The notes under the pieces are model-generated. The model made no database searches. It was not told the origin of the DNA and saw only the letters and a program-made list of their open reading frames with translations. This document shows positions 1 through 64,000 of a stretch of 64,000 bases of DNA, in pieces. Numbering within the stretch: position 1 is the stretch's first letter; each line of letters starts with the position of its first letter. Position numbers and translations under genes: made by a program. Source of the DNA: Halosimplex litoreum (lineage in GTDB: Archaea > Halobacteriota > Halobacteria > Halobacteriales > Haloarculaceae); the NCBI RefSeq assembly GCF_016065055.1, contig NZ_CP065856.1, positions 3,223,836 through 3,287,835 on the forward strand, written 5' to 3'.

Positions 1-178
1 CGACGTTTTCCGCCTCGTAAGCGGCGTAGGTGCTCGCTCCGGACTGGGTGCTCCGGGTCGAGAAGTGCTCCGCTTCGCAGTGCGCGTCGGCGTATATTTC
101 ACACCGTGCGGTCTCGTCCGACGTGTGGGCGTACAGCACGTCCGACACCCTCTCCATGTAGTCGGTGAGTCCAGTCAT
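1..178 (-). CDS. Partial unknown small protein (3' end outside window)
   Basis: A minus-strand reading frame begins with ATG at 178 and stays open to the window edge (59 codons). It starts MTGLTDYMERVSDVL and contains several Cys and His residues (RCEIYADAHCEAEH) but no motif I can name. A TATA-like AT-rich stretch (about 204-215) lies some 27 nt upstream of the ATG, as expected for a leaderless haloarchaeal gene. The function cannot be judged from this fragment. Confidence 0.55.
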   Translation of the reverse strand, partial: MTGLTDYMERVSDVLYAHTSDETARCEIYADAHCEAEHFSTRSTQSGASTYAAYEAENV

Positions 179-373
179 TACGCTCCACCAAACGGTTGAA
201 GAAGTATTCAAATATGCTCTTCGGAGGCCGGCCCGTACCTGGAAGTACGTCGGGAGACTCGTCTCCGCCCACGCGGGGTCGTCTACGAGACTGTGGACGG
301 TGTTCGGGCGGTCGGAGTCGACGTTCACCGTCGGGTCGGGGCGCTTTTACCCCTCGGGGACCGAGTTCCGGTA

Positions 374-1279
374 ATGAGCGACGCCGCCGACGAACGGGTC
401 GACGAGGCCGGAGAGGCCGAGGAGGCGTCGGAGGCCGACGGCGACGACGCCGAATCCATCGAGGCGCTGCGCGAGCAGGTCGAGGCCGAGTACGACTTCG
501 ACGACTTCGGCCCGGCGGAGATGGCCTCGATGTCTTCCGAGGAGTGGGAGGCCGTCTTCGACCCCGGATCGTGGATCACCGGCCAGGAGCTGCTCGACCG
601 CGTCGAGGCCGACCTCAAACGGCGGGTCGCGGAGCGCGAGGTGTTCGCCCGGATCGAACGCCGGGACGACCGTCTGGTGGCCTACTCCGACGAGGGGTAC
701 GCGACCGTCCGCGCCGACGGCTCCGTCGAGGGCCACGGGACCGTGCTCCGGGACGTGAAGCCGACGGTCGCGCTCGCGTCGATGGAGTCGTACGACGTAC
801 CCGAAGCGCCGCCCGAGGACCTGCTCCCCGAGCCCCAGGACGTGCCCGAGGGCAGCGGCGAACTCGGCAACACGATGTTGCAGGTCGTCGCGGGGATCCA
901 GGTGCTCGCGGGCCTCCTGCTGATCGGTGGCTGGCTCGTGATCACCCTGGGGCTGGTCTCCCCGCCCGGCGGCGGAACGGTGCGGTCGCTGAACGTCGTC
1001 GCCATGCTACTCGGTGGGTTCGTCTTCCTCGCGATCGGGCTGTTGCTGTTCGGCGTCGTCGCCAACGCCCGACTGTCGGACAAGTTCCGCGCCGAGGAGT
1101 ACCGCAACCGCCTCCGCGCGGTCGAGCTCGAACCCGGGGAGCGACCGGACTTTCTCCCCGACGAGGAGTCCGCGGCGGACGCGACGGGCATTCCCGGCGA
1201 GGACTCGGAGGGGTTACCGCCGGAGGACCCCGACGAACGCTCACCAGAAATCGACGACGACGAGTGCGACGACGCCTGA
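374..1279 (+). CDS. Conserved haloarchaeal membrane protein beside the bc operon (DUF7319-like)
   Basis: 301 residues. The acidic N-terminal half (residues 1-165) is soluble and contains Asp/Glu runs; two hydrophobic helices lie at about 170-193 and 206-231, followed by a charged, very acidic tail. I chose ATG 374 over the in-frame ATG at 293 because a TATA-like CTTTTA at 344-349 sits about 27 nt before it and the upstream extension lacks acidic haloarchaeal composition. Proteins of this kind are found upstream of haloarchaeal halocyanin/bc genes; the DUF7319 assignment is from memory. Its biochemical role is unknown; an accessory role to the respiratory complex is inference from position. 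Confidence 0.75.
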   Translation: MSDAADERVDEAGEAEEASEADGDDAESIEALREQVEAEYDFDDFGPAEMASMSSEEWEAVFDPGSWITGQELLDRVEADLKRRVAEREVFARIERRDDRLVAYSDEGYATVRADGSVEGHGTVLRDVKPTVALASMESYDVPEAPPEDLLPEPQDVPEGSGELGNTMLQVVAGIQVLAGLLLIGGWLVITLGLVSPPGGGTVRSLNVVAMLLGGFVFLAIGLLLFGVVANARLSDKFRAEEYRNRLRAVELEPGERPDFLPDEESAADATGIPGEDSEGLPPEDPDERSPEIDDDECDDA

Positions 1280-1440
1280 GGGGGGCGGCGCTCGACCGCA
1301 CCGAAGGTCTCGGCGGCTGCGTGCCGACGGAACCGGCTCCTCGGGACGGGCCGGGTCGAGCCGACCGCGGGCCGAATTGCCGCGGTCGTGGCGCGGGCGA
1401 CAGGGTGCTAATCGTGCGCTTGCGTGCGTATTCGGTGGGT

Positions 1441-1450
1441 TTATACAAAT
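1441..1450 (+). promoter_or_regulatory. TATA box of the halocyanin-bc operon
   Basis: TTATACAAAT is centred about 27 nt upstream of the halocyanin ATG at 1472, which implies a leaderless or nearly leaderless transcript. The next six genes follow with overlaps or gaps of a few bases and no other obvious promoter, so this is the probable operon promoter. Confidence 0.6.
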
Positions 1451-1471
1451 TCGGTCCCGACCATCGTTTGT

Positions 1472-2137
1472 ATGAACAGACGGGACTTTCTGCGGACCGC
1501 CGGTGGCGCCGCGGGCGGTGCGTCCGCCGTCGCCGCGGGGGCCGGAACGGCCGCTGCCGCACAGGAAGGCGGGGGCGGTGGCGGAGGCGTCCAGCCCGTG
1601 TGGCCGTCGTACGTCAGCGACGCGAACGGCCCCGGCTACGAGGATCTGCGTGGCAACTCGGAGGTGACGATCGAGGTCGGCGTCGGTTCGGGCGGCTTCG
1701 GGTACGGTCCGACGACCACCTGGATCGACCCCGGCACGACGGTCATCTTCGAGTTCGTCGAACCGAGCCACAACGTCAAGCCCAACAGCCAGCCCGACGG
1801 GGGCGGCCTCGCCGGCACGGAAGGCGGCGAGTTCGCGACGATTCCCGCCGGCGAGACCTACGAGGTCACGCTGGAGACCAACGGGATGTACACGTACTAC
1901 TGCGGGCCCCACGAGGGACAGGGCATGAAAGGCGCAATCGCCGTCGGCGGCGACGTCGAGACCGAAGAGGTCGGCGGCGGGGGACAGACGCCGCTCAACC
2001 CCGAACACATGGGCGTGCCGTTCCACCCCCACTACGTCGGCGTCTCGACCATCGTCATGATGGTCGTGTCGCTTTTGTTCACCTTCTTCCTGCTGAAGTA
2101 CGGTGAATCGCCCAACGCCAAGGGAGGGAACAACTGA
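1472..2137 (+). CDS. Halocyanin-type cupredoxin, first gene of the bc operon (halocyanin A)
   Basis: 221 residues. A twin-arginine signal (MNRRDFLRTAGG) is followed by a Gly-rich linker, one cupredoxin domain and a C-terminal transmembrane helix (VSTIVMMVVSLLFTFFLLKY). Type I copper ligands are visible: His in SHNV, then Cys, His and Met in YYCGPHEGQGM. The protein should sit outside the membrane, held by the C-terminal helix, and carry electrons from the Rieske/cytochrome b module to a terminal oxidase. Its place as first gene, with no cytochrome c1 gene nearby, suggests it replaces c1 (inference). Its stop overlaps the next ATG (TGATG). Confidence 0.92.
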   Translation: MNRRDFLRTAGGAAGGASAVAAGAGTAAAAQEGGGGGGGVQPVWPSYVSDANGPGYEDLRGNSEVTIEVGVGSGGFGYGPTTTWIDPGTTVIFEFVEPSHNVKPNSQPDGGGLAGTEGGEFATIPAGETYEVTLETNGMYTYYCGPHEGQGMKGAIAVGGDVETEEVGGGGQTPLNPEHMGVPFHPHYVGVSTIVMMVVSLLFTFFLLKYGESPNAKGGNN

Positions 2138-2526
2138 TGTCCTCCTCCGGATCCACGTACGGTGACATCCACCGGTACGAACCGGCCCGCGAGAGCACGG
2201 CGGCGGCAGTCGCGCTCGTTCTGCTGACGATCGTCGAGGTCGTCTTCGTCGGGCTGTTCACGTTCGGGCTCGTGAACGGGTGGGGCTACAGCCCGCTCGG
2301 GAACATGTATCTGGGCGGTATCCTCGCCATCATCTTCGTCGACCTGGCGTTTATCCTGATGGTCTACCGCAAGGAGTTCCTGCCCGACGTGATGATCGTC
2401 AAGAAACGGCGCCGCAAGTGGGAGGACCTGTACATCCGCGAGGAGGACGTCGACGGGACGTCGTTCGCGGATGGCGACCCGCTGGAGAGCGTGAAACGAG
2501 CTGTCTACCCCTACTACAAACGATAA
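2137..2526 (+). CDS. Small two-helix membrane protein of the bc operon (DUF7318-like)
   Basis: 129 residues with two hydrophobic segments (about 24-47 and 56-75) and a basic, cytoplasmic-looking C-terminal half ending VYPYYKR. It overlaps the halocyanin stop codon by one base and ends two bases before the Rieske gene, so it is translated as part of the same unit. It has no heme or metal motif. It is probably a small structural subunit of the haloarchaeal bc complex; the DUF number is from memory. Confidence 0.75.
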   Translation: MSSSGSTYGDIHRYEPARESTAAAVALVLLTIVEVVFVGLFTFGLVNGWGYSPLGNMYLGGILAIIFVDLAFILMVYRKEFLPDVMIVKKRRRKWEDLYIREEDVDGTSFADGDPLESVKRAVYPYYKR

Positions 2527-2528
2527 CA

Positions 2529-3425
2529 ATGCCACTGGACGAAGACAAGTATCCGGGCGAGACGGGCAGACGCCGCTTCGTGAAGGGCGTCGTCGGGAGC
2601 GCCGCGCTGGCGAGCGTGGGCACCGGCGGCGCGGCCGCCGTGAACACGGTCACGTCGGCGGCGGGCGGCGGCGGTGGCCCGACACAGTACATGGCCATCG
2701 AGAACACGGACGGCCCCGCACCGCGCGGGATGCCGATCGTCCCGGTCGAAGTGAACGACTCGGGTGAGCTCAACGGAATCTTCCCCGAAGCCAGCACCGA
2801 GACGGTCCAAGGGGTCCAGCGGACCATCGCGGAGATGGACATGGGTGGGACGACCTACTCGTCGCAGTGGTTCCAGTACTGCGGGCTCGAGAGCTACCAA
2901 GGCGTCAGGCCCGACGCGGACGCGGACAACCTCCTCCGCGCGTCGGCCAGCCCGCCGCCGGCGTACGAGTGGCAGCAGGACGTCGAAGGTAACACCCCGC
3001 TGACCGTCGACATGTTCGACGACTACGAGGAGTGGGGCAACAGCATCGGAGAAGCCGGTCTCGGCAAGCCCGCGAGCGCGACCTGGCGCTCGCAGGGCGA
3101 GAACGCGAAGACGATTCCGGTCCAGGTGTTGCGGACACCGGAGGTTTCGAAGATGGTCAACGGGGAGCAGGGCGTCTTCGGAAACGACTACAGCACGATC
3201 CCCCAGAACGTACGGAACTTCCTGGACGCGGCGACCGACCAGGACTTCATGGCCTGGATCAACAAGTGTACGCACTTCTGCTGCGTGCCTGGCTACAAGC
3301 AACTGGCGGGGAGCGCGAACTTCGGCGGGGCGAACGCGGTGTACTGCCAGTGTCACCAGTCGGTGTACGACCCGTTCAGCCCGACGCAAGTCCAGTTCGT
3401 CGCGCGCCCGCGGCCGGATAACTAA
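2529..3425 (+). CDS. Rieske iron-sulfur protein of the cytochrome bc complex
   Basis: 298 residues. The N-terminus has a Tat-type signal anchor (GRRRFVKG followed by a hydrophobic stretch). The [2Fe-2S] binding boxes are near the C-terminus: CTHFCC at 247-252 and CQCH at 273-276, which give the Cys/His ligand pairs and the two disulfide cysteines of bc1/b6f Rieske proteins. It oxidises quinol at the outer site and passes electrons on, here probably to halocyanin. I set the start at ATG 2529, because the longer frame upstream overlaps the preceding gene. It is followed after two bases by cytochrome b. Gene naming in haloarchaea is inconsistent, so no symbol is given. Confidence 0.95.
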   Translation: MPLDEDKYPGETGRRRFVKGVVGSAALASVGTGGAAAVNTVTSAAGGGGGPTQYMAIENTDGPAPRGMPIVPVEVNDSGELNGIFPEASTETVQGVQRTIAEMDMGGTTYSSQWFQYCGLESYQGVRPDADADNLLRASASPPPAYEWQQDVEGNTPLTVDMFDDYEEWGNSIGEAGLGKPASATWRSQGENAKTIPVQVLRTPEVSKMVNGEQGVFGNDYSTIPQNVRNFLDAATDQDFMAWINKCTHFCCVPGYKQLAGSANFGGANAVYCQCHQSVYDPFSPTQVQFVARPRPDN

Positions 3426-3427
3426 CA

Positions 3428-4231
3428 ATGAGTCTCGAACGCAAAGACGAACACGACCACGACGGCTGGATGGAGAGCCGTGACCTCACGGCTATCGAAG
3501 AGATCTACCTCACGGTGTTGCTGTGGCTCGACCGACGGCTGCGTATCGTCGACTATCTGGAGATCCTCGAGAACATGTACTACAAGGTTAACTTCCAGAT
3601 GCCCAAGAGCCACACCGAACAGTACAACCTGGACAACAAGTTCTGGTACTGGTACCCCCTCTACGCGTTAGGGTCGTTCTCGACGATCGCGTACGTCGTC
3701 GCGGCGATATCGGGTGCGCTGCTGGGGTTCTACTACGCGCCGGGTGCCGGGGCCTCCAACGGGACGCCCGCGCTCGCGTACAACTCCATCACCTTCATCA
3801 TGACCGAGCTGAACTTCGGTTTCTTCCTCCGGTCGCTACACCGGTGGTCGGCGCAGGTGATGGTCGCGGCCGTGTTCCTACACATGCTGCGGGTGTACTT
3901 CACGGGCGCGTACAAGGAGCCGCGCGAACTCAACTGGATCATCGGCATCGTGCTCATCTCGCTGACGATGGTCTTCGGGTACACGGGCTACCTGCTCCCG
4001 TGGGACCAGCTGGCCTTCTGGGCCGGCCAGATCGGCGTCGAGATGAGCCTCTCTATCCCGCTGATCGGCGAGTGGGTGGCCCAGCTGCTGTTCGGCGGGT
4101 TCACCCTGAGTCAGTCGACGGTCCAGCGGATGTACATCCTGCACGTGTTCGTGCTCCCGTTCGTCACGACCGGGATCATCGCCGTGCACATCGGCATCGT
4201 CTGGATGCAGGGCATCGCGGAACCCCACTGA
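3428..4231 (+). CDS. petB: Cytochrome b, N-terminal half (heme-binding subunit)
   Basis: 267 residues with four main transmembrane helices. The b-heme ligands are His138 and His152 (13 residues between) and His239 and His254 (14 residues between). The H-x14-H spacing in helix D is typical of b6-type rather than mitochondrial b proteins, and the split into two genes is also b6f-like. The protein has no cysteine at all, so it cannot bind the covalent extra heme (heme cn) of b6f complexes. The N-terminus has about 75 residues before helix A. The C-terminal half is encoded 4 bases downstream. Confidence 0.95.
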   Translation: MSLERKDEHDHDGWMESRDLTAIEEIYLTVLLWLDRRLRIVDYLEILENMYYKVNFQMPKSHTEQYNLDNKFWYWYPLYALGSFSTIAYVVAAISGALLGFYYAPGAGASNGTPALAYNSITFIMTELNFGFFLRSLHRWSAQVMVAAVFLHMLRVYFTGAYKEPRELNWIIGIVLISLTMVFGYTGYLLPWDQLAFWAGQIGVEMSLSIPLIGEWVAQLLFGGFTLSQSTVQRMYILHVFVLPFVTTGIIAVHIGIVWMQGIAEPH

Positions 4232-4235
4232 TACA

Positions 4236-4997
4236 ATGAGCGACAACGACAACAGCGAGGAAGTTCGCACCGACGGCACGGGTATCGTCCCGCCGGACGA
4301 CGAGACCCCGACCTGGAGCGAGCGCAAGACGCGCAAACAGGGGCTCGCCCGGCTGACCTACGAGTACTTCGAGCGGTCCCGTCGAGAGGACCAGGACCTG
4401 CGACAGCAGTCGAGCTACGTCGAGCGCGACGTGCTCGCGTTCCCGACGTGGCCCCACGAGATGATCCGCAACCTCGCGCTGACGAGTTTCTTCGTCGGCA
4501 TGATCATCTTCCTCTCTGCGGCGCTGCCGCCCCACATCGGCCCGCCGGCCGACTCCTCGTCGACGCCGGCGATCATCCTGCCCGACTGGTATCTCTACTG
4601 GTCGTTCGGCCTGCTGAAACTCGGCCCGCTCAACCCCGATATCAGTCTGCTCGGCGGCCAGAAGCTCATGGCCGACCGTACCTACGGCGTCCTCGCCAAC
4701 CTGGTCGTCGTCGGCTTCGTCGCCATCGTGCCCTTCCTCAACAAGGGGAGCGCCCGCCGGCCCGTCGAGCAGCCGTTCTGGTCGGCCGTCGGCGTCAGCG
4801 GCGTCGTCTTCGCGTTCACGGTCGCGGCGCTGTCGGTCAAGAACCTCATCCCGATGGACTCCCATCTCATCTTCGACCTGACGTTCCTCCTGCCGGTCCT
4901 GGCGGCGTTCCTCAGTTACGCCGTCCTCCGGACGATGCGGGAGGGGTACATGTTCAACCTCAACCGCCGGTACTACCGCCTGCGGCCACCGAAGTAG
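4236..4997 (+). CDS. petD: Cytochrome b, C-terminal half (subunit IV-like)
   Basis: 253 residues: a charged N-terminal extension of about 75 residues, then hydrophobic helices matching the C-terminal part of cytochrome b. The quinol-oxidation loop carries PDWY at residues 116-119 instead of the common PEWY. It forms the Qo site with the preceding cytochrome b gene. Its stop codon TAG immediately abuts the ATG of the next gene, so the operon continues. Confidence 0.93.
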   Translation: MSDNDNSEEVRTDGTGIVPPDDETPTWSERKTRKQGLARLTYEYFERSRREDQDLRQQSSYVERDVLAFPTWPHEMIRNLALTSFFVGMIIFLSAALPPHIGPPADSSSTPAIILPDWYLYWSFGLLKLGPLNPDISLLGGQKLMADRTYGVLANLVVVGFVAIVPFLNKGSARRPVEQPFWSAVGVSGVVFAFTVAALSVKNLIPMDSHLIFDLTFLLPVLAAFLSYAVLRTMREGYMFNLNRRYYRLRPPK

Positions 4998-5420
4998 ATG
5001 GCTCCCGACCCGTCCCGCTCCGGCGACCCGTCCGACGCGACCGCCGACGGGACGGACGACGTCGATTCTCCCGTCTCCGGCCCCACCAGTGGCGAGTCGA
5101 CCGACGAGCGGTCTGCCGGCCGCGACGAATCGGCGGGCGCGCGCGCTCGCGAGGTGGTCGTCCCCGACGCCGTCTACAAGCGCGTGACGGTGTTCTCGAC
5201 GCTGTTCGCCGTCGCGGCGGTCGTCGGCGGGTTCCTGTTGCTCGACGTGGCGACCGACAGGGCGACGGCGGAGCTGTCGGAGGTCCAGCCGCTGGTCGCG
5301 CTGGCTGGGTTGGGCCTGATCGCTATCGGTGCGGTCACCTACGCGTTTTCGACGCGGTTCCGCGCCGACGGAATGGGAAACGCTAAAGACGAAACCGACG
5401 AATTATCCGACAATGGCTGA
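4998..5420 (+). CDS. Small membrane protein of the bc operon (DUF7315-like)
   Basis: 140 residues. The first 55 residues are disordered-looking and rich in Ser, Asp and Thr; two hydrophobic helices follow (about 68-86 and 95-115) and the tail is acidic. It begins directly after the cytochrome b C-terminal gene and overlaps the next gene by 8 bases. No cofactor motif is seen. It is probably an accessory subunit of the complex; the DUF label is from memory. Confidence 0.72.
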   Translation: MAPDPSRSGDPSDATADGTDDVDSPVSGPTSGESTDERSAGRDESAGARAREVVVPDAVYKRVTVFSTLFAVAAVVGGFLLLDVATDRATAELSEVQPLVALAGLGLIAIGAVTYAFSTRFRADGMGNAKDETDELSDNG

Positions 5421-5685
5421 CGAATTCGCGAAAGGGATGGCGGTCCTCTCGGCTGCGGGGCTGGCGTGGCTGACCCTCGCCGGTTGGTACCGCACGCCCA
5501 GCTTCGAGGGGAGCGGTGTCCAGCTGGTCGCCCCGGTCGAGGGCGTCAACACCGTCTACGGCGAGCTCGGCGTCGCGATCATGGACGTGATGGCGTGGTT
5601 CGCGGTCTTCGGCGCGCTGACGTTCTGGGTGATCATCCCCGCCGTCGAAGAGCTCCGAAGCGCGTACGCCGAGCGCTCGAACTGA
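5413..5685 (+). CDS. Small membrane protein ending the bc operon (DUF7314-like)
   Basis: 90 residues beginning MADEFAKGMAVLS, with two hydrophobic segments (about 9-25 and 53-75). ATG 5413 is preferred to the longer in-frame start at 5329, which lies deep inside the preceding gene. The 8-base overlap suggests coupled translation. It is the last gene of the bc operon; a 587-base gene-free stretch follows. Function unknown. Confidence 0.72.
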   Translation: MADEFAKGMAVLSAAGLAWLTLAGWYRTPSFEGSGVQLVAPVEGVNTVYGELGVAIMDVMAWFAVFGALTFWVIIPAVEELRSAYAERSN

Positions 5686-5984
5686 CCGCGAGTCTCCTCC
5701 TCGGTTCGTCCACCACCGCGTAGCGACCGCGTCGTTCGCGTCTCCTCGAACTACCGGCTTCTTTCCTCTGTTCGGCTCTCACTTCGACACGTCCACTCTG
5801 GCGTGCGAGTTGAGGGTTGGTTTCTGGTCGGTGTGGAAGGAAGTCCGCCGATAGCGACCGCACTCATCGGGGACAGCAAGCGATGAAAGCCCTCGACGCG
5901 CTCGCGGTCGCTGAGGCGGGATATTCTCCGTCGCTTCGCTCCCTCGAATAGTGCCCGCTCAGGCGACCACGCAAGCGCGAGCAG

Positions 5985-6007
5985 GGCGGTCGGCTCCGCC
6001 GACCGCC
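5985..6007. repeat. Inverted repeat, 10-bp arms
   Basis: GGCGGTCGGC and its complement are separated by TCC, giving a very stable GC stem-loop in DNA or RNA. It lies 7 bases before a second hairpin (6014-6034). Confidence 0.7.
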
Positions 6008-6013
6008 GCAAGC

Positions 6014-6034
6014 CGTGGCGGCTTCGCCGCCACG
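6014..6034. repeat. Inverted repeat, 9-bp arms
   Basis: CGTGGCGGC and its complement flank a TTC loop. Together with the hairpin at 5985-6007 it forms a paired stem-loop unit. Confidence 0.7.
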
Positions 6035-6272
6035 CGCGCCTCGCCCTTTCAGTCCTCCAAGGAACCGCACAGCACCGCACAGCGCCACACACCTCCCCAG
6101 TCGACTCACTCGGTCGCTCCGCTCGCTCGTTCGTCCCTCGCACGGCTTGGACTCGCGACCCTCGCAGTGCTCGGGCACGCTCGCCAGCGCGCGCCACCGC
6201 AATCGCTCAATCTATCGCCTGTACTGACCGATTTCGGAAGACGATTTCGAGGGAAAGTAGGAAAGAGCGGCC

Positions 6273-6722
6273 TTACAGGAACTGGCCGAGCGGGCCGTAG
6301 AAGAACGTGACGTAGGCCACGTACATCAGTGCGACGAGGGAGACGCCGATAGCGGCCTTGGGGGGTTCGACGTCGATCTCCCGGCGGACCTCGACCTTGC
6401 GTGACTCGAACTCGAAGAGATCCGTCATGAGCACGAAGATGGCGATGACGGCGGTGACCATGCCGGCGTGCTGGTGGACGGTGAGGAAGTAGAACGACCC
6501 GAGCACGAGCGCGACGTTGGTGAAGACGTGGAAGGGGTGTCGCGAGAGTTCGTCGGCGTCGCCGCTCTCGGCCTGCGAGAGGTGGCGTCGATGGGCCAGC
6601 GCGCGCGCCGCGATGTTCAGGACCACGAGACCGAGGAGCACCGCCTCGATGACGAGCACTTCCTCGGTGATGTGGCTGTCGAGGACCGCGTCGACCGGTC
6701 CGAACAGCTCGTATGCAACCAT
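6273..6722 (-). CDS. Conserved haloarchaeal membrane protein (DUF7313-like)
   Basis: 149 residues, four predicted transmembrane segments (about 21-38, 64-82, 88-103, 123-145), with a short charged loop between the first two. It contains His residues at membrane edges (SRHPFHVFTN, TVHQHAG) but no clear heme motif. It lies in the respiratory locus, opposite in direction to the bc operon, and similar proteins occur near these genes in other haloarchaea (from memory). Role unknown; an oxidase or bc accessory protein is possible. Confidence 0.7.
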   Translation of the reverse strand: MVAYELFGPVDAVLDSHITEEVLVIEAVLLGLVVLNIAARALAHRRHLSQAESGDADELSRHPFHVFTNVALVLGSFYFLTVHQHAGMVTAVIAIFVLMTDLFEFESRKVEVRREIDVEPPKAAIGVSLVALMYVAYVTFFYGPLGQFL

Positions 6723-6849
6723 ACCCGATGGATCGGTCCGTCGCCCATTAGAGCTTTTCCAATCCAGTGCGGTCTCGCCCGCGTTTCCGCGGTCGAACCG
6801 GACGGCCCGAGTGGTGCCGTCACCTGTCCGACCCGAACTTCGGCGTCGG

Positions 6850-7593
6850 TCAGGCCGGGGGGAACGGTGACCGACTGGCCGCGACCACGGCCAGGGGTAC
6901 CGAGCCGGCAGGAGTCACGTACACGGGGTCGTGGGGCTCGACCGGGCCGACGACTCTGTCGTCGGCCAGCAGGTGGACGGTGGTCTCGTCGCGTTCGACG
7001 GAGACACCGAGGCCCTCCGGTGGGAGGACCCAGTGGTCGATGTCCGTCTCGAAGGGGGCGACCGGAACGACGGCGACGGCGTCGGTATCGGTGGTGAGGA
7101 TCGGCCCGCCGGCGGCGCTCGCGTAGCCCGAAGAGCCCGCGGGCGTGGCGACGACGACGCCGTCGGCACGAAACTGCGCGACTCGCTCGTCACCGCGCTC
7201 GACGGTGTACTCCGAGATCTGTGCGGGTTCGGCGCTGACCAGCATCAGGTCGAACAGGACCGTGGCGCGGGTCCGACCGGCGACGTTCACGCCGACGAGC
7301 GGGTGATCCACCTGTTCGTAGTCACCGGCTACGAAGTCCGCGACCCCGGTGGGGACTTCCTCGCGGGGCAGCGAGCGGACGCCGGGACCGGCGCAGACGG
7401 GGAGGACGGGGTCGTCGGTGCCGGTGCGCGCGACCGCGAGCAGCGCGGATTCGCCGACGGCGACGACGGCATCGCTTCCCTCGACCACGCGTTTCGCCGT
7501 CCCCGCCGTCGCCCGGGCGCCGGCGGACTCGACGGCGGCGACCACCGCGTCGGCCTCGGCGCCTACGACGCCGACCACCGGACTGTCGCTCAT
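6850..7593 (-). CDS. NAD kinase-like protein with degenerate GGDG motif
   Basis: 247 residues. The C-terminal part contains the NAD kinase signature region in altered form (TPAGSSGYASAAGGPIL compared with TPTGSTAY-SLSAGGPI), and a YTVERGD-type preceding strand. At the position of the catalytic and nucleotide-binding GGDG box it has VAVGESALLAV, so the two glycines and the catalytic Asp are missing. The start at 7593 is supported by a T-rich TATA-like element at about 7617-7624. It may bind NAD(P) without phosphorylating it, or act on another substrate; true NAD kinase is expected elsewhere in the genome. Confidence 0.75.
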   Translation of the reverse strand: MSDSPVVGVVGAEADAVVAAVESAGARATAGTAKRVVEGSDAVVAVGESALLAVARTGTDDPVLPVCAGPGVRSLPREEVPTGVADFVAGDYEQVDHPLVGVNVAGRTRATVLFDLMLVSAEPAQISEYTVERGDERVAQFRADGVVVATPAGSSGYASAAGGPILTTDTDAVAVVPVAPFETDIDHWVLPPEGLGVSVERDETTVHLLADDRVVGPVEPHDPVYVTPAGSVPLAVVAASRSPFPPA

Positions 7594-7746
7594 CACCGGA
7601 GCGTGGCGGTGACTCGGCAAAAAGGCACCGCACCGCGGGCGCGCGAGGGTCGACCACGTCTCGGTCCGGCGACATCGTCACGCGTCCGCGGACGTGGTTG
7701 GCGTTGCAAGCCACGGGTTCAGGCGAGTCGGAACCGTACCCGGGGT

Positions 7747-8514
7747 ATGACTCGAGAGACGACGCGACGGAGGTTCGTGACCGGTGCCGTCGGCGCCGGG
7801 GCGGCCGGAGTTGCGACCGCCCCAGCGGCCGCACAGGAGACCGAGACCGACGGCGGCGGCACGCCGACCGGTGGGGGCACGGCCACGGGCGATGGGACCG
7901 CGGCCGGGGGCGGGACGGCCGGAGGCGGAACCGCGGCGGGCGACGGGACGGCCGGAGGCGGAACCGCCGGTGGCGGCGGGGGCGGTCAGCCCGACTTCGG
8001 CACCTTCTTCGAAGACGTGGACAACTACGACGGCTCGGTAGCGGACCTCCGTGGTGAGGGCGAACCGGCGGTCCAGGTCGGCACAGAGGCTAACGGCGGT
8101 GCCTTCGGCTTCGGTCCGCCGGCGGTCCACGTCGAGAACGGCGCGACGGTCACCTGGACCTGGACCGGAGCGGGCTGCCCGCACAACGTCGTCGCGGACG
8201 AGGGGGCGTTCGACTCGGGCGAGGCGGGCTGCGAGGAGGTCTCCCCGTTCGAGTTCACCTTCGAGGAAGACGGTATCTACCGGTATCACTGCGCACCCCA
8301 CCTCCAGCTCGGGATGAAGGGGGCCGTCGTCGTCGGGACCGACTACCCGATGGCCGACACCGGGGGTGGCGGCGGCGGTCCCGGCATCCCGACGGTCCCC
8401 GACACGGCGCTCACCCTGGGTGTCGCGGCCGGGTTCGCGATGGCGGCGACGCTCGGACTGACGTACCTCTTCATCAAGTACGGCGGCGACTTCGGCGAGT
8501 TCGACGAGGCCTGA
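7747..8514 (+). CDS. Halocyanin with long Gly-Thr linker (halocyanin B)
   Basis: 255 residues: Tat signal (TRRRFVTGAVGAG), a low-complexity Gly/Thr/Ala linker (about residues 32-78) made of repeated short units such as GGGTA and GDGTA, a cupredoxin domain and a C-terminal transmembrane helix ending FIKYGGDFGEFDEA. Copper ligands: His in CPHNV, then Cys, His, Met in YHCAPHLQLGM. The start ATG 7747 precedes the Tat motif; the upstream extension of the frame overlaps the opposite-strand gene and is not coding. It is a small blue copper electron carrier, probably between bc complex and oxidase. Confidence 0.92.
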   Translation: MTRETTRRRFVTGAVGAGAAGVATAPAAAQETETDGGGTPTGGGTATGDGTAAGGGTAGGGTAAGDGTAGGGTAGGGGGGQPDFGTFFEDVDNYDGSVADLRGEGEPAVQVGTEANGGAFGFGPPAVHVENGATVTWTWTGAGCPHNVVADEGAFDSGEAGCEEVSPFEFTFEEDGIYRYHCAPHLQLGMKGAVVVGTDYPMADTGGGGGGPGIPTVPDTALTLGVAAGFAMAATLGLTYLFIKYGGDFGEFDEA

Positions 8515-8641
8515 GCGGCGATTCGGCCGGGTAGCGGGACCGAGCGCCCGGTCGCGAGGTCCGGGCCGGGGTGGCCGGACGCCGCCGTCGGTTCGGCATC
8601 GTTCCGGTGGATTCACTACGGGCGGGTCCATACGCCCAGAC

Positions 8642-9295
8642 ATGAGCGACCAGAGCGCGGACGTGTCACGGCGGGCGTTCCTGCGCGCCGGTGCAGGCGC
8701 CACAGCAGTCGCGGCCGGTGCGGGCACCGCGGCCGCCCAGGAAGAGGGCGGCGGGGGCGGCAACGTCAAGCCGGTGTTCCCCTCCTACGTCAGCGACGCC
8801 AACGGCCCGGGCTATCAGGACATGCGCGGCAGCTCCGAAGTGACCGTCGAGGTCGGCGCGGGCTCCGGCGGATTCGCGTTCGCCCCCACGAACATCTGGG
8901 TCGACTCGGGGACGACCGTCGTCTTCGAGTTCGTCGCACCGAGTCACAACGTCAAGCCGACCGAACAGCCGGACGGCGGCGGGCTCGCCGGCACGGAGGG
9001 CGGTCAGTTCGCGACGATCCCCGAGGGAGAGACCTACGAGGTGACGCTGGAGACCGGCGGGATGTACACCTACAACTGTGCGCCGCACGAGGGTCAGGGC
9101 ATGAAAGGCGCCATCGCCGTCGGCGGCGACGTCGAGACCGAGGAGATCAGCACGCCCAGCGCCCCTTCGCGCCCGCAGGTCCCCGGCGCGGCGAAGTCCC
9201 TCGGCATCGCGACCGGCTTCGGGATGGCGGCGACGCTGGGACTGGGGTACTTCTTCATCAAGTACGGCGGCGACTACGGCGAGTACGACGAGTAG
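8642..9295 (+). CDS. Halocyanin with A-like cupredoxin and B-like tail (halocyanin C)
   Basis: 217 residues: Tat signal (SRRAFLRAGAG), short Gly linker, cupredoxin domain and C-terminal helix. The cupredoxin domain is nearly the same as that of the halocyanin at 1472 (shared YVSDANGPGY, SHNVKP, LAGTEGG, HEGQGMKGAIAVGGD), whereas the C-terminal anchor (MAATLGLGYFFIKYGGDYGE) matches the halocyanin at 7747. Ligands His, Cys, His, Met are all present. It is likely a membrane-anchored electron carrier and arose by duplication plus recombination (inference). Confidence 0.92.
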   Translation: MSDQSADVSRRAFLRAGAGATAVAAGAGTAAAQEEGGGGGNVKPVFPSYVSDANGPGYQDMRGSSEVTVEVGAGSGGFAFAPTNIWVDSGTTVVFEFVAPSHNVKPTEQPDGGGLAGTEGGQFATIPEGETYEVTLETGGMYTYNCAPHEGQGMKGAIAVGGDVETEEISTPSAPSRPQVPGAAKSLGIATGFGMAATLGLGYFFIKYGGDYGEYDE

Positions 9296-9333
9296 GCGGT
9301 CGCAGCTTCGATTCGCTTCTCCGCGGTCGCCGT

Positions 9334-9864
9334 TCAGATGGCGTCCGGCCGAGTGTGAACCGTCAGGTCGACCTCCCGGGACTGGCCCTCGATGTCGGCG
9401 ACGATCCGCTCGACGACGCGTTCGGCCTCGTTCTGGATCAACGGTTTGACCTTCTCGACGACCCACGACAGCGAGACGAACCGCGGCAGGTCGATGCTGC
9501 CGGCGTTGACCGACCCAGGGTCGTACTCGATGCGCAGCGAGACGTGCGAGGCCGCCTCGACGCCCTCGGGCGCCTCCTCGGTGGCGTCCTCGACGCGCCA
9601 GTGGCCGTCGGCGTCGATGTTCTTGACGACCCGCCAGTCGAGGCGGTTCGGTGGGTCGGCGTCGACCACTTTCGTGTGAGCGGTGTAGGTGAGTTTCCAC
9701 CAGGAAAACCGGAGCGCGTAGCGCGTGCCGGGCGAGCCGTCGCCGTCGCGACGGACCTCCTCCAGGTACTCGGAGTAGTCGGCGTACCGCGGAAAGTCGA
9801 CGATGAAGTCGTACGCCTCCGCGGGCGGCACGTGGATGACCGTGCTGACCTCGACTTCGTCCAC
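9334..9864 (-). CDS. SRPBCC/Coq10-type polyketide cyclase-fold protein
   Basis: 176 residues matching the START-like fold family that includes Coq10 and oligoketide cyclases: N-terminal strand EVSTVIHVPPAEAYDFIVDFPRYADYSEYL (split here only as a description of residues 4-33), middle beta sheet and a C-terminal helix with VEKVKPLIQNEAERVVERIV. Coq10 proteins bind quinone and are needed for respiration. Its position next to bc-complex and halocyanin genes makes a quinone- or lipid-binding role plausible, but this is inference; the fold binds many ligands. Confidence 0.75.
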   Translation of the reverse strand: MDEVEVSTVIHVPPAEAYDFIVDFPRYADYSEYLEEVRRDGDGSPGTRYALRFSWWKLTYTAHTKVVDADPPNRLDWRVVKNIDADGHWRVEDATEEAPEGVEAASHVSLRIEYDPGSVNAGSIDLPRFVSLSWVVEKVKPLIQNEAERVVERIVADIEGQSREVDLTVHTRPDAI

Positions 9865-9969
9865 ACCCGCTCTGGGGGCCGCTGTTACTAATAGCCTCGC
9901 CGACGGGGTCGTCCCCGGTCGACGACACTACCGCTCGGACGATCGGGCGGAACGACGGGCCGCGGTCAC

Positions 9970-10434
9970 TCAGGGGGCCGTCTCGGGGTCGGCCTCAACG
10001 GTCGGGTCGGCGGCGGGACCGTGGTCGTCGTAGTCGTCCCCGTCGGTGCGCTCGCGGAGGTAGACGCCGACGTAGCCGCCGACGGCGCCGGTCCCGGCGA
10101 CGACGACTGCGGTGAGGACGAGGGCGAACAGCATGACCGTGGCGAAGACGGCGAAACCCAGCGCTTCACCGCCAGCGATGGCACCGAGGCCGATACCGCC
10201 GAACACCAGCCCCAGCACCCCGAACACTGGGATCGCGGCGATCAGTCCGGAGACGGCACCGACCTTCGCGCCTCCCGCGCGGGTCCCCTGCTGGAGATAG
10301 CCCGCGACGCCGCCGCCCAGCACCGTCGCGAAGGGGATCCACGACAACACCACCATCACGACCGCGCCGAGCAGCGCGTTTACCCAGAAGTCACCCTCGC
10401 GACGCTCGACGAACGAGTCGGAGTTCGTAGCCAT
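9970..10434 (-). CDS. DUF5518 membrane protein
   Basis: 154 residues with four hydrophobic segments and the Gly-rich motif GGGVAGYLQQGTRAGGAKVGA, which marks the haloarchaeal DUF5518 family. The C-terminus is acidic. A TATA-like element (ACTTTATCG, about 10460-10468) precedes the ATG by about 28 nt. Function unknown. A paralogue lies at 57399-57776. Confidence 0.8.
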   Translation of the reverse strand: MATNSDSFVERREGDFWVNALLGAVVMVVLSWIPFATVLGGGVAGYLQQGTRAGGAKVGAVSGLIAAIPVFGVLGLVFGGIGLGAIAGGEALGFAVFATVMLFALVLTAVVVAGTGAVGGYVGVYLRERTDGDDYDDHGPAADPTVEADPETAP

Positions 10435-10530
10435 GAGGGGCCGTACGCTCGCTCAGACGATAAAGTTGCACGTCCAATATCCGGTTTACAACGCTCGAAA
10501 CGGCTGGAAATTTGTGTTTCGGCTCGATGG

Positions 10531-10953
10531 TTACCGGGAGACCGTCACCGGAACAGACGCCTTGTCGATGACGGTCTTCGCGACGCTGCCGACACGGCGC
10601 CGACGCTCGGACACCCCGCGGTGACCGACGAAGATCGCGTCGACGCCGGCGTTCTCGGCGTAGGTCGTGATCGCCTCCGCCGGTCGGCCGGTCAGCAGTT
10701 GCGTGTCGATCGCGATATCGCCGTGTTCGGTGGCTCTTTCGGCCGTCTCGGCCGCCGTGTCGAGGATCTCTTCGGCGTGGTCGACCGCGCTGTCCTCGCC
10801 CGGGAGAACGATGTCGCCGTCGACCAGTTTCGTCTCGGGGGTCAACACGTGGACGATCTCGAGACTCGCGTCCCAGGCGCTCGCCTCGCGGGCGGCGTGT
10901 TCGACCGCTCCGTCGCTCACTGTCGACCCGTCGGTCGCGACCAGATAGCGCAT
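10531..10953 (-). CDS. Universal stress protein (UspA family)
   Basis: 140 residues, a complete single Usp domain. It starts MRYLVATDGSTVSDGAVEHAA and ends with the ATP-binding loop G-x2-G-x9-GS (GHRGVSERRRRVGS) and a VPVTV strand. Such proteins bind ATP and modulate stress responses or partner transporters. A clear TATA box (GATTATATCC on the minus strand, about 10975-10984) lies 26 nt upstream, so the gene is monocistronic and leaderless. Confidence 0.92.
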   Translation of the reverse strand: MRYLVATDGSTVSDGAVEHAAREASAWDASLEIVHVLTPETKLVDGDIVLPGEDSAVDHAEEILDTAAETAERATEHGDIAIDTQLLTGRPAEAITTYAENAGVDAIFVGHRGVSERRRRVGSVAKTVIDKASVPVTVSR

Positions 10954-11084
10954 ACTCGACTATTCGGGGGCGAGGATATAATCGCTCCCGGCCGTTCCCC
11001 GTCGCCGAGAACGGGCGTCGGAACCGCGATCGCGGGCCCGAACGTCGTTGCGAGCCCGACAGACCCGTGTTGCGACCGGCACTC

Positions 11085-12146
11085 TCACTGGCGGTCGATC
11101 AGGTCGCGGAGCCGCGCGACTCGCTCGTCGGTGGGCGGGTGTGAGCGGGTCTCGACGTGGAACTCGTCTGGGTCGGGCGCCTCGGTACCGAAGCCCGCGG
11201 GGAGCAGACAGAGGCCGCGTACCTCGTCGTAGGCGAGCCGTTTGTCCGTGGTCGGAGCTTCGGCCGTCTCGTCGTCGAGCGTCGCGAGCGCGTCGGCGAG
11301 CGCGGCGGGGTCGCCGCTGAGCCGCCCGGCGGCCCGGTCGGCGGCGAACTCGCGGTACCGGGACAGCCGACGGGCGGCGACGGTCGCCGCGACTGCGAAG
11401 GCCCCCAGGGCGACGCCGCCGAGGACGACCGCGGCGACGACGCCGCCGGCGAACCCGAGCGCGTACCCGAGATCGAACGGGCTCGTGCCGGTCGCGACGG
11501 CGCCGACGGCGTAGAGGGCGGCGAGCGCGGCGGCCCAGACGACGCGGCTCCGCGCCCACGGGCCGAAGTGGTCGAGGAACGAGTAGCGGTCGCCGGTCAG
11601 GGCGGGGAGGAAGGAGGCCAGCGTCATGACGGTGGCGTCGCGGTGCTGGAGGTGCGCGAGCTCGTGCGCGAGGACGGCGTCCAGGTGGTCGGCGTCGAGC
11701 GTCGCCAACAGCCCGGTGCTGACGACGACCGTGGGGGAGCCGGCGCCGTCGAGCGCGAAGCTGTTGGGCGTCTCGCTGTCGACGACGTAGCAATCGGGCG
11801 TGGGGACGGCGGTCTGGGTGGCCAGGCGCGTCAGACGGCGGTCGAGTCCCGGGTAGGTCTCGGGGTGGGCCGGCTCGGCGTCGACCGCTGCGAGCGTCTC
11901 CCGGCGGACGTATCGCAGCTGCGCCCAGACGCTGAGGGCGACGAGCGCGGCGGCCAGCGGGAGCCACCACAGCGCGGCGACCGACCCGGAGACGCCCGCA
12001 GCGCTCGCGGCTCCGCGAACGGCGGTGCCGAGCCACGGCGCGGCCAGCGTGACGACGACGCCGACGAACAGCGCGTTCGCGACGACGACGACGGCCAGCG
12101 CCGCCGCCATCCGAACTACCAGGCCGCGGTCGTTCCGGAGGGACAC
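11085..12146 (-). CDS. M48 family membrane metalloprotease (HtpX-like)
   Basis: 353 residues from GTG 12146 (alternative ATG 12110, 341 residues). Two N-terminal transmembrane helices, then a zinc protease domain with HELAH (in VLAHELAHLQHRD), a second pair of helices and the third ligand region REFAADRAAG. The frame remains open far upstream into the divergent gene, but that part is a shadow. M48 proteases degrade misfolded membrane proteins. It differs from the second HtpX homologue at 35669 in size and in its N-terminus. The gene is divergent from the DUF4129 operon with under 100 bases between. Confidence 0.85.
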   Translation of the reverse strand: MSLRNDRGLVVRMAAALAVVVVANALFVGVVVTLAAPWLGTAVRGAASAAGVSGSVAALWWLPLAAALVALSVWAQLRYVRRETLAAVDAEPAHPETYPGLDRRLTRLATQTAVPTPDCYVVDSETPNSFALDGAGSPTVVVSTGLLATLDADHLDAVLAHELAHLQHRDATVMTLASFLPALTGDRYSFLDHFGPWARSRVVWAAALAALYAVGAVATGTSPFDLGYALGFAGGVVAAVVLGGVALGAFAVAATVAARRLSRYREFAADRAAGRLSGDPAALADALATLDDETAEAPTTDKRLAYDEVRGLCLLPAGFGTEAPDPDEFHVETRSHPPTDERVARLRDLIDRQ

Positions 12147-12240
12147 GCCCGCTCGTACTACCCGCCGGGTGAAAAGTTGTGTGGTAATTGAACTGTGTCT
12201 CGGGCGGAAAGGTTTTACCGCGAAGCGTCTAGTCTCCTTT

Positions 12241-13338
12241 GTGAGGCGTTCTGGTCCCCGCATCACGCTCGTAGCGCTGGCCGTCCTGGCGGTCGCGTTC
12301 GGTGGCACCCTCTTCCCCGCCTCGGGGTTCGGGTCGGTGCCGGCCGACGAAACCGACCTGATCGGTGCCGACCGCCCCGCCGAGCCGGGCGACCGGTCCG
12401 GTTCGGACACCGCAGGGTCCGGGCCGGCGGGGACCGTGGAACCGCTGACGGACGCCGCCGACGAATCGACGCCGGTCTCGACTGTCGCCGAGGGAGACGC
12501 GACGACGGCGACGTCGACCCCGGAACCGGAGTCGACACCGACGGCGACGCCAGTCCCCGACGGTGACGACGATGCGTCGGGCGGTGGCGGTGTCGCCGGC
12601 CTGGTGGGCTGGCTGTTCGGCGGTGGGCTGCTCGCGCTGGCCGGTGTCTCGATACTGGCGGGCCTGTCGTCGTGGTTGGACGGGGGCGGTTCGGGCGACG
12701 GACCGACGCTCGGGCCGTTCTCGTTCGGCTGGTCGTTCGGCGGGGACGGCGTCTCGCCGGCGGGACTGGTCAAGCGGATCCCGCAGACGACCATGGTCGC
12801 GCTCGTCGGTGCGTCGACCGGCACTGCCCGGGTCCTGTCGACCGCGGGCTCGGTCGCCGGGGACGTCGCCGCGGGACTCGCGACCGTCGTCGGTGGCGGG
12901 TCGCGAGCGACGGGCGGCCTGCTCGCCGGGCTGGGCGGGCTGTTCTCGTCGTCGAGCGGATCGCTGCTGTCGATCGGAGGAGTCCTGTCGGGACTGGCTA
13001 GCGGCGAGTCGGACAGTGCGAGCGGGCGCGCGCCCGACGCCGACGCGCGGACGGCCGCGGCCGTCGACCCCGAATCGAGTGACGACCCGATCCGGACGGT
13101 CGAGGGGGCGTGGGAAGCGTTCGCCGACCCGCTCGCGGTCCGCGATCGGGAGGCCCGGACACCCGGAGAACTGGCGCGGACCGCGGTCGACCGGGGGGAC
13201 CCGGCGGACCCGGTCGAACGACTCAGAGACGTGTTCAGAGACGTCCGCTACGGCGGCGTAGCGGCGACCGACGACCGAACGCGGACCGCCGTCGAGGCGG
13301 CCAGGGACGTGCTGTCCCGGCGGGAGGACGAGGAATGA
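12241..13338 (+). CDS. DUF4129 domain membrane protein
   Basis: 365 residues from GTG 12241, about 28 nt after a TATA-like GGTTTTACC. An N-terminal signal-type helix is followed by a Ser/Thr/Pro-rich extracellular stretch, a second transmembrane segment near residue 120, a Gly/Ser-rich middle and a C-terminal domain (TPGELARTAVDRG... VRDVRYGG) typical of DUF4129, the domain often fused to or next to transglutaminase-like proteins. It is the first gene of a tight four-gene operon with DUF58; its stop overlaps the next start (ATGA). Confidence 0.82.
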   Translation: MRRSGPRITLVALAVLAVAFGGTLFPASGFGSVPADETDLIGADRPAEPGDRSGSDTAGSGPAGTVEPLTDAADESTPVSTVAEGDATTATSTPEPESTPTATPVPDGDDDASGGGGVAGLVGWLFGGGLLALAGVSILAGLSSWLDGGGSGDGPTLGPFSFGWSFGGDGVSPAGLVKRIPQTTMVALVGASTGTARVLSTAGSVAGDVAAGLATVVGGGSRATGGLLAGLGGLFSSSSGSLLSIGGVLSGLASGESDSASGRAPDADARTAAAVDPESSDDPIRTVEGAWEAFADPLAVRDREARTPGELARTAVDRGDPADPVERLRDVFRDVRYGGVAATDDRTRTAVEAARDVLSRREDEE

Positions 13339-14027
13339 ACTCGCCGCCGTCGGCCGGACCGGACCGCGACCCCAGCCCTTGGAGTCTGATCATCGTTCCC
13401 GACGTCGACTTCGACCGCGGGCTCGGTGGGCGACGGGTCCGACTGGCCGCGGCCGCGGTCGGCGGTATCGCGCTCGCGACGGCGCTCGCGCTGGTCGCCG
13501 GCGTCGGCGGCCAGCGATTCGCCGACGCGGTCGACGCGGTGGTCTGGCCGGCCCGCCCGCTCGTGTACTTCGTCGCGCACTTCGCGCTCGTCCTCGGCGC
13601 CTGGTCGCTGTGGCGCGGCCGCTCGACGGGCGAGGCGACCGACGTTTCGCTCCCCGACCCGGACGACGCCGGCGGAACCCGAGACCGACTGGTCGGTGAT
13701 TCGATGGACGAAGTGCTCGACGCGCTCGGCGACCCAGAAGCCCCCGTCAAAGAGTGGCGTCGTGCGGACGTGCGGGCACGGATCCGCTCTCTGGCGGTCG
13801 ACGTGCTCCGAGAGGCCGGAACCGACGACCCGGAGGCCGCCCTGGCGACGGGCGAGTGGACCGACGACCCGCGCGCGGCGGCCTACCTGGGCGACGACGT
13901 GCCGTTGCCGGTCCGGATGCGCGTCGCCGACTGGGCGGGTGGCGATCCCTATCGTCGGCGGGTCGCGGCGACCGTCACGGAGCTGTCGGACGTCGCCGGC
14001 GTCGAGACGGAGGTGGCCGAGGCGTGA
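13335..14027 (+). CDS. Membrane protein of the DUF58 operon (DUF7269-like)
   Basis: 230 residues with two transmembrane helices near the N-terminus (about 32-55 and 70-90) and a soluble C-terminal half rich in Asp/Arg that contains a helical VLDALGDPEAPVKEWRR region. ATG 13335 overlaps the DUF4129 stop by four bases and its own stop overlaps the DUF58 GTG start. I recall this as a haloarchaea-specific partner of DUF58/DUF4129. No catalytic motif seen. Confidence 0.75.
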   Translation: MNSPPSAGPDRDPSPWSLIIVPDVDFDRGLGGRRVRLAAAAVGGIALATALALVAGVGGQRFADAVDAVVWPARPLVYFVAHFALVLGAWSLWRGRSTGEATDVSLPDPDDAGGTRDRLVGDSMDEVLDALGDPEAPVKEWRRADVRARIRSLAVDVLREAGTDDPEAALATGEWTDDPRAAAYLGDDVPLPVRMRVADWAGGDPYRRRVAATVTELSDVAGVETEVAEA

Positions 14028-15583
14028 GCGACACGCGTTCCGGGACGACGACGGACGAGCCCGACCCCTCGGCGCCGGCCGTCGACGCCGACGGGCCGGA
14101 TACCGGGTCCGAGGTCACGGCCGAGCCCGACGGTCCGGACGCCGATTCCTCGGCTGCTGCCGGCGAGCCGGAACCGTCGATCACGGGCGACGGGTCGGGC
14201 GTGACGCTGGCGGCGACGACGGGCGCGGAGACGACGGCGACGGGCGTCGAGAACCGCTGGGTCGCGGGCGTGGTCTTCGCGCTCGTGTCGGTGGCGCTGG
14301 GCGTCTTCCTGTCGAACACCGGTCTCTTCCTGGCTTCGCTCGTCGGGCTGGTCTACGCGGCGTACGCGTCGCTGTCGCGGCCGCCGTCGCCGTCGCTGGT
14401 CGCGGAGCGCCACGTCGAGCCGGTCGATCCCGCGCCGGGTGACCGAGTCGCGGTGACAGTGCGTGTCGAAAACGCCGGGGACACGCCGCTGGCGGACGTG
14501 CGCGTCGCCGACGACCCACCGGCGGACCTCGACGTGGTCGAGGGCGACGCCCGCGACGCGGGGACGATCGAACCCGGCGACCACCTCGCGGTCGAGTACG
14601 AACTCTACGCTGTCCGCGGCAAACACGCGTTCGGGGACGTGACGGCCGTCGCGCGCAGCGCGGCCGGCGAGGCAGCCAGGCGGACGGTCTTCGAGGCGGC
14701 GCAGTCGATGGTGTGTCACGCGGCGGTCGACTCGCTGCCGCTGGCCACCCAGACGGGGATCGGCGCGGGGCGCGTCGAGACGGATTCCGGCGGCGAGGGG
14801 GTAGAGTTCTACGCCACTCGCGAGTACGCGCCGGGCGACTCGGCCAGCCGCGTCGACTGGAACCGATACGCCTCGACGGGCGAGCTGACGACGGTCACCT
14901 ACCGTGAATCGAAGGCGGCGACCGTCGCCTTCGTCGTCGACGGTCGGATCCAGCGCCGCGCCGCGGACGGCGACCCGGGCGCGCGGGACCTCTGCGGGTA
15001 CGCCGCGGTCAGGCTCGCGGACGACCTCCTCGACGGGGGGACCCAGGTCGGGGCGTCGGTGGTCTCGGCGGCCGGCGCCGATTACTTCAAGACGCAGGGG
15101 ACGCTCGCGCCCGCCACTGGGACCGAGCAGTCGCTACGGTTACGAGCGCTGTTGCGGACGAAACTCGGCGTCACGGTGGACGACCTGGGCACGACGGTCG
15201 GCCGCTCGTTCGCGACTGCGACCGGCGACGCCGAGGTGGCCGGTCGTTCCGACCGCTCGGCGGGGAGACGAGGGCTCCTCGTCGGCCAGCGCCGGCTGAC
15301 CGACGAGATTCCGGCCGGTGCGCAGGTCGTCTTCGTCTCGCCGCTGCTGGACGACGACGCCGTCCGGGCGGTCGAGCGGCTGGTCGCACACGACCACGCG
15401 ACGACCGTCGTCAGCCCGGACCTGACCGGGCGGGCGACGGCCGGTGCGGCGGTCGAGCGGATCCGGCGGGCCGCCCGCGTCGGCTCGGTGACGGGCGCTC
15501 GACGGGCGCGCGTCGTCGACTGGTCGCCCGACGAGCCGCTCCAGGTCGCGGTCGACCGCGCGGCCGCGAGGTGGGAGCGATGA
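14024..15583 (+). CDS. DUF58 domain protein
   Basis: 519 residues from GTG 14024, which overlaps the previous stop. A long acidic N-terminal tail (about 75 residues) is followed by two close transmembrane helices, a beta-rich segment (VAVTVRVENAGDTPLADV) and the DUF58 core with the signature YAPGDSASRVDWNRYASTGEL. A vWA-like C-terminal part follows. DUF58 proteins usually work with a MoxR AAA+ ATPase in assembly of surface or membrane complexes; no moxR gene lies in this window. Its stop overlaps the next ATG. Confidence 0.88.
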   Translation: MSDTRSGTTTDEPDPSAPAVDADGPDTGSEVTAEPDGPDADSSAAAGEPEPSITGDGSGVTLAATTGAETTATGVENRWVAGVVFALVSVALGVFLSNTGLFLASLVGLVYAAYASLSRPPSPSLVAERHVEPVDPAPGDRVAVTVRVENAGDTPLADVRVADDPPADLDVVEGDARDAGTIEPGDHLAVEYELYAVRGKHAFGDVTAVARSAAGEAARRTVFEAAQSMVCHAAVDSLPLATQTGIGAGRVETDSGGEGVEFYATREYAPGDSASRVDWNRYASTGELTTVTYRESKAATVAFVVDGRIQRRAADGDPGARDLCGYAAVRLADDLLDGGTQVGASVVSAAGADYFKTQGTLAPATGTEQSLRLRALLRTKLGVTVDDLGTTVGRSFATATGDAEVAGRSDRSAGRRGLLVGQRRLTDEIPAGAQVVFVSPLLDDDAVRAVERLVAHDHATTVVSPDLTGRATAGAAVERIRRAARVGSVTGARRARVVDWSPDEPLQVAVDRAAARWER

Positions 15584-17034
15584 GCGTCGCCCACCCGCGG
15601 GCCGGTGTCGTGTCGGCGCGGGGCGCGCTCGCGATCGCGGTGTGTGCCGCGGTCCTCGCCCTCGCGCTCTCCGGCGCGGGTGCGGTCGGGGTCATCGGTG
15701 TCGGGGGTGCGGTCGTCCTCGGGTGGGGCGTCGGCGCGCTCGACCCGTCGCGGACCCGTCGACTCGCCACCGGGAGCGTCGCTGTCGCGGTCGGCACCAC
15801 CGGTCTCGTGGCGGCGACTGGGTGGCTCGTCACGACGGCGGGTCGGGCCGGTCACGCGGTGGTGCTCGCGGCGACGGCGGCGGTCGCGCTCGCGGCGCTG
15901 GCGGGGCTCTCCGACGGGGCGACCGATCGGCTGACCCGCGTCGCCTCGGAGTCGGGGTTCGTCGCGATCGTGGCGACGGCGCTCGTGGTCGCGTGGTTCC
16001 TGCTCGTCGGGACGGGGTTCGCGCCCGAACTGGTCGTGTGGTCGTTCGAGGGGGCGACCGCGGCGCCGGTCAGCGCAGCCGTCTGGTTGCAGGTGCTCGG
16101 CGTCGCTGCCGGGATCGCGGTCGATCGGGCGTCGCGCGCGCTCGACTCACTGGTTCCCGGGCGGGCCGCGCCGGAGTCGGGGCTGGCCGCGTCGTTCAGG
16201 CTGCCGCTCGACGACCTGCCGCGGTGGTACGCGGTGACGCTGGTCGTCGGGACACTGTTCGGGTCGGCGGCGGTCGTCCGTGACGCCGTCGCTTCGGCGC
16301 TCGCCGCGCGGCCGCTCGTCGGTCGCGCCGTCGACGCGGTGTTGCTGAGCGGGGTCGTTCACGGCGCGCTCGGGGTCGTCCTCGCGCTGTCGCTCTGCGT
16401 CGCCGCCGCCCCGTCGGTCCACCGAGCGGTCGTCTTCTGGACCGGTCCGTCGCCGGGGAACACGGTCGCGCACGGCGCGGGCGGGCTCGTCGTCGCGTCG
16501 CTCGCTATCGGTGGCGGTGCCCTCGCGTCGCTCGCTCGCGTCTTCGGCCTCTCGGCCGCCGCGGGGATCCCGAGCGCGGTCGCCGTGGCCGTGCCCGGGC
16601 TCGTCGCCGCCCTCTGTGCGCTCCTGGCGGTGCTGGCGTTCGTCCACGGTATCAACCGCGTGACCGATCTGTTCGTCCGCCGAGGGCACGGCTTCGCGGT
16701 CGGTGCCGGGTTTCTACTGGTCGGGACGGCGCTGCTCGCCGACGCGCTCCCGACGGCCGCGGTCGTGCTGGCGGCGGCCGCGGCACTCGCCGTCTGGGAC
16801 CTGGGCGTCCACGCCGTCGGGTTCGAGCAGGACCTGGGTGGCGTCCGGCCGTCGACGCGGACCGAACTCGCGCACGCGACCGCCGCGGGGGCAGTACTGG
16901 TCGGTGCCGTCGTCGTCGCGCTCCTCGTCGGGTACTTCGCCGTCCCGATCCGGGTCCCCGACGACCGGGCGACCGTCGCGCTCGCGCTGGTGATGGTATC
17001 GGTCGTCGCCTTCGCGGTCGCGTCGCGCGAGTAG
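15580..17034 (+). CDS. Large polytopic membrane protein of the DUF58 operon (DUF7519-like)
   Basis: 484 residues, about twelve or more hydrophobic segments rich in Ala, Val and Gly, and very short loops. ATG 15580 overlaps the DUF58 stop. A few charged residues sit in loops (GFEQDLGGVRPSTRTELAH). I recall a haloarchaeal family (DUF7519) in this neighbourhood. It could be the membrane scaffold or transporter partner of the DUF58/DUF4129 module; no transporter signature is seen. Confidence 0.75.
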   Translation: MSVAHPRAGVVSARGALAIAVCAAVLALALSGAGAVGVIGVGGAVVLGWGVGALDPSRTRRLATGSVAVAVGTTGLVAATGWLVTTAGRAGHAVVLAATAAVALAALAGLSDGATDRLTRVASESGFVAIVATALVVAWFLLVGTGFAPELVVWSFEGATAAPVSAAVWLQVLGVAAGIAVDRASRALDSLVPGRAAPESGLAASFRLPLDDLPRWYAVTLVVGTLFGSAAVVRDAVASALAARPLVGRAVDAVLLSGVVHGALGVVLALSLCVAAAPSVHRAVVFWTGPSPGNTVAHGAGGLVVASLAIGGGALASLARVFGLSAAAGIPSAVAVAVPGLVAALCALLAVLAFVHGINRVTDLFVRRGHGFAVGAGFLLVGTALLADALPTAAVVLAAAAALAVWDLGVHAVGFEQDLGGVRPSTRTELAHATAAGAVLVGAVVVALLVGYFAVPIRVPDDRATVALALVMVSVVAFAVASRE

Positions 17035-17079
17035 CCGCGGCCCCCATCGCTTAAGCTGGTTCCCGTGGAATCGCCGGAT

Positions 17080-17865
17080 ATGGCCGACGAAGATGTGGTC
17101 GTGGTCGGCGGCGGGCTGGCCGGGCTGACCGTGGCGGTGTTCACTGCCCGGGCCGGACTCGACACCCGCGTCGTCTCGACCGGCGAGCCGATCCTCCGAC
17201 GCAACGCCCACTTGGAGAACTTCCCCGGCTTCCCAGCGGGCGTCAACCCCCGACTGCTGCTCGACTCGACGCGCCAACAGGCCGAGCGCAACGGGGTGCA
17301 GTTCACCGAGGCCCGCGTCGAGCGAGTCGCCTCGCTCGACCCCGAGGACCCGCCGTACCCCGAGGACGGCGATCTGGGGCCCGACGACGAGGTGTCGGGG
17401 TTCACCGTCTCCCTCGACGAGGGCGACGCGCTGACCGCCACCTACGTCGTCGCGGCGTCGTGGTCGGACCCGTCGTACCTCGACGACCTGGACGTCTCGC
17501 TGGTCCAGCGCGGGTCGAAGCAGTTCGTCGGTGTCGACGACCTCGGGCGGACGGACGTCGACGGGCTGTACGCGGCCGGCCGGTTGGCCAAGCAGTACCA
17601 CCAGGCGGTCGTCGCCGCCGGTCACGGCGCGCAGGTCGCGATCACGCTCCTCGAGGATTCCGACCGGCCGTTCTATCACGACTGGGTCGTTCCCGAGGGC
17701 TACTTCACCGAGCGCGGGCGGGATGTCCCGCCGGGCTGTGAGGAGATCGACGAGTCCGAGCGGCGGCGTCGCGAGGACGAGGCCCGTGCGGCCGTCCGCG
17801 AGTCGGTCGCCGACCCCCATCCCGACGAGCCGACGATGCACCCCAGTGTCGCCGACGAGGAGTGA
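17080..17865 (+). CDS. Thioredoxin-reductase-like flavoprotein without NADPH domain
   Basis: 261 residues. It starts with the FAD-binding Rossmann motif VVVVGGGLAGLTVAVFTARAG and has the second FAD contact DVDGLYAAGRL near residue 165. The redox-active CxxC and the separate NADPH-binding domain of thioredoxin reductases are absent; where TrxR has them the protein carries only a short acidic insert. The C-terminus is a charged helix. ATG 17080 is used; an in-frame GTG at 17065 would add five residues. It may take electrons from another donor. Substrate unknown. Confidence 0.72.
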   Translation: MADEDVVVVGGGLAGLTVAVFTARAGLDTRVVSTGEPILRRNAHLENFPGFPAGVNPRLLLDSTRQQAERNGVQFTEARVERVASLDPEDPPYPEDGDLGPDDEVSGFTVSLDEGDALTATYVVAASWSDPSYLDDLDVSLVQRGSKQFVGVDDLGRTDVDGLYAAGRLAKQYHQAVVAAGHGAQVAITLLEDSDRPFYHDWVVPEGYFTERGRDVPPGCEEIDESERRRREDEARAAVRESVADPHPDEPTMHPSVADEE

Positions 17866-18188
17866 CGCGACCGGCCTCACCGACGGCGAGCGCGTCGCTG
17901 GGTGGCCGGGGGCTCGATACATCGGCGCTGGGGCGCTGGATCGGCCGAGGACCGTGTGACCGCGGTTGTGCGCGGTCGATGAACGAACGGAACACTGAAT
18001 AGCTCGCTCGCGACGACTATCCGGTGGGTGTCAGAGGCATCCCCCATCGGATCGGACACCCACTCTCCCCCTCGGTCCCCGCTTTTCGCTCTTAGCGCGT
18101 CGAGCGACGGCGCTTTCGGGCTGAAGCCGCTGTCGGCGGCCGACGCGAGCCGTCTCTTATAAGTCGCGGCGGCGAGAAGGTGCGGGCG
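17866..18188. other. Intergenic region with promoter and weak inverted repeat
   Basis: No supported gene. A 9-bp perfect inverted repeat (GTGGGTGTC at 18024-18032 and its complement at 18055-18063) lies midway and could be a terminator stem or a protein-binding site. A TATA element for coaBC is at about 18155-18163. Confidence 0.5.
18155..18163 (+). promoter_or_regulatory. TATA box of coaBC
   Basis: CTTATAAG is centred about 30 nt upstream of ATG 18189, which supports that ATG and not the GTG at 18180 as the start. Confidence 0.55.
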
Positions 18189-19346
18189 ATGCTGGACGGC
18201 GTCAACGTCGCGCTGGGAGTCACCGGCTCGATCGCCGCGGTGAAGACGGTCGAACTCGCCCACGAACTGCGTCGCCGCGGCGCGAGCGTCAGAGCGGTCA
18301 CCACCGACGCCGCCGAGGGGATCGTCCACCCGTGGGCGCTGGAGTTCGCGACCGACGAGCCCGTCGTCACCGAGATCACCGGCGCCGTCGAACACGTCGA
18401 ACTCTGTGGCCGCGAGGGGTGGGCCGACGCCCTCCTGATCGCGCCCGCGACGGCCAACACCGTCGGGAAGGTCGCGGCTGCGGTCGACGACACGCCGGTC
18501 ACGACGTGTGCGACGACGGCGCTCGGTGCGGGCGTCCCAGTCGTCGTCGCCCCGGCGATGCACGAGCCGATGTACGACCACCCCGGCGTGCTGGCGGCCA
18601 TCGACCGCGTCGAGTCCTGGGGCGTCCACTTCGTCGACCCCCGCGTCGAGGAGGGCAAAGCCAAGATCGCGACCGAGGACGCCATCGCGGTCGCCACGGC
18701 GCGGGCCGCTACCCCGGACCCGCTCGCGGGTCGCCACGTCGTCGTCACCAGCGGCGCCACCACGGAGTCCATCGACCCGATCCGGACGCTCTCGAATCGG
18801 GCCTCGGGCAAGACCGGCCGCGCCGTCGCCCGCGCCTGTCACGTCCGCGGGGCGGACGTTACCCTCGTCCACGACGGCGACGAGGTGCCCTACGCCGCAG
18901 TCGAGTCGGTCGAGTCGGCGGCGGAGATGCTGGCGGCGACCCGCGAGGCCGCCGCGGGCGCGGACGCGCTCGTCTCGGCGGCGGCGGTCTCCGATTACAC
19001 CGTCGAACGCCGCGAGTCGAAGATCCGGTCGGGAACGGAGTCGCTGACGCTGGAACTCGATCCGACGCCGAAGCTCGTCGACACCGTCCGCGAGGAGTTC
19101 CCGGACCTCCCCATCGTCGGCTTCAAGGCCGAGACCGACGGCGACGACGACGCGATCGTCTCGCAGGCTCGCTCACTGCTGGAGCGGGCGGGGATGGCTT
19201 TCGTCGTCGGCAACGACGCGAGCGTGATGGCCGGCGACCGCACGCGGGCACTGATCGTCCATAGCGACGACGCCCGCGAGTTCGAGGGCCAGAAGAGCGG
19301 TCTCGGCGCGCGAGTCGCCGACGAACTCGCGGCGGAACTCGACTGA
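18189..19346 (+). CDS. coaBC: Bifunctional phosphopantothenoylcysteine decarboxylase / phosphopantothenate-cysteine ligase
   Basis: 385 residues. The N-terminal CoaC flavin domain (LGVTGSIAAVKTVELAHEL, APATANTVGK, PAMHEPMY) decarboxylates phosphopantothenoylcysteine; the C-terminal CoaB domain (VVTSGATTESIDPIR, SNRASGKTG, AAAVSDY, then SKIRS) joins phosphopantothenate and cysteine. Both steps belong to coenzyme A synthesis in the cytoplasm. Length is normal for fused CoaBC. It is transcribed alone and converges on the glycosyltransferase gene at 19382. Confidence 0.93.
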   Translation: MLDGVNVALGVTGSIAAVKTVELAHELRRRGASVRAVTTDAAEGIVHPWALEFATDEPVVTEITGAVEHVELCGREGWADALLIAPATANTVGKVAAAVDDTPVTTCATTALGAGVPVVVAPAMHEPMYDHPGVLAAIDRVESWGVHFVDPRVEEGKAKIATEDAIAVATARAATPDPLAGRHVVVTSGATTESIDPIRTLSNRASGKTGRAVARACHVRGADVTLVHDGDEVPYAAVESVESAAEMLAATREAAAGADALVSAAAVSDYTVERRESKIRSGTESLTLELDPTPKLVDTVREEFPDLPIVGFKAETDGDDDAIVSQARSLLERAGMAFVVGNDASVMAGDRTRALIVHSDDAREFEGQKSGLGARVADELAAELD

Positions 19347-19381
19347 GACGACCCGGCCCCGTCCTCGCGGTCGCACGTTTT

Positions 19382-20752
19382 TCAGTCGCCGTCGGCCGCG
19401 TTCCGAGACCCTTCGGTGCCCAGCTCGTCCGCGGTCGACAGGATCTCGGTGAGAGCGGTGGTCTGCGTGACCCGAACAGCGGCGAGGCCGACGAGGAGGA
19501 CGTTGCCCCACAGCCCGGGCTGGAAGAGCAGGTAGACGGGTTCCAGCGCCTCGAAGGCGGGAACGGCGTTCGGTACGGTGAGGACCAGGAAGCGCAGCCC
19601 GTAGGCGTGGCAATGCACCAGAAGGACGCCGAGCAGGACGAGTTCGGGGTAGCCGTTCCGCTCGATCTCGCCGGCGAGCAAGAGGACGGCGACCGGCAGG
19701 AGCGCGACGAAGTAGTATGTGTAGGTCTGGGGGGTCAGCAGCGGGAAGGCGGCGACGCCGAGCGCGAATACCGTCCGGCGCGCTCGCGGCGGCGCGAGGA
19801 GAGCGAGGGCGGCGATGGCGGCGGAAGCGGCGACTCTGAACGCCTGGGCCGTCCCGAGCGTCGCGTTCGCGGGGAGCCACGCGAGCGGTTTGTAGTACGG
19901 CGCGAGCCACAGCGTCGGCGACCGGGCGCCGTCGCGTCCCTGCGTCACTCCCCAGTGAAGCACGTCGAGATACGTCAGGTGCGCCTCGACGCCGAAAAAG
20001 CGGACCGAGAGCCAGACGACGGGCGGGACGACGAGGAGCGCACCGACCAGCCGCCGGCGGTCGTGGAGCAGGTGCGTGCCGATCGGCGCGTAGGCGAACT
20101 TGAGGACGGCGACGCCCGCGGTGGCGGCCCCGGCCAGCAGCGCCCACGGGGAGTCGCGGAGGCCGGTGTCGGCGCTGTCGGACCCGCAAGCGCCGGCGTC
20201 CGGGCCGACCGCGGGTCCGCGCCCGTCCCGCACCAGCGCCGCGGCGGCGAACGAGAGCAGGCCGCCGATGAACAGCGCGGTCTGGCCGAGCTTGGCGGTC
20301 AGGACGGCGGGGTGGAACCCTGCGAGTAGGGCCGCCAGCCCGACTCGCTCGAACCATCTGAGGTCGTAGCCCAGCGCGGCGACCAGCGCCTGCAGCCCGC
20401 CCCAGCAGAGGACGCCGCTGGCCAGCAGCCAGGCCATCGCGCCGTCGCGGAACGAAAGCAGCGCCTCGAACGGCCAGAACAACAGGACCACCACGGGCGG
20501 GTAGAGGTACGTGCCCCAGAACCCGCCATCCTCGTTCCGCGGGTAGAGCGACCGTCCGTCCTGCCAGCGGTCGACGGCGCCCGTGTAGGCGCCGAAGTCG
20601 CCGAAGCGGAAGTCCGACGCGAACTCGACGGACGACCGGAGCCACCAGTCGACGGCCGGATACGCCAGCAGGGACGTCAGGAGGAGCGCGGCGACGGCGA
20701 CCAGCACCGGGCGTTCGCGGCGGCGCGCCCACAACCGCTGCAAAAGCGACAT
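19382..20752 (-). CDS. GT87-type polytopic membrane glycosyltransferase
   Basis: 456 residues with about ten hydrophobic segments. Features of GT-C family 87 (DUF2029) proteins: first luminal loop with DFGAYTGAVDRWQDGRSLYP and YLYPPVVVLLFWPF, and later HPAVLTAKLGQ. Such enzymes use lipid-linked mannose or similar sugars. I use ATG 20752 (MSLLQRLW); a longer start at 20791 is possible, but a TATATATA stretch at about 20766-20775 lies within that extension. Neighbours give no pathway. Confidence 0.78.
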   Translation of the reverse strand: MSLLQRLWARRRERPVLVAVAALLLTSLLAYPAVDWWLRSSVEFASDFRFGDFGAYTGAVDRWQDGRSLYPRNEDGGFWGTYLYPPVVVLLFWPFEALLSFRDGAMAWLLASGVLCWGGLQALVAALGYDLRWFERVGLAALLAGFHPAVLTAKLGQTALFIGGLLSFAAAALVRDGRGPAVGPDAGACGSDSADTGLRDSPWALLAGAATAGVAVLKFAYAPIGTHLLHDRRRLVGALLVVPPVVWLSVRFFGVEAHLTYLDVLHWGVTQGRDGARSPTLWLAPYYKPLAWLPANATLGTAQAFRVAASAAIAALALLAPPRARRTVFALGVAAFPLLTPQTYTYYFVALLPVAVLLLAGEIERNGYPELVLLGVLLVHCHAYGLRFLVLTVPNAVPAFEALEPVYLLFQPGLWGNVLLVGLAAVRVTQTTALTEILSTADELGTEGSRNAADGD

Positions 20753-20765
20753 GCTCGCCGGTACG

Positions 20766-20775
20766 ATATATATAC
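20766..20775 (-). promoter_or_regulatory. TATA box of the GT87 gene
   Basis: A run of alternating T and A (TATATATA) just upstream of ATG 20752. Its centre is only about 18-20 nt from the ATG, closer than the usual 26-28, so the exact start or box position is uncertain. Confidence 0.45.
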
Positions 20776-20876
20776 ACGAATGTCTTTCCACACATCAAAT
20801 AGCTCTTTGAGCCTCCGTAACCGAGCGATCTCGACGGCGATGGGGACCTCCGTCGATACGGGAGAGTGGTCCGCGT

Positions 20877-21647
20877 TCAGGGTTCGGCGACGACGACCAG
20901 CCGCGTCGACTCTCGTTCGAGCGGCTCGCCGTCGAGCCCGGCGTACAGCGAGACCGACTCGAAGCCGGCGTCGCGACACAGCGCCGCGAGTTCGGCGGGC
21001 GCGTACAGCCGCACGTCGTAGACCATCTCGCCCTCGTAGTCGTACCCCTCGTCGGTCGCCGCGAAGACGCGACGAGTCGTCTCCATGCGGGCCGTCTCGG
21101 GGTCGTAGTCGGCGGATTCGACGACCAGTCCGTCCTCGTCGTCCTCCGGGATGCCAGCCGGGCGAAAGTCGGCCAGCACGCCGTCGCGGTTGACGAGTTC
21201 GAGGACGAGCGCACCCTCCTCGGCCACCCGTTCGTGCATCCCAGCTAAGACGTCGCGATTCGTCGCCTCGTCGAAGTACCCGAAGGAAGTCCAGAGGTTG
21301 TAGACGACGTCGTACTCGTCCGTTCGCTCGGCGAGGTCGCGCATGTCGGCGCGTTCGACGGCCACCGCGTCGCCGACGCCGCGGTCGGCGACCCGCTCGC
21401 ACGCCCGGTCGAGGTACGACTCGGAGATATCGATCCCCCGGACCGTGACGCCGCGGTCGCCGAGTTCGACCGCGTGGCGACCGATGCCGCAGGCCACGTC
21501 CAGCGCCGACTCCGGATCGATGTCGTGGTCGGACAGCAGGGCGAGCAGGTCGTCGGCCTCCTCGGCGGCGTCGTCGAGGCGGTCTTCGAGGTGACGACGG
21601 AACACCTCGGGGTTCTCGCGGTAGACCGACTCGGTCCAGTGAGTCAT
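20877..21647 (-). CDS. Class I SAM-dependent methyltransferase
   Basis: 256 residues from ATG 21647 (MTHWTESVYREN). Motif I is ALDVACGIGRHAVELGDRG, motif II region VRGIDISESYLDRA, and VYNLWTSFGYF corresponds to motif IV. The fold is a Rossmann methyltransferase using S-adenosylmethionine. The C-terminal half has a beta-rich part (YDYEGEMVYDVRLYAPAEL) common in small-molecule methyltransferases. The substrate cannot be deduced. Confidence 0.85.
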   Translation of the reverse strand: MTHWTESVYRENPEVFRRHLEDRLDDAAEEADDLLALLSDHDIDPESALDVACGIGRHAVELGDRGVTVRGIDISESYLDRACERVADRGVGDAVAVERADMRDLAERTDEYDVVYNLWTSFGYFDEATNRDVLAGMHERVAEEGALVLELVNRDGVLADFRPAGIPEDDEDGLVVESADYDPETARMETTRRVFAATDEGYDYEGEMVYDVRLYAPAELAALCRDAGFESVSLYAGLDGEPLERESTRLVVVAEP

Positions 21648-21764
21648 ACGGGCCGATCGGTCGGTGGAGTGAAAAGCGACGTGGGGGCGTGCGATCCGGT
21701 GGCAGAGACAGTCGCGCCGGGAGGTCCCCGGGGCGACCGGCGATGGCACCGTCGGCGTCGCCGG

Positions 21765-23525
21765 TCAGACGACCAGGACGAACAGGACGCCGATAGCGAC
21801 GAGCGCCACGAGCACGATGCTGGTGCTGATGCCGGCGCGGAGGGTCGTCGGTTCCTCGCCGGTCGCGCCCGTGATAGCCGCGCGCGGGCGCGCCGCCACG
21901 GCCGTCGAGCGCTCGGCGAGCGCCACCGCAGTGCGGTCGACCGCGGCGTACAGTTCGGTGACGCCGACGACGAGCGCGCGGGTGCCGTACAGCGCCGCGG
22001 GGTTGTACAGACTGTCGACGTCGGGGACCCGCCCCACCTTCGACAGGGGCTTCTTGACGAGGACGAACCCGACGAGGCCGATGACGGCCAGCGCGACGCC
22101 CTCGACGACGTGGTCGACGGTGTAGGTCTCGTAGACGTGGCCGACGGCGGCGTCACTGGTCACGTCGAAGGGGAGAATCGAGAACAGCGCGCCGTCGACG
22201 ATCCCGTAGAAGACACACAGCGCGGCGACGCCGACCATGGCGACGGCCTGGCCGCGGTTGGCGTCGGCGACGCTTCCGTCGTACTCTCCGTGGAGGAACG
22301 CGTAGTAGCCGAACTTGATAAAGGAGAGGAAGGTGCCGACGCCGCCGACCAGCAGCAGCAGCTCTAGCGTGTAGAAGTCGCCGACTGCGAGCGGTCCCTT
22401 CACGAACTCGTAGTGGCTCGCCGAGATGACGATCCCCTTGCTGACGAAGCCGTTGAAGCCGGGGAACCCGGCGATCGACAGCGCCGCGACGGCGAAGGAG
22501 ACGGCGGTGATCGGCATCTCGCGGCCGAGGCCGCCGAGTTTCTTCAGGCTCTCTTTGCCGGTCCGGTAGACGACGACGCCGGCGGTCATGAACAGCAAGC
22601 CCTTGTAGAGGATGTGGTTGAACACGTGGGCCATCGCGCCGGCCTGGCCGAGCGCGGTGCCGATGCCGACGCCGGCGACCATGTAGCCGACCTGCGACTG
22701 GATGTGATAGGACAGCAGCCGGCGCATGTCGTTCTGGAACAGCGCGAACGTCGCCCCGAAGACGGCCATCAGTCCGCCCATGTAGGCGATCGCGACGTTG
22801 CCCTCGGGGAACGCGCGGTACATGCCGTAGACGCCGGTCTTCGTGGTGAACACGCAGAGGAAGACGCTGGCCGCGACGTGCGGGCGCGGGTAGGTGTCGG
22901 GCAGCCAGGCGTGCAGGCCGATGAAGCCGACGTTGACGCCGATGCCGACCGCCGCGAGGACGGGCGCGACCGGTCCGGCCATCCCGGCCTCGGCGGCCGA
23001 GAAGAGGAACGAGTCGACTTCGACGTAGTGCCAGACGACGGCGCCCAGCAGGAGCGTCCCGCCGACGCCGTGCAACAGCGCGTAGCGGAAGCCGGCTCGG
23101 ACCGCCCGGCCGCCGTAGTACCACACGAGGAGGGTGCTGGTCACGGCCATCAGCTCCCAGAAGAAGACGAGCGAGAGCCAGTCGCCGCCGAAGACGGCGC
23201 CGAGGCTGGCGGCGACGTAGCTCAGCGCGAACGCGGTCTGGATCGAGTCGGCGTCGCTGTAGTAGGAGTAGATCACCGCCGCCGCGGCGATGAACCCGAA
23301 GATCAGGCCCATCAGCGTCGAGAAGCCGTCGACGTTGTACAGCACCACGTCGAACCCGAACAGCTTCGCCGGGAGGTGTTGGCCCTCGGCAGTCAGCCAG
23401 ACGTAGGGGACGACCGCGGCCGACGCGAGGGCGCCAAGCGCGTGGCCGGCCTTGCGGCCGAGGAACGGGAGTAGCAGCGCCGCGATCGCGACGGGAACGA
23501 ACGGCGGGACGATCGGGTCGACCAT
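21765..23525 (-). CDS. Mrp/Mnh antiporter subunit D-like protein 3 (NuoL/M/N family)
   Basis: 586 residues from ATG 23525, whose first base overlaps the stop of the preceding gene. About 14 transmembrane helices; signature regions LVFFWELMAVTSTLLVWYYGG, HAWLPDTYPRPH, LSYHIQSQVGYM and GFPGFNGFVSKG of proton-pumping complex I/Mrp subunits. It is the last gene of the operon. In haloarchaea such D-like subunits occur in several copies; this one may take the place of the large A subunit together with the small DUF4040 protein at 27567. Confidence 0.9.
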   Translation of the reverse strand: MVDPIVPPFVPVAIAALLLPFLGRKAGHALGALASAAVVPYVWLTAEGQHLPAKLFGFDVVLYNVDGFSTLMGLIFGFIAAAAVIYSYYSDADSIQTAFALSYVAASLGAVFGGDWLSLVFFWELMAVTSTLLVWYYGGRAVRAGFRYALLHGVGGTLLLGAVVWHYVEVDSFLFSAAEAGMAGPVAPVLAAVGIGVNVGFIGLHAWLPDTYPRPHVAASVFLCVFTTKTGVYGMYRAFPEGNVAIAYMGGLMAVFGATFALFQNDMRRLLSYHIQSQVGYMVAGVGIGTALGQAGAMAHVFNHILYKGLLFMTAGVVVYRTGKESLKKLGGLGREMPITAVSFAVAALSIAGFPGFNGFVSKGIVISASHYEFVKGPLAVGDFYTLELLLLVGGVGTFLSFIKFGYYAFLHGEYDGSVADANRGQAVAMVGVAALCVFYGIVDGALFSILPFDVTSDAAVGHVYETYTVDHVVEGVALAVIGLVGFVLVKKPLSKVGRVPDVDSLYNPAALYGTRALVVGVTELYAAVDRTAVALAERSTAVAARPRAAITGATGEEPTTLRAGISTSIVLVALVAIGVLFVLVV

Positions 23526-25195
23526 CAGACGCTCACCCCCGTCACGCCGGAGACGACGAGTCTCACGATCCGCAGGAAGACGGCCGCGTCGGGGACGATC
23601 CCGAGGACGACGGAGCCGGCCGCGGCGAAGCAGATGGGGCCGAGCATCAGCCAGGTCGACTCCTCGCCGGTCCACCGGCGGTGTTCCCAGGCGAGGTGCT
23701 CGTCGTGGCCGTGGTCGTCGGCGTGCCCGTGGTCGCCGTCGGTATCTCCGCCGGCGTCGTCGGAGCCGTCGTCAGGCGACCCGCCGTCGGTAGCCACGTC
23801 ACGCTCGCCGAAGCGACCGCCGAGGACCGCTTCGACGAGCGGTTTGGGGTCTTCTTCGCCGGGCGATTCGAAGAAGGCGGCGTAGACGATCGGCCAGAAG
23901 TACGCGATGTTGAGGATGCCCGAGACCAGCAACGCGCCCGTGAAGACCACGTTCACGCCGCCGGCCTCGACCGTCCCGATGAGCAGGAAGTACTTGCTGA
24001 CGAAGCCGGCGACTAGCGGGATCCCGGCCATCCCCAGCGCGGCGACGCCGAAGGCGGTCATCGTCAGCGGCATCCGTCTGCCGATCCCCGCCATGTTGCT
24101 GATGTCGTCGGTGTGGGTCTCGACGTGGATCGCGCCCGCACAGAAGAACAGCGTGAGCTTCATGAACGCGTGGGCGGGGATGTGCAGGAGGCCGCCGACC
24201 AGCGAGTACGGGTGCAACACCGCCAGCCCGAGCACGATGTACGACAGCTGGCTCACCGTCGAGTAGGCCAGCCGGCGCTTGAGGTTGTCCTGGCGGAGCG
24301 CGATGACACTGGAGGCCACGAGCGTGAACGCGGCGATGGCCGCGAGGATCGTCCCCATCCCGAGTTCGGCCATCAGGTCCGGTCCGAACACGTCGAGCAC
24401 GACCCGCGCGATGCCGAAGACGCCGGACTTGACGACCGCGACCGCGTGCAGAAGGCCGGAGACGGGCGTCGGCGCGACCATCGCGTCGGGCAGCCACGAG
24501 TGGATCGGCATGAGCGCGGCCTTGACGCCGAAGCCGGTGATCAGCAGGGCGAAGGCGACGCGGGCGACCGTCGGGTCGGCCGTCGCCAGATCGGCGATCC
24601 CGCCGGCGGCGAAAGCGGTCGTGCCGGTGGCCCAGTAGATCAGTACCGCGCCCGCGAGGACGGCGACGCCGCCGCCGAAGGTGTAGGTGAGGTACTTGCG
24701 GCCGGCGGCGCGGGCCTCGTCGGTCTCGTCGTGGGCGACCAGCGGGTAGGTCGCGACGGTCAGCAGCTCGTAGAAGACGAACAGCACCAGCAGGTTGCCG
24801 GCGAAGGCGATCCCGATCGCCGAGGCGACGCTGCCGGCGAACGCCGCGAAGTAGCGGGTCTGGTCGTGTTCGTCGAGCCCGCGCATGTAGCCCACGCTGT
24901 AGAAGCTGGTCACCACCCACAGCAGGCTCGCCAGCAGAGCGAACAGGACGCCGAGCGCGTCCGCGCGGAGGACGAAGTCGACGCCAGGGACGAACGTGCC
25001 GAAGTCGGTGACGTAGGTGTCGCCGGCGAGCACGCCCGGGACCATGCTGGCGACGATCCCCAGCTTCGCGAGCGCCGCGAGCACCGTCCACGACTCCCGG
25101 AGGTTCGGCCGTCCTCGCGAGGCGAGGATCGGGACGATGGCGACGGCCGATACGAGCACTGCGGCGACCGGTCTGAGAGAAGTGAGTTCCGTCAT
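23525..25195 (-). CDS. Mrp/Mnh antiporter subunit D-like protein 2
   Basis: 556 residues from ATG 25195. Complex I/Mrp-type core: LLVLFVFYELLTVATYPLVAH, HSWLPDAMVAPTPVSGLLHA, LAYSTVSQLSYIVLGL, GIPLVAGFVSKYFL. Between the last two helices is a cytoplasm-sized loop very rich in Asp, Gly and His (DGDHGHADDHGHDEH at about residues 490-504), which looks like a metal-binding or pH-sensing loop. The start overlaps the upstream gene by four bases. It probably translocates protons or sodium in the antiporter complex. Confidence 0.9.
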   Translation of the reverse strand: MTELTSLRPVAAVLVSAVAIVPILASRGRPNLRESWTVLAALAKLGIVASMVPGVLAGDTYVTDFGTFVPGVDFVLRADALGVLFALLASLLWVVTSFYSVGYMRGLDEHDQTRYFAAFAGSVASAIGIAFAGNLLVLFVFYELLTVATYPLVAHDETDEARAAGRKYLTYTFGGGVAVLAGAVLIYWATGTTAFAAGGIADLATADPTVARVAFALLITGFGVKAALMPIHSWLPDAMVAPTPVSGLLHAVAVVKSGVFGIARVVLDVFGPDLMAELGMGTILAAIAAFTLVASSVIALRQDNLKRRLAYSTVSQLSYIVLGLAVLHPYSLVGGLLHIPAHAFMKLTLFFCAGAIHVETHTDDISNMAGIGRRMPLTMTAFGVAALGMAGIPLVAGFVSKYFLLIGTVEAGGVNVVFTGALLVSGILNIAYFWPIVYAAFFESPGEEDPKPLVEAVLGGRFGERDVATDGGSPDDGSDDAGGDTDGDHGHADDHGHDEHLAWEHRRWTGEESTWLMLGPICFAAAGSVVLGIVPDAAVFLRIVRLVVSGVTGVSV

Positions 25196-26730
25196 GACAG
25201 GAGCCGTTCGATGGTTGGTTCGAGGAGCTGTCCGTACTGGAACGCGGCGACGCCGAGGACGATAGCCAGGACGGCCGCGCCGACGACCGTCGCGCGCATC
25301 CCGAGAGAGACGCGCGGGGCCGACCCGGTGGTCTGGTCGCCGGTCGGTCCGGTACCGTCGGTGACGACGGCCGTCGTCGCGCCGGTCTCGGCCGACTCGA
25401 CGCTGGCGGCGGGTTCGGGCGCTTCGCGGAAGTACATCCGCTCGACGATCCGGGCGAAGTACGCCAGCGTCAGGAGCGTGCTCGCGAAGATGACGACCGC
25501 GAGCGGCCAGGCCTCGGCCTCGACGGCGCCCAGGGCGACGTACCACTTACCGACGAACCCGACGGCGGGCGGGACGCCCACCATTGCGAGCGCGAGGACG
25601 CCGAACGCCCCCGCGCCCGACGGGAGCCGCTCGGCGAGCCCGTCGTAGCCGTCGATCGAGCGGGCGCCGGTCTCGGTCGCGACCAGCCCGCTCGTCAGGA
25701 ACAGGCCGCCCTTCATGACCGCGTGGCCGACCAGGTGGATCGCCGCGCCCGTCAGCGCGGTCCCGTTCGCGACCGCGATAGCCGCGAGGACGAGCCCGAA
25801 CTGCGAGACCGACGAGTAGGCGAGCATCCGCTTGATCTCCGTCTGGCTCACCGCGAGGAGGCTCCCGACGACGATGCTCACGACCGCGGCGACCGCGAGC
25901 ACCGTCTGAGCGAAGCCGTTGTCGGCGAGGAAGTCGACGGTGAAGACGGTGAAGACGATCCGGATCAGCGCGTAGGCGGCGACCGTCGAGACCAGCGCCG
26001 AGATGAACGCGCTGACGGAGTCGGGCGCGCCGGCGTAGGCGGTCGGCTGCCAGGTGTGGACCGGGAAGACCGCCACCTTGACGAACAGGCCGACGACGAG
26101 CAGGCCGAACGCGGCCTGCACGAGCGGGTCCTGGTAGCCGACCGCGGCCAGCTGGTCCGACAGGTCGGCCATGTTGAGCGTCCCGGTCGCGATGTAAGCG
26201 TAGCCGATCCCGAGCAGGAACAGCGACGCGCCGACCGTGCCGACGAGCAGGTACTTCAGCGCCGCCAGGGCCGAGCGGCCGCCGTCGCCGCTGGCGACCA
26301 GCGCGTAGGCGGTCAGGCCCGTGATCTCCAGGAACACGTACATGTTGAACACGTCCCCGGTGATGCTCATGCCGGTCAGGCCGCCGACCAGCAGGAGGTA
26401 CGTCGCGTAGAAGGGGTTCGACCGCGGGCCCGCGGTGCGCGCGTACGCGAGGACGCCGAGCGAGACGACGGCGACCAGCAGTGCCATCGAGGCCGACAGG
26501 CCGTCGACGACGAGTTCGATCCCGAACGGTCGTGAGAAGCCGCCGACGACGTAGCGCACCGGTTCGTCGCCGAACGCGCGCGTGGCGAGCGTCCCGACTG
26601 CGAGGACCTGCGCGAGGGCGGTGACGACGGTGATCGGCCAGCCGGTGCGCGGCCGGACGAGCCCACCGAGCAGCACCGCGACCGAGCCCAACAGCGGGAG
26701 GGCAACGACGAGGGCGGGCAGGTCACTCAT
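25192..26730 (-). CDS. mnhD: Mrp/Mnh antiporter subunit D-like protein 1 (MnhD)
   Basis: 512 residues, the most typical MnhD of the three. Signatures: FNMYVFLEITGLTAYALVA, FPVHTWQPTAYAGAPDSVSAF, LAYSSVSQFGLVLAAIA and VPPAVGFVGKWYV. It starts at ATG 26730, inside the end of mnhC, and ends with ATGA overlap with the next gene. It is an ion-translocating subunit of the multisubunit cation/proton antiporter. Confidence 0.92.
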   Translation of the reverse strand: MSDLPALVVALPLLGSVAVLLGGLVRPRTGWPITVVTALAQVLAVGTLATRAFGDEPVRYVVGGFSRPFGIELVVDGLSASMALLVAVVSLGVLAYARTAGPRSNPFYATYLLLVGGLTGMSITGDVFNMYVFLEITGLTAYALVASGDGGRSALAALKYLLVGTVGASLFLLGIGYAYIATGTLNMADLSDQLAAVGYQDPLVQAAFGLLVVGLFVKVAVFPVHTWQPTAYAGAPDSVSAFISALVSTVAAYALIRIVFTVFTVDFLADNGFAQTVLAVAAVVSIVVGSLLAVSQTEIKRMLAYSSVSQFGLVLAAIAVANGTALTGAAIHLVGHAVMKGGLFLTSGLVATETGARSIDGYDGLAERLPSGAGAFGVLALAMVGVPPAVGFVGKWYVALGAVEAEAWPLAVVIFASTLLTLAYFARIVERMYFREAPEPAASVESAETGATTAVVTDGTGPTGDQTTGSAPRVSLGMRATVVGAAVLAIVLGVAAFQYGQLLEPTIERLLS

Positions 26731-27079
26731 CGTGGCTCACCTGCCGGATGGCCTCCTCGTTGAGCGTGCCGTACTCCTCGTAGACGCGCACGACGAGCCC
26801 GAGCGCGACGGCCGTGAGACTCACGCCGACGACGATGGCGGTGAGGATCAGGACGTGGGGCAGCGGGCTGACGTACGGTTCGGGCGCGGTCAGCAGCGGC
26901 GGGCTCGCGCCCGTCACGAACGCGGCGGTGATGAAAAACAGGAAGATGCCCGTCTGGAAGACGTTCATCCCGATCACCTTCTTGACCACGTTCCGGTTGG
27001 CTATCAGCATGTACGTCCCGACGCCGAGCAGGAGAAACGAGACCAGATAGTAGAGCCGGTCTGCGAGTAGGTCTATCAC
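26723..27079 (-). CDS. mnhC: Mrp/Mnh antiporter subunit C (NuoK-like)
   Basis: 118 residues, three transmembrane helices, with the NuoK-type features MIANRNVVKKVIGMNVFQTGIFLFF (described; residues 25-50) and LPHVLILTAIVVGVSLTAVALGL. It overlaps mnhB upstream by four bases and mnhD downstream by eight. Confidence 0.92.
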   Translation of the reverse strand: MIDLLADRLYYLVSFLLLGVGTYMLIANRNVVKKVIGMNVFQTGIFLFFITAAFVTGASPPLLTAPEPYVSPLPHVLILTAIVVGVSLTAVALGLVVRVYEEYGTLNEEAIRQVSHDE

Positions 27080-27570
27080 GCGAGATCACTCCCGTCGTCG
27101 GCCATTCCCGCGGCGATGACGAAAAAGAGGCCGGTTACGATCCCGGAGACGACCAGCCCGATCGCCAGCTCGACGAACTCGATACCGTACTTGATCGCGT
27201 GGGGGACGGGGTAGACCTCGTACTCGAGGAAGCCACCGCCCAACAGTACCGACCCGATGCCGGTCAGCAGGAAGGCGAGCACCCCCAGGCCGACGAGCGC
27301 GACGGCCAGACGGGGGCCGACCCAGTCGCGCGTCGTCTCGATGCCGAAGGCGATCGCGAGCATGAGCACGACCGTCCCGACGATGACGCCGCCCTGGAAG
27401 CCGCCGCCGGAGGAGTCGGCGCCGTGGAACATCACGAACAGCCCGAGCGTGAAGACGAACGGGGTGATGATCCGGACCGTCGTCATGATGATCGGGCTCT
27501 CGACGTAGAGTCCGCGGCCGTCCTCGGCCGCGGCTCCGTCCCCGACTGGGACCTCTTCGGCGTCGCTCAT
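27076..27570 (-). CDS. mnhB: Mrp/Mnh antiporter subunit B
   Basis: 164 residues, four transmembrane helices; characteristic VRIITPFVFTLGLFVMFHG and SSGGGFQGGVIVGTVVL. The N-terminus has about 25 extra acidic residues before the first helix. Both ends overlap neighbouring genes by four bases, so the operon is translationally coupled. Confidence 0.92.
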   Translation of the reverse strand: MSDAEEVPVGDGAAAEDGRGLYVESPIIMTTVRIITPFVFTLGLFVMFHGADSSGGGFQGGVIVGTVVLMLAIAFGIETTRDWVGPRLAVALVGLGVLAFLLTGIGSVLLGGGFLEYEVYPVPHAIKYGIEFVELAIGLVVSGIVTGLFFVIAAGMADDGSDLA

Positions 27571-28103
27571 CCGAGCACCTCCCGGTCGAGGACGACCAAC
27601 AGGCCGATCCCCGCCGAGTAGACGACGACTGCCTCGCCGAGCGTGTCGAACCCGCGGTAGGCCGCCAGCACGGCGGTCACGGCGTTTTTCACCTCGGTCT
27701 CCTCGTAGGCGTTGTCGAGGTAGTAGTCGGTCACGTTATCGCTCGCGACGGCCGACCCGGGGTCGCCGACCGCGGGGAGCGCGACCAGTGTCGTCGACAG
27801 CACGGCGACGAGCGCGAGCGAGACGGCCAGGGCGCGCAGGTCGACCGATTCGAGGACCTCGTCGTCGGCCGGGCGAACGGTCTTGGCGATGGTCAGCAGG
27901 AACAGGACCGTCATGATACCGGCGCCCACCGCGGCCTCGGTGAGCCCCACGTCTGGCGCGCGCAGGAACACCCAGATGACGGCGATGCCGAGGCTGTAGG
28001 CCCCGAACGCGATTATCGACCCGAGCACGTCCCGAAGCAGGGCGGTCGCGACCGCACAGGCGAGGACGAAGGCGACGAGGCCGACTTCGAGTGCCCCCGT
28101 CAT
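27567..28103 (-). CDS. DUF4040 / MbhD-like antiporter subunit
   Basis: 178 residues from ATG 28103. The N-terminal half (five helices, with RDVLGSIIAFGAYSLGIAVIWVFL and DVGLTEAAVGAGIMTVLFL) is the DUF4040/MbhD domain that corresponds to the C-terminal part of bacterial MrpA; the C-terminal half is an MbhE-like segment (YRGFDTLGEAVVVYSAGI). So the MrpA function appears split between this protein and the D-like proteins. Four-base overlaps on both sides. Confidence 0.88.
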   Translation of the reverse strand: MTGALEVGLVAFVLACAVATALLRDVLGSIIAFGAYSLGIAVIWVFLRAPDVGLTEAAVGAGIMTVLFLLTIAKTVRPADDEVLESVDLRALAVSLALVAVLSTTLVALPAVGDPGSAVASDNVTDYYLDNAYEETEVKNAVTAVLAAYRGFDTLGEAVVVYSAGIGLLVVLDREVLG

Positions 28104-28411
28104 GAGTCGTCCTCCGTCGTCCACGGCTCGATGCCTTCCTCGATGGCGGCCCGAGTGATCGCGTGGGCGGCCGTGGGGTTCGTGAGGAACATGAACACCA
28201 GGAGCAGGAGGACTTTCACCGACGACAGCCCGGGTCCGAACGCGATGGCGACGGCCGAGAGCGTCAACACGGCGCCGAGCGTCTCGCTTTTCGACGTGCT
28301 GTGGGCGCGCGTGTAGAGATCCGGGAGTCGGACCAGCCCGACGGCGGCCACGAGCGCGAAGAACACGCCGCCGGCCGCCAACACCAGCACTGCGATCTCG
28401 CGGGGCGCCAT
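28100..28411 (-). CDS. mnhG: Mrp/Mnh antiporter subunit G
   Basis: 103 residues, three transmembrane helices, with the family signature GLVRLPDLYTRAHSTSKSETLG. It touches mnhF (shared base 28411) and overlaps the DUF4040 gene by four bases. Confidence 0.92.
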   Translation of the reverse strand: MAPREIAVLVLAAGGVFFALVAAVGLVRLPDLYTRAHSTSKSETLGAVLTLSAVAIAFGPGLSSVKVLLLLVFMFLTNPTAAHAITRAAIEEGIEPWTTEDDS

Positions 28412-28686
28412 CAGAGCACCCCTCCGCGTTCGACCGAGAACTTCGAGATCGCGATGCTCAACAGGAAGTTCAACAGCGCGTAGACGAGCGCGATGTCGAG
28501 CGCGCCCGCTTCGCCGATGGCCGCCGCCAGCAGCGCGATGACGATGACGACGTTCGACCCGATGACGTTGATCGCGATGACGCGGTCGGGCATCGTGGGC
28601 CCGTCGACGATCCGGTAGACCGCGACCAGCGACGTGATGACGAACGCACCGGCGGTCGCCAGGAGGGCGTCTTCGACGAGCGTCAC
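28411..28686 (-). CDS. mnhF: Mrp/Mnh antiporter subunit F
   Basis: 91 residues from GTG 28686, which overlaps the stop of mnhE (GTGA). Three helices with the MnhF signature RIVDGPTMPDRVIAINVIGSN. I chose the GTG because the much longer open frame upstream is the shadow of mnhE. Confidence 0.9.
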   Translation of the reverse strand: MTLVEDALLATAGAFVITSLVAVYRIVDGPTMPDRVIAINVIGSNVVIVIALLAAAIGEAGALDIALVYALLNFLLSIAISKFSVERGGVL

Positions 28687-29723
28687 GACTCTTCGCCCTC
28701 CTCGGTGGTGCGCTCGCTGGGGCTGGGGATGCGCGCGGCGGCCAGCCCGTAGAAGACGAACCTGACCGCCCGTTCGAGCGACCCGTCGAACAGGTCCGCC
28801 CGCGAGTCGCGCGTCAGCGTGTGGACGGTGAAGTGGCGCCGCGACACGTCGACAGTCAGCGTGCCCGGAGTGAGCGTGATGCTGTTGGCGAGCGTCGTCA
28901 CCGGGAGCGACGACGACACCGCGGCGTCGAACTCGACGAGCTTCGGGTCGATCGGTAGGTCCGGGTGGAGCACGACGTAGGCGATCTTGACGTTCGCTAC
29001 GACGATCTCCCAGAGCAGATACGGTACGTACAGCGCGAACCTGACGAGTCGCTTGACCGACCGGACGGGCTCGACCGGTGCGGTGAGCGAAACCCCCCAC
29101 AGCGCCACCGCCACGATCCCGGCGGTGATGGCGCCGGTGACGAGTTCGAACGTCGCCAGCGACCCCGCGAGGAGCAGATAGAAGAGATAGGAGACGCCGA
29201 ACAGCGCGAGGAACTGCGCGACCGTCCCGCGCCTGACGAGCAGCGGGCTCCGCCGCTGGCGCTGGACCGGCGCTTCCGTCACGTCGAGACCGGCCCGACG
29301 AACCTCACTCTGGAGAGGGGGCAACAGCGGCGTCGTCCCGAGCGGATTGAACTCGGGGTCGAACACCGCACAGTCGAGGTCGAACTCGCGCGCGTATCGA
29401 GTCAGCACCTCGGCGTAGTCGCCCGGGCTGAACAGGTACTCGCGAGTGCCGACCAGCCCGGTCTCGACGGTCACCGCGTCGCTCTCCTCACCCAGGTCCT
29501 CCTCGGCCCAGACGGCCACTTTCTCGAGGAGGTCCCGCGCCTGCTCGGTCTCGGGGGACCCGTCGCCGACGCTCGACCGATCCGAGACCGGATAGACGAA
29601 GTGGACCGCAGCGGACTCGGCGCCGTCGTCGATGCGATCGAGCGCCTCCTGGAGCGCGTGCGCCACGGTGGACCGGAGGGTCGGGGACTCCGAGACCGGC
29701 ACGAGAAAGCCGGCTCCAGTCAC
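28683..29723 (-). CDS. mnhE: Mrp/Mnh antiporter subunit E with N-terminal Usp-like domain
   Basis: 346 residues, about twice the usual MnhE length. Residues 1-150 form a soluble, UspA-like alpha/beta domain (FLVPVSESPTLRSTVAHALQEAL at the start and DCAVFDPEF near 135). Residues 165-330 are the MnhE domain: two or three helices then EIVVANVKIAYVVL, SITLTPGTLTVDVS. It is the first gene of the nine-gene operon. The Usp domain lacks an obvious G-x2-G-x9-G ATP loop. It may sense ligand or energy state and regulate the antiporter (inference). Confidence 0.88.
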   Translation of the reverse strand: MTGAGFLVPVSESPTLRSTVAHALQEALDRIDDGAESAAVHFVYPVSDRSSVGDGSPETEQARDLLEKVAVWAEEDLGEESDAVTVETGLVGTREYLFSPGDYAEVLTRYAREFDLDCAVFDPEFNPLGTTPLLPPLQSEVRRAGLDVTEAPVQRQRRSPLLVRRGTVAQFLALFGVSYLFYLLLAGSLATFELVTGAITAGIVAVALWGVSLTAPVEPVRSVKRLVRFALYVPYLLWEIVVANVKIAYVVLHPDLPIDPKLVEFDAAVSSSLPVTTLANSITLTPGTLTVDVSRRHFTVHTLTRDSRADLFDGSLERAVRFVFYGLAAARIPSPSERTTEEGEES

Positions 29724-30138
29724 TGGGCTGGCCCCCTCGACTCACGGAGCGTCGTTCGGACGAAGGTGGGTGTCATCAATCGTTCGGTTGATTCTTAGCC
29801 GGAACTCGTTAAAGGATTTCTTTCTCCCCCGACTGTCTGGCGGTCTCTTCCGTTCTCGTCGCCGCATCGGACGGTCCGGCCGGTTCCTCGCGAGGGAACG
29901 CGAGATCGCCGCGCCCGGACACCGTTCGGCGTGGCGAGACGCCATTCATTATCAGTTTTGAGTTCGGTACAGCGTCCCCTGAATTTCCGAATTTGATAAT
30001 ACGGTGGTGACGCTTATGTGTCGCGGCGGGCGAGTCACAGACGACACGCACCGATCGTCGCCGGGTCCGTCGCGGCTGGCTCGGTCCGGTGGCGACTCGC
30101 CGGGGACAATCCCCACGCATCGGGCGTGACGATAACCA
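29724..30138. other. Divergent intergenic region between antiporter operon and pilin
   Basis: No convincing gene. It must hold the minus-strand promoter of the Mrp operon and the plus-strand promoter of the first pilin; AT-rich candidates are around 29786-29825 and 29990-30018 (TTTGATAATACGG, GCTTATGTG). A 37-codon frame from the ATG at 30016 is not supported by codon use. Confidence 0.45.
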
Positions 30139-30621
30139 ATGAATCTCAAACGACTACTCAACGACGACGACGCGGTGTCGCCGGTCATCGGGGTCATCCT
30201 GATGGTCGCTATCACGGTCATCCTCGCGGCCGTCATCGCGACGTTCGTCCTCGGACTCGGCGACCAGGTCAGTAACACCTCCCCGCAGGCCTCCTTTAGC
30301 TTCGAGTGGGAGGTCGATACCAACGACTACGGCAACCTCACGGTCACGCACGACGGTGGTGAAACGATCCAGGCGCAGAACCTCTACCTGCGTGGTTCCG
30401 AGGGGTCGAACGCTGCTCCCACCGCCGATCTCGATTCTTTGGGCGAGACCTGGGATAACGATGCGTACAGCGACGATGTCGGCCCGACTTCAGAGGTGCA
30501 GGCGGGGATGTCGATCCGGCTCGACGGGATCGGCTCGGACGGCGAGGTCAGCCTGGTCTGGCAGAGTACCACCGGCGATAGCTCAACCACGCTGAAGACG
30601 TGGACCGGTCCCGACGCCTGA
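30139..30621 (+). CDS. Type IV pilin (archaellin-like N-terminal domain), pilin 1
   Basis: 160 residues. A short charged leader ([12 protein letters not shown]) ends before the conserved hydrophobic core [20 protein letters not shown], the hallmark of haloarchaeal type IV pilins processed by PibD. The rest is a beta-rich acidic head domain ([20 protein letters not shown]). It should form adhesion pili at the cell surface. T-rich runs after the gene (CTTTTTC near 30672) fit a terminator. A similar gene follows at 31690. Confidence 0.9.
30161..30209 (+). repeat. 49-bp stretch identical to 31712-31760
   Basis: The DNA that encodes the end of the leader and the start of the hydrophobic core is base-for-base identical in the two pilin genes over 49 positions, including third codon positions. 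This is the longest identity I see between them and marks recent duplication or conversion. Confidence 0.85.
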
Positions 30622-30667
30622 CGACTCACCGAGTTAGGAGCTGTTCCGAACTCGCCGGGTGACTTCT

Positions 30668-30680
30668 CCCGTCTTTTTCA
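30668..30680 (+). terminator. T-rich terminator of pilin 1
   Basis: TCCCGTCTTTTTC lies about 50 bases after the pilin stop codon. Archaeal termination commonly uses such oligo-T runs. Confidence 0.4.
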
Positions 30681-30718
30681 TATCTGATTTCGAAGGTAGG
30701 TATCGTATCTGAGAACGA

Positions 30719-30734
30719 ACTGTCCCGGGACAGT
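30719..30734. promoter_or_regulatory. 16-bp perfect palindrome
   Basis: ACTGTCCCGGGACAGT reads the same on both strands. It lies about 118 bases before the winged-helix gene at 30852 and after the pilin 1 terminator. A perfect palindrome of this size is a likely binding site for a dimeric regulator, possibly the neighbouring protein itself (inference). Confidence 0.5.
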
Positions 30735-30851
30735 CACTTCGGCGAGTCGCAATCGTCCCGACGGCTCCGAAACGCTCTTAGCATATGCCCATCGAATCAC
30801 ATATCGTCGACTGGGCGGGCTGATCGCCCCTCGCGAACACGGGTCCACATC

Positions 30852-31436
30852 ATGAGCAACGAGACGAGACGGTTTCCGACGGGCGCGGACGGGGACGTGG
30901 AGCTGTCGAAAGGGGAGATATTCGACGTCCTACAGAACCAGCGCCGTCGGTACGTGCTGGAGTATCTCAAGCGCTACGACGAGCCGGTCGGGCTGAGCGA
31001 CCTCGCAACGCAGGTCGCCGCCTGGGAGTACCAGACGCCGGTCGAAGAGGTGACCAACGACCAGAAGAAGCGCGTCTACACGACCCTCCAGCAGACCCAT
31101 CTCTCCAAGATGGAGGAGGCCGGCATCGTCGAGTACGACACCGAGGACAACACGGTCGCGCGGACGCCCTACACCGAGGAACTGACGGTGTACTTGGAGA
31201 TCGTCCCCGGCTCCGAGTTCCCCTGGCGGGAGTTCTACCTCTCGCTCGGGTCGATCAGCTGCGCCATCGTCGCCGCGCTGTGGACCGGTCTCTTCCCGCT
31301 CACGCTCCTGACGCCGCTCGAATGGGCGACCGTCATCGCCGCGACGTTCACCGTCTCCGCTGCCTATCACACCTACAGCGGCGCCGACATGCAACTCGGC
31401 GACGACGAGTACGTCCCAGACGAGTTCGAGCAGTAA
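30852..31436 (+). CDS. Winged-helix membrane protein between two pilins (DUF7344-like)
   Basis: 194 residues. Residues 18-115 form a winged-helix domain (GEIFDVLQNQRRRYVLEYL, then LSDLATQVAAWE, KKRVYTTLQQTHLSKMEEAGIVEYD), typical of haloarchaeal regulators of the DUF7344 kind (from memory). Two transmembrane helices follow (about 126-170), so the protein is a membrane-tethered DNA-binding protein. Its position between two pilin genes suggests that it controls pilin expression in response to a surface or membrane signal (inference). Confidence 0.78.
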   Translation: MSNETRRFPTGADGDVELSKGEIFDVLQNQRRRYVLEYLKRYDEPVGLSDLATQVAAWEYQTPVEEVTNDQKKRVYTTLQQTHLSKMEEAGIVEYDTEDNTVARTPYTEELTVYLEIVPGSEFPWREFYLSLGSISCAIVAALWTGLFPLTLLTPLEWATVIAATFTVSAAYHTYSGADMQLGDDEYVPDEFEQ

Positions 31437-31689
31437 CGACACCGCGATCGGACGTCGAGCCGACACTACTCCGCGACCACAGTTTTGGGAGATATCTCGT
31501 CTATCGAGTTCTCTCCGCTGGAATTCTCCGTAGTGATAGCTGGACTGCGCCGACTCAAGACGGGTCTGAACTCGCGAAAACCCGTGAACGGTGAGCGGAA
31601 TTAACTACCGAGACTGCCGGAGGTGACGATAGCATTCCCGGGGTTCGGCGGGCCTACGCCTGCCGATCGGGATGCAGGCACACACACAT

Positions 31690-32253
31690 ATGAAACTCAA
31701 GCAACTACTCGACGACGACGACGCGGTGTCGCCGGTCATCGGGGTCATCCTGATGGTCGCGATCACGGTGATCCTCGCGGCTGTCATCGCCTCGTTCGTC
31801 CTCGGACTGGGGAACCAAGCACAGCAGGGGGCACCGACGGCGACGATCGGCTTCGACTACGAGCAGATCGACGAGAACTCGGGTGGATCGAACTGGGGGG
31901 TTCTGAGCGTCACTCACGACGGCGGCGACTCCGTGAGTAGCAACGAACTGTACGTCCGGGGGAGCGGGTTCAATTCCAGTGGAGCGAACTACGACTCGGG
32001 CGCCCCATTCGAGGGGTCCGCCGCCGTGGGTGCGGAACTAGAGAACTACGTCGCCGACAACGGTGGCGGCCAGATCAACCACGTCGAAAGTGGCCCCTGG
32101 AACGGCACGGCAAGCGGTGACGACAGCGCCGTCGTCTCGGGGGACCGCGCCAACGTCTACGTGAGTTCGGACTACGAGATCAGCGTCGTCTACCAGGCCC
32201 AGGAGGGCGACACCTCCTCGACGCTCAACGAGCAGGACGGCCCCGACGCCTAG
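31690..32253 (+). CDS. Type IV pilin, pilin 2
   Basis: 187 residues from ATG 31690 ([12 protein letters not shown]); the in-frame ATG at 31672 would add six residues (MQAHTH) and is less likely. The core [20 protein letters not shown] is identical to pilin 1; the head domain differs in length and is richer in Asn, Gly and Ser. Both C-termini end in the same way (TLxxQ/W-GPDA). Same predicted processing by PibD and the same pilus role. Confidence 0.9.
31712..31760 (+). repeat. 49-bp stretch identical to 30161-30209
   Basis: Second copy of the identical pilin segment; see 30161-30209. Identity breaks immediately on both sides, at synonymous positions. Confidence 0.85.
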
Positions 32254-32341
32254 TTCGGCTCACTTCGGCCCGATTTTGCGGTTCCGATCCTCGCCAGCCG
32301 CGGCCGTCGGCTTTATGACAGTCGGGCGCAGTCATCCGCCA

Positions 32342-32830
32342 ATGGATCGGGGTCGCGCGCTCGTCTACGCCACCGCCGCGGTCATCGTCGGCGTGACCGT
32401 CCTCAGCGGCCCCGCTATCGGCCTCGTCGACCTGACGACGCCGCGCTACGACATGTCGGGACTCGGCGAGGGCAACGCGACGGTCGACGAGGTCGAACTC
32501 CCGTCGTCGGTTGCGATCGACCGCGGCTATCAGTCACAGTCGTACTATCTCACCGTCCCCGACGCGCGGATCCACCTCGCCGCCATCGACGGCAAACCGA
32601 CCGTGGCCTACGGCATCGACATCCCCGCGTTGGGGTACTCCCGCTCGACGACGCACTTCCTGAGCGACGGCGACACCGGCTGGGCCTCACTGTCGCTACG
32701 CGAGGACACGCTCGCCGACGACGCGGTCGACGCCGACCGGTATAACGGGACGCTCTCGCTCGTGTTGCGCGACAGCGGCGGGAAGACCCTCGTCGCGAAC
32801 CGGACGGTCCCCGTGGAGGTGAGCGGATGA
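32342..32830 (+). CDS. Unknown secreted/membrane-anchored protein
   Basis: 162 residues from ATG 32342, about 28 nt after TTTATG at 32313. One N-terminal hydrophobic helix (LVYATAAVIVGVTVLSGPAIG) is followed by an extracellular beta-rich domain (VDEVELPSSVAIDRGYQSQSYYL...). Its stop overlaps the next ATG by four bases, so it is coupled to the large membrane protein at 32827. I do not recognise the family. Confidence 0.7.
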   Translation: MDRGRALVYATAAVIVGVTVLSGPAIGLVDLTTPRYDMSGLGEGNATVDEVELPSSVAIDRGYQSQSYYLTVPDARIHLAAIDGKPTVAYGIDIPALGYSRSTTHFLSDGDTGWASLSLREDTLADDAVDADRYNGTLSLVLRDSGGKTLVANRTVPVEVSG

Positions 32831-34800
32831 GCACCGGACGCGCCGAGTCGGTCGCCTCGGTCGACGTTCGCGAACGGGTGGCGACGGCTCGAACGGTGCT
32901 CGTCCGCGCCGTCGTCGGCGACCGCCTCGGGCTCGTCGTCTTCCTCGGAACCCTCCTCGCGGTCGGCGTCACCTGGCGGGTCGGCGTGTTCATCACCGAC
33001 AACTACACGCTGGCGAACGCGCTGGTGGCGCTCGCCGACGGGAGTCTCGTCGTCGACGAGGCGGTGTACGGCTCTCTGGAAGCGCCGGGGATGAACGTCC
33101 ACGATGGACGACTCTACGGCCGGAACTACGGTCAGGTCGCCGTCGCGGTCCCGCTGCTGTGGGGTCTGCGGGCAGTCACGGCGGTCGCCGATCTCGGGCT
33201 CGTCTTCGCGGCCGGGTGGTCGCTCCTCCTGCTGGCGTTCGCGGTCCAGGTCGGCCAGGTCACCGGTCGAGAATCGACCTGTGCGACGACGGGTGCCGTC
33301 CTCGCGCTCGCGTCGTTCGCGGCCAGCGCCGCGCTGGCGGAACCGATCCCCCCACGCCTGCTCCCGCTTGCGGCGCTCCAGCTCGGGACGGTCCTCGCCA
33401 CCGCCCTCGTCGCGACGACCGTTTACCGACTGCTCGCTCGCATGCACGACCGACGGCTCGGCATCGCCGCGGCCGTCGCGTCGGTCCTCGCGACGCCGGT
33501 CGGCTTCTGGGCGGCGATCCCCAAGCGCCACGTCACCGTCACGGCGCTCCTCGTGGGCGTGGTCTACGCGTTCTACCGCAGTCGGTCGGTGGGCGAAAAC
33601 ACCGACGACCGCGACGCGCTGCTCTCGCCGACCGGCTTTCGCGCGCTGGCCTACGCCCTCGTCGGGCTGTACACCTGGGTCCACGCGGGCGAGGCGTTCG
33701 CCGTCTTCCTCGCGCTCGTCGCCGTCGACCTGCCGACGGCGCCGTCGAACGACCGACGGACCCTCGCCGTCGTCGGCACCGCCTTCGCCGCGTCGCTCGT
33801 CCCCTTCTTCGCGACCAACGCCGCTATCTCCGGCGACCCCGTCCGCCCGCCGCGGATGCTCTCGGAGTTCGCCGTCTCGACCGACGGCGGCGCGTTCGGT
33901 GAGGCGGGCAGTGGCGGGGGCGGTGGAACCGGTGGCGCCACGAGCGACGGGTCGCCACCGCTCCTACCGGCACCCGTTCGAACTATCGTCGCGACGGCAG
34001 CCGAGCGGTCCGGGCTCATCTTCGGCCCGTTCGTCGCCGGTGCGAAGGCCGTCGTCTCCGACCCGGAATCGTTGTACCGAACCTTCGTCCGCGCCGGCTA
34101 CGACGGGTACATCGGCGCCCGCGACAACGACCAGGCGATCAACCTCTCGGTCCTCGAATCGGCGCCCGTCCTCGCGGGCGTCGCCGCGCTCGTCGCGACC
34201 GGGGGACGCCGCGCGACCGACGCGGTTCGCGGAAGCGGGACCGACCGAGGTGTAGGTGACCGCCTCCGACGGTCGGTTCGAGCGGTCCGAACGTCGCCGG
34301 TCGCCGCCACCGACGCGTTCGTCGCCCTCGTCGCCGTCCTGTTCACGCTGATCTACATCCCTCGGTTGCCGCTGTTCGCTCAGGTGACCGTCCGATACCT
34401 CCTGCCGGTGTACGTCCTCACCGTCTACGCGCTGGCCCGCCAGCCGTGGATGCGTCGGGTTCTGGCCGAGCACGGCCGCGCGGCACTGTGGAGCTACCTC
34501 GGCGGCGTCCTCCTGGGCGCGCAACTGGTCTTCGTCGCCGTCACGGTCGGCTCGTTCGGGCGCGGCGGCGCCTTCCAGCTCCACGCCGTCGTCGGCCTCG
34601 TCGTCGGCGTCGCCTTCGCCGTCTCGGTGCTCGGGAGCGCCCTCGACGAGCGGGTCGACTCGCTGACGGCCGTCACCGGTGGGCTCGCCGCGGCACTGGG
34701 GACCGATCTGGCGCTGCTCTCGGCGTTCGTCTACTTCCGGTACGGCCCTCACGTCTTGCCGGTCGCCGACTGGCTGACCGACCTGCTGGCGTCGGCGTAG
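32827..34800 (+). CDS. Large polytopic membrane protein, GT-C-like
   Basis: 657 residues with about twelve hydrophobic segments. The first large outside loop is RVGVFITDNYTLANALVALADGSL... followed by NVHDGRLYGRNYGQVAVAVPLLWGLRAV, which resembles the first loop of GT-C glycosyltransferases (Asp-rich, aromatic), but a clear DxD/ExD was not found. A Gly-rich loop (GSGGGGGTGG) lies near residue 360. Probably a membrane sugar-transfer or lipid enzyme working with the small protein encoded just before. Moderate certainty on the general type only. Confidence 0.65.
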   Translation: MSTGRAESVASVDVRERVATARTVLVRAVVGDRLGLVVFLGTLLAVGVTWRVGVFITDNYTLANALVALADGSLVVDEAVYGSLEAPGMNVHDGRLYGRNYGQVAVAVPLLWGLRAVTAVADLGLVFAAGWSLLLLAFAVQVGQVTGRESTCATTGAVLALASFAASAALAEPIPPRLLPLAALQLGTVLATALVATTVYRLLARMHDRRLGIAAAVASVLATPVGFWAAIPKRHVTVTALLVGVVYAFYRSRSVGENTDDRDALLSPTGFRALAYALVGLYTWVHAGEAFAVFLALVAVDLPTAPSNDRRTLAVVGTAFAASLVPFFATNAAISGDPVRPPRMLSEFAVSTDGGAFGEAGSGGGGGTGGATSDGSPPLLPAPVRTIVATAAERSGLIFGPFVAGAKAVVSDPESLYRTFVRAGYDGYIGARDNDQAINLSVLESAPVLAGVAALVATGGRRATDAVRGSGTDRGVGDRLRRSVRAVRTSPVAATDAFVALVAVLFTLIYIPRLPLFAQVTVRYLLPVYVLTVYALARQPWMRRVLAEHGRAALWSYLGGVLLGAQLVFVAVTVGSFGRGGAFQLHAVVGLVVGVAFAVSVLGSALDERVDSLTAVTGGLAAALGTDLALLSAFVYFRYGPHVLPVADWLTDLLASA

Positions 34801-34839
34801 CTAGTCAGGCTTTTTGCTCCCCGTGGTCATTCCCCGGGC

Positions 34840-35409
34840 ATGAACCGCCTCAAGCAGTCGCTGCTCGACGCCCCGATCATCGAGAAAGAGGGGTATCACT
34901 ACTTCGTCCACCCGATCAGCGACGGCGTGCCGATGCTTCGGCCCGAGCTGCTCCGGGAGATCGTCATCAAGATCATCCGCAAGGCCGAACTGGAGAACGT
35001 CGACAAGATCGTCACCCCCGCCGCGATGGGTATCCACATCTCCACCGCCGTCTCGCTGATGACCGACATCCCCATCGTCGTCGTCCGCAAGCGCCAGTAC
35101 GGCCTCGACGGCGAGGTCGCGCTCTCGCAGGTCACCGGCTACTCCGAGTCGGAGATGTACGTCAACGACGTCTACGAGGGCGACCGCGTCCTCCTGCTGG
35201 ACGACGTGCTCTCGACGGGCGGCACCCTCTCCGGGCTCACCGGCGCCCTCGAAGACATCGGCGCCGACATCGTCGACATCGTCTGCGTCATCAAGAAAGA
35301 CGACGGCCCCAACAAGCTCGCCGACGCCGGCTACGACGCCAAAACGCTCATCAACGTCGTCGTCGAAGACGGCGAGGTCGTCATCACCGACGACCAGGGC
35401 GACGACTGA
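34840..35409 (+). CDS. hpt: Hypoxanthine/guanine phosphoribosyltransferase
   Basis: 189 residues, the normal length. PRPP-binding motif [14 protein letters not shown] at about residues 123-136, and the upstream [21 protein letters not shown] and VVRKRQYG regions of the archaeal HGPRT family. It converts hypoxanthine or guanine plus PRPP to IMP/GMP (purine salvage). The gene stands alone between the membrane-protein pair and a convergent minus-strand pair. Confidence 0.9.
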
Positions 35410-35427
35410 CGCGGCGCTCGATTCCTG

Positions 35428-35667
35428 CTACACCGCTCCGACCGCGACCGCACCGAAGTACAGCCCCGCGAGCACCAGCGCCGCACCGACGCCCCGCACG
35501 AGCCGTCGGATCCCGCTGTTCGACTCGCCGTCGGTCCCGTACTCGCCGCCGCGGTCGCCCGGAACCCGCCCGACAGTGTGCGCGCGGACGACGACCTCGG
35601 GCGCCGCGATCAGAACCGCACCGAGACCGACGCCGAGGACCCCGGCCAGCAGCGTTCGGTAGTCCAT
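35428..35667 (-). CDS. Small membrane protein downstream of htpX
   Basis: 79 residues, ATG 35667. Two hydrophobic helices (about 6-25 and 59-78) are joined by a charged loop (RVPGDRGGEYGTDGESNSG). It starts two bases before the end of htpX, so the two are likely co-transcribed. Function unknown. Confidence 0.65.
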   Translation of the reverse strand: MDYRTLLAGVLGVGLGAVLIAAPEVVVRAHTVGRVPGDRGGEYGTDGESNSGIRRLVRGVGAALVLAGLYFGAVAVGAV

Positions 35668-35668
35668 C

Positions 35669-36493
35669 TCAGCTCCGCAGCTTCTCGATGCGCTTCTCCA
35701 TCGGCGGGTGGGTCGCGAACAGCCGCGCGAGGCCGCGCTCCTCGCCGAAGATGCACAGCGCGTTGACCTGCTCGTCGACCGCCGACTCGCTGGCGCGCTC
35801 GTTGCCCCGGCTGATCTTCTCCAGCGCACGCGCGAGCGGCTCGCCCGAGCCGATGGCGCCCGCGGCGTCGCTGTCGGCGACGTACTCGCGGTACCGCGAG
35901 ATGGCCATCACGAACAGCATGACGAGCATCTGGACGACCTGGCCGACGACGATGGCCAGGAAGAAGTCGGCGATCTCGTTGTCGCCGGTCAGCAGGACGA
36001 CCCACTGGGCGACGATAGCGACGATGGAGGCGATCCCCTGTCCGAGCACCATCATCACCACGTCACGGTTCGCGATGTGGGCCAGTTCGTGTGCGAGCAC
36101 GCCCTCGACCTCGTCGGCGTCGAGCGTCGCGAGCAGTTCCCGCGAGACCACGACCGTCCCGGCGCCCTTCCGCCCGACCGCGAAGGCGTTGGGCACGCCC
36201 ATCCGGGCGATCATGAGCCGGGGCTTGTCGATGCCCATCTCCTCGGAGAGTGCCTCGACCTGCCGATGGATCTCCGCGTACTGCTCCTCGGGCATGTCTT
36301 CGGCCCCGACGCTCCGGATCGCGGCCCACTTGCCGATCTTGTACTGGACCCCCACGAACAGGACGCTCCCGACCAGGACCAGCCACAGCGGGACCGAGAA
36401 CGCGCCCATCGCCACGACCGCGGCGACGGCGTAGAACGCGAACAGGATCGATCCAACGACCGCCATCCGCGCGGTGAGACTCGGGTGACGCAT
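35669..36493 (-). CDS. htpX: Protease HtpX
   Basis: 274 residues from ATG 36493 (MRHPSLTARM). Two N-terminal helices, HELAH zinc motif (VLAHELAHIANRD), two more helices, then the third ligand in YREYVADSDAAG. Typical HtpX length and layout. It removes damaged membrane proteins from the cytoplasmic face. It is the second M48 protease in this window (the other is at 11085-12146), and closer to the standard HtpX type. Confidence 0.92.
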   Translation of the reverse strand: MRHPSLTARMAVVGSILFAFYAVAAVVAMGAFSVPLWLVLVGSVLFVGVQYKIGKWAAIRSVGAEDMPEEQYAEIHRQVEALSEEMGIDKPRLMIARMGVPNAFAVGRKGAGTVVVSRELLATLDADEVEGVLAHELAHIANRDVVMMVLGQGIASIVAIVAQWVVLLTGDNEIADFFLAIVVGQVVQMLVMLFVMAISRYREYVADSDAAGAIGSGEPLARALEKISRGNERASESAVDEQVNALCIFGEERGLARLFATHPPMEKRIEKLRS

Positions 36494-36634
36494 ACGTGAC
36501 GTGTTCCCGTCCCGACGCCTCAAGAACCCTCCGCTTGTCGTCGGTCGACTGCGAAGTCGACGCTCGCGGACGTACTCTATCACTGACGGGTGTCTCAGGA
36601 GATTCTCCGGGTCACGATAGCAAGCACACGCGAA

Positions 36635-36688
36635 GCGGTGCTCGCCGTGTCGTTCGCGGCAAAACCATAGCGGGAGGTAGATTTGAAC
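36635..36688. repeat. 54-bp direct repeat copy A, ends in tRNA-iMet 3' part
   Basis: Identical over 54 bases to 36790-36843 (offset 155). The last 22 bases (36667-36688) equal 36968-36989, the 3' end of the initiator tRNA (T arm and acceptor half) plus one flanking base. This is the part of tRNA genes usually used as att sites by archaeal integrases. Confidence 0.85.
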
Positions 36689-36789
36689 TACGTCCAGACG
36701 TGCTCGCTCACTTCGTTCGCTGCGCACGACTCGCCTACTTCAAATCTCTTCGACTCTGGTTGCCGCTCATGCTGGCTCGCACACGCTTC

Positions 36790-36843
36790 GCGGTGCTCGC
36801 CGTGTCGTTCGCGGCAAAACCATAGCGGGAGGTAGATTTGAAC
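36790..36843. repeat. 54-bp direct repeat copy B, ends in tRNA-iMet 3' part
   Basis: Second copy of the repeat at 36635-36688. Bases 36822-36843 match the tRNA 3' end. Just after it an inverted copy (36890-36902) of its last 13 bases appears. Confidence 0.85.
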
Positions 36844-36968
36844 CGGAGGCAGACGGTCGCCTCACTGCGTTCGACGCTGCGACTGCCAGGGTTCAAATCT
36901 ACTCGAGTATTTCGAGGAAACAGGCTCACTCGTCGCTACGCTCCTCGTTCGCGTTGGTTCCTCGAAAA

Positions 36969-37043
36969 TAGCGGGAGGTAGATTTGAACTACCGATCTGC
37001 GGGTTATGAGCCCGCCGGAATCTCCTGGCTATCCCATCCCGCT
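36969..37043 (-). tRNA. Initiator tRNA-Met (CAU)
   Basis: 75 nt. Acceptor arms AGCGGGA and TCCCGCT pair, with A73 next; anticodon CAT is at 37006-37008; the anticodon stem has the GGG/CCC pairs (GCGGG-CTCATAA-CCCGC) and position 1 is A paired with T72, both marks of archaeal initiator tRNA. T arm GGTAGTTCAAATCTACC is complete. No CCA is encoded. Its 3' end is repeated twice downstream (36667-36688, 36822-36843). Confidence 0.93.
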
Positions 37044-37112
37044 ACCAGTTTGTACCGGCGACCACCCATTAAGGGTTGTGATTCGTTCGCCGTCCGTGAA
37101 TTAGTCCCGCGG

Positions 37113-37613
37113 TCAGGTCTCGTGGACCTGCCAGGTGAACAGGCTCTCGAAGACGTAGTTGACGAACATCGCGACGCCGATCGCGAGCGGGCTCGCGAGC
37201 AGGAACCACAGGTCCGTCTCGAAGACGACGACGGTCACGTCCAGCCGCTGGGTCAGGTACCAGTAGATGCCGAACTGGATGAGCGACCCGCCCGAGCGGA
37301 CCAGGTGTGATTTGCCCAGCCGATGCAGGAACGCCCTCGACCCGGGTTCCCCCTCGTCGGCGAACGTCCAGTGCTCGTTCACCGCGAACATCACCAGGAT
37401 GGCGGTCTCGATCCCGATCGCCTTTGCGACCAGTTCCGGAACGCCGAACCCCAGACCGAGCAGCGCGAGCATCGCGTTGTCGGCGACCGCACCGACCGCG
37501 CCGACGGAGACGAACTTGCCGAACCGCACGCCCGAGAGCAGCGCGTCGATCCGGGAGTCGTCGCTCCCCTCCAGGCTCGTCTCGCCCGTTCCGTCGACGT
37601 TCCCGTCAGTCAT
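37113..37613 (-). CDS. GtrA family membrane protein
   Basis: 166 residues. After an acidic N-terminal 20 residues there are four helices typical of GtrA: RFGKFVSVGAVGAVADNAMLALL, AILVMFAVNEHWTFAD, GSLIQFGIYWYLTQ and a last helix FVNYVFESLFTWQ. GtrA proteins are thought to flip undecaprenyl or dolichyl phosphate-linked sugars. It overlaps by eight bases the glycosyltransferase gene transcribed just before it. Confidence 0.88.
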   Translation of the reverse strand: MTDGNVDGTGETSLEGSDDSRIDALLSGVRFGKFVSVGAVGAVADNAMLALLGLGFGVPELVAKAIGIETAILVMFAVNEHWTFADEGEPGSRAFLHRLGKSHLVRSGGSLIQFGIYWYLTQRLDVTVVVFETDLWFLLASPLAIGVAMFVNYVFESLFTWQVHET

Positions 37614-38373
37614 GCTTGTCCACCAGCGCGGTCGGGTCCTCGCGAGTCGCGGCGATGGCGTTGTGGACGCGGCTGTCCCGGATCTGTTTCGCGCGGTGGC
37701 GCGAAGAGAGCAGCGCGCGGGCGAGTCGAACGGACGTTCGGACCGGCGAGACGGTCGAACCGGGCTTGTCCTCCCAGGTGATCGGCACCTCGGCGACGTC
37801 CAGCTCCAGCGCGCCGGCCATCGCGACCAGCTCTACGTCCCAGGCGAAGCCCGGCTCGTAGAGGTGCTGGCGGACGGCCTCCCACGACTCGGCGGTGATG
37901 GCCTTCGCACCGCACTGGTAGTCGTACAGATCGGCGTCTAACATCCGGCGGGCCAGCCAGGCGAAGCCGTCGCCGAGGAACCGGCGGGCGAACGTCTGGT
38001 GGCTGGTGATCGTCGAGTCGGGGTGGCGGCGGGAACCGACGGCCACGTCGGCGCCCCCGTCGGTGACGGCCGCGAGCACGCGGGCGAACTCGGCGGGGCC
38101 GGTGGAGCCGTCGGCGTCGACGAACCCGAGCACGTCGGTGTCGAGCGCCTCGTACCCGGCGGTGACGGCGGCGCCCTTGCCGCGACGGTACGGCGAGCGG
38201 TGGACGGTCGCCGGCAGGTCCGAGAGGGCGGCCGCGACCCGGTCGTCCGCGTCGTCCAGTTCGATCCGGATCGCGTCGGGAGCGAGCCGCTCGTCGAGGG
38301 CGCGGACGTACCCGGTGAGTCGGTCCACGTCGGGGCGGAAGGCGGGGACCACGAGACCGACGGACGCGCTCAT
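37606..38373 (-). CDS. Dolichyl-phosphate sugar synthase-type glycosyltransferase (GT2)
   Basis: 255 residues from ATG 38373. GT-A fold family 2: VGLVVPAFRPDVDRL at the start, RRGKGAAVTAGYEAL, then the metal-binding DAD in LGFVDADGSTGP, and DYQCGAKAI, WDVELVAMA. It probably transfers a sugar from a nucleotide donor to dolichyl phosphate on the cytoplasmic side, with the GtrA partner moving the product across. The start is set by match to the family; the longer frame upstream is unlikely. Confidence 0.87.
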   Translation of the reverse strand: MSASVGLVVPAFRPDVDRLTGYVRALDERLAPDAIRIELDDADDRVAAALSDLPATVHRSPYRRGKGAAVTAGYEALDTDVLGFVDADGSTGPAEFARVLAAVTDGGADVAVGSRRHPDSTITSHQTFARRFLGDGFAWLARRMLDADLYDYQCGAKAITAESWEAVRQHLYEPGFAWDVELVAMAGALELDVAEVPITWEDKPGSTVSPVRTSVRLARALLSSRHRAKQIRDSRVHNAIAATREDPTALVDKHD

Positions 38374-38557
38374 CGTCTGCAGTGACCACCGGGGCGAGTA
38401 AAAACCGTTCGGAACGAGCGACATCTTGGCGACCGCGGTCGCAGTCGAGCGTTCGTCGGCCGCGGTCACCGATCCCGACGACCGCTACCGGGAGCCGTTC
38501 CCCGGAACCCCAGGTGGTCCACAAGAAGTATAGGCTCCGGAGACGGGCACTCTGATA

Positions 38558-41002
38558 ATGGAGTACGGTCTGGTCCTCTGGTGGCTCGTGGCCTACCTCG
38601 CCTTGCTTGCCGTGGGGATGCCGCTCGCGGCCGCCCTGTTTCCCCGCCTCGCCGACCGCGGGGCGGGCGTCGCGCTCCCGACGGCCCTGGCCGTCCTCTG
38701 GGTCGTCGCCTACCTCCTCGGACACGTCTCGCTGACCGCCGGCTTGCTCGTCGGCCTCGCCGCGCTCGCGGCCGCCGCCGGCGCCGCGTTCTACCGCGCC
38801 AGCGGGACGGAGGGAACCCCCCTGTTCGACCGCCGTCGCTACGCGGAGGCCGCCGCCGTGTTCACCGTCGCGTTCCTGTTCATGATCGCCATCCGCGCGG
38901 TCGACGCGGGCGTCCACCCGTTCCTCGGCGAGAAGTTCCTCGACTTCGGCATGCTGCAGTCGCTGTTGCGCGCCGACCAACTCCCGCCGGAGGACATGTG
39001 GTTCGCCGGTCGCCCGGTCCAGTACTACTACGGCGGCCACCTGATAACCGCCCTGCTGACGAAGATCACCGGCACCGAGGCCCGCTTCGCTTACAACCTC
39101 GCCCTCGCCGGGTTCTACGGCATGCTCGTCACCGCCGCCTACGGACTCGCCGGGTCTATCGGGGCGAGCCGCGGCGTCTCGCGGGTCCGCGCGGGTGGGT
39201 TCGCCGCCTTCTTCGTCGGGTTCGCGAGCAACGTTTCGACGCCGGTCTATTTCGTCGCTTGGCTGCTCCCCGACGGGATCGCCTCCTTTTTCGCCGGGTT
39301 GTTCGGGACGGGGTTGGGACGGGTCGGCGCCGACGGACTGACGGCGTTTCGCTACTGGGACGCCAGCCGCGTCATCGAGGGGACGATCAACGAGTTCCCG
39401 CTGTTCGCCTGGCTCAACGGCGACATGCACGCCCACATGATGTCGACGCCGTTCGTCCTGCTCACCGCGGCGCTGCTCTTTAGCTACTACCGCACCCCCG
39501 AGACCGACCTGACCCGACGGCGACTGCTCGTGCTCGCCGTCGTGCCGCCGCTCGCCGGGATGCTCGCCGTCGTCAACACGTGGTCGTTCCCGACCGCCGG
39601 CGGCCTGACCTTCCTCGCGCTCGCGCTCTCGCCCGCCGACCCGGTGACGCTGTTGCCCGCGTCGGTCGCCGAGCGCGTCCCTCGACGGGAGAACTGGCAG
39701 CGCGAACTCGCCCGTCACGGCGTCGCGCTCGGCGGTGCGGTCGCCGTCGTCGCTCTCGGGCTCGTCTGGTCGCTCCCGTTCTGGCTCGGCACCGCCAGCG
39801 GTCGCTCGATCGCCTTCTTCCCCGACCGGAGCTCGCTCGGCGGGCTCCTGTTCGCTCACGGGGCGTTCGTGCTGCTGTTCGCGATTCACCTGGCCCGACA
39901 CTCCTTCGGGGAGGTCGACCCCCAACACGTCGCCGAAGCGGTCGTCATGGTCGGGATCGCCGTGGGCGTCGCCTGGCTCGGGGGCTCGGCGGCCGCGGTC
40001 GGGATCTTCGGCCCGATGATCGTCGTCGCCTGGGTCCTCCTGCGAACGCAGGCCGACGTGGTCCACCGGGCGACCGCACGGGCCGCCGGCACCGCTCGCA
40101 AGATGGCCACCGACGGCGGGACTGCGACTGGCGCCGCCACCGGTGAGACGCCGCCCGAAACCGCTTCCGGAACCGACCGCGGCCTCACCGAACGGCTCCG
40201 CGACGTGGTCGGCTTCGAGACGCTTCTGATCGTCGCCGGTGCGGGTATCGTCGTCCTCGTCGAGTTCGTCTACGTCCAGGAACAGGCCGGACCGGGGCGG
40301 ATGAACACCGTCTTCAAGACCTACGCCGACGTGTGGATCCTCTGGGCGGTCGCCGCCGGGGCCATCCTCGCCCACCTCGTCGAGAACCACTCGCCGGGAC
40401 TGGCGCTGTCGGGCGAGCGCTGGGCGTCGGTCTTCCGCGCGCTCGCGGTGGTTCTGATCGTCTCTACCTCGCTGTACGGCGCGCTGGCACTCGGCGGCCA
40501 CTTCGCCGGCGACGGCTACTTCAGCAGGTACAACCACCCCGACGACCCCACGCTCGACGGGTTCACCTACATCAACGAGACCCATCCCGAGGAGTACGCC
40601 GCGATCCAGTGGTTCGAGGACCTCGAGGGTCAGCCCAACATCGCCTCGGCGCCCGGCCAGGACATGTACCGCTGGACCAACCCCGTTTCGAGCCTCACCG
40701 GCGTTCCGACGCTCGCCGGGTGGGCCCACGAGGTCGGGTACCGCGGCGGTGAGTCCTACCGTGCCCGCGTCGACGACGTGAACACCATCTACACCGGGTC
40801 CCCCGAACAACGCGCTTACTACCTCGACGTGTACGAGGTCGAGTACGTCTACGTCGGGTCGAACGAACGGTCGGCCTACACGAACGGCGACCTGGCGGTC
40901 TTCGACTCGATGGCGGGCGTCACCGTCGAGAAACAGTGGGACGGCGCCGCCGTCTACCGGGTCGACCAGAGCGCGCTGGAGTACACCGGCAAGAGCGACT
41001 GA
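38558..41002 (+). CDS. DUF2298 polytopic membrane protein
   Basis: 814 residues with about sixteen transmembrane segments. DUF2298 signature residues occur in the first large outside loop (EKFLDFGMLQSLLRADQLPPEDMWFAGRPVQYYYGGH; residues near 125-165, given only in parts), which is similar to GT-C enzymes. The C-terminal 170 residues are an extracellular domain (YINETHPEEYAAIQWFEDL). It is likely a membrane glycosyltransferase; substrate unknown. A TATA-like AAGTATAGG (38525-38533) lies 28 nt upstream. Divergent from the GT2/GtrA pair. Confidence 0.87.
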   Translation: MEYGLVLWWLVAYLALLAVGMPLAAALFPRLADRGAGVALPTALAVLWVVAYLLGHVSLTAGLLVGLAALAAAAGAAFYRASGTEGTPLFDRRRYAEAAAVFTVAFLFMIAIRAVDAGVHPFLGEKFLDFGMLQSLLRADQLPPEDMWFAGRPVQYYYGGHLITALLTKITGTEARFAYNLALAGFYGMLVTAAYGLAGSIGASRGVSRVRAGGFAAFFVGFASNVSTPVYFVAWLLPDGIASFFAGLFGTGLGRVGADGLTAFRYWDASRVIEGTINEFPLFAWLNGDMHAHMMSTPFVLLTAALLFSYYRTPETDLTRRRLLVLAVVPPLAGMLAVVNTWSFPTAGGLTFLALALSPADPVTLLPASVAERVPRRENWQRELARHGVALGGAVAVVALGLVWSLPFWLGTASGRSIAFFPDRSSLGGLLFAHGAFVLLFAIHLARHSFGEVDPQHVAEAVVMVGIAVGVAWLGGSAAAVGIFGPMIVVAWVLLRTQADVVHRATARAAGTARKMATDGGTATGAATGETPPETASGTDRGLTERLRDVVGFETLLIVAGAGIVVLVEFVYVQEQAGPGRMNTVFKTYADVWILWAVAAGAILAHLVENHSPGLALSGERWASVFRALAVVLIVSTSLYGALALGGHFAGDGYFSRYNHPDDPTLDGFTYINETHPEEYAAIQWFEDLEGQPNIASAPGQDMYRWTNPVSSLTGVPTLAGWAHEVGYRGGESYRARVDDVNTIYTGSPEQRAYYLDVYEVEYVYVGSNERSAYTNGDLAVFDSMAGVTVEKQWDGAAVYRVDQSALEYTGKSD

Positions 41003-41024
41003 ACGGCGGGTCCCTCCCGACCCA

Positions 41025-42068
41025 TCACTGCGACTGGGAGTGGCGCCGCCGGTGGACGATCCCCTGATTGTTCGCCGCCTTCTCGACGAACGACCGGAAC
41101 GCTTCGCCGGTCTCGCCGTCCTCGTCTAACACCGCCGGCTCGCCGGCGTCGCCGCCTTCGCGGACCGCCGGGTCCAGCGGGATCTCGCCGAGGAACGGCA
41201 TCCGCGCCTCCTCGGCGAACGCTTCGCCGCCGCCCTCGCCGAAGATGGCGTGGTCGCCGCCGCAGTCCGGGCACCTGAACGAGCTCATGTTCTCGACGAT
41301 GCCCAGCACGGGCGTCTCGTGCTCGCCGAACATCTCCAGCCCTTTCCGGGCGTCGTCGATCGCGACTTCCTGGGGCGTCGTGACGATGACGGCGCCGGTG
41401 ACGGGGACGCTCTGGAGCAGCGTGAGCTGGGTGTCGCCGGTCCCCGGCGGCAGGTCGACGACCATGTAGTCGAGGCTCCCCCACTCCACGTCCTCCCAGA
41501 GCTGGGTGAGCACCTTGTGGACCATCGGGCCCCGCCAGATGACTGGGTCGTCTTCACCCACGAGAAAATCCATACTCATCAGCTTCGTGCCGTACCGTTC
41601 CGGCGGCACCAGCGTCTCCTCGGGGGTCGCCTGGGGTTGTTGGTCGGCGGCGAGCATCCGTGGGACGTTCGGACCGTACACGTCGGCGTCGAAGAGTCCG
41701 ACCCGGGCGCCGAGTTGCGCCAGCCCCGCCGCGAGGTTCACGGCGATGGTGCTCTTGCCGACGCCGCCTTTCCCCGACGCCACGGCGATGACGTTCTCGA
41801 CACCTGGTAGCACCGACCCCTCGGCGACGAGCCCGCTGTCGACCTCGGCGTCGAGTTCGATCCGCAGGTCCAGGCCCGACAGTGCCTCGCGGACGGCCCC
41901 CGCGATATCGGTCTCGGTCGGGGAGTAGGGCGCCCCCAGCGCCAGCGAGACGCGGACTTCCTCCTCGTCCATCTCCACCGAATTGACCAGTCCGAGCGAG
42001 ACGATATCGTCGCCCAGATCCGGGTCCTCGACGGTGCCGAGCAGGTCGAGCACGTCGTCTTCGTTCAT
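41025..42068 (-). CDS. apbC: Mrp/NBP35 family iron-sulfur carrier ATPase
   Basis: 347 residues. N-terminal MIP18 (DUF59) domain (residues 1-75: LLGTVEDPDLGDDIVSLGLV), then a deviant Walker A P-loop (ASGKGGVGKSTIAVNLA), DADVYGPNVPRML, and CPDC near residue 255, which binds the transferred [4Fe-4S] cluster. It moves Fe-S clusters to apoproteins in the cytoplasm. The C-terminal tail is His/Arg/Gln-rich. Single gene with a TATA-like element at about 42092-42100. Confidence 0.93.
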   Translation of the reverse strand: MNEDDVLDLLGTVEDPDLGDDIVSLGLVNSVEMDEEEVRVSLALGAPYSPTETDIAGAVREALSGLDLRIELDAEVDSGLVAEGSVLPGVENVIAVASGKGGVGKSTIAVNLAAGLAQLGARVGLFDADVYGPNVPRMLAADQQPQATPEETLVPPERYGTKLMSMDFLVGEDDPVIWRGPMVHKVLTQLWEDVEWGSLDYMVVDLPPGTGDTQLTLLQSVPVTGAVIVTTPQEVAIDDARKGLEMFGEHETPVLGIVENMSSFRCPDCGGDHAIFGEGGGEAFAEEARMPFLGEIPLDPAVREGGDAGEPAVLDEDGETGEAFRSFVEKAANNQGIVHRRRHSQSQ

Positions 42069-42187
42069 ACTCCGTCTCCGGTGGTCCCGGCGAAAAGGGT
42101 TGTGGAGCCTTCCTCGTTCGACTCCGCGCCTGCCGGCGATAGCGTAGAACGCACGATCATACCACGGGGTCTACCAGAATCACGAAC

Positions 42188-42199
42188 ATTTTTATATCG
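42188..42199 (+). promoter_or_regulatory. TATA box of the PKD protein gene
   Basis: ATTTTTATATCG lies about 32 nt before the ATG at 42226, the expected place for a nearly leaderless transcript. Confidence 0.55.
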
Positions 42200-42225
42200 G
42201 AGGGGCAGAACGTCGTCCCAACGAC

Positions 42226-43467
42226 ATGATGTACAGGGGACAGGGGGTTTCGAGAGTCGTAGCGAGCGCCGTGCTGGTCGTCTCGGCGGTGTGTGCCGGT
42301 GTTCCGGTCGCGAACGCGACGGGCGCGGGCGGTCCGGACGACGGGGGGAACGAATCACCGCTGGCCGACGCGGGACTGGACCGGACCGTCTCGACTAACA
42401 CGACGGTGTACTTGGACGCGACGGGGTCTCGCGACCCCGATGGTGAGGTCGACGACTACCGGTGGCGGATCGAGCTGCCCGACGGGACCTACGGGACACC
42501 GTCGTGCGAGCGGTGCGGGCGGACGACGTTCGTGCCGCGTGCGACCGGGACGTACAACGCGACGGTCACGGTCACCGACGGGGACGGCGCGACCAGTACC
42601 GACACGCTGCGGGTCCACGTCGAGGCGTCGAACGGTCCATCGGTGATGCTCTCGGGACCCGAGAGCGTCACAGAGGGTCGCGTCGCGGAGTACTCGGCGA
42701 CGCTAGCGGCCGGCGCGAACGACCTGGCGGGGGCGCTCTGGGAGGTGGACGACCGCAGAGTGAATCGGACGGTTCTGACGGGTGAGAGCGCGACCAGTGA
42801 GCAGACGGTGGGGTTCAGACGCGCCGGGCAGTTCACGGTCAGAGTCACGGTGGTCGACCGACTCGGTCGCGAGCGCACGGCGACGAAGAACGTGACTGTC
42901 ACCGAGCCTGCAACGTCCGGCGTGGGTAGCGGTGGCGACGACGGGTCGGAATGTTCGCATTTCAACAGGGACGACGACCGGTACTGTCACCACGATAGTA
43001 TGACGATCGACAACCAGGGTATCGTCATCTCCGACGCCGACAACGACGATACGACCGAATGGGCTGGCGTCACCCTCGACGAGGAGTTCGCGCAGAACCA
43101 CGAGGGCGTGTCGTACGACTCTATCGACGACGTCGCGACGTTCGAGAGTAAAGAAGCGTACAAGGAAGCGTTAGGGGTAGATTCTGCGAACGTGGATCCA
43201 GATTCTGATGTAAACTCGCGAACTACAGACGCCACTAATGGACAAACAAATAATAATTCGTTCAGTCAGAACAGCTCTGATGACGGATCTGAACAGAATG
43301 AAGAAAAATCAGATGAATCAAATGAGATGCCTGACAGAGTTTCTGATAGAATAGATCGAATGAGGGGCTCAAATTCGTTAGAGAGAGACTCTAATAGAGG
43401 AGATTACACAACCGAAAGAACCGGACGCGTGCCTCTCCGCAAAGATAACGGTGGGCCTCGGTTTTAA
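42226..43467 (+). CDS. Secreted PKD-domain protein with AT-rich 3' end
   Basis: 413 residues. Sec-type signal peptide (VVASAVLVVSAVCAGVPVANA), a first PKD domain (about 45-135: ADAGLDRTVSTNTTVYLDATGSRDPDG), a second PKD-like domain (138-230: TVRVTVVDR), then a hydrophilic region. Up to about base 43150 the DNA is as GC-rich as its neighbours; the last 100 codons are AT-rich and encode a low-complexity Ser/Asn/Asp/Glu tail. The protein is extracellular, maybe an adhesin or surface-layer-associated protein. The tail may have been acquired from foreign DNA. Confidence 0.82.
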   Translation: MMYRGQGVSRVVASAVLVVSAVCAGVPVANATGAGGPDDGGNESPLADAGLDRTVSTNTTVYLDATGSRDPDGEVDDYRWRIELPDGTYGTPSCERCGRTTFVPRATGTYNATVTVTDGDGATSTDTLRVHVEASNGPSVMLSGPESVTEGRVAEYSATLAAGANDLAGALWEVDDRRVNRTVLTGESATSEQTVGFRRAGQFTVRVTVVDRLGRERTATKNVTVTEPATSGVGSGGDDGSECSHFNRDDDRYCHHDSMTIDNQGIVISDADNDDTTEWAGVTLDEEFAQNHEGVSYDSIDDVATFESKEAYKEALGVDSANVDPDSDVNSRTTDATNGQTNNNSFSQNSSDDGSEQNEEKSDESNEMPDRVSDRIDRMRGSNSLERDSNRGDYTTERTGRVPLRKDNGGPRF

Positions 43468-43472
43468 AATAT

Positions 43473-44312
43473 ATGAAAAAAATTATTAATAGCGAACAAT
43501 CGCGGATGGTGAAATTTGCATTGGTTCTATTCGGACTGTTGTTTACGATTGTGATTGTCTCAGTGTATTCTGGTTTAATTCCCTCACTTAGCATCTATTC
43601 AAATGATATGGAAGATCCAACTAAAACTTTGACTTCTACAGAAGGCAATTCGAATACGCCAGCAGAAACAGCACCGGATCCGATCCCAAGTACAGTACGT
43701 TCTCCTACTCAGTTCCAAAAGTCCACACCTATTCAGACTCCAACCCTCTCATCGACACCAGTTCCAACACCTCGACCGACCGTGTCTCCAACAGCAACAC
43801 CGGCCCCGACACTAACACCGACACCCACAAGTAAATTTTCGAACAAAAAATATGATGAGTTTGTAGGGGCGGTCTTTGGGGAAACAGAGGTTGATACTGG
43901 AGTCCCGATCAGGATCCGTGCATGGAGTGTCGCGGAAGGAAATTCATTGATTGTAGTTTTAAATTTGACATCGGAATCGAGAAATGATGCTAGAAGGGCC
44001 AAGGAAGTGAATACGCTTGCCACCAGCGGATATGTACAGGCGGTTGCTCACCACGACCTAGAAAGGATTAATGGTAAAATAACAGATAGGCTACGGATCG
44101 CGGAAGTGAACAACACTGGTGCCCAGCCAAAGACCCTCGTTGTCAACACATCACTTGCACGAGAATATTATACGGGTCAGATCGATGCGGCAGAATTCAC
44201 CGAAGAGTACTGGAAAACTGAGCGAAACATGACGGCTGACGAGATAGAATACGTATACAATATGGATAGCAGGACAGGAAATCAAACGCTCTACAATGGG
44301 ACCGGCGACTGA
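43473..44312 (+). CDS. AT-rich unknown secreted/anchored protein
   Basis: 279 residues, starting five bases after the PKD gene. One transmembrane helix (FALVLFGLLFTIVIVSVYSGL), a long Pro/Thr/Ser linker (about 50-122, PTPTP-type repeats), then a globular domain of about 150 residues that is not recognised. The codon use, with many A/T third positions and AGA/ATA codons, is unlike the rest of the window, so it is likely acquired. The globular domain has WKTERNMTADEIEYVYN near its end. Function unknown. Confidence 0.72.
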   Translation: MKKIINSEQSRMVKFALVLFGLLFTIVIVSVYSGLIPSLSIYSNDMEDPTKTLTSTEGNSNTPAETAPDPIPSTVRSPTQFQKSTPIQTPTLSSTPVPTPRPTVSPTATPAPTLTPTPTSKFSNKKYDEFVGAVFGETEVDTGVPIRIRAWSVAEGNSLIVVLNLTSESRNDARRAKEVNTLATSGYVQAVAHHDLERINGKITDRLRIAEVNNTGAQPKTLVVNTSLAREYYTGQIDAAEFTEEYWKTERNMTADEIEYVYNMDSRTGNQTLYNGTGD

Positions 44313-44369
44313 TCTTACAGATCAGAACTAGTATATCAGTCATATTCCATTGCTAAATTATTCTTTAGC

Positions 44370-44380
44370 TAATATATATC
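44370..44380 (+). promoter_or_regulatory. TATA box of the proteasome pair
   Basis: TAATATATATC is about 30 nt upstream of ATG 44406, at the end of the AT-rich patch. It is the likely promoter of the beta-alpha pair. Confidence 0.55.
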
Positions 44381-44405
44381 CGCACCCGACCCTGACACCC
44401 TGGCG

Positions 44406-45128
44406 ATGACGTTATCCGACTTCGGTCTCGCGGACGGCGGCCGACTCCACGAACTGTCGCACGACCACCTCTCGAAAACCGAACAGATCGACCACGACGC
44501 ACCCACGTTCGATACGGGGACGACGATCGTCGCGATCGCTGCGGACGACGGGGTGGTGATGGCCGCGGACCAACGGGCGAGTCTCGGCGGGCGGTTCACC
44601 ACGAACAAGAACGCCGAGAAGATCTCGCGGGTCCACCCGACGGCCGCGCTGGCGATCTCGGGGTCGGTCGGTCCGGCCCAGATCCTGAGTCGGTCGTTGC
44701 GGGCCGAGACCACTCTCTACGAGTCCCGACGAGAGAAACCGATGAGCATGCGCGCCCTCTCTCGGACCGCGGGCCATCTCGTGCGCGGGTTGCCGGTCGC
44801 GCCGATCCTCGCCGGCGTCGACGCCGAGGGCGGACACGTCTACGAACTCGACGGCGGCGGGAGCGTGATGGCGACCGACTACGCCGCGGGCGGGAGCGGG
44901 ATGCAGGTGGCCTACGGCGTGCTCGAACGGCGGTTCGACCCCGGGGCTACGCTCGACGAGGCGACCGAAGCGGCTGTCGACGCGGTCGAAGCGGCGAGCG
45001 AGCGTGACACCGCCAGCGGCAACGGCGTGACGGTGGCGACGATCACGGGCGCGGGGGTCGAAATCCGAGGGATCGACGACGGTCGAGACGCGCCGAGCCG
45101 CGACTTCACGGGGGAGGAGGTGGCCTGA
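44406..45128 (+). CDS. psmB: Proteasome beta subunit
   Basis: 240 residues. The propeptide ends at Gly38 and the mature chain starts with Thr39 (DTG|TTIVAI), the catalytic nucleophile. Asp55 is mature residue 17; the Lys of NAEK is at mature 34, one later than the usual Lys33 because the loop GGRFTTNK has one extra residue. The GSVGPAQ and SLRAET regions are typical for haloarchaea. It forms the inner proteolytic rings of the 20S proteasome. Its stop overlaps the ATG of the alpha gene (TGATG). Confidence 0.93.
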   Translation: MTLSDFGLADGGRLHELSHDHLSKTEQIDHDAPTFDTGTTIVAIAADDGVVMAADQRASLGGRFTTNKNAEKISRVHPTAALAISGSVGPAQILSRSLRAETTLYESRREKPMSMRALSRTAGHLVRGLPVAPILAGVDAEGGHVYELDGGGSVMATDYAAGGSGMQVAYGVLERRFDPGATLDEATEAAVDAVEAASERDTASGNGVTVATITGAGVEIRGIDDGRDAPSRDFTGEEVA

Positions 45129-45886
45129 TGCAGTCGAACGACCAGCAGGCGTACGACCGCGGCGTGACGGTCTTCTCGCCGGACGGTCGGCTATATCAAG
45201 TCGAGTACGCACGCGAGGCGGTCGAGCGCGGCAGTCCCGCGGTCGGCGTCGCGACCGACCACGCGGTGGTGTTCGCCGCTCACGTCAGCCCGCGGTCGCC
45301 GTTGATGGAGCCCGATAGCATCGAGAAAGTCCACGACCTGAACGGACGGCTCGGGGTGGCCACCGCGGGGCACGTCGCCGACGCGCGGCGGCTCGTCGAC
45401 TTCGGGCGGCAGTTCGCCCAGCGCGAGCGCCTACGCTACGGGGAGGCCCCGGGTGTAGAACCGCTCTCGAAGGCCGTCGCCGACCGGATCCAGGAGTTCA
45501 CCCAGACCGGTGGAACACGACCGTTCGGGGCCGCGCTGCTGGTGGGCGGCGTTCCGGAGGCGATCCCGGCGGTCGAGGGAGGCGCAGATCCCGACCCGCG
45601 GCTCTACGAGATCGACCCCTCGGGAACGCCCACCGAGTGGCGCGCGACCGCGGTCGGCCGCGGGAGCGACGCCGTCCGCGACCACCTCGAAGCCGAGTAC
45701 TCGACGGGGCTGGACACCGGTGCGGGCGTCTCGCTCGCGCTCACCGCGCTGGCCGAGAGCACCGGGGAGTCGCCGACCGCCGAAGAGATCGACGTGGCCG
45801 TACTGGACGGGGACGGTTTCGACGCGCTCGACCGCGACCGACGGGCGACCGCGCTGGCCGACGCAGGACTCGACGCGGCATCGTGA
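45128..45886 (+). CDS. psmA: Proteasome alpha subunit
   Basis: 252 residues. It starts with the conserved gate region YDRGVTVFSPDGRLYQVEYAREAV; later AGHVADARRLVDFGRQFAQ and TRPFGAALLVGG are family features. Compared with the haloarchaeal alpha subunits I remember it is somewhat divergent in the middle (DPDPRLYEIDPSGTPTEWRATAVG). It forms the outer ring and gate of the 20S particle and is coupled to psmB by a one-base overlap. Confidence 0.93.
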   Translation: MQSNDQQAYDRGVTVFSPDGRLYQVEYAREAVERGSPAVGVATDHAVVFAAHVSPRSPLMEPDSIEKVHDLNGRLGVATAGHVADARRLVDFGRQFAQRERLRYGEAPGVEPLSKAVADRIQEFTQTGGTRPFGAALLVGGVPEAIPAVEGGADPDPRLYEIDPSGTPTEWRATAVGRGSDAVRDHLEAEYSTGLDTGAGVSLALTALAESTGESPTAEEIDVAVLDGDGFDALDRDRRATALADAGLDAAS

Positions 45887-45916
45887 CGGGCGTCGCCACG
45901 CGTCGGCGGGGATCCG

Positions 45917-47044
45917 TCAGGACTCGGCGGTCCCCGACTCCGCGGCGTCGTTCGCGTGCACGCCCTCGGTGTCGTCCGTCGACACCGCCGCCGAGTCGCT
46001 GTCGGCGTTCGCGTCGACGGGTCCCCCGTCGTCGGCTGGTTTGCTCGCCGTCGGTCCGTCGTCGTGGGACTCCCGGCGGTGGTCGACGACCCGTCCGTCG
46101 CCGGCGACGTAGCAGACGAGGTCGTCCCCGTCGAGGCGGACGCTGACGACGATACACCACGGGTCGCGAGAGACGACTCGCTCGCGCCACTCGCTGCCGA
46201 CGTTCCAGATAGGGCGGTCGCGCACGTCGCTGTCGTGGTCGTGATAGAAGGCGACGACCGCCGGGTGGTCGAGCAGTGTCAGTGCGATCGGGCAGCGCAG
46301 GTCGGCGCCGCAGGTCTCACAGCCGTAGACCGCCTGGACCGGGACGTACTCGTCGTTCCCCCGTCGCTCATCGGATACCCGTTCGTCGCGCTGGTCCCCC
46401 TCGCTGTCGCAGCCGGCGACTGGTTCGATCCGGGTCGAGACGGGTCCGGCGCACTCGGGGCAGACGCCCTCGCCGAACGAGTCGATGCGTCGGCGGTGGT
46501 GGGCGTCGATGGCGTCGGCGAACTCGTCTGAACCGCGGTCGGCGTAGCCGCCCGGGGGGAGCGAGAGTCGAAGGACGGTTCCATCGCAGCGCTCGCAGCC
46601 GACCTCGGTGACGTTGTCCGCGACGGCGGCGACGAGCCCGTCGTCGTCACAGAGCGGACACGGCTCGGTCAGGTCGACGGGGTCGCGGTCGACGCTCGCG
46701 GTGTACGTGTCGGCGGCGACGGCGCGGGCGACCGAGCGGCCGGCGTCGGTCAACTCGTAGCGCTCGTCCGCCCGCTGGCGGACGAACCGGTCGGTGAGCT
46801 GGCGGAGGTGGTAGGCGAACCCGGCGGAGGTGTCAGCGTCGGTGGCCTCGACGAGCTCGGAGAACGCGCGAGGCGACGCCGCGTCGAGCGCGCGGACGAC
46901 GGCCAGCCGCGTCTCCCCGCCCAGGGCCCCGAACGCGTCGCTCGGTGCGGGGGCATCGGGATCCTCGGCGTCGCTCGCGGTGGCGTCGGCGGAGCCGCGG
47001 TCCGGCGCTCCGCACCCGTCCTCGTCTCGCCGGCCGTGGGACAT
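45917..47044 (-). CDS. Winged-helix protein with zinc ribbons
   Basis: 375 residues. Residues 35-110 are an ArsR-type winged helix (DAFGALGGETRLAVVRALD, then SFSELVEATD-like and YHLRQLTDRFV). Next come several CxxC pairs: CPLC, CERC, CPEC and CETCGADLRC, likely two zinc ribbons. The C-terminal 60 residues are disordered and Asp/Ser-rich. It is a probable haloarchaeal transcription regulator (similar to DUF7351 proteins, from memory). It faces the proteasome genes convergently; target unknown. Confidence 0.75.
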   Translation of the reverse strand: MSHGRRDEDGCGAPDRGSADATASDAEDPDAPAPSDAFGALGGETRLAVVRALDAASPRAFSELVEATDADTSAGFAYHLRQLTDRFVRQRADERYELTDAGRSVARAVAADTYTASVDRDPVDLTEPCPLCDDDGLVAAVADNVTEVGCERCDGTVLRLSLPPGGYADRGSDEFADAIDAHHRRRIDSFGEGVCPECAGPVSTRIEPVAGCDSEGDQRDERVSDERRGNDEYVPVQAVYGCETCGADLRCPIALTLLDHPAVVAFYHDHDSDVRDRPIWNVGSEWRERVVSRDPWCIVVSVRLDGDDLVCYVAGDGRVVDHRRESHDDGPTASKPADDGGPVDANADSDSAAVSTDDTEGVHANDAAESGTAES

Positions 47045-47140
47045 GACACGGTCGTGCGTGCCACGGCCGTTTCAACCTGTCGCCGGGCGTGATCCCCGTG
47101 CCGGCCCAGACGGCTGTGCAGAAACCTTGCAACTGGCACC

Positions 47141-47150
47141 GGCCTTATTA
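47141..47150 (+). promoter_or_regulatory. TATA box of moaA
   Basis: GGCCTTATTA lies 26 nt before ATG 47173. The sequence GAGGAGAT directly before the ATG could act as a Shine-Dalgarno site only if the transcript starts earlier. Confidence 0.45.
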
Positions 47151-47172
47151 CCGCCGGGCCGAAAGAGGAGAT

Positions 47173-48249
47173 ATGCTCGCGGACGAGTTCGGTCGGGAAG
47201 TATCGGGCGTGCGCGTCTCGCTCACCGACCGATGCAACTTCGACTGCGTCTACTGCCACAACGAGGGGCTGGGCGACACCCGCGGCCCGATGGCGCCCCG
47301 CGAGCACGAGATGAGTACCGACGACGTGGTCCGCTTTCTGGAGGTCGTCGCCGAATTCGGCGTCGACTCGGTGAAGTTCACCGGCGGCGAACCGCTCCTG
47401 CGCGACGACGTAGCGGAGATCGTCGCCCGCACGCCCGAGACGATGGAGGTCTCGCTGACCACGAACGGGACGATGCTGCCGGGTCGAGCGGCGGATCTGG
47501 TCGACGCCGGGGTCGAACGGGTCAATATCTCTCAGGACGCCCTCGATCGGGAGACGTTCAAGCAGGTGACCCAGGCGGGCGCGTACGACGCGGTGATGGA
47601 CGGCGTCGACGCGGCGCTGTCGGCGGGGCTCGCGCCGGTGAAGCTCAACATGGTCGTCTTCGAGCAGACCGCGGGGTACGTCCCCGAGATGGTCGAGCAC
47701 GTCGCCGCGAACGAGGGGCTGCGCCTGCAGCTCATCGAGTACATGCCGGAGATCGCCGGCCACCCCGAGTGGGCGGTCGACATCGATCGGGTCCACGACT
47801 GGCTCGCCGAGCAGGCCGACCACGTCGAGCGTCGCGAGATGCACGACCGCAAACGGTACTGGATCGCGCGAGACGGCGTCGACGGCGACGCGATCGCCGA
47901 CGACGGTGCGGTCGACGAGTCGAAGGCCGGGATGGTCGAAATCGTCGACCCCGTGGAGAACCGGACCTTCTGCGCGAACTGTCATCGCGTGCGCGTCACG
48001 CACGAAGGGTACCTGAAGGGCTGTCTCAATCGCAACGACGACCTGCGGCCGATGGGCGAGATGACCCGCGCAGGGATCCGCGAGACCTTCCGCGAGACGG
48101 TCGCGAACCGCGTCCCCTACTACGGGGAGTACATGATCGAGGAGGACGGTGAGTGGGTCGTCAACGAGAGATATCTGGACGACCCGCCGGCCGGCGGGGC
48201 CGACGCGTACCCGACCGTCGACGAGACGCCCGCCGAGACCGACGACTGA
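47173..48249 (+). CDS. moaA: GTP 3',8-cyclase (molybdenum cofactor)
   Basis: 358 residues from ATG 47173. Radical SAM motif C21-x3-C25-x2-C28 (CNFDCVYC) holds the first [4Fe-4S] cluster; the second cluster motif C-x2-C-x13-C ([18 protein letters not shown]) is near residue 265. It makes the first intermediate of molybdopterin synthesis from GTP. The C-terminus has an acidic, non-conserved tail (ETPAETDD). A 19-codon frame overlaps its stop. Confidence 0.94.
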
Positions 48250-48308
48250 TGATCGTCGCAGCCGTACTCGCCGGTGCGGCGACCGCGCTGACGGTCGTCC
48301 TCGTCTGA
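48249..48308 (+). CDS. Possible 19-residue hydrophobic micro-protein
   Basis: ATG 48249 overlaps the moaA stop (TGATG) and the frame encodes [19 protein letters not shown], then TGA. It is a single membrane-length hydrophobic stretch. The overlap is of the same kind as between real operon genes in this window, and it ends exactly where the convergent Nudix gene ends. It could be chance, so confidence is low. Confidence 0.35.
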   Translation: MIVAAVLAGAATALTVVLV

Positions 48309-48857
48309 TCAGCCGAGTTCGGCCAGCGTCTTCGTAACGATTTCTTCGACGTCGGTGGTCCCGTACCGCTCGCGAGTGGTTTCGTGCATGCGTTCGTCGG
48401 CCCCATTCCACGACTCGGCGGTCCAGAAGCGGGCGTCTTGCGCGTCGGTCCCGGCGTCGAGCTCGCCACGGGTGTCCGCCCGGTGGACGGCGTACTCGAA
48501 GCCGACCATGTGCTTGCCGTCGGCGACCCAGGTCCCGCGGCCGGCGACTAGCGTCAGGTCGTCGCGGTCGACGCGGAGTCCGGTCTCCTCTTCGAGTTCG
48601 CGCGCGGCCGCGTGGTCGGGGTCCTCTCCCCAGTCGACGTGGCCAGCTGGCGTGCCCCACTGGCCCGCCGACGGGCCGACGGCGCGCTGGATCAGCAACA
48701 GGTGCTCGTCGTCGACGACGGTGACGGACGCGCCGGGGGTCGGGCTGTGGAAGACGTACCGCTCGCAGTCGTCACAGACGGACGCGCCGGGTGCGAGGTC
48801 GGAATCGCGGAGCTCCTGGCCGCAGTACCCGCAGTAGTCGGGCGCGAAGTTGGTCAT
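48309..48857 (-). CDS. Nudix hydrolase with N-terminal zinc ribbon
   Basis: 182 residues. N-terminal Cys pairs (CGYCG and CDDC, residues 9-32) form a zinc ribbon; the Nudix box GHVDWGEDPDHAAARELEEE, continuing TGL, is at about residues 73-95 with all catalytic Glu residues. Such proteins, similar to NADH pyrophosphatase-like Nudix enzymes, hydrolyse nucleoside diphosphate derivatives. Exact substrate unknown. Confidence 0.9.
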   Translation of the reverse strand: MTNFAPDYCGYCGQELRDSDLAPGASVCDDCERYVFHSPTPGASVTVVDDEHLLLIQRAVGPSAGQWGTPAGHVDWGEDPDHAAARELEEETGLRVDRDDLTLVAGRGTWVADGKHMVGFEYAVHRADTRGELDAGTDAQDARFWTAESWNGADERMHETTRERYGTTDVEEIVTKTLAELG

Positions 48858-48949
48858 CGATCGGCGGTCGGCCGCCCGGCTGTTAACGCCTGCGTCGATT
48901 CGATCGTGAGGGTCCCACGGGACGGCGGGCGGGGGGGTACCGCGCTCCC

Positions 48950-49237
48950 TCAGGGCCGCCGGAACGTGTAGGTGACGCCGTCGCGCTCGACGCGGAGTTC
49001 GCCGGCGTCGTAGTCGAAGACGAGGCGCTCGGCGACACCCGAAAACTCGTGGAGGGGCATCCCGGTCTCGACCCGGCCGCCGGGATGGACCGTGACGTGG
49101 GTCGTCCCGCGAAAATCGGCGACGAGCGACCCGTCGTCGCGCTCGGAGACGGCGCTCGGCCCGGCGAAGCGTTCGAGGGCGCGTCTGACGGCCTCGCCGT
49201 CGGCCGGGTCGACGGATTCGGTGTCGGAGTCGGCCAT
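48950..49237 (-). CDS. Conserved haloarchaeal small protein
   Basis: 95 residues, no transmembrane segment. Acidic N-terminus, then beta-rich C-terminal region (DGSLVADFRGTTHVTVHPGG, RLVFDYDAGELRVERDGVTYTF). Coding-like composition and a plausible leaderless start. No motif recognised. Confidence 0.65.
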   Translation of the reverse strand: MADSDTESVDPADGEAVRRALERFAGPSAVSERDDGSLVADFRGTTHVTVHPGGRVETGMPLHEFSGVAERLVFDYDAGELRVERDGVTYTFRRP

Positions 49238-49353
49238 ATCGACACGACGGCCCGGACGGGCAAAGCGGTGACGGAGGGTCAGGTGAGCGTCGCCGTCGGC
49301 CGGTGGGCCGAGGGCCGTGCCACCGATCCCCGCGATGGATTCACTCCGTGATG

Positions 49354-49361
49354 TTTAAATA
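49354..49361 (+). promoter_or_regulatory. Upstream TATA box before tRNA-Ser
   Basis: TTTAAATA, followed by a GGGAGGT stretch. It could start a transcript about 27 nt downstream, before the more obvious box at 49441. Confidence 0.4.
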
Positions 49362-49440
49362 GAGGCCGGGAGGTAATTCAGGTACGCTCGTGCAGGGGCA
49401 CCGGGTCCCGAGTCCGACGCGACGGTTCGCGTGAGGGCGC

Positions 49441-49450
49441 TAGTATACAA
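49441..49450 (+). promoter_or_regulatory. TATA box of the tRNA-Ser / rps13 operon
   Basis: TAGTATACAA is centred about 25 nt before the first base of tRNA-Ser (49470), so transcription would start almost at the mature tRNA 5' end. Confidence 0.6.
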
Positions 49451-49469
49451 CCGCACGCTGCAAGTGCGT

Positions 49470-49554
49470 GTCGTGGTAGCCAAGCCTGGCCCAAGGCGCA
49501 GGGTTGCTAACTCTGTGGCGTACAGCCTCCGGGGTTCGAATCCCCGCCACGACG
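49470..49554 (+). tRNA. tRNA-Ser (GCU)
   Basis: 85 nt with a long variable arm. Acceptor arms GTCGTGG and CCACGAC, discriminator G; anticodon GCT at 49506-49508; T arm CCGGGGTTCGAATCCCCG. No CCA encoded. It is 22 bases before rps13 and is likely co-transcribed with it. Confidence 0.95.
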
Positions 49555-49576
49555 CTCACACCCGAATCACAGACAC

Positions 49577-50098
49577 ATGAGTGCAGAAGACCAAGACCCG
49601 GACGAGGAAGAGGAGGACATCCGCTACTTCGTCCGAATCGGCCAGACCGACCTCGACGGCACGAAGTCCGTCGAGCGGTCGCTCACCGACATGAACGGTA
49701 TCGGCCATCGCGCGGCCCGCATCATCGCCGAGGAGGCCGGCATCGACCGCCGGGCTGTCTTCGGCAAACTCGACGAGGAGGACATCGACGAGATCGTCGC
49801 CCTCGTGGAGGGCTTCGCCGAGGAGGCGCCCGAGTGGCTCGTCAACCACCGGAACGACTTCTTCGCCGGCGACAGCACCCACGAGACGGGGACCGACCTC
49901 GAGATGTCCCGCCGTCAGGACATCAATCGCATGAAGATGATCGACTCCTACAAGGGCGTCCGGCACAAGCGCGGACAGAAGGTCCGCGGTCAGCGCACCA
50001 AGTCCACCGGTCGCTCCGAGGGCACCATCGGCGTCAACGTCGAGGCCATCAAAGAAGAGCAGGCCGAGGCGGCCGAAGCCGAGGGGGATGACGAATAA
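49577..50098 (+). CDS. rps13: 30S ribosomal protein S13
   Basis: 173 residues. Archaeal S13: [20 protein letters not shown] near the start, [13 protein letters not shown], and a basic C-terminal part ([20 protein letters not shown]). The start overlaps nothing; its stop overlaps rps4 by one base. It sits in the small-subunit head and contacts the large subunit. Confidence 0.96.
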
Positions 50099-50616
50099 TG
50101 GCGCTCGGTAGCAACACCAAGTTCTACGAGACGCCCAACCACCCCTACCAGGGCGAGCGCATCAGCGAGGAGTCCGCCCTGCTCGGCCAGTACGGCCTCA
50201 AGAACAAGGAGGAGCTGTGGCGCGCCCAGTCCGAGCTGCGCGCCTACCGTCGGGAGGCCCGGAAGCTGCTGGGCCAGACCGAGACCGAGGGCGCCGCCAG
50301 GGAGACCGAGGAGTTCCTCGCTCGCCTGAAGCGCATCGGCGTCCTCGACGAGACGGACTCGCTGGACGACATCCTGTCGCTGGACGTGACGGACATCCTC
50401 GAACGGCGGCTGCAGACGGTCGTCTACCGGAAGGGGCTGGCCAACACGACGAGCCAGGCCCGCCAGTTCGTCTCCCACGGTCACGTCACCGTCGAGGGCC
50501 AGCGCGTTACCCGCCCCTCGAAGAAGGTCGACGTGAGCGAGGAAGGCGCCGTCGAGTTCGATTCGACGAGCCCGCTGACGGACGAACTCCACCCCGAACG
50601 CGCGGAGGACCAATAA
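50098..50616 (+). CDS. rps4: 30S ribosomal protein S4
   Basis: 172 residues. S4 domain with [27 protein letters not shown]-terminal [13 protein letters not shown]. It is a primary 16S rRNA-binding protein and starts small-subunit assembly. One base overlap with rps13 and one-base gap before rps11. Confidence 0.96.
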
Positions 50617-50617
50617 C

Positions 50618-51007
50618 ATGAGCGAGACCCAGGACGACAAGTGGGGTATCGCCCACGTGCACGCATCGTTCAACAACACGATCATCACGATCACCGACGA
50701 GACGGGCGCCGAGACGCTCGCCAAGTCCTCGGGCGGGACCGTCGTCAAGCAGAACCGCGACGAGGCCTCGCCGTACGCCGCCATGCAGATGGCCGAGGTC
50801 GTCGCCGAGGAAGTCCGAGCGCAGGGCGTCGAAGGAGTTCACGTCCGCGTTCGCGGTCCGGGTGGGAACCAGCAGACCAACCCCGGTCCGGGCGCACAGG
50901 CGACCATCCGCGCGCTGGCGCGAGCCGGCCTGGAGATCGGTCGCATCGAGGACGTGACCCCGATCCCGCACGACGGCACCCGCGGTCCCAAGAACGCAGG
51001 ATTCTAA
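50618..51007 (+). CDS. rps11: 30S ribosomal protein S11
   Basis: 129 residues. [42 protein letters not shown] and the conserved C-terminus [15 protein letters not shown]. It lies in the platform of the small subunit. Confidence 0.97.
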
Positions 51008-51009
51008 CC

Positions 51010-51777
51010 ATGGAGGACTACGAGGTCGAGTTCGTCGAACGCGGCGACCGGGAAGCGCGATTCCTGGTGCGGGGGATCACCCCCGCGTTCGCCAACGGCA
51101 TCCGTCGCGCGATGGTCGCGGACGTGCCCACCTTCTCCATCGACGAGCTTCGCGTCGTGGAGAACTCCAGTGTGATGTTCGACGAGCAGATCGGGCTTCG
51201 ACTCGGGCTGGTCCCGCTGACCACGCCCGAGGGCGAGTTCGAGATCGGCGACGAAGTGACGCTGGCGCTCGACGTAGAGGGGCCGAGCCGCGAGGAGACG
51301 ACCGAGACGGTGACGGCCTACTCGGGCGACATCGTCTCCAGCGACGAGATGGTCCGACCCGCCAACGACGACATCCCGATCATCGACCTCAAGGCCGGCC
51401 AGCGCCTCGAAGCCGAGGCAGACGCCGTGCTCGACCGGGGTCGAGACCACGCAAAACACCAGGGCGGCGTGGCGGTCGGCTATCGCCACCTCCAGCGCGT
51501 CGAGGTCGTCGGTGACAAAGGCGAGTTCGCCGACGAGGAACCGCACATCATCCGCGGCGTGATCGAGGAGGACGGCGAGCTGGTCCACACCGACGAGTTC
51601 GGCAACGACCTGACACAGCGCTACCCCGGCAAAGAGATCGAAGTCGAGGACGTGTCCAACGCCTTCGTCTTCCACGTCGAGACCGACGGGTCGCTGACGG
51701 TCGACGAACTCGTGACCCGGGCGGTCGGGTCGCTGCGCGACCGCGCGGACGAACTGCGACAGTCGATCCAACTGTAA
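51010..51777 (+). CDS. rpoD: DNA-directed RNA polymerase subunit D
   Basis: 255 residues from ATG 51010. Homologue of eukaryotic Rpb3: [27 protein letters not shown] and [11 protein letters not shown]. It pairs with subunit L in assembly of the RNA polymerase core. No Fe-S-cluster cysteines are seen in the middle domain, as usual in haloarchaea. It is two bases after rps11. Confidence 0.96.
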
Positions 51778-51954
51778 CGATGCACGACACCCCTCGAACC
51801 AACGGCGTTCGCATCCGGTCGTCGGGCGGCAGTTCCGACGACCACGAGCGCCCCGCTCGTCCGGCTGGAAACGCGCGGACGGCGGACCGATCGGGCGCTG
51901 TGGGCGCCGCGATCGAAAGCGGTTTGAGGGGTGCGGTGAAACAGACGGTTGCGA

Positions 51955-52039
51955 GCAGGGATAGCCAAGTCAGGCCAACGGCGCAGCGTTCAGGGCGCTG
52001 TCCCGTAGGGGTCCGCAGGTTCAAATCCTGCTCCCTGCA
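51955..52039 (+). tRNA. tRNA-Leu (CAG)
   Basis: 85 nt. Acceptor arms GCAGGGA and TCCCTGC, discriminator A; anticodon CAG at 51991-51993; long variable arm and T arm GCAGGTTCAAATCCTGC. It precedes rpl18e by 18 bases, the arrangement known for Haloarcula. Confidence 0.95.
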
Positions 52040-52057
52040 CTTTTCTAGGAGAAACGT

Positions 52058-52408
52058 ATGAGCAAGAGCAATCCGAGACTCAGTAGCCTCATCGCTGACC
52101 TCAAGACGACCGCCCGCAACTCGGGCGGCGACGTCTGGGGCGACGTGGCCGAGCGCTTAGAGAGTCCGCGGCGCACCCACGCGGAAGTCAACCTGGGTCG
52201 CATCGAGCGATACGCCCAGGAAGACGAGACCGTGGTCGTGCCCGGCAAGGTACTCGGCAGTGGCGTCCTGCAGAAGGACGTGACCGTCGCCGCGGTCGAC
52301 TTCTCCGGCACCGCCGAGAAGAAGATCGACCAGGTCGGCGAGGCGGCACCGCTAGAACAGGTACTCGAGAACAACCCCGAGGGATCGAACGTGCGGGTGA
52401 TCCGATGA
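52058..52408 (+). CDS. rpl18e: 50S ribosomal protein L18e
   Basis: 116 residues, with [23 protein letters not shown] and [11 protein letters not shown]. Archaeal/eukaryotic-type large-subunit protein. Four-base overlap with rpl13 (ATGA). Confidence 0.96.
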
Positions 52409-52842
52409 GCCTCGCCGAGTTCGAGGCCGACGTGGTCGTCGACGCACGTGACTGCATCCTCGGTCGCGTCGCCTCACAGGTGGCCGAGCGAGCGATGGAC
52501 GGCGAGCGCGTCGCGGTGGTCAACGCCGAGGCGGCGGTCATCACCGGGAGCGAAGACGACGTGATCGGCACGTTCGAGACGCGCCGGGAGCTGGGCTCCG
52601 ACCAGGGGCCGGCCTACCCGAAGCGACCGGACGGCATCCTCAAGCGGTCGATCCGCGGCATGGTGCCCTACAAGACGACGCGCGGTCGCGACGCGTTCGA
52701 GAACGTCCGCGTCTACGTGGGCAACCCCTACGACGACGACGGCGAGGTGCTCGAGGGCACCTCGCTGGACCGACTGTCGAACATCAAGTTCGTCTCGCTC
52801 GGCGAGATCAGCGAGGCGCTGGGAGCCAACAACACATGGTAA
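52405..52842 (+). CDS. rpl13: 50S ribosomal protein L13
   Basis: 145 residues. [45 protein letters not shown]. It binds 23S rRNA early in assembly. It overlaps rps9 by seven bases. Confidence 0.96.
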
Positions 52843-53234
52843 CGAACACTTCGGGAAAGAAGAAGACGGCCGTGGCCCGCGCGACGATCCGCGAGGGCGA
52901 GGGTCGCGTGCGTATCAACGCACAGCCAGTCGAGTTGACCGAGCCGGAGCTGGCCCAGCTGAAGATGCTCGAACCGTTCCGCCTGGCCGACGACGACCTC
53001 CGCGAGGGCGTCGACGTCGAGGTGGACGTGCAGGGTGGCGGCGTGATGGGGCAGGCCGACGCGGCCCGCACCGCCATCGCCCGCGGGCTGGTCCAGCACA
53101 CCAACGACGCCGAGCTGCGCGACGCCTTCATGGAGTTCGACCGGTCGCTGCTGGTCAACGACGTACGCCAGAGCGAGTCCAAGAAGTGGGGCGGCCCCGG
53201 CGCACGGGCCCGCTACCAGAAGTCCTACCGGTGA
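52836..53234 (+). CDS. rps9: 30S ribosomal protein S9
   Basis: 132 residues. The C-terminus ([17 protein letters not shown]) is the S9 tail that reaches to the P-site t[25 protein letters not shown] is the core motif. It overlaps rpl13 and precedes rpoN by seven bases. Confidence 0.97.
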
Positions 53235-53241
53235 TCTCGCC

Positions 53242-53442
53242 ATGATGGTCCCGGTCCGGTGTTTCACGTGCGGCAACGTCGTCGGCGAACACTGGGAGGA
53301 GTTCAAGGCTCGCACCCGCGAAGCCGAGGAGCCCGAGGACCCGGAGAAGGTCCTCGACGACCTGGGCGTCGAACGGCACTGCTGCCGGCGGATGCTCGTC
53401 TCGCACAAGGACCTAGTCGACATCGTCGCACCCTACCAATGA
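53242..53442 (+). CDS. rpoN: DNA-directed RNA polymerase subunit N
   Basis: 66 residues. Rpb10 homologue with zinc-binding CFTCG near the start and CCRRM (residues 50-54). It stabilises the D/L/N assembly platform of RNA polymerase. Four-base overlap with rpoK. Confidence 0.97.
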
Positions 53443-53615
53443 GCCAATCGTACAACCGCTACGAGAAAGCCCGCATCATCGGCGCGCGAGCGCTGCAGGT
53501 AGCCTACGGGGCGCCCGTGCTCGTCGACACCGAGCAGACCCAGCCCATCCTGATCGCCGCCGAGGAGTACGACTCCGGTGCACTGCCGTTCACCGTCCGT
53601 CGGGGTGAGCGATGA
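53439..53615 (+). CDS. rpoK: DNA-directed RNA polymerase subunit K
   Basis: 58 residues, Rpb6 homologue: [25 protein letters not shown] and [12 protein letters not shown] 53439 overlaps the rpoN stop; its own stop overlaps the enolase start. Confidence 0.96.
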
Positions 53616-54817
53616 CGCTCGTCACCGACGTGCGGCTGCGCCGCGTGCTCGACTCGCGGGGCAACGCCACCGTCGAGGCCGACGTGCTGACCGAGGAGGG
53701 CGGCTTCGGTCGCGCAGCCGCACCGAGCGGCGCCTCCACCGGCGAGTACGAGGCCATCGAGCTGCCGGCCGCCGAGGCCATCGCGAAGGCTCGCGAGGAC
53801 GCGATCCCCCGACTCGTCGGGGAAGTCCACGCGGGCAACCAGCGCGAGGTCGACGCGGCGCTGGCTGCCGCCGACGGCACCGACGACTTCTCGGGTATCG
53901 GCGCCAACAGCGCGGTCGCCATCTCGATGGCCGCCGCGAAGGCCGGTGCCAGCGTGACCGGCGCCCCCCTCTACCAGCACCTCGGTGGGACCTTCCGCGG
54001 GAACACGTTCCCGATCCCGCTGGGCAACATCGTCGGCGGGGGCGAACACGCCGCCGACGCGACGGACATCCAGGAGTTCCTCGCGGCGCCCGTCGGGGCG
54101 CCCTCCGTGTCGGAGGCGATCTTCGCCAACGCCGCGGTCCACGGGAAAGTCCACGACATCCTCGTGGACCGTGACGAGCCCGCGGGCAAGGGCGACGAGG
54201 GCGCGTGGGCACCGTCGATCGACGACGCCGAGGCCTTCGAGATCGTCGACGAGGCGACCACGGCCGTCGCCGACGAGGTCGGCTTCGAGATCCGCTTCGG
54301 CCTGGACGTGGCCGCCGCGGAGATGTACGACGAGGACGAGGGCGGCTACGTCTACTCCGACACGGTGCGCTCCACCGAGGAGCAGGTCGAGTACATCGCC
54401 GACCTCGTTCGCGAGTACGACCTGAAGTACGTCGAGGACCCCCTCGACGAGGACGACTACGAGGGCTTCGCGGACCTGACCGAGCAGGTCGGCGACCGGA
54501 CCCTGGTCTGTGGCGACGACCTGTTCGTGACCAACACCGACCGGCTGGGCGACGGTATCCAGCAGGGTGCGGCCAACAGCATCCTGATCAAGCCCAACCA
54601 GATCGGGACGCTGTCGGACGCGTTCGACGCCATCGAGCTGGCCGTCGAGAACGCCTACGGCCACGTGGTCTCACATCGGAGCGGCGAGACCGAGGACGCC
54701 ACCATCGCACACCTCGCAGTCGCGACGGACGCGCCGTTCATCAAGACGGGCGCGGTCGCGGGCGAGCGCACTGCCAAGCTGAACGAACTCATCCGAATCG
54801 AGGACAACGCAGTATGA
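53612..54817 (+). CDS. eno: Enolase (phosphopyruvate hydratase)
   Basis: 401 residues. It has [13 protein letters not shown], the metal-binding and catalytic region ([22 protein letters not shown]), the lysine loop [13 protein letters not shown] and [18 protein letters not shown]. It converts 2-phosphoglycerate to phosphoenolpyruvate in the cytoplasm. Being in the ribosomal operon is the standard haloarchaeal order. It overlaps rpoK and rps2 by four bases each. Confidence 0.97.
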
Positions 54818-55602
54818 GCGGAAACGAAAACGAAGGTCTCGACGCCAGCGAGTCCGACGTCGACCCCGAGGTCGACGAGGAGACCGCGGCGGCCGAGACA
54901 GAGACTGAGGAACCGGCCACTGGGGCCGACGAGCGGGTCGCCGACGAGGCGGCCGACGAGGAGCCGGCCGAGGAGGCCGACGAGGGGCCCGCCCTCGACG
55001 AGGACGTCATGCCCGACGACGAGGCAGACCTCCTCATCCCCGTCGAGGACTACCTGGCCGCGGGTGTCCACATCGGTACCCAGCAGAAGACCAAGGACAT
55101 GGAGCGGTTCATCCACCGCGTCCGCACCGACGGGCTGTACGTGCTCGACGTGAGCATGACGGACACCCGTATCCGGACCGCGGCGGACTTCCTGGCCAAC
55201 TACGACCCCGAGCAGATCCTCGTGGCGTCGTCGCGCCAGTACGGCCGCTTCCCCGCCGAGAAGTTCGCCGACGCCGTGGGCGCCCGCGCCCGCACCGGCC
55301 GCTTCATCCCGGGGACGCTGACCAACCCCGACTACGAGGGCTACATCGAGCCCGACGTCGTAGTCGTCACCGACCCCATCGGTGACGCCCAGGCCGTCAA
55401 GGAGGCCATCACCGTCGGCATCCCGGTCATCGCGATGTGCGACTCCAACAACCAGACATCCAACGTCGACCTGGTCGTCCCAACCAACAACAAGGGGCGC
55501 AAGGCCCTGTCGGTCGTCTACTGGCTACTCGCCAACGAGACGCTCGATCAGCGCGGCGCAGAGCCGTCCTACGGTCTCGACGACTTCGAGACCGAGATTT
55601 AA
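54814..55602 (+). CDS. rps2: 30S ribosomal protein S2
   Basis: 262 residues from ATG 54814. The first 65 residues are an acidic low-complexity extension (mostly E, D, A); the S2 core begins about residue 70 ([23 protein letters not shown]) and contains [11 protein letters not shown] and MCDSNN. It binds near the S1 position of the small subunit. The N-terminal extension is typical for haloarchaea. It is the last gene of the ribosomal operon. Confidence 0.96.
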
Positions 55603-55671
55603 CGGTCGCCGTTCGACTTCCGCATTGTTTTCACTGACTCTGTAGCGACTGCGTCGAGTCGACGCATCCGC

Positions 55672-55684
55672 ACAAAGTATTACC
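55672..55684 (+). promoter_or_regulatory. TATA box of the sulfite-oxidase-fold gene
   Basis: AAAGTATTACCG lies about 28 nt before ATG 55708, so the gene has its own promoter and is separate from the rps2 operon. Confidence 0.5.
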
Positions 55685-55707
55685 GCCGTGAGTACTGAGA
55701 GCGGGGC

Positions 55708-57318
55708 ATGGACGGACGGGAACGCGCCGTGTTCGGGTGGGCGGCCACCGCGGTCGTGTGGCTGGTCGGGATCCTCGCGGCAGCGCCGCTGGTCGGCGGC
55801 CACCCGCTGGCGGTGGCCGCGCAGGCCGTCATCGAGGCGTCGCCCGGCGCGGTCGCGACGCTGGCCATCGAGACGCTGGGTGCGGCCGCACAGCCGGCGT
55901 TGATGGCCGGGATCGCGATCGCGGCGGTGGCCGCCGCGGCCGGGATAGCCGCCTTCGCGGAGGGGTACGGGACCACTCGGACGCAGGAACGTCGTCTCGT
56001 CACCGCGGTTTCGATACTCGTGGTCGTCCTGACGGCGGCGGGTTTCCGGGCGGCGGGCGACGGCGTTTTCTGGCGGTGGACAGCGGCGACGGCGCTGGCG
56101 CTGTTGCCTCCGGGGCTCCTCCGGATCGTCGGTGACCGGCACCGCCCAAGCGTGGGGCGGCGCCGGACGCTCCGGAACCTCGGCGGCGCGGTCGGGCTGG
56201 CGGCGGGCGGCGCTCTCGCGGCCCGGAGTCTCGGCCGCCCGGGGACCTCCGGCGACGGCCCCCAACCCGGCGAGTCGCTCGACGCGGTCGCCGAGAAGCG
56301 CGAGGAGGGGACGACGACGCCGGACTCCGGGCGGACGGCGACGCCCTCGGAGAACGGCGAGGTGCTCGAATCGCGCAGTACCACCGAGAACGTCGTCGTC
56401 TCGGTCGCCGAGGCCGACGCCGACCCGTCCTTCGGCTACGGCTTCGCGGGGATGCCGGCGGCGGTCGGGACGGCGGCCGACCACTACGTCGTCGACAAGA
56501 ACGTCTCGAACCCGAGCGTCGACGCCGAGCGCTGGTCGCTGTCGGTTCGCGGCGCGGTTCAGGAGTCGTACGAACTCTCCTTCTCGGACGTGGTCACCCA
56601 CCCCGAGGCCCGTGACATAACGGTCACGACGGCGTGTATCTCCAACTCCGTGGGTGGCGACCTGATCAGCACCGCCGAGTGGCGGGCGGTGCCGGTCCGT
56701 GCGTTGCTGGAGGAAGCGGGCGTCCCCGACGCCGCCGAGGACGTGGTGACGCTGGCGGCGGACGGCTACACGGAAGCGATCCCGTGGGACGCGGTGCGCG
56801 ACCGCGAAGACATCGTCCTCGCCGTCGGGATGGACGGCCGGACGCTGCCCAAAGAACACGGGTTCCCGGCGCGGCTGCTGATACCCGGCCGTTACGGGAT
56901 GAAATCGACGAAGTGGGTCGAGGCGATCGAGGTCAGCGCCGGCGAACACGAGGGCTACTGGGAGGCTCGCGGCTGGGTCGAGGAGGCCGTCGTCAACACG
57001 CTGTCGTACGTTCGGGGAGTCCAGCGCCGGGGGGACCGCGTGGCGGTCGGCGGGGTCGCCTACGGCGGTCGACGCGGGATCGACCGCGTCGAGGTGAGCT
57101 TCGACGGCGGCGACACGTGGGCCGACGCCGACCTCGAAGCCCCGCCGTCGCCCCACGCCTGGCGGCGCTTTCGTCACGTCGCCGAACTGCCGGACTCGGG
57201 ACCGAAGGACGTGGTCGTCCGAGCCACCGACGGGACTGGCAGCCTGCAGACGAGCGAGCAGACGGGGGCCCACCCCGGCGGCTCGACGGGCTGGCACTCC
57301 GTGACCGTCTCGCTGTAG
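55708..57318 (+). CDS. Membrane-anchored sulfite-oxidase-fold molybdoenzyme
   Basis: 536 residues. Residues 7-140 hold four hydrophobic helices; a further Arg-rich hydrophobic helix starts at 150 (GRRRTLRNLGG), like an internal twin-arginine anchor. The molybdopterin domain (about 255-430) has Cys310 in TTACISNSVGGDLI as the Mo ligand and ends with LIPGRYGMKSTKWV; a Mo-co dimerisation (Ig-like) domain follows (VEVSFDGGDTW). The active site should face the outside. The substrate could be sulfite or another small oxo compound; it is not the classic SorA type. It stands between rps2 and a DUF5518 gene. Confidence 0.82.
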   Translation: MDGRERAVFGWAATAVVWLVGILAAAPLVGGHPLAVAAQAVIEASPGAVATLAIETLGAAAQPALMAGIAIAAVAAAAGIAAFAEGYGTTRTQERRLVTAVSILVVVLTAAGFRAAGDGVFWRWTAATALALLPPGLLRIVGDRHRPSVGRRRTLRNLGGAVGLAAGGALAARSLGRPGTSGDGPQPGESLDAVAEKREEGTTTPDSGRTATPSENGEVLESRSTTENVVVSVAEADADPSFGYGFAGMPAAVGTAADHYVVDKNVSNPSVDAERWSLSVRGAVQESYELSFSDVVTHPEARDITVTTACISNSVGGDLISTAEWRAVPVRALLEEAGVPDAAEDVVTLAADGYTEAIPWDAVRDREDIVLAVGMDGRTLPKEHGFPARLLIPGRYGMKSTKWVEAIEVSAGEHEGYWEARGWVEEAVVNTLSYVRGVQRRGDRVAVGGVAYGGRRGIDRVEVSFDGGDTWADADLEAPPSPHAWRRFRHVAELPDSGPKDVVVRATDGTGSLQTSEQTGAHPGGSTGWHSVTVSL

Positions 57319-57366
57319 GCGGCCGTCCCGAGTCGCCGCGGACCAAGCCCGTCGGACCGAGTGCCA

Positions 57367-57376
57367 CTTTTATAAC
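57367..57376 (+). promoter_or_regulatory. TATA box of the DUF5518 gene
   Basis: CTTTTATAAC is centred about 27 nt before ATG 57399, a clear leaderless arrangement. Confidence 0.6.
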
Positions 57377-57398
57377 CGAGGTGGCTGAACGGGGGCGC

Positions 57399-57776
57399 AT
57401 GGACGAAGGTAACACGCTCGTCAACGCGCTGATCGGTGCCGTGGTATCGACGGTCGCGGGCTTTTTCCTCCCGTTCGCGCCGCTGTTCGGCGGCGCGCTC
57501 GCGGGGTACTTCCAGGGTGGGACGCGCTCCGACGGGCTGAGAGTCGGCGCGATCTCCGGAGCTATCGCGCTGTTGCCGTCCCTCGCACTGGGATTTCTCG
57601 TCCTCAGTGTCTTCGGGTTCATCGCGCTGGGGAGCGGTGAGGCGGCTGGCCTGGCTATCGGTGGCATCATCCTCCTGTTCCTCTTCGTGTTCGCCGTGCT
57701 CTACTTCGTCGGCCTGAGCGCCCTGGGCGGCTGGATCGGGAACTACGTCAAGTACGATACGGACATCGACGTCTGA
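57399..57776 (+). CDS. DUF5518 membrane protein (second copy)
   Basis: 125 residues from ATG 57399. Four hydrophobic segments, and the motif FGGALAGYFQGGTRSDGLRVGAISG as in the protein at 9970-10434 but without its long acidic tail. Function unknown. It has its own promoter. Confidence 0.8.
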   Translation: MDEGNTLVNALIGAVVSTVAGFFLPFAPLFGGALAGYFQGGTRSDGLRVGAISGAIALLPSLALGFLVLSVFGFIALGSGEAAGLAIGGIILLFLFVFAVLYFVGLSALGGWIGNYVKYDTDIDV

Positions 57777-57852
57777 GCGAGGCGGATACTGGTCGCCTCT
57801 CAGCGACCGCCCTTCGGAAACCATTACTTCCCCGCGGGTCCGACGAGCGAGC

Positions 57853-58836
57853 ATGGTTACCGCGAGCGCCCCCGGGAAAGTGTATCTCTTCGGGGAGCAC
57901 GCAGTGGTGTACGGCGAGCCGGCGGTGCCCTGCGCCATCGACCGCCGCGCGCGGGTGACGGTCGAGCGTCGGGCCGACGACCACCTTCGGGTCCACGCCG
58001 AGGACCTCAGCCTCGACGGCTTCACCGTCGAGTACGGCGGCGCGACCGACGCCGATCCGGACGTGGACGTCTCCCAGTCGCTCGTCGAGGCGGCGACGGG
58101 CTACGTCGACGCTGCGGTCGAACAGGCACGCGACGCCGCCGACGCGCCCGACGCCGGGTTCGACATCACCATCGAGAGCGAGATCCCGCTCGGTGCGGGC
58201 CTCGGCTCCTCGGCGGCGGTGACTGCCGCGGGCATCTACGCGGCCGCGGAGGAACTCGGTGCGGACCTCACGACCGACGAGGTCGCCGAGCGCGCCTACT
58301 CCGCCGAGCTGGCCGTCCAGGAGGGCAACGCCTCCCGCGCGGACACGTTCTGTTCGGCGACCGGCGGCGCCGTGCGCGTCGAGGGCAACGACTGCCGCTC
58401 GCTGGACGCGCCCGAGCTCCCGTTCGTCGTCGGCTTCGACGGTGGTGCGGGCGACACGGGCGCGCTCGTCGCCGGCGTGCGCGAGCTGAAGGACTCTTAC
58501 GACTTCGCGGCCGACACCGTCGCGGCTATCGGCGACCTGGTCCGTAGCGGCGAAGCGGCGCTCGCGGACGGTGACACCGAGGAACTCGGACAGCTGATGG
58601 ATTTCAACCACGGCCTGCTGTCGGCGCTGGGTGTCTCCTCGCGGTCGCTGGACGCGATGGTGTGGGCGGCCCGCGACGCGGGCGCGCTCGGAGCGAAACT
58701 CACGGGTGCCGGCGGCGGCGGCTGCGTCGTCGCGCTCGACGAGACCGAGGAGACCGAGACCGCGCTGCGATACCTGCCCGGCTGCGAGGAGACCTTCCGG
58801 GCGGAGCTGGACACCGAGGGAGTCCGCGTCGAATGA
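57853..58836 (+). CDS. mvk: Mevalonate kinase
   Basis: 327 residues. GHMP kinase: SAPGKVYLFGEHAVVYG at the start, IPLGAGLGSSAAVTAAGIYAA (ATP-binding, residues 113-133), and KLTGAGGGGCVVALDE near the end. It phosphorylates mevalonate, the first kinase step of archaeal isoprenoid synthesis. Four-base overlap with ipk, and a promoter candidate (CCATTACTT, 57818-57830) upstream. Confidence 0.95.
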   Translation: MVTASAPGKVYLFGEHAVVYGEPAVPCAIDRRARVTVERRADDHLRVHAEDLSLDGFTVEYGGATDADPDVDVSQSLVEAATGYVDAAVEQARDAADAPDAGFDITIESEIPLGAGLGSSAAVTAAGIYAAAEELGADLTTDEVAERAYSAELAVQEGNASRADTFCSATGGAVRVEGNDCRSLDAPELPFVVGFDGGAGDTGALVAGVRELKDSYDFAADTVAAIGDLVRSGEAALADGDTEELGQLMDFNHGLLSALGVSSRSLDAMVWAARDAGALGAKLTGAGGGGCVVALDETEETETALRYLPGCEETFRAELDTEGVRVE

Positions 58837-59576
58837 CGACGGTGTTGAAACTCGGCGGGAGCGTCGTCACCGAGAAAGCGTCCCCGGAGACCGTCGACGA
58901 CGCGGCCCTGGCCCGGGCGGCCGAGGCGGTTGCCGACTTCGACGGCGACCTGGTCCTCGTCCACGGCGGCGGGAGTTTCGGCCACCACGCCGCGGCCGAG
59001 CGTGGCGTCACGGCGGAGTCGGGGACCCGCTCGGCCGCCGACGCCCGCGCGATCCACGACGCGATGGGGCGGCTGAACGCCGCGGTGCTGGACGCGCTCC
59101 ACGAGGCGGGCGTCGCGGCGCTCCCGGTCAGACCGCTGTCGCTCGCCAGCCGCGACGCCGACGGTGACCTCTCGCTGCCGACGAGGAGCGTGGCGGCGAT
59201 GCTGGCCGAGGGGTTCGTCCCGGTGCTCCACGGCGACGGGGTCGTCCAGTCGGGGGCCGGCGTGACGGTCACGAGCGGCGACGACCTCGTCGTGGCGCTG
59301 GCCGAGGACGGCGGGCTCGACGTGGACCGGGTCGGCCTCTGCTCGACGGTTCCCGGCGTTCTCGACGGCGACGGCGAGGTGATCGAACGGATCGAGCGGT
59401 TCGCGGACGCCGCCGACGCCCTGGGGGGCAGCGACGCGACGGACGTGACCGGCGGGATGGCCGCCAAGGTAGAGAAACTGCTCGCGCTCGGTGCGCCGGC
59501 GCACGTCTTCGGGCCCGAGGGCCTCGACGCGTTCGTCGCAGGCGGGTCACCCGGAACCGTCGTCCGCGGGGAGTGA
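58833..59576 (+). CDS. ipk: Isopentenyl phosphate kinase
   Basis: 247 residues from ATG 58833. Amino-acid-kinase fold: TVLKLGGSVVTEK and HGGGSFGHH, the second His being the IPK signature catalytic His; later VTGGMAAKVEKLL. It makes isopentenyl diphosphate from isopentenyl phosphate in the archaeal modified mevalonate pathway. It is coupled to mvk by overlap. Confidence 0.95.
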   Translation: MTTVLKLGGSVVTEKASPETVDDAALARAAEAVADFDGDLVLVHGGGSFGHHAAAERGVTAESGTRSAADARAIHDAMGRLNAAVLDALHEAGVAALPVRPLSLASRDADGDLSLPTRSVAAMLAEGFVPVLHGDGVVQSGAGVTVTSGDDLVVALAEDGGLDVDRVGLCSTVPGVLDGDGEVIERIERFADAADALGGSDATDVTGGMAAKVEKLLALGAPAHVFGPEGLDAFVAGGSPGTVVRGE

Positions 59577-59647
59577 AGGAGGTCGCGGCGCGGACGAGAC
59601 GTGTCGCCGACCCGAACGGCGTAACCTATTAGGTCGGGCTAGGCAAT

Positions 59648-59656
59648 GGAGGTGAT
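59648..59656 (+). promoter_or_regulatory. Strong Shine-Dalgarno site
   Basis: GGAGGTGAT lies directly before ATG 59657, with almost full complement to the 16S rRNA 3' end. This is notable in a genome where most first genes look leaderless; a TATA-like TAACCTATTAGG (59621-59632) would start the transcript just around this site. Confidence 0.5.
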
Positions 59657-61378
59657 ATGACATCGGTCCCCCGCCGAGCGGCGTTTCGGTACGGCTTCTA
59701 CCTCTTCTCGTACTGGCTGGTACTGGTGGCGGTCTGCGCCGCGTCGGTCGGTGGTGGCGTCTGGGCGCTCACCGAGGGGAACGTCGATTCGCTCGACGTG
59801 ACCGCCGAGGGCGTACAGGCGGCGGCCGGCGGCTTCGCGGTCGTCCTCGGCGTCTTCGTCTACGGCGCCGGCCAGGCCGGGCTCGCGTACAAGCTCGTCG
59901 CCGACGGCACGCGAGCGGGTGTCGTCGGCGCCGTGGAGCCGTCCGACGACACCGAGAGCACCGCGGGAGACGAGGCCGACGCCGACGACGAACCGGAGTC
60001 CGCGGTCGACGACGGTACGGCCGGGGCGAGTTCGACCGCCGGATCCGACGACCCCTCGAGCGGCGGTGCGAACGCCGACGACCGACCCGAGCCAGAGCCC
60101 AGGGAGCGAGGGACCGCTACGCCCCGGACCGGGCCGGCGGCGGCCGACAGCCGTGACGACGAGCCCGCTGAACCGGCCGGGGGGTCGCCCGTCTCGTCGG
60201 ACGGGGCGGACGGGACACCGACGCAGGCCCCCGGTGTCGATCCCGAAGGGGCCGGCGGCGACGAGCGGCCGACCGCTTCGGACTCCGACGATTCGGTCGC
60301 GTCCGGGGTCGACGAATGGTCGCCCGGCAGCACGGACGAACCGAACGAGACGACGGCAGACGAGTGGACGTCCCACGGCGGCGCGAGCGACGAAGTGACC
60401 GAGGCCGACCACGCGGAGGGGGCCGACACGCTCGCCGGGACCCGCGGAAGCGACAGCGAGGTCCCGACAAGCGAGAACGTCGGCGACGTGACGGAGGCCA
60501 CGCCGGCGGCGGACAACACTGCGCACTCGTCCGACGGCGAACCCGGGACAGACGACCCGTCCGAACCGGACTCGGAGCCCGACGCCACCGGGGAGGCTGA
60601 TGCGGCCGCAGACGCTGAAGACGCCGAAGACCCACGGGAATCGCCGGAGGACGTGGCCAACGAGAGCGGTATCGCCGAAGAACTCGGCTTCGGGCAGGCG
60701 GGCGGACCGGCCCGGGGGTCGAGAGACGGCCCCGACGCGGCCGAGAGTTCGGACTCCAGCCCGGACGCGTCGAACGACGACGGGGTCGATCCGGACGACG
60801 GCACAGAGGGAGGTTCCGGCGCCGGTCAGACGTCCGGCGGCGACGCCACGCGGGAAGTCGGACCGGAGGCCTCCGACGGGTCGGCCGAGGACCCGCTGGC
60901 ACCGGACGAGTCCGGGGACCCGCTGGGCCCGGACAGCGGCGGCGACCCGCTCTCGTCCGGCGACGGTGAGGACGGCGATAGCGAAGACGGGACACCGGCG
61001 GCCGTCCCGGACGACCCGGGCGAGGAACCGGAGCCGTTCCCGACGGACGACGGGGGCGAGTCCGCCGACCCGCTGGCACCGGACGAGTCCGGGGACCCGC
61101 TGGGTCCCGGTGGGAGCGACGACCCGCTCGCCGACGAAGAGGACCCGCTGGCACCTGCCAGGGACGGACCGTCCGACGAGCCGACCGCGCCCGGCGGTAG
61201 CGAGTCGGACGATCCGCTGGCACCGGGCTCGACCGGTGACGAGCCCGCGACCGACCCTGGCGTGAGCGATGCCGACCCGGAGTCGTCCGAGCGCGACGGC
61301 GAAGACGATGGAGACGAGTCGGCGACGGACGAGGACGGCGACTGGACGACGGGACCGGGACACCTCGACGAGGAGTGA
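59657..61378 (+). CDS. Acidic membrane protein with DPLAPD-type repeats
   Basis: 573 residues. Two N-terminal transmembrane helices (about 12-40 and 55-85) are followed by about 480 residues of extremely acidic, Gly/Ser/Pro-rich low-complexity sequence. In the last third a short unit built around DPLAPDESGDPLGP recurs, with single variants DPLSSGDG, DPLADEE and DPLAPAR. The end is GDWTTGPGHLDEE. Coding composition is clear but function is unknown. It stands between ipk and RNase J. Confidence 0.72.
   Translation: MTSVPRRAAFRYGFYLFSYWLVLVAVCAASVGGGVWALTEGNVDSLDVTAEGVQAAAGGFAVVLGVFVYGAGQAGLAYKLVADGTRAGVVGAVEPSDDTESTAGDEADADDEPESAVDDGTAGASSTAGSDDPSSGGANADDRPEPEPRERGTATPRTGPAAADSRDDEPAEPAGGSPVSSDGADGTPTQAPGVDPEGAGGDERPTASDSDDSVASGVDEWSPGSTDEPNETTADEWTSHGGASDEVTEADHAEGADTLAGTRGSDSEVPTSENVGDVTEATPAADNTAHSSDGEPGTDDPSEPDSEPDATGEADAAADAEDAEDPRESPEDVANESGIAEELGFGQAGGPARGSRDGPDAAESSDSSPDASNDDGVDPDDGTEGGSGAGQTSGGDATREVGPEASDGSAEDPLAPDESGDPLGPDSGGDPLSSGDGEDGDSEDGTPAAVPDDPGEEPEPFPTDDGGESADPLAPDESGDPLGPGGSDDPLADEEDPLAPARDGPSDEPTAPGGSESDDPLAPGSTGDEPATDPGVSDADPESSERDGEDDGDESATDEDGDWTTGPGHLDEE
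60890..60927 (+). repeat. 38-bp direct repeat copy 1
   Basis: Encodes DPLAPDESGDPLG; base-identical to 61067-61104, 177 bases apart. Confidence 0.85.
61067..61104 (+). repeat. 38-bp direct repeat copy 2
   Basis: Second copy of 60890-60927. The recent-looking identity suggests repeat-unit expansion inside the acidic gene. Confidence 0.85.
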
Positions 61379-61401
61379 CAGCTCGCGGAGACGAGTCGGA
61401 C

Positions 61402-61412
61402 GCTTTTTAAAA
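61402..61412 (+). promoter_or_regulatory. TATA-like element upstream of RNase J
   Basis: GCTTTTTAAAA, predicted to start transcription near 61435. If used, it gives a leader of about 225 nt before the RNase J ATG. Confidence 0.45.
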
Positions 61413-61445
61413 CCTCACTGTCTATGTAGAGGTAACCGAGCATAC

Positions 61446-61472
61446 GGCCGCCCGGGTGCGGAGTGGGCGGCC
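61446..61472 (+). promoter_or_regulatory. Hairpin 1 in RNase J leader
   Basis: GGCCGCCC (61446-61453) pairs with GGGCGGCC (61465-61472), loop of 11 bases. It lies just after the predicted transcription start. Confidence 0.55.
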
Positions 61473-61478
61473 GGCTGA

Positions 61479-61497
61479 CGCATCGGGCGCCGATGCG
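61479..61497 (+). promoter_or_regulatory. Hairpin 2 in RNase J leader
   Basis: CGCATCGG (61479-61486) pairs with CCGATGCG (61490-61497) over a 3-base loop, six bases after hairpin 1. Together they form a compact structured element. Confidence 0.55.
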
Positions 61498-61658
61498 GAC
61501 TGCGCTCCGACCGCGCCGGTGGCGCGAGGGCCGTCGCACCCACACGACGGCTCTCGGGTCGGTCGACCGGGGCGGCCCGGAGCGGGGCAGTTACGCGAGC
61601 GTCCACTGTTCGCCGGTCGCACCGCCGTCGCGGGCGAGCCTTCCTCGGAGTGCAAACC

Positions 61659-63005
61659 ATGGAAATCGAAATCGCAACTATCGGCGGCTACGAGGAAGTC
61701 GGCCGCCAGATGACGGCAGTTCGCGCAGGCGACGACGTCGTGGTGTTCGACATGGGCCTGAACCTCTCGAAGGTCCTCATCCACGACAACGTCGAGACCG
61801 AACGGATGCACAGCCTCGACCTGATCGACATGGGGGCGATCCCCGACGACCGCGTCATGTCCGACCTGGAAGGCGATGTGAAGGCCATCGTGCCGACACA
61901 CGGCCACCTCGACCACATCGGCGCCATCTCCAAGCTGGCCCACCGCTACGACGCCCCCATCGTCGCGACGCCCTTTACGATCGAGCTGGTCAAACAGCAG
62001 ATCAAAAGCGAGGAGAAGTTCGGCGTCCAGAACGACCTGCAGAAGATGGAAGCGGGCGAGACGATGTCCATCGGGGACCGCAACGAACTGGAGTTCGTCA
62101 ACGTCACCCACTCCATCATCGACGCCATCAACCCGGTCCTGCACACGCCCGAGGGCGCCATCGTCTACGGGCTGGACAAGCGCATGGACCACACGCCGGT
62201 CATCGGTGACCCCATCGACATGAAGCGGTTCCGCGAGATCGGCCGCGAAGACAACGGGGTCCTCTGTTACATCGAGGACTGTACGAACGCCAACAAGAAG
62301 GGGCGCACGCCGTCGGAATCCGTCGCGCGACGGCACCTCAAAGACGTGATGTACTCCCTGGAGGACTACGACGGCGGGATCGTCGCCACCACCTTCAGCT
62401 CCCACATCGCGCGGGTCACGAGCCTCGTTGAGTTCGCCGAGGACATCGGCCGACAGCCGGTCCTCCTGGGCCGTTCGATGGAGAAGTACTCCGGCACGGC
62501 CGAGCGCCTGGACTTCGTCGACTTCCCCGACGACCTGGGGATGTACGGCCACCGCAAGTCCGTCGACCGCACGTTCAAGCGGATCATGAACGAGGGCAAG
62601 GAGAACTTCCTGCCGATCGTGACGGGCCACCAGGGCGAGCCCCGGGCGATGCTCACCCGCATGGGCCGCGGCGAGACGCCCTACGAGATCGACGACGGCG
62701 ACAAAGTCATCTTCTCGGCGCGGGTCATCCCCGAGCCCACGAACGAGGGCCAGCGCTACCAGTCCGAGAAGCTGCTGGGCATGCAGGGCGCGCGCATCTA
62801 CGACGACATCCACGTCTCGGGCCACCTGAACAAGGAGGGACACTACGAGATGCTCGACGCGCTCCAGCCCCAGCACGTCATCCCCGCTCACCAGGACATG
62901 TCCGGCTTTTCGGACTACGTCAACCTGGCCGAGAGCGAGGGGTACAAGATGGGTCGGGACCTGCACGTCACGCGCAACGGCAACCTGATCCAGCTGGTCG
63001 AGTAG
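61659..63005 (+). CDS. rnj: Ribonuclease J
   Basis: 448 residues from ATG 61659 (a GTG at 61650 would add three). Metallo-beta-lactamase/beta-CASP RNase: zinc motif HGHLDH at residues 81-86, [21 protein letters not shown] and the end [23 protein letters not shown]. Archaeal RNase J is a 5'-3' exoribonuclease that takes part in mRNA decay and rRNA maturation. One base separates it from the polyprenyl synthase gene. Confidence 0.95.
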
Positions 63006-63006
63006 T

Positions 63007-64000
63007 ATGAGCCGACAGTCCCAGGCGGCCGTCGAGCGGGCCATCGTCGCGCGGCGCGAGCGCGTCAATCAGGCGGTCCCCGAAGAGTTGCCGGTCGGCG
63101 AGCCCGAGCGGCTCTACGAGGCGGCGCGCTACCTGCTCGACGCCGGCGGGAAGCGCCTCCGGCCGACCGTCGTCCTGCTGGTCGCGGAGTCGCTGGCCGA
63201 CGTGGACGCCGACCCCGAGACCGCCGACTACCGGTCGTTTCCGGCCGACAGCGGGACGGTCGACGTGCTCAAGGCCGCGGTCAGCGTCGAGGTCATCCAG
63301 TCCTTTACTCTCATCCACGACGACATCATGGACGACGACGACCTCCGCCGCGGGGTCCCGTCGGTCCACCGCGAGTACGACCTCTCGACGGCGATCCTCG
63401 CCGGGGACACGCTCTACTCCAAGGCCTTCCAGTACCTCGTCGAGACCGGCGCCGCCCCCGAGCGCACCAACGCGGCGTTGATGGAACTGGCGACGACCTG
63501 CACCCAGATCTGCGAGGGGCAGTCGCTGGACATCGACTTCGAGTCCCGCGACGCCGTCGCCACCGACGAGTACCTCGAGATGGTCGAACTCAAGACCGCG
63601 GTGCTGTACGCGGCCAGCGCGGCCATCCCGGCCATGCTCGTCGGCGCGGACGACGAGACCGTCGACTCGCTGCACGGGTACGGCCTCGACGTCGGTCGCG
63701 CCTTCCAGATCCAGGACGACCTGCTCGACCTGACGACGCCCAGCGAGAAGCTGGGTAAACAGCGCGGGTCGGACCTCGTCGAGAACAAGCAGACGCTCAT
63801 CACGCTCCACGCACGCGAGCAGGGCGTCGACGTGGACGACCTCGTCGAAACCGACTCGGTCGAAGCCGTCGACGAGGCCGAGATCGAAGCCGCCGTCGAG
63901 CGTCTGCGGGAGGCGGGCTCGATCCAGTACGCCCGTGAGACCGCCCGAGACCTCATCGCCAGCGGCAAGGACAACCTCAAGCTCCTCCCGGACAACGATG
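63007..64000 (+). CDS. idsA: Polyprenyl (geranylgeranyl/farnesyl) diphosphate synthase, partial
   Basis: 331 codons are visible from ATG 63007 to the window end without a stop. First Asp-rich motif DDIMD at 105-109 (HDDIMDDDDLRRG), GGKRLRP at 47-53, and second Asp-rich motif FQIQDDLLD at 233-241. It condenses isopentenyl diphosphate to allylic diphosphates for archaeal lipid chains. With mvk and ipk nearby, it completes the local isoprenoid group. The 3' end is outside the window. Confidence 0.94.
   Translation, partial: MSRQSQAAVERAIVARRERVNQAVPEELPVGEPERLYEAARYLLDAGGKRLRPTVVLLVAESLADVDADPETADYRSFPADSGTVDVLKAAVSVEVIQSFTLIHDDIMDDDDLRRGVPSVHREYDLSTAILAGDTLYSKAFQYLVETGAAPERTNAALMELATTCTQICEGQSLDIDFESRDAVATDEYLEMVELKTAVLYAASAAIPAMLVGADDETVDSLHGYGLDVGRAFQIQDDLLDLTTPSEKLGKQRGSDLVENKQTLITLHAREQGVDVDDLVETDSVEAVDEAEIEAAVERLREAGSIQYARETARDLIASGKDNLKLLPDND

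Follow-up and report, generated by a model that had tools for sequence, protein, structure and literature searches.

A hairpin array repeating the 3′ end of the initiator tRNA gene in Halosimplex litoreum, and its possible place in a haloarchaeal family of palindromic repeats

In Haloferax, for instance upstream of 5S rRNA, tRNase Z processes tRNA-like sequences known as t-elements. Casposons, the Cas1-solo transposons, insert at the 3′ ends of tRNA genes with a target duplication of 14-15 bp that leaves the tRNA intact (PMC6977970), and the archaeal elements that integrate into tRNA genes by means of a tyrosine recombinase include the SSV, pNOB8 and SNJ2 types (PMC8371274). Here we describe an array of tRNA 3′ ends ('tails') behind the initiator tRNA-Met gene (iMet) of Halosimplex litoreum, in a 64-kb window (the whole stretch of DNA analysed, 64,000 nucleotides) of the 4.16-Mb chromosome of this haloarchaeon. 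Such tail arrays have traits in common with REP elements, with casposon insertions and with the layout of CRISPR, and lack a defining feature of each. No description of them was found in the open-access literature searched, subscription papers lying outside the search.

The original prediction was of a 22-mer from the tRNA 3′ end, ATAGCGGGAGGTAGATTTGAAC, present three times (36667-36688, 36822-36843 and, within the tRNA itself, 36968-36989), and of an identical 54-bp repeat at a spacing of 155 bp. Both were confirmed. The 54-bp exact match is included in a 77-nt repeat of 90% identity (36612-36688 versus 36767-36843), and the outer copy matches the tRNA over 25 nt at 100% (36667-36691 and 36968-36992). 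The predicted inverted repeats are likewise real, pairing at 13/13 (36832-36844 with 36890-36902), 12/13 (36910-36922 with 36955-36967) and 11/12 positions (36679-36690 with 36736-36747); the point missed was that they are copies of the T-loop half of the tRNA. On the minus strand, the order 3′ of the tRNA is hairpin A1, hairpin B1, copy 1, A2, B2, copy 2 and A3 (Table 1). Each hairpin B overlaps a tail copy, its basal stem being an inverted T-loop half paired with the direct copy.

Perfect stems of at least 12 bp with loops of up to 100 nt occur at two places only in the 64 kb, the iMet array and 53630-53723, and the array stretch folds much more stably than its shuffles do (z = −7.35). An Rfam scan of 36000-37600 returned nothing but the tRNA. 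The Ser-GCT and Leu-CAG tRNA genes of the window (49470-49555 and 51955-52040) carry no tail array.

Table 1. Features of the array behind the initiator tRNA-Met gene, in window coordinates.
Feature	Position	Strand	Evidence
Initiator tRNA-Met gene, whose tail is repeated	36968..37044	-	ARAGORN; Rfam RF00005, 58.5 bits
tRNA 3′ end that recurs: T-loop to discriminator base plus flank	36968..36992	-	Direct repeat family D2
Hairpin A1, beginning directly after the tRNA; 13-bp arms, 12 paired	36910..36967	-	Inverted repeat I4; hairpin A stems in 78/162 segments versus 3/162 shuffled
Hairpin B1	36832..36902	-	I1, 13/13; model R1, 77.1 bits; covariation
Parts of B1: inverted T-loop half; conserved core with AGTCG/CGTCT; direct T-loop half	36890-36902; core; 36832-36844		
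First tail copy (copy 1), T-loop to discriminator base, identical at 20/20 positions	36822..36843	-	
Hairpin A2 (TGGTTTTGCCGC ... GCGGCAACCA)	36757..36821	-	Sequence; 81% homologous to unit 1 of genome G003
Hairpin B2, with inverted (36736-36747) and direct (36679-36690) T-loop halves on either side of the core	36679..36748	-	I5; R1, 69.1 bits
Second tail copy (copy 2), matching the tRNA at 25/25 positions	36667..36691	-	D2
Hairpin A3, terminal remnant: starts as A2, then diverges; array ends there	36612..36666	-	D1, 77-nt repeat, 90%

Units of about 100-155 bp in general run from hairpin A through hairpin B to the tRNA-specific acceptor, and the tail copy spans the T-loop through the discriminator base of the host tRNA. 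There are two kinds: class I units contain the whole T-loop, as in the iMet array, and class II units a 13-nt T-stem/acceptor part that follows a simple hairpin. Among 114 distinct B hairpins, 94% of the pairs were formed, and 230 cells were altered on both sides versus 73 ± 6 in shuffles, a signal that was lost when the partner was slid. The sequence of the inner helix varies while its pairing is kept (one pair reads CG 49, GC 37, UA 13 and AU 9 times), and AGTCG/CGTCT with its T·T mismatch is nearly invariant. The left arm matches the T-loop variant of the adjoining tRNA. As in t-elements, a piece of the acceptor/T half is repeated outside the tRNA; unlike them, hairpin B has no paired acceptor, its pairing ending about three bases into the T stem and leaving the acceptor copy unpaired. 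A paired acceptor (minihelix) was tried and rejected, pairing past the first three T-stem bases being at control level.

Such strong and conserved pairing around an invariant mismatch would suit a functional RNA, that is, structured tRNA trailers serving as terminators, processing decoys or tRNA-refolding regulators, with selection holding the tail identical. The units always lie on the tRNA strand and directly downstream, the proximal tails are strictly identical, and in the minimum-energy fold predicted for read-through RNA the 5′ acceptor strand of the tRNA pairs with copy 1. However, the stems appear to avoid G·U. In hairpin B, G·T and A·C mismatches are equal (13:13) outside two T-loop columns, and hairpin A, whose segments paired far more often than shuffled ones (Table 1), has 5 G·T and 3 A·C among 623 pairs. 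This lack of a G·T excess favours a DNA-level process over selection on RNA; the balance of mismatches suggests that the pairing takes place in DNA, or in any case does not support selection on RNA. Arrays are, moreover, missing behind more than half of the tRNAs, close relatives vary and show clean empty sites, and distal copies decay. We therefore regard a functional RNA as an unlikely explanation.

The array is not peculiar to iMet. Within 700 nt downstream, a strict copy of the gene's own tail follows 19 of the 46 tRNA genes of the H. litoreum genome (G000), the rate for mismatched tRNA/flank pairs being 1.5%, and no own-tail copy lies upstream of any of the 46. Across four genomes, such downstream copies follow 19/46, 24/41, 21/58 and 8/40 tRNAs, with mismatched-pair controls of 0.6-3.1%; the upstream control is valid for G000 only, the other stretches mostly having little upstream DNA, and mismatched pairs serve as the control there. 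A covariance model of hairpin B (R1), built from 15 class I hairpins of G000, gave 25 matches in that genome at E<1e-5, all behind tRNAs except for one, which follows a 9.2-kb element inserted in tRNA-Ile, and up to 34 per genome elsewhere. It matched 102 of 117 Halobacteriales genomes (43 of 49 genera); in a phylum-wide sample, 22 of the 24 Halobacteriales matched and none of the 124 genomes outside that order did. The best R1 loci in genomes other than G000 were all (29/29) directly behind a tRNA on the same strand. Exact duplication of the iMet tail at a distance of 90-118 nt was present in 44 genome records, all haloarchaeal, from genera that include Haloferax, Halorubrum, Haloarcula, Natrinema, Halococcus, Halorhabdus and Natrialba.

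At the loci studied, hairpin-B units stand behind 30 tRNA species, and similar units accompany different tRNAs of a single genome, each with its own tail. Such pairs range from 78 to 97% identity: Gly-CCC and Ser-GGA share 97% over 78 nt, the iMet and Gly-GCC units of genome G003 share 83% over 139 nt, and Lys-TTT and Arg-CCT of genome G100 behave alike. In all intact copies the tail is that of the host tRNA, whereas the transfer of a single integrase cassette from one tRNA to another would yield chimeric tRNAs.

Orthologous loci differ by whole units, with the junction exactly at the tRNA boundary. Behind tRNA-Val(TAC), G000 has a 129-bp unit, and in G003 the same flank (94.6% identical) directly follows the tRNA. 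The site is also empty in G001, G002 and G005; by a genus tree that is built on a single gene and weakly supported, the difference is more simply read as a gain in the G000 lineage. At iMet, unit 2 of G000 corresponds to unit 1 of G003 (81%), and at Leu(TAA) unit 2 corresponds to unit 1 of G006 (93%). Two Haloferax gibbonsii strains have a second iMet gene on related plasmids, which share the distal flank and differ in their single unit; the sequences look as though a different unit of one ancestral array had survived in each. Array composition thus differs among species and between H. gibbonsii strains, which excludes an identical array everywhere with no copies elsewhere. The two megaplasmids, pHG2 (locus coordinates about 5800-6100) and pHGLR2 (about 3800-4050), both carry a full iMet gene followed by a tail array of its own; neither site has a feature in the PLSDB gene table, from which RNA genes are absent.

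Arrays are also polarized. Among those with at least two units, the proximal tail was better preserved in 15 and the distal tail in 1 (p=5e-4), and in four unselected genomes, leaving out the 44 loci picked for exact duplication, the ratio was 10:1 (p=0.012). Perfect tandem amplification occurs directly behind tRNA-Leu(GAG) (166 bp, 4.8 copies, 99%; locus coordinates 681-1475 on the locus strand) and behind tRNA-Gly(TCC) (74 bp, 3.2 copies, 98%; locus coordinates 1679-1914), where the unit is a class II tail. These recent amplifications, together with left arms that track the local T-loop variant, are what would be expected if the arrays were local tandem duplications only, produced independently at each tRNA when replication slipped and switched template at an end prone to hairpins, giving direct and inverted copies in place. 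However, the core between the arms is conserved in sequence and structure throughout the 43 matching genera, which independent local events cannot give, and adjacent units of one array are often different, as are A1 and A2 at iMet. As a general explanation local duplication is quite improbable, and it is unlikely for class I units.

Like REP/BIME elements and MITEs, the tail units are short, non-coding and palindromic, are present in many copies per genome, have a conserved stem mismatch and spread between loci; unlike them, they are confined to tRNA 3′ ends, and their outer arms and flanking duplication copy a particular host tRNA. With CRISPR arrays they share a repeat-spacer layout beside a leader, here the tRNA, with perfect proximal copies and degenerate distal repeats. 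However, the repeats of a tail array are locus-specific tRNA tails, its 'spacers' share conserved hairpins, and it has no dependence on Cas. Casposons resemble the units in inserting at the tRNA 3′ end with a target duplication and an intact tRNA, and differ in that the tail-unit duplication (20-25 bp) is longer and otherwise placed, inside the tRNA, and that the unit is gene-free. Insertion by a Cas1-type enzyme (a casposase or CRISPR adaptation) or by an HUH Y1 transposase, with target-site duplication at tRNA 3′ ends, would account for growth beside the leader, the duplicated end and distal decay, and the target choice of casposases lends it a precedent. The distribution of the genes argues against it: Cas1 has no match in G000 and is found in 36 of the 117 Halobacteriales, versus 102 with units, and Y1_Tnp, the RAYT/Y1 transposase feature of REP/BIME elements, occurs in 61 of the 117 and is missing from the unit-rich genomes G041 (24 matches), G038 (19) and G020 (9). 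Neither enzyme is required, both are largely refuted as general agents, and insertion of this type is very improbable.

Two origins had been proposed for the iMet repeats, a scar of past integrations and a mobile non-coding repeat. The second is supported by units that stand behind many haloarchaeal tRNAs, are near-identical across them and are gained or lost whole; the first fits poorly. On the integration reading, the units would be integrase-mediated scars or miniature integrative elements (attL-attR remnants), with the tRNA T-loop and acceptor as attachment site. Direct repeats from T-loop to 3′ end are indeed the classical tRNA attachment segment, and the junctions of the units lie exactly at the tRNA 3′ end. 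As in SSV-, pNOB8- and SNJ2-type elements, a tRNA 3′ segment stands on both sides of the insert, the tail repeats being 20-25 bp; unlike these elements, the units have no integrase and no room for genes, their inserts (about 110 nt) have conserved hairpins, and one core occurs at many tRNAs with their own tails.

A true integrative element is present in the same genome. The 9.2-kb element in tRNA-Ile(GAT) (G000:C1:907900-918300) carries on its distal side 27 nt copied from the end of the tRNA and encodes a 336-aa tyrosine recombinase with weak matches to PF00589 and PF02899. Its attachment end, the one such end examined, has no hairpin B. A hairpin A+B unit lies beyond the distal att copy, displaced to the far side, and therefore pre-dates the element. 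Autonomous integrative elements, as judged from this one and from viral contigs and phages, do not share their attachment arms with the tail units. As predicted, the window has no integrase; the six Phage_integrase genes of G000 all lie elsewhere, five of them far from any array. Hairpin B was absent from the viral contigs and phage records searched, and no free copy was found. A viral origin was also considered and rejected: in viral contigs the left-half pattern matched nothing but two coding sequences, both unrelated, and it matched no phage record. A cassette moving between tRNAs by integration would, furthermore, swap their 3′ ends, and each unit has the tail of its own tRNA. Integrase scars are accordingly doubtful as the source of the arrays.

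Taken together, the observed architecture, tRNA-specificity, spread, hairpin B pairing, proximal preservation, and presence or absence of entire units exactly at the tRNA boundary suggest that the iMet array is one case of a haloarchaeal family of palindromic non-coding repeats, whose units would be inserted at tRNA 3′ ends, where the tail is duplicated, and lost when tails recombine with one another; we give this a probability of about 0.5. A new unit would join between the tRNA and the existing array, duplicating 20-25 bp of tail and leaving the tRNA intact. Hairpin cores would pass from one tRNA locus to another, either copied in a transposition-like manner or through ectopic gene conversion, the outer arms presumably always adopting the local tRNA sequence. 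Recombination between the direct repeats of 20-25 bp would remove units, and the distal copies would decay. Host homologous recombination and a XerA-type recombinase, both ubiquitous, may be the agents. Against this family of added and pruned units, no enzyme is tied to the units, and the searches found neither a free copy nor one in a virus or phage record. Repeats of 20 bp readily lose the unit between them by slippage, and some 'gains' may be losses elsewhere; ancient arrays may have exchanged sequence by gene conversion, which could explain the core likeness between loci; and the strict identity of proximal tails could reflect selection.

A bolder form of this explanation, possible but less likely than not, is that a dedicated haloarchaeal activity adds palindromic DNA units at tRNA 3′ ends, duplicating the segment from T-loop to discriminator and matching the outer arm to the target tRNA, which would result in polarized, CRISPR-like arrays of own tails. 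If the explanation is right, the tRNA genes of a whole archaeal class bear a dynamic and seemingly undescribed repeat system, in which the order of insertions is naturally preserved at many tRNA genes. A search for a new activity of DNA insertion or recombination would then have a well-defined starting point, in organisms as easy to grow as Haloferax, and annotators would have reason not to take every copy of a tRNA tail for what a lost virus left behind.

Some loci stand apart from the arrays described above. A weak R1 match (E=0.009) at G000:C1:1070458-1070534 has an AGTCGC/ACGTCT core with other palindromes around it and no known tRNA nearby. Dense clusters of extra tRNAs, probably belonging to a virus-like element and apparently without tail arrays, are located at G006:C1:2778976-2780654 and G003:C1:5114186-5116692. 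At G000:C1:1443430-1443506, a unit lies behind what seems to be a tRNA with an intron, one missing from the output of the Rfam scan.

Follow-up and report, generated by a model that had tools for sequence, protein, structure and literature searches.

Transcriptional control directed at an alternative proteasome, or at the proteasome genes themselves, is known from the mammalian immunoproteasome, yeast Rpn4 and animal Nrf1. The factors involved there are unrelated to the candidate regulator described below, and those systems work by subunit exchange or by control of the whole set, whereas at the locus studied here there is one private putative operator per alpha-beta pair. Among the haloarchaea, Haloferax volcanii likewise has several 20S core subunits, namely alpha1, alpha2 and beta (psmA, psmC and psmB), and the composition of its proteasome changes with growth phase, according to the available excerpts of PMC2910475. 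Of its three core subunits only alpha is duplicated, and the same excerpts describe no linked beta-alpha pair with a regulator and an operator. A linked alpha/beta operon (Nmag_0515-0514) was reported in 2012 for Natrialba magadii, where it stands beside separate alpha and beta genes as it does here, and the excerpts available from that report do not discuss its regulator or operator (PMC3403918). The benefit or proteolytic effect of alternative archaeal subunits is mostly unknown, as stated in the accessible part of a 2026 review (PMC13022661). In the open-licence literature, a search of titles and the starts of abstracts gave no description of a beta-alpha module with regulator and operator, and a text search gave no mention of DUF7351.

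We analyzed a window of 64,000 nucleotides from Halosimplex litoreum, in which positions 44406-45886 hold an intact proteasome beta gene followed by a co-directional alpha gene. The two genes overlap by one base, as the first-pass annotation had read them, in a TGATG junction whose shared base belongs both to the stop codon TGA and to the start codon ATG. The pair consists of:

44406-45128, forward strand: psmB3, divergent proteasome beta subunit of 240 amino acids, predicted Thr1 codon at 44520-44522
45128-45886, forward strand: psmA3, divergent proteasome alpha subunit of 252 amino acids, overlapping psmB3 by one base
45116-45122, forward strand: GGAGGTG, a Shine-Dalgarno-like site for psmA3 within the end of psmB3, identical in 7/7 Halosimplex loci

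The overlap, the GGAGGTG and the element upstream of the pair are identical across the seven near-complete Halosimplex genomes. A tight junction, from an 11-base overlap to a 3-base gap, was found in all 77 beta-alpha loci that were scored out of 84, taking the Met nearest the YDR motif as the alpha start. Out to 80 kb from the pair there is no AAA ATPase gene (PF00004). Between the ApbC gene and psmB3 (42226-44312 of the window) there is a gene for a PKD-domain protein and a gene without Pfam match; relatives of both lie just 5' of the pair in 6/7 Halosimplex loci, the exception being G005.

The genome of H. litoreum (G000) is a single contig of 4.16 Mb, 99.67% complete, and six of its genes score above the PF00227 cut-off. 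Besides beta3-alpha3 these are:

C1:3777705: alpha1, a lone gene
C1:3711163: beta1, a lone gene
C1:1102894-1104214: alpha2-beta2, a linked pair with an 8-base overlap if beta2 starts at MSRF

Six PF00227 matches were also counted in each of the seven near-complete Halosimplex genomes, and a 71% complete genome of the genus has four and is without the beta3-alpha3 pair. Thus psmA3 and psmB3 are not the only alpha and beta genes of the organism. The first-pass annotation had suspected a second, dedicated proteasome of different specificity, and had placed the main alpha and beta genes of haloarchaea apart. The main genes alpha1 and beta1 do stand alone, and a dedicated extra set is still the best reading, but the set is the third in this genome and its linkage is not unusual. 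Linked alpha/beta pairs are common in haloarchaea: of 99 betas of related genomes, in a set partly biased toward beta-alpha pairs, 36 stand behind an alpha, 30 stand ahead of one and 33 are lone genes.

Both products of the locus belong to the proteasome superfamily. psmB3 reached 152 bits against PF00227, and psmA3 148.1 bits (cut-off 22.4 for both) together with 50.7 bits against PF10584, which is likewise a match. The annotation of both subunits as somewhat divergent was borne out. psmB3 scores 189 bits against the NCBIfam equivalog model TIGR03634, whose cut-off is 224, and classifies by that rule as a divergent paralogue of the superfamily rather than an equivalog; psmA3 scores 254.9 bits against 287.35 for TIGR03633 and passes the subfamily model NF003075 (269.7 vs 219 bits). 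Identity is 55.7-56.3% between beta3 and the other two betas of the genome, and 51.2% between alpha3 and the other two alphas.

The beta active site had been annotated as intact, and it is: T1, D17, K33, S129, D166 and S169 are retained in 7/7 Halosimplex beta3 sequences. T1, D17 and K33 were found in 83 of the 84 betas of beta-alpha pairs (the test allows Asp or Glu at position 17, and the remaining row has a gap), and S129, D166 and S169 in 82 (two gaps). The one-residue insertion before the catalytic Lys, noted earlier, is present, but as a mark of a special enzyme it was ruled out, since beta1, beta2 and nearly all betas in the alignment carry it too; it is absent from five readable betas of family f4, and two rows have one residue more. 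In alpha3 the YDR gate motif, Lys66 and Gly80, which we take to serve the docking of ATPase HbYX tails, are present in 7/7 Halosimplex sequences, and YDR with K66 in 83 of 84 alphas of beta-alpha pairs (one gap), so that wherever a beta-alpha row is ungapped at these positions, all these beta residues, YDR and K66 are present. Because the active-site and docking residues are kept, an alpha3-beta3 particle should be catalytically active and accessible to the usual ATPases. Beta positions 31, 35, 45 and 46, which, judged from the Thermoplasma enzyme, presumably fall within or beside the S1 pocket, differ between the betas of beta-alpha pairs and the lone or alpha-beta betas; at position 46 all of the latter have V or A, and 55/84 of the former have S. 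With its S1-pocket region altered in this way, the particle may prefer other residues.

Phylogenetic trees set the beta-then-alpha pairs apart from the other proteasome genes. In an unrooted beta tree, 33/33 lone and 35/36 alpha-beta betas made up one starred clade of 68 rows, with 30/30 beta-alpha betas outside it. The alpha2-beta2 pairs of haloarchaea, whose genes are also linked and overlapping, thus differ from beta3-alpha3 both in their opposite order and in having a beta that groups with the main betas in 35/36 cases. The beta3 of the window falls in a group of 23 rows from three families (support 54, with an inner 19-row clade at 97), matched in a smaller alpha tree by a 23-row clade with support 99. 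In that smaller tree the beta-alpha alphas of G021, G100, G015, G011 and G018 stand among the main and alpha-beta alphas.

For rooted trees we added loci found via the regulator gene described below, as well as outgroup sequences (13 beta, 17 alpha rows) taken from other families of the phylum. One low-scoring fragment was left out of the analysis, the rooted beta tree used 178 of 181 rows, and the beta rows L279-L281, shortened by domain extraction, were scored only where letters exist. In the rooted beta tree, 81 of the 84 beta-alpha betas, five beta-only rows and the beta of G170 formed one clade (SH-aLRT 85), beside which lay the main and alpha-beta betas (support 91); the beta-alpha betas of G015, G100 and G118 fell outside, and supports are moderate and branches long. 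Only the larger rooted alpha tree united all 84 beta-alpha alphas, in one clade (92) that also took in the G170 alpha and an unlinked G026 alpha. In AU tests on a 49-row subset, a single clade of its 19 rows of beta-alpha and beta-only type was not rejected (p 0.54). A single clade of its nine Halosimplex betas was rejected (p 4e-6), which rules out a recent duplication within Halosimplex.

Mean pairwise divergence was 1.30 and 1.47 for the two genes of the pair, compared with 0.36 and 0.58 for the main genes. In the 23 genomes that hold both module and main subunits, alpha and beta of the pair also diverge together, with r 0.86 and, once the main subunits are controlled for, a partial r of 0.79, a value reached in 0/2000 permutations; joint inheritance or linkage could be part of the cause of this correlation. 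In phylogenetic terms the beta-then-alpha pairs are an old, fast-evolving paralogous lineage, and the check that the first-pass annotation had proposed, a tree of all subunits, places beta3 and alpha3 outside the main-gene clades.

The stronger evidence for a dedicated system comes from two elements that were missing from the first-pass annotation, a putative operator and a candidate regulator. Upstream of psmB3 we found:

44353-44368, no strand assigned: palindromic putative operator CTAAATTATTCTTTAG, CTAAA-N6-TTTAG, present with at most one mismatch in 91/92 scorable module loci
44369-44379, forward strand: TATA-like element CTAATATATAT directly 3' of the palindrome, in a conserved CTAACA-rich stretch, with a presumed promoter role

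CTAAA-N6-TTTAG is common to all seven Halosimplex promoters. It was first noticed in that genus and then tested on loci chosen via proteasome or regulator genes, where the consensus CTAAAATATATTTTAG before the beta gene was perfect at 81 and had one mismatch at 10 of 92 loci; the remaining locus (L235, in G091) is clipped and starts too late to show it. There are 93 module betas in all, and the one outside the 92 rows, a truncated row from a MAG (L134), has no Thr1 motif, but its locus has a perfect palindrome. After the palindrome comes the CTAACA-rich stretch and then, at a median of 36 nt, the ATG of the beta gene, so that the position of the TATA-like element fits a leaderless or near-leaderless transcript, presumably made from a single promoter for psmB3-psmA3.

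None of 68 control promoters (35 of alpha-beta pairs, 33 of lone betas) had the palindrome at up to one mismatch. In the H. litoreum genome the 20-base form has its sole exact match at this promoter, and the 16-base form matches exactly at two other places. Across 32 whole genomes the exact pattern occurred at 33 places, 19 of them at the module promoter, 8 elsewhere in the 20 module genomes and 6 in the 12 genomes without a pair; 19 of the 20 module genomes had it perfect at the module promoter, and G360 had it with one mismatch. The exact consensus 16-mer occurred in 12 of the 32 genomes, once each and always at the module promoter. The pattern is not enriched genome-wide (33 matches vs 55 of a reversed control pattern in the 32 genomes); it is its place that counts and not its frequency. 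Its absence from the control promoters, together with only 14 other exact matches in the 32 genomes, rules out a general promoter element.

The second element faces the pair from the other side:

45917-47044, reverse strand: gene for a DUF7347/DUF7351 protein with a winged helix and eight invariant cysteines, the candidate regulator, convergent with psmA3

The gene product passes PF24042 (151.8 vs 31.2 bits) and PF24038 (85.2 vs 27.6 bits). Such a gene lies convergently behind the pair in 30/30 beta-alpha loci found via proteasome genes only, and in 0/115 control loci with lone or alpha-beta genes, the control loci being shorter (average 4.0 kb) than many module loci. The alpha2-beta2 control loci thus have neither the DUF7351 neighbor nor the palindrome, unlike beta3-alpha3. 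The linkage is kept where ApbC and moaA, the neighbors in Halosimplex, no longer adjoin the pair, which rules out mere inherited synteny.

A profile of the linked subfamily (A3) scored at least 308 bits in 87 of 392 genomes sampled from the order, and the next-best score was 270. Starting from the DUF7351 gene, we reached either the whole pair or one gene of it in 86 of these 87 genomes. Both genes were found in 77, a beta alone in 8, an alpha alone in 1 (where the flank ends) and neither in 1 (G014), nine genomes having been entered into this tally by hand. Both regulator and pair are visible in 81 loci (78 genomes), always convergent, with a gap below 100 bp in 60 and up to 2.3 kb; larger gaps were found in G266 (3.6 kb) and G199 (12 kb), both with the palindrome present, and in G398 (about 5.3 kb). 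Proteasome genes led to 30 of the 93 module betas, a phylum sample to that of G170 and the regulator to the rest, so that for most of them the regulator linkage is by choice of sample.

Eight genomes of family f4 have a beta without linked alpha beside the regulator; at these loci (L268, L270, L273, L276, L277, L279, L280 and L281) the 5' palindrome and the convergent regulator are kept and the linked alpha is gone. Contig 10 of the 81% complete genome G014 (L337/L239) has a linked-subfamily regulator; no pair was found in the stretches retrieved, nor any palindrome in the genome. In G170 (L338) the pair and a perfect palindrome are present and the convergent neighbor matches the profile in the winged helix only; the C-terminal part of this regulator seems to have changed. 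G223 contains proteasome gene fragments and a partial second regulator copy (C9:48739-49128, C37:64296-64683, C14:1356-2003), perhaps a decaying second module.

DUF7351 proteins form a family with up to 14 copies per genome. The presumed recognition helix reads T/N-x-AGF-x-YHL in 77/89 linked-subfamily ORF rows above 300 bits (some genomes counted twice), whereas 17 paralogue ORFs have other forms, such as DSAQFNYHL. All eight cysteines are invariant in an 11-row alignment. A predicted model of the regulator (mean pLDDT 75) contains an ArsR/MarR-like winged helix (best Z 11.4, rmsd 2.1 over 83 residues), and the VIA-align rows cover mainly this part and barely the cysteine-rich part. With the whole model Foldseek gave no PDB match under E 0.001. 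Against the ArsR/SmtB model NF033788 the protein scores 22 vs 55 bits, so that the likeness is one of winged-helix fold only. We consider the DUF7351 protein probably to be the dedicated transcription factor of the operon.

The module is also found on a plasmid, with a perfect palindrome, in Halomontanus rarus (NZ_CP119800.1, L356); this plasmid is 402 kb long, the module lies near an orc1/cdc6 gene, and the beta is annotated as an alpha. On the Natrinema thermotolerans plasmid CP031304.1 (L355) an alpha-beta pair immediately precedes the gyrB and gyrA genes.

Taken together, the sequences show the gene order and overlap of the pair, its separate lineage, the conservation of the putative operator and of the regulator linkage, and catalytic and presumed docking residues that are intact. 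We interpret the locus, with a probability of roughly 0.7, as an alternative 20S proteasome beta-alpha module with a private operator, most likely controlled by the DUF7351 protein. How the subunits are used could still differ. It is a serious possibility, at somewhat less than even odds, that under some condition beta3 and alpha3 replace beta1/beta2 and alpha1/alpha2 in mixed rings. The 2026 review, in its accessible part, has archaea mostly making one core particle and adding alternative subunits under changed conditions (PMC13022661), and in H. volcanii alternative alphas alter the composition of the particle and alpha2 protein is up in stationary phase, as given in the available excerpts of PMC2910475. 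The conserved core residues of the pair, and the beta kept without linked alpha in eight genomes, are in line with such an exchange. Subunits of the mammalian immunoproteasome are likewise exchanged into particles. A separate particle is instead suggested by the co-divergence of alpha3 and beta3 beyond that of the main subunits, by their much stronger divergence compared with the main genes, and by the apparent translational coupling at 77/77 scored junctions.

It is unlikely that the DUF7351 protein is not the regulator, some other factor reading the palindrome and the linkage reflecting, say, an adaptor function or ancestral gene order. Such a role would suit a multi-gene family whose linked member is convergent with the operon and outside it, lies kilobases off in some genomes and has a large cysteine-rich C-terminal part. 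The linkage, however, survives the loss of ApbC and moaA adjacency, the linked copies form a discrete subfamily (at least 308 vs at most 270 bits) with a recognition helix unlike that of the paralogues, and a winged-helix fold is predicted for the protein. We regard it as improbable that the pair is an ordinary redundant duplicate drifting without special role; the patchy spread (regulator subfamily in 87/392 sampled genomes) and the stronger divergence of the pair would agree with drift, but catalytic and gate residues as well as the operator and its spacing are kept across families.

Under the preferred reading of a DUF7351-controlled module, psmB3-psmA3 would be one instance of an old haloarchaeal module, translationally coupled and served by one promoter, with the DUF7351 protein binding the palindrome as a dimer. 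Archaeal activator sites often lie just upstream of the TATA-like element. As the palindrome is directly 5' of this element and not over the start, activation of a weak promoter by the regulator is likelier than repression. A signal, perhaps redox or metal sensed via the eight conserved cysteines, would switch the operon on; beta3 would then mature to Thr1 and, mostly in partnership with alpha3, build a distinct core particle whose S1 pocket is altered; the PAN/Cdc48 ATPases that open the main particle would open this one as well. More tentatively, and with just under an even chance, we propose a switchable alternative proteasome whose default state is off or low until its dedicated winged-helix regulator, acting at a single genomic site, turns it on; the regulator's cysteines would sense the very stress cleared by the particle.

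As the module has a single operator, a single candidate regulator and a single coupled pair, it makes the role of alternative subunits directly testable, and loss or induction of the regulator should alter a single particle type only. The palindrome also provides a simple sequence tag for spotting the alternative proteasome in further genomes. If our reading is true, archaea would possess a transcriptional switch with one target that governs an entire type of proteasome.
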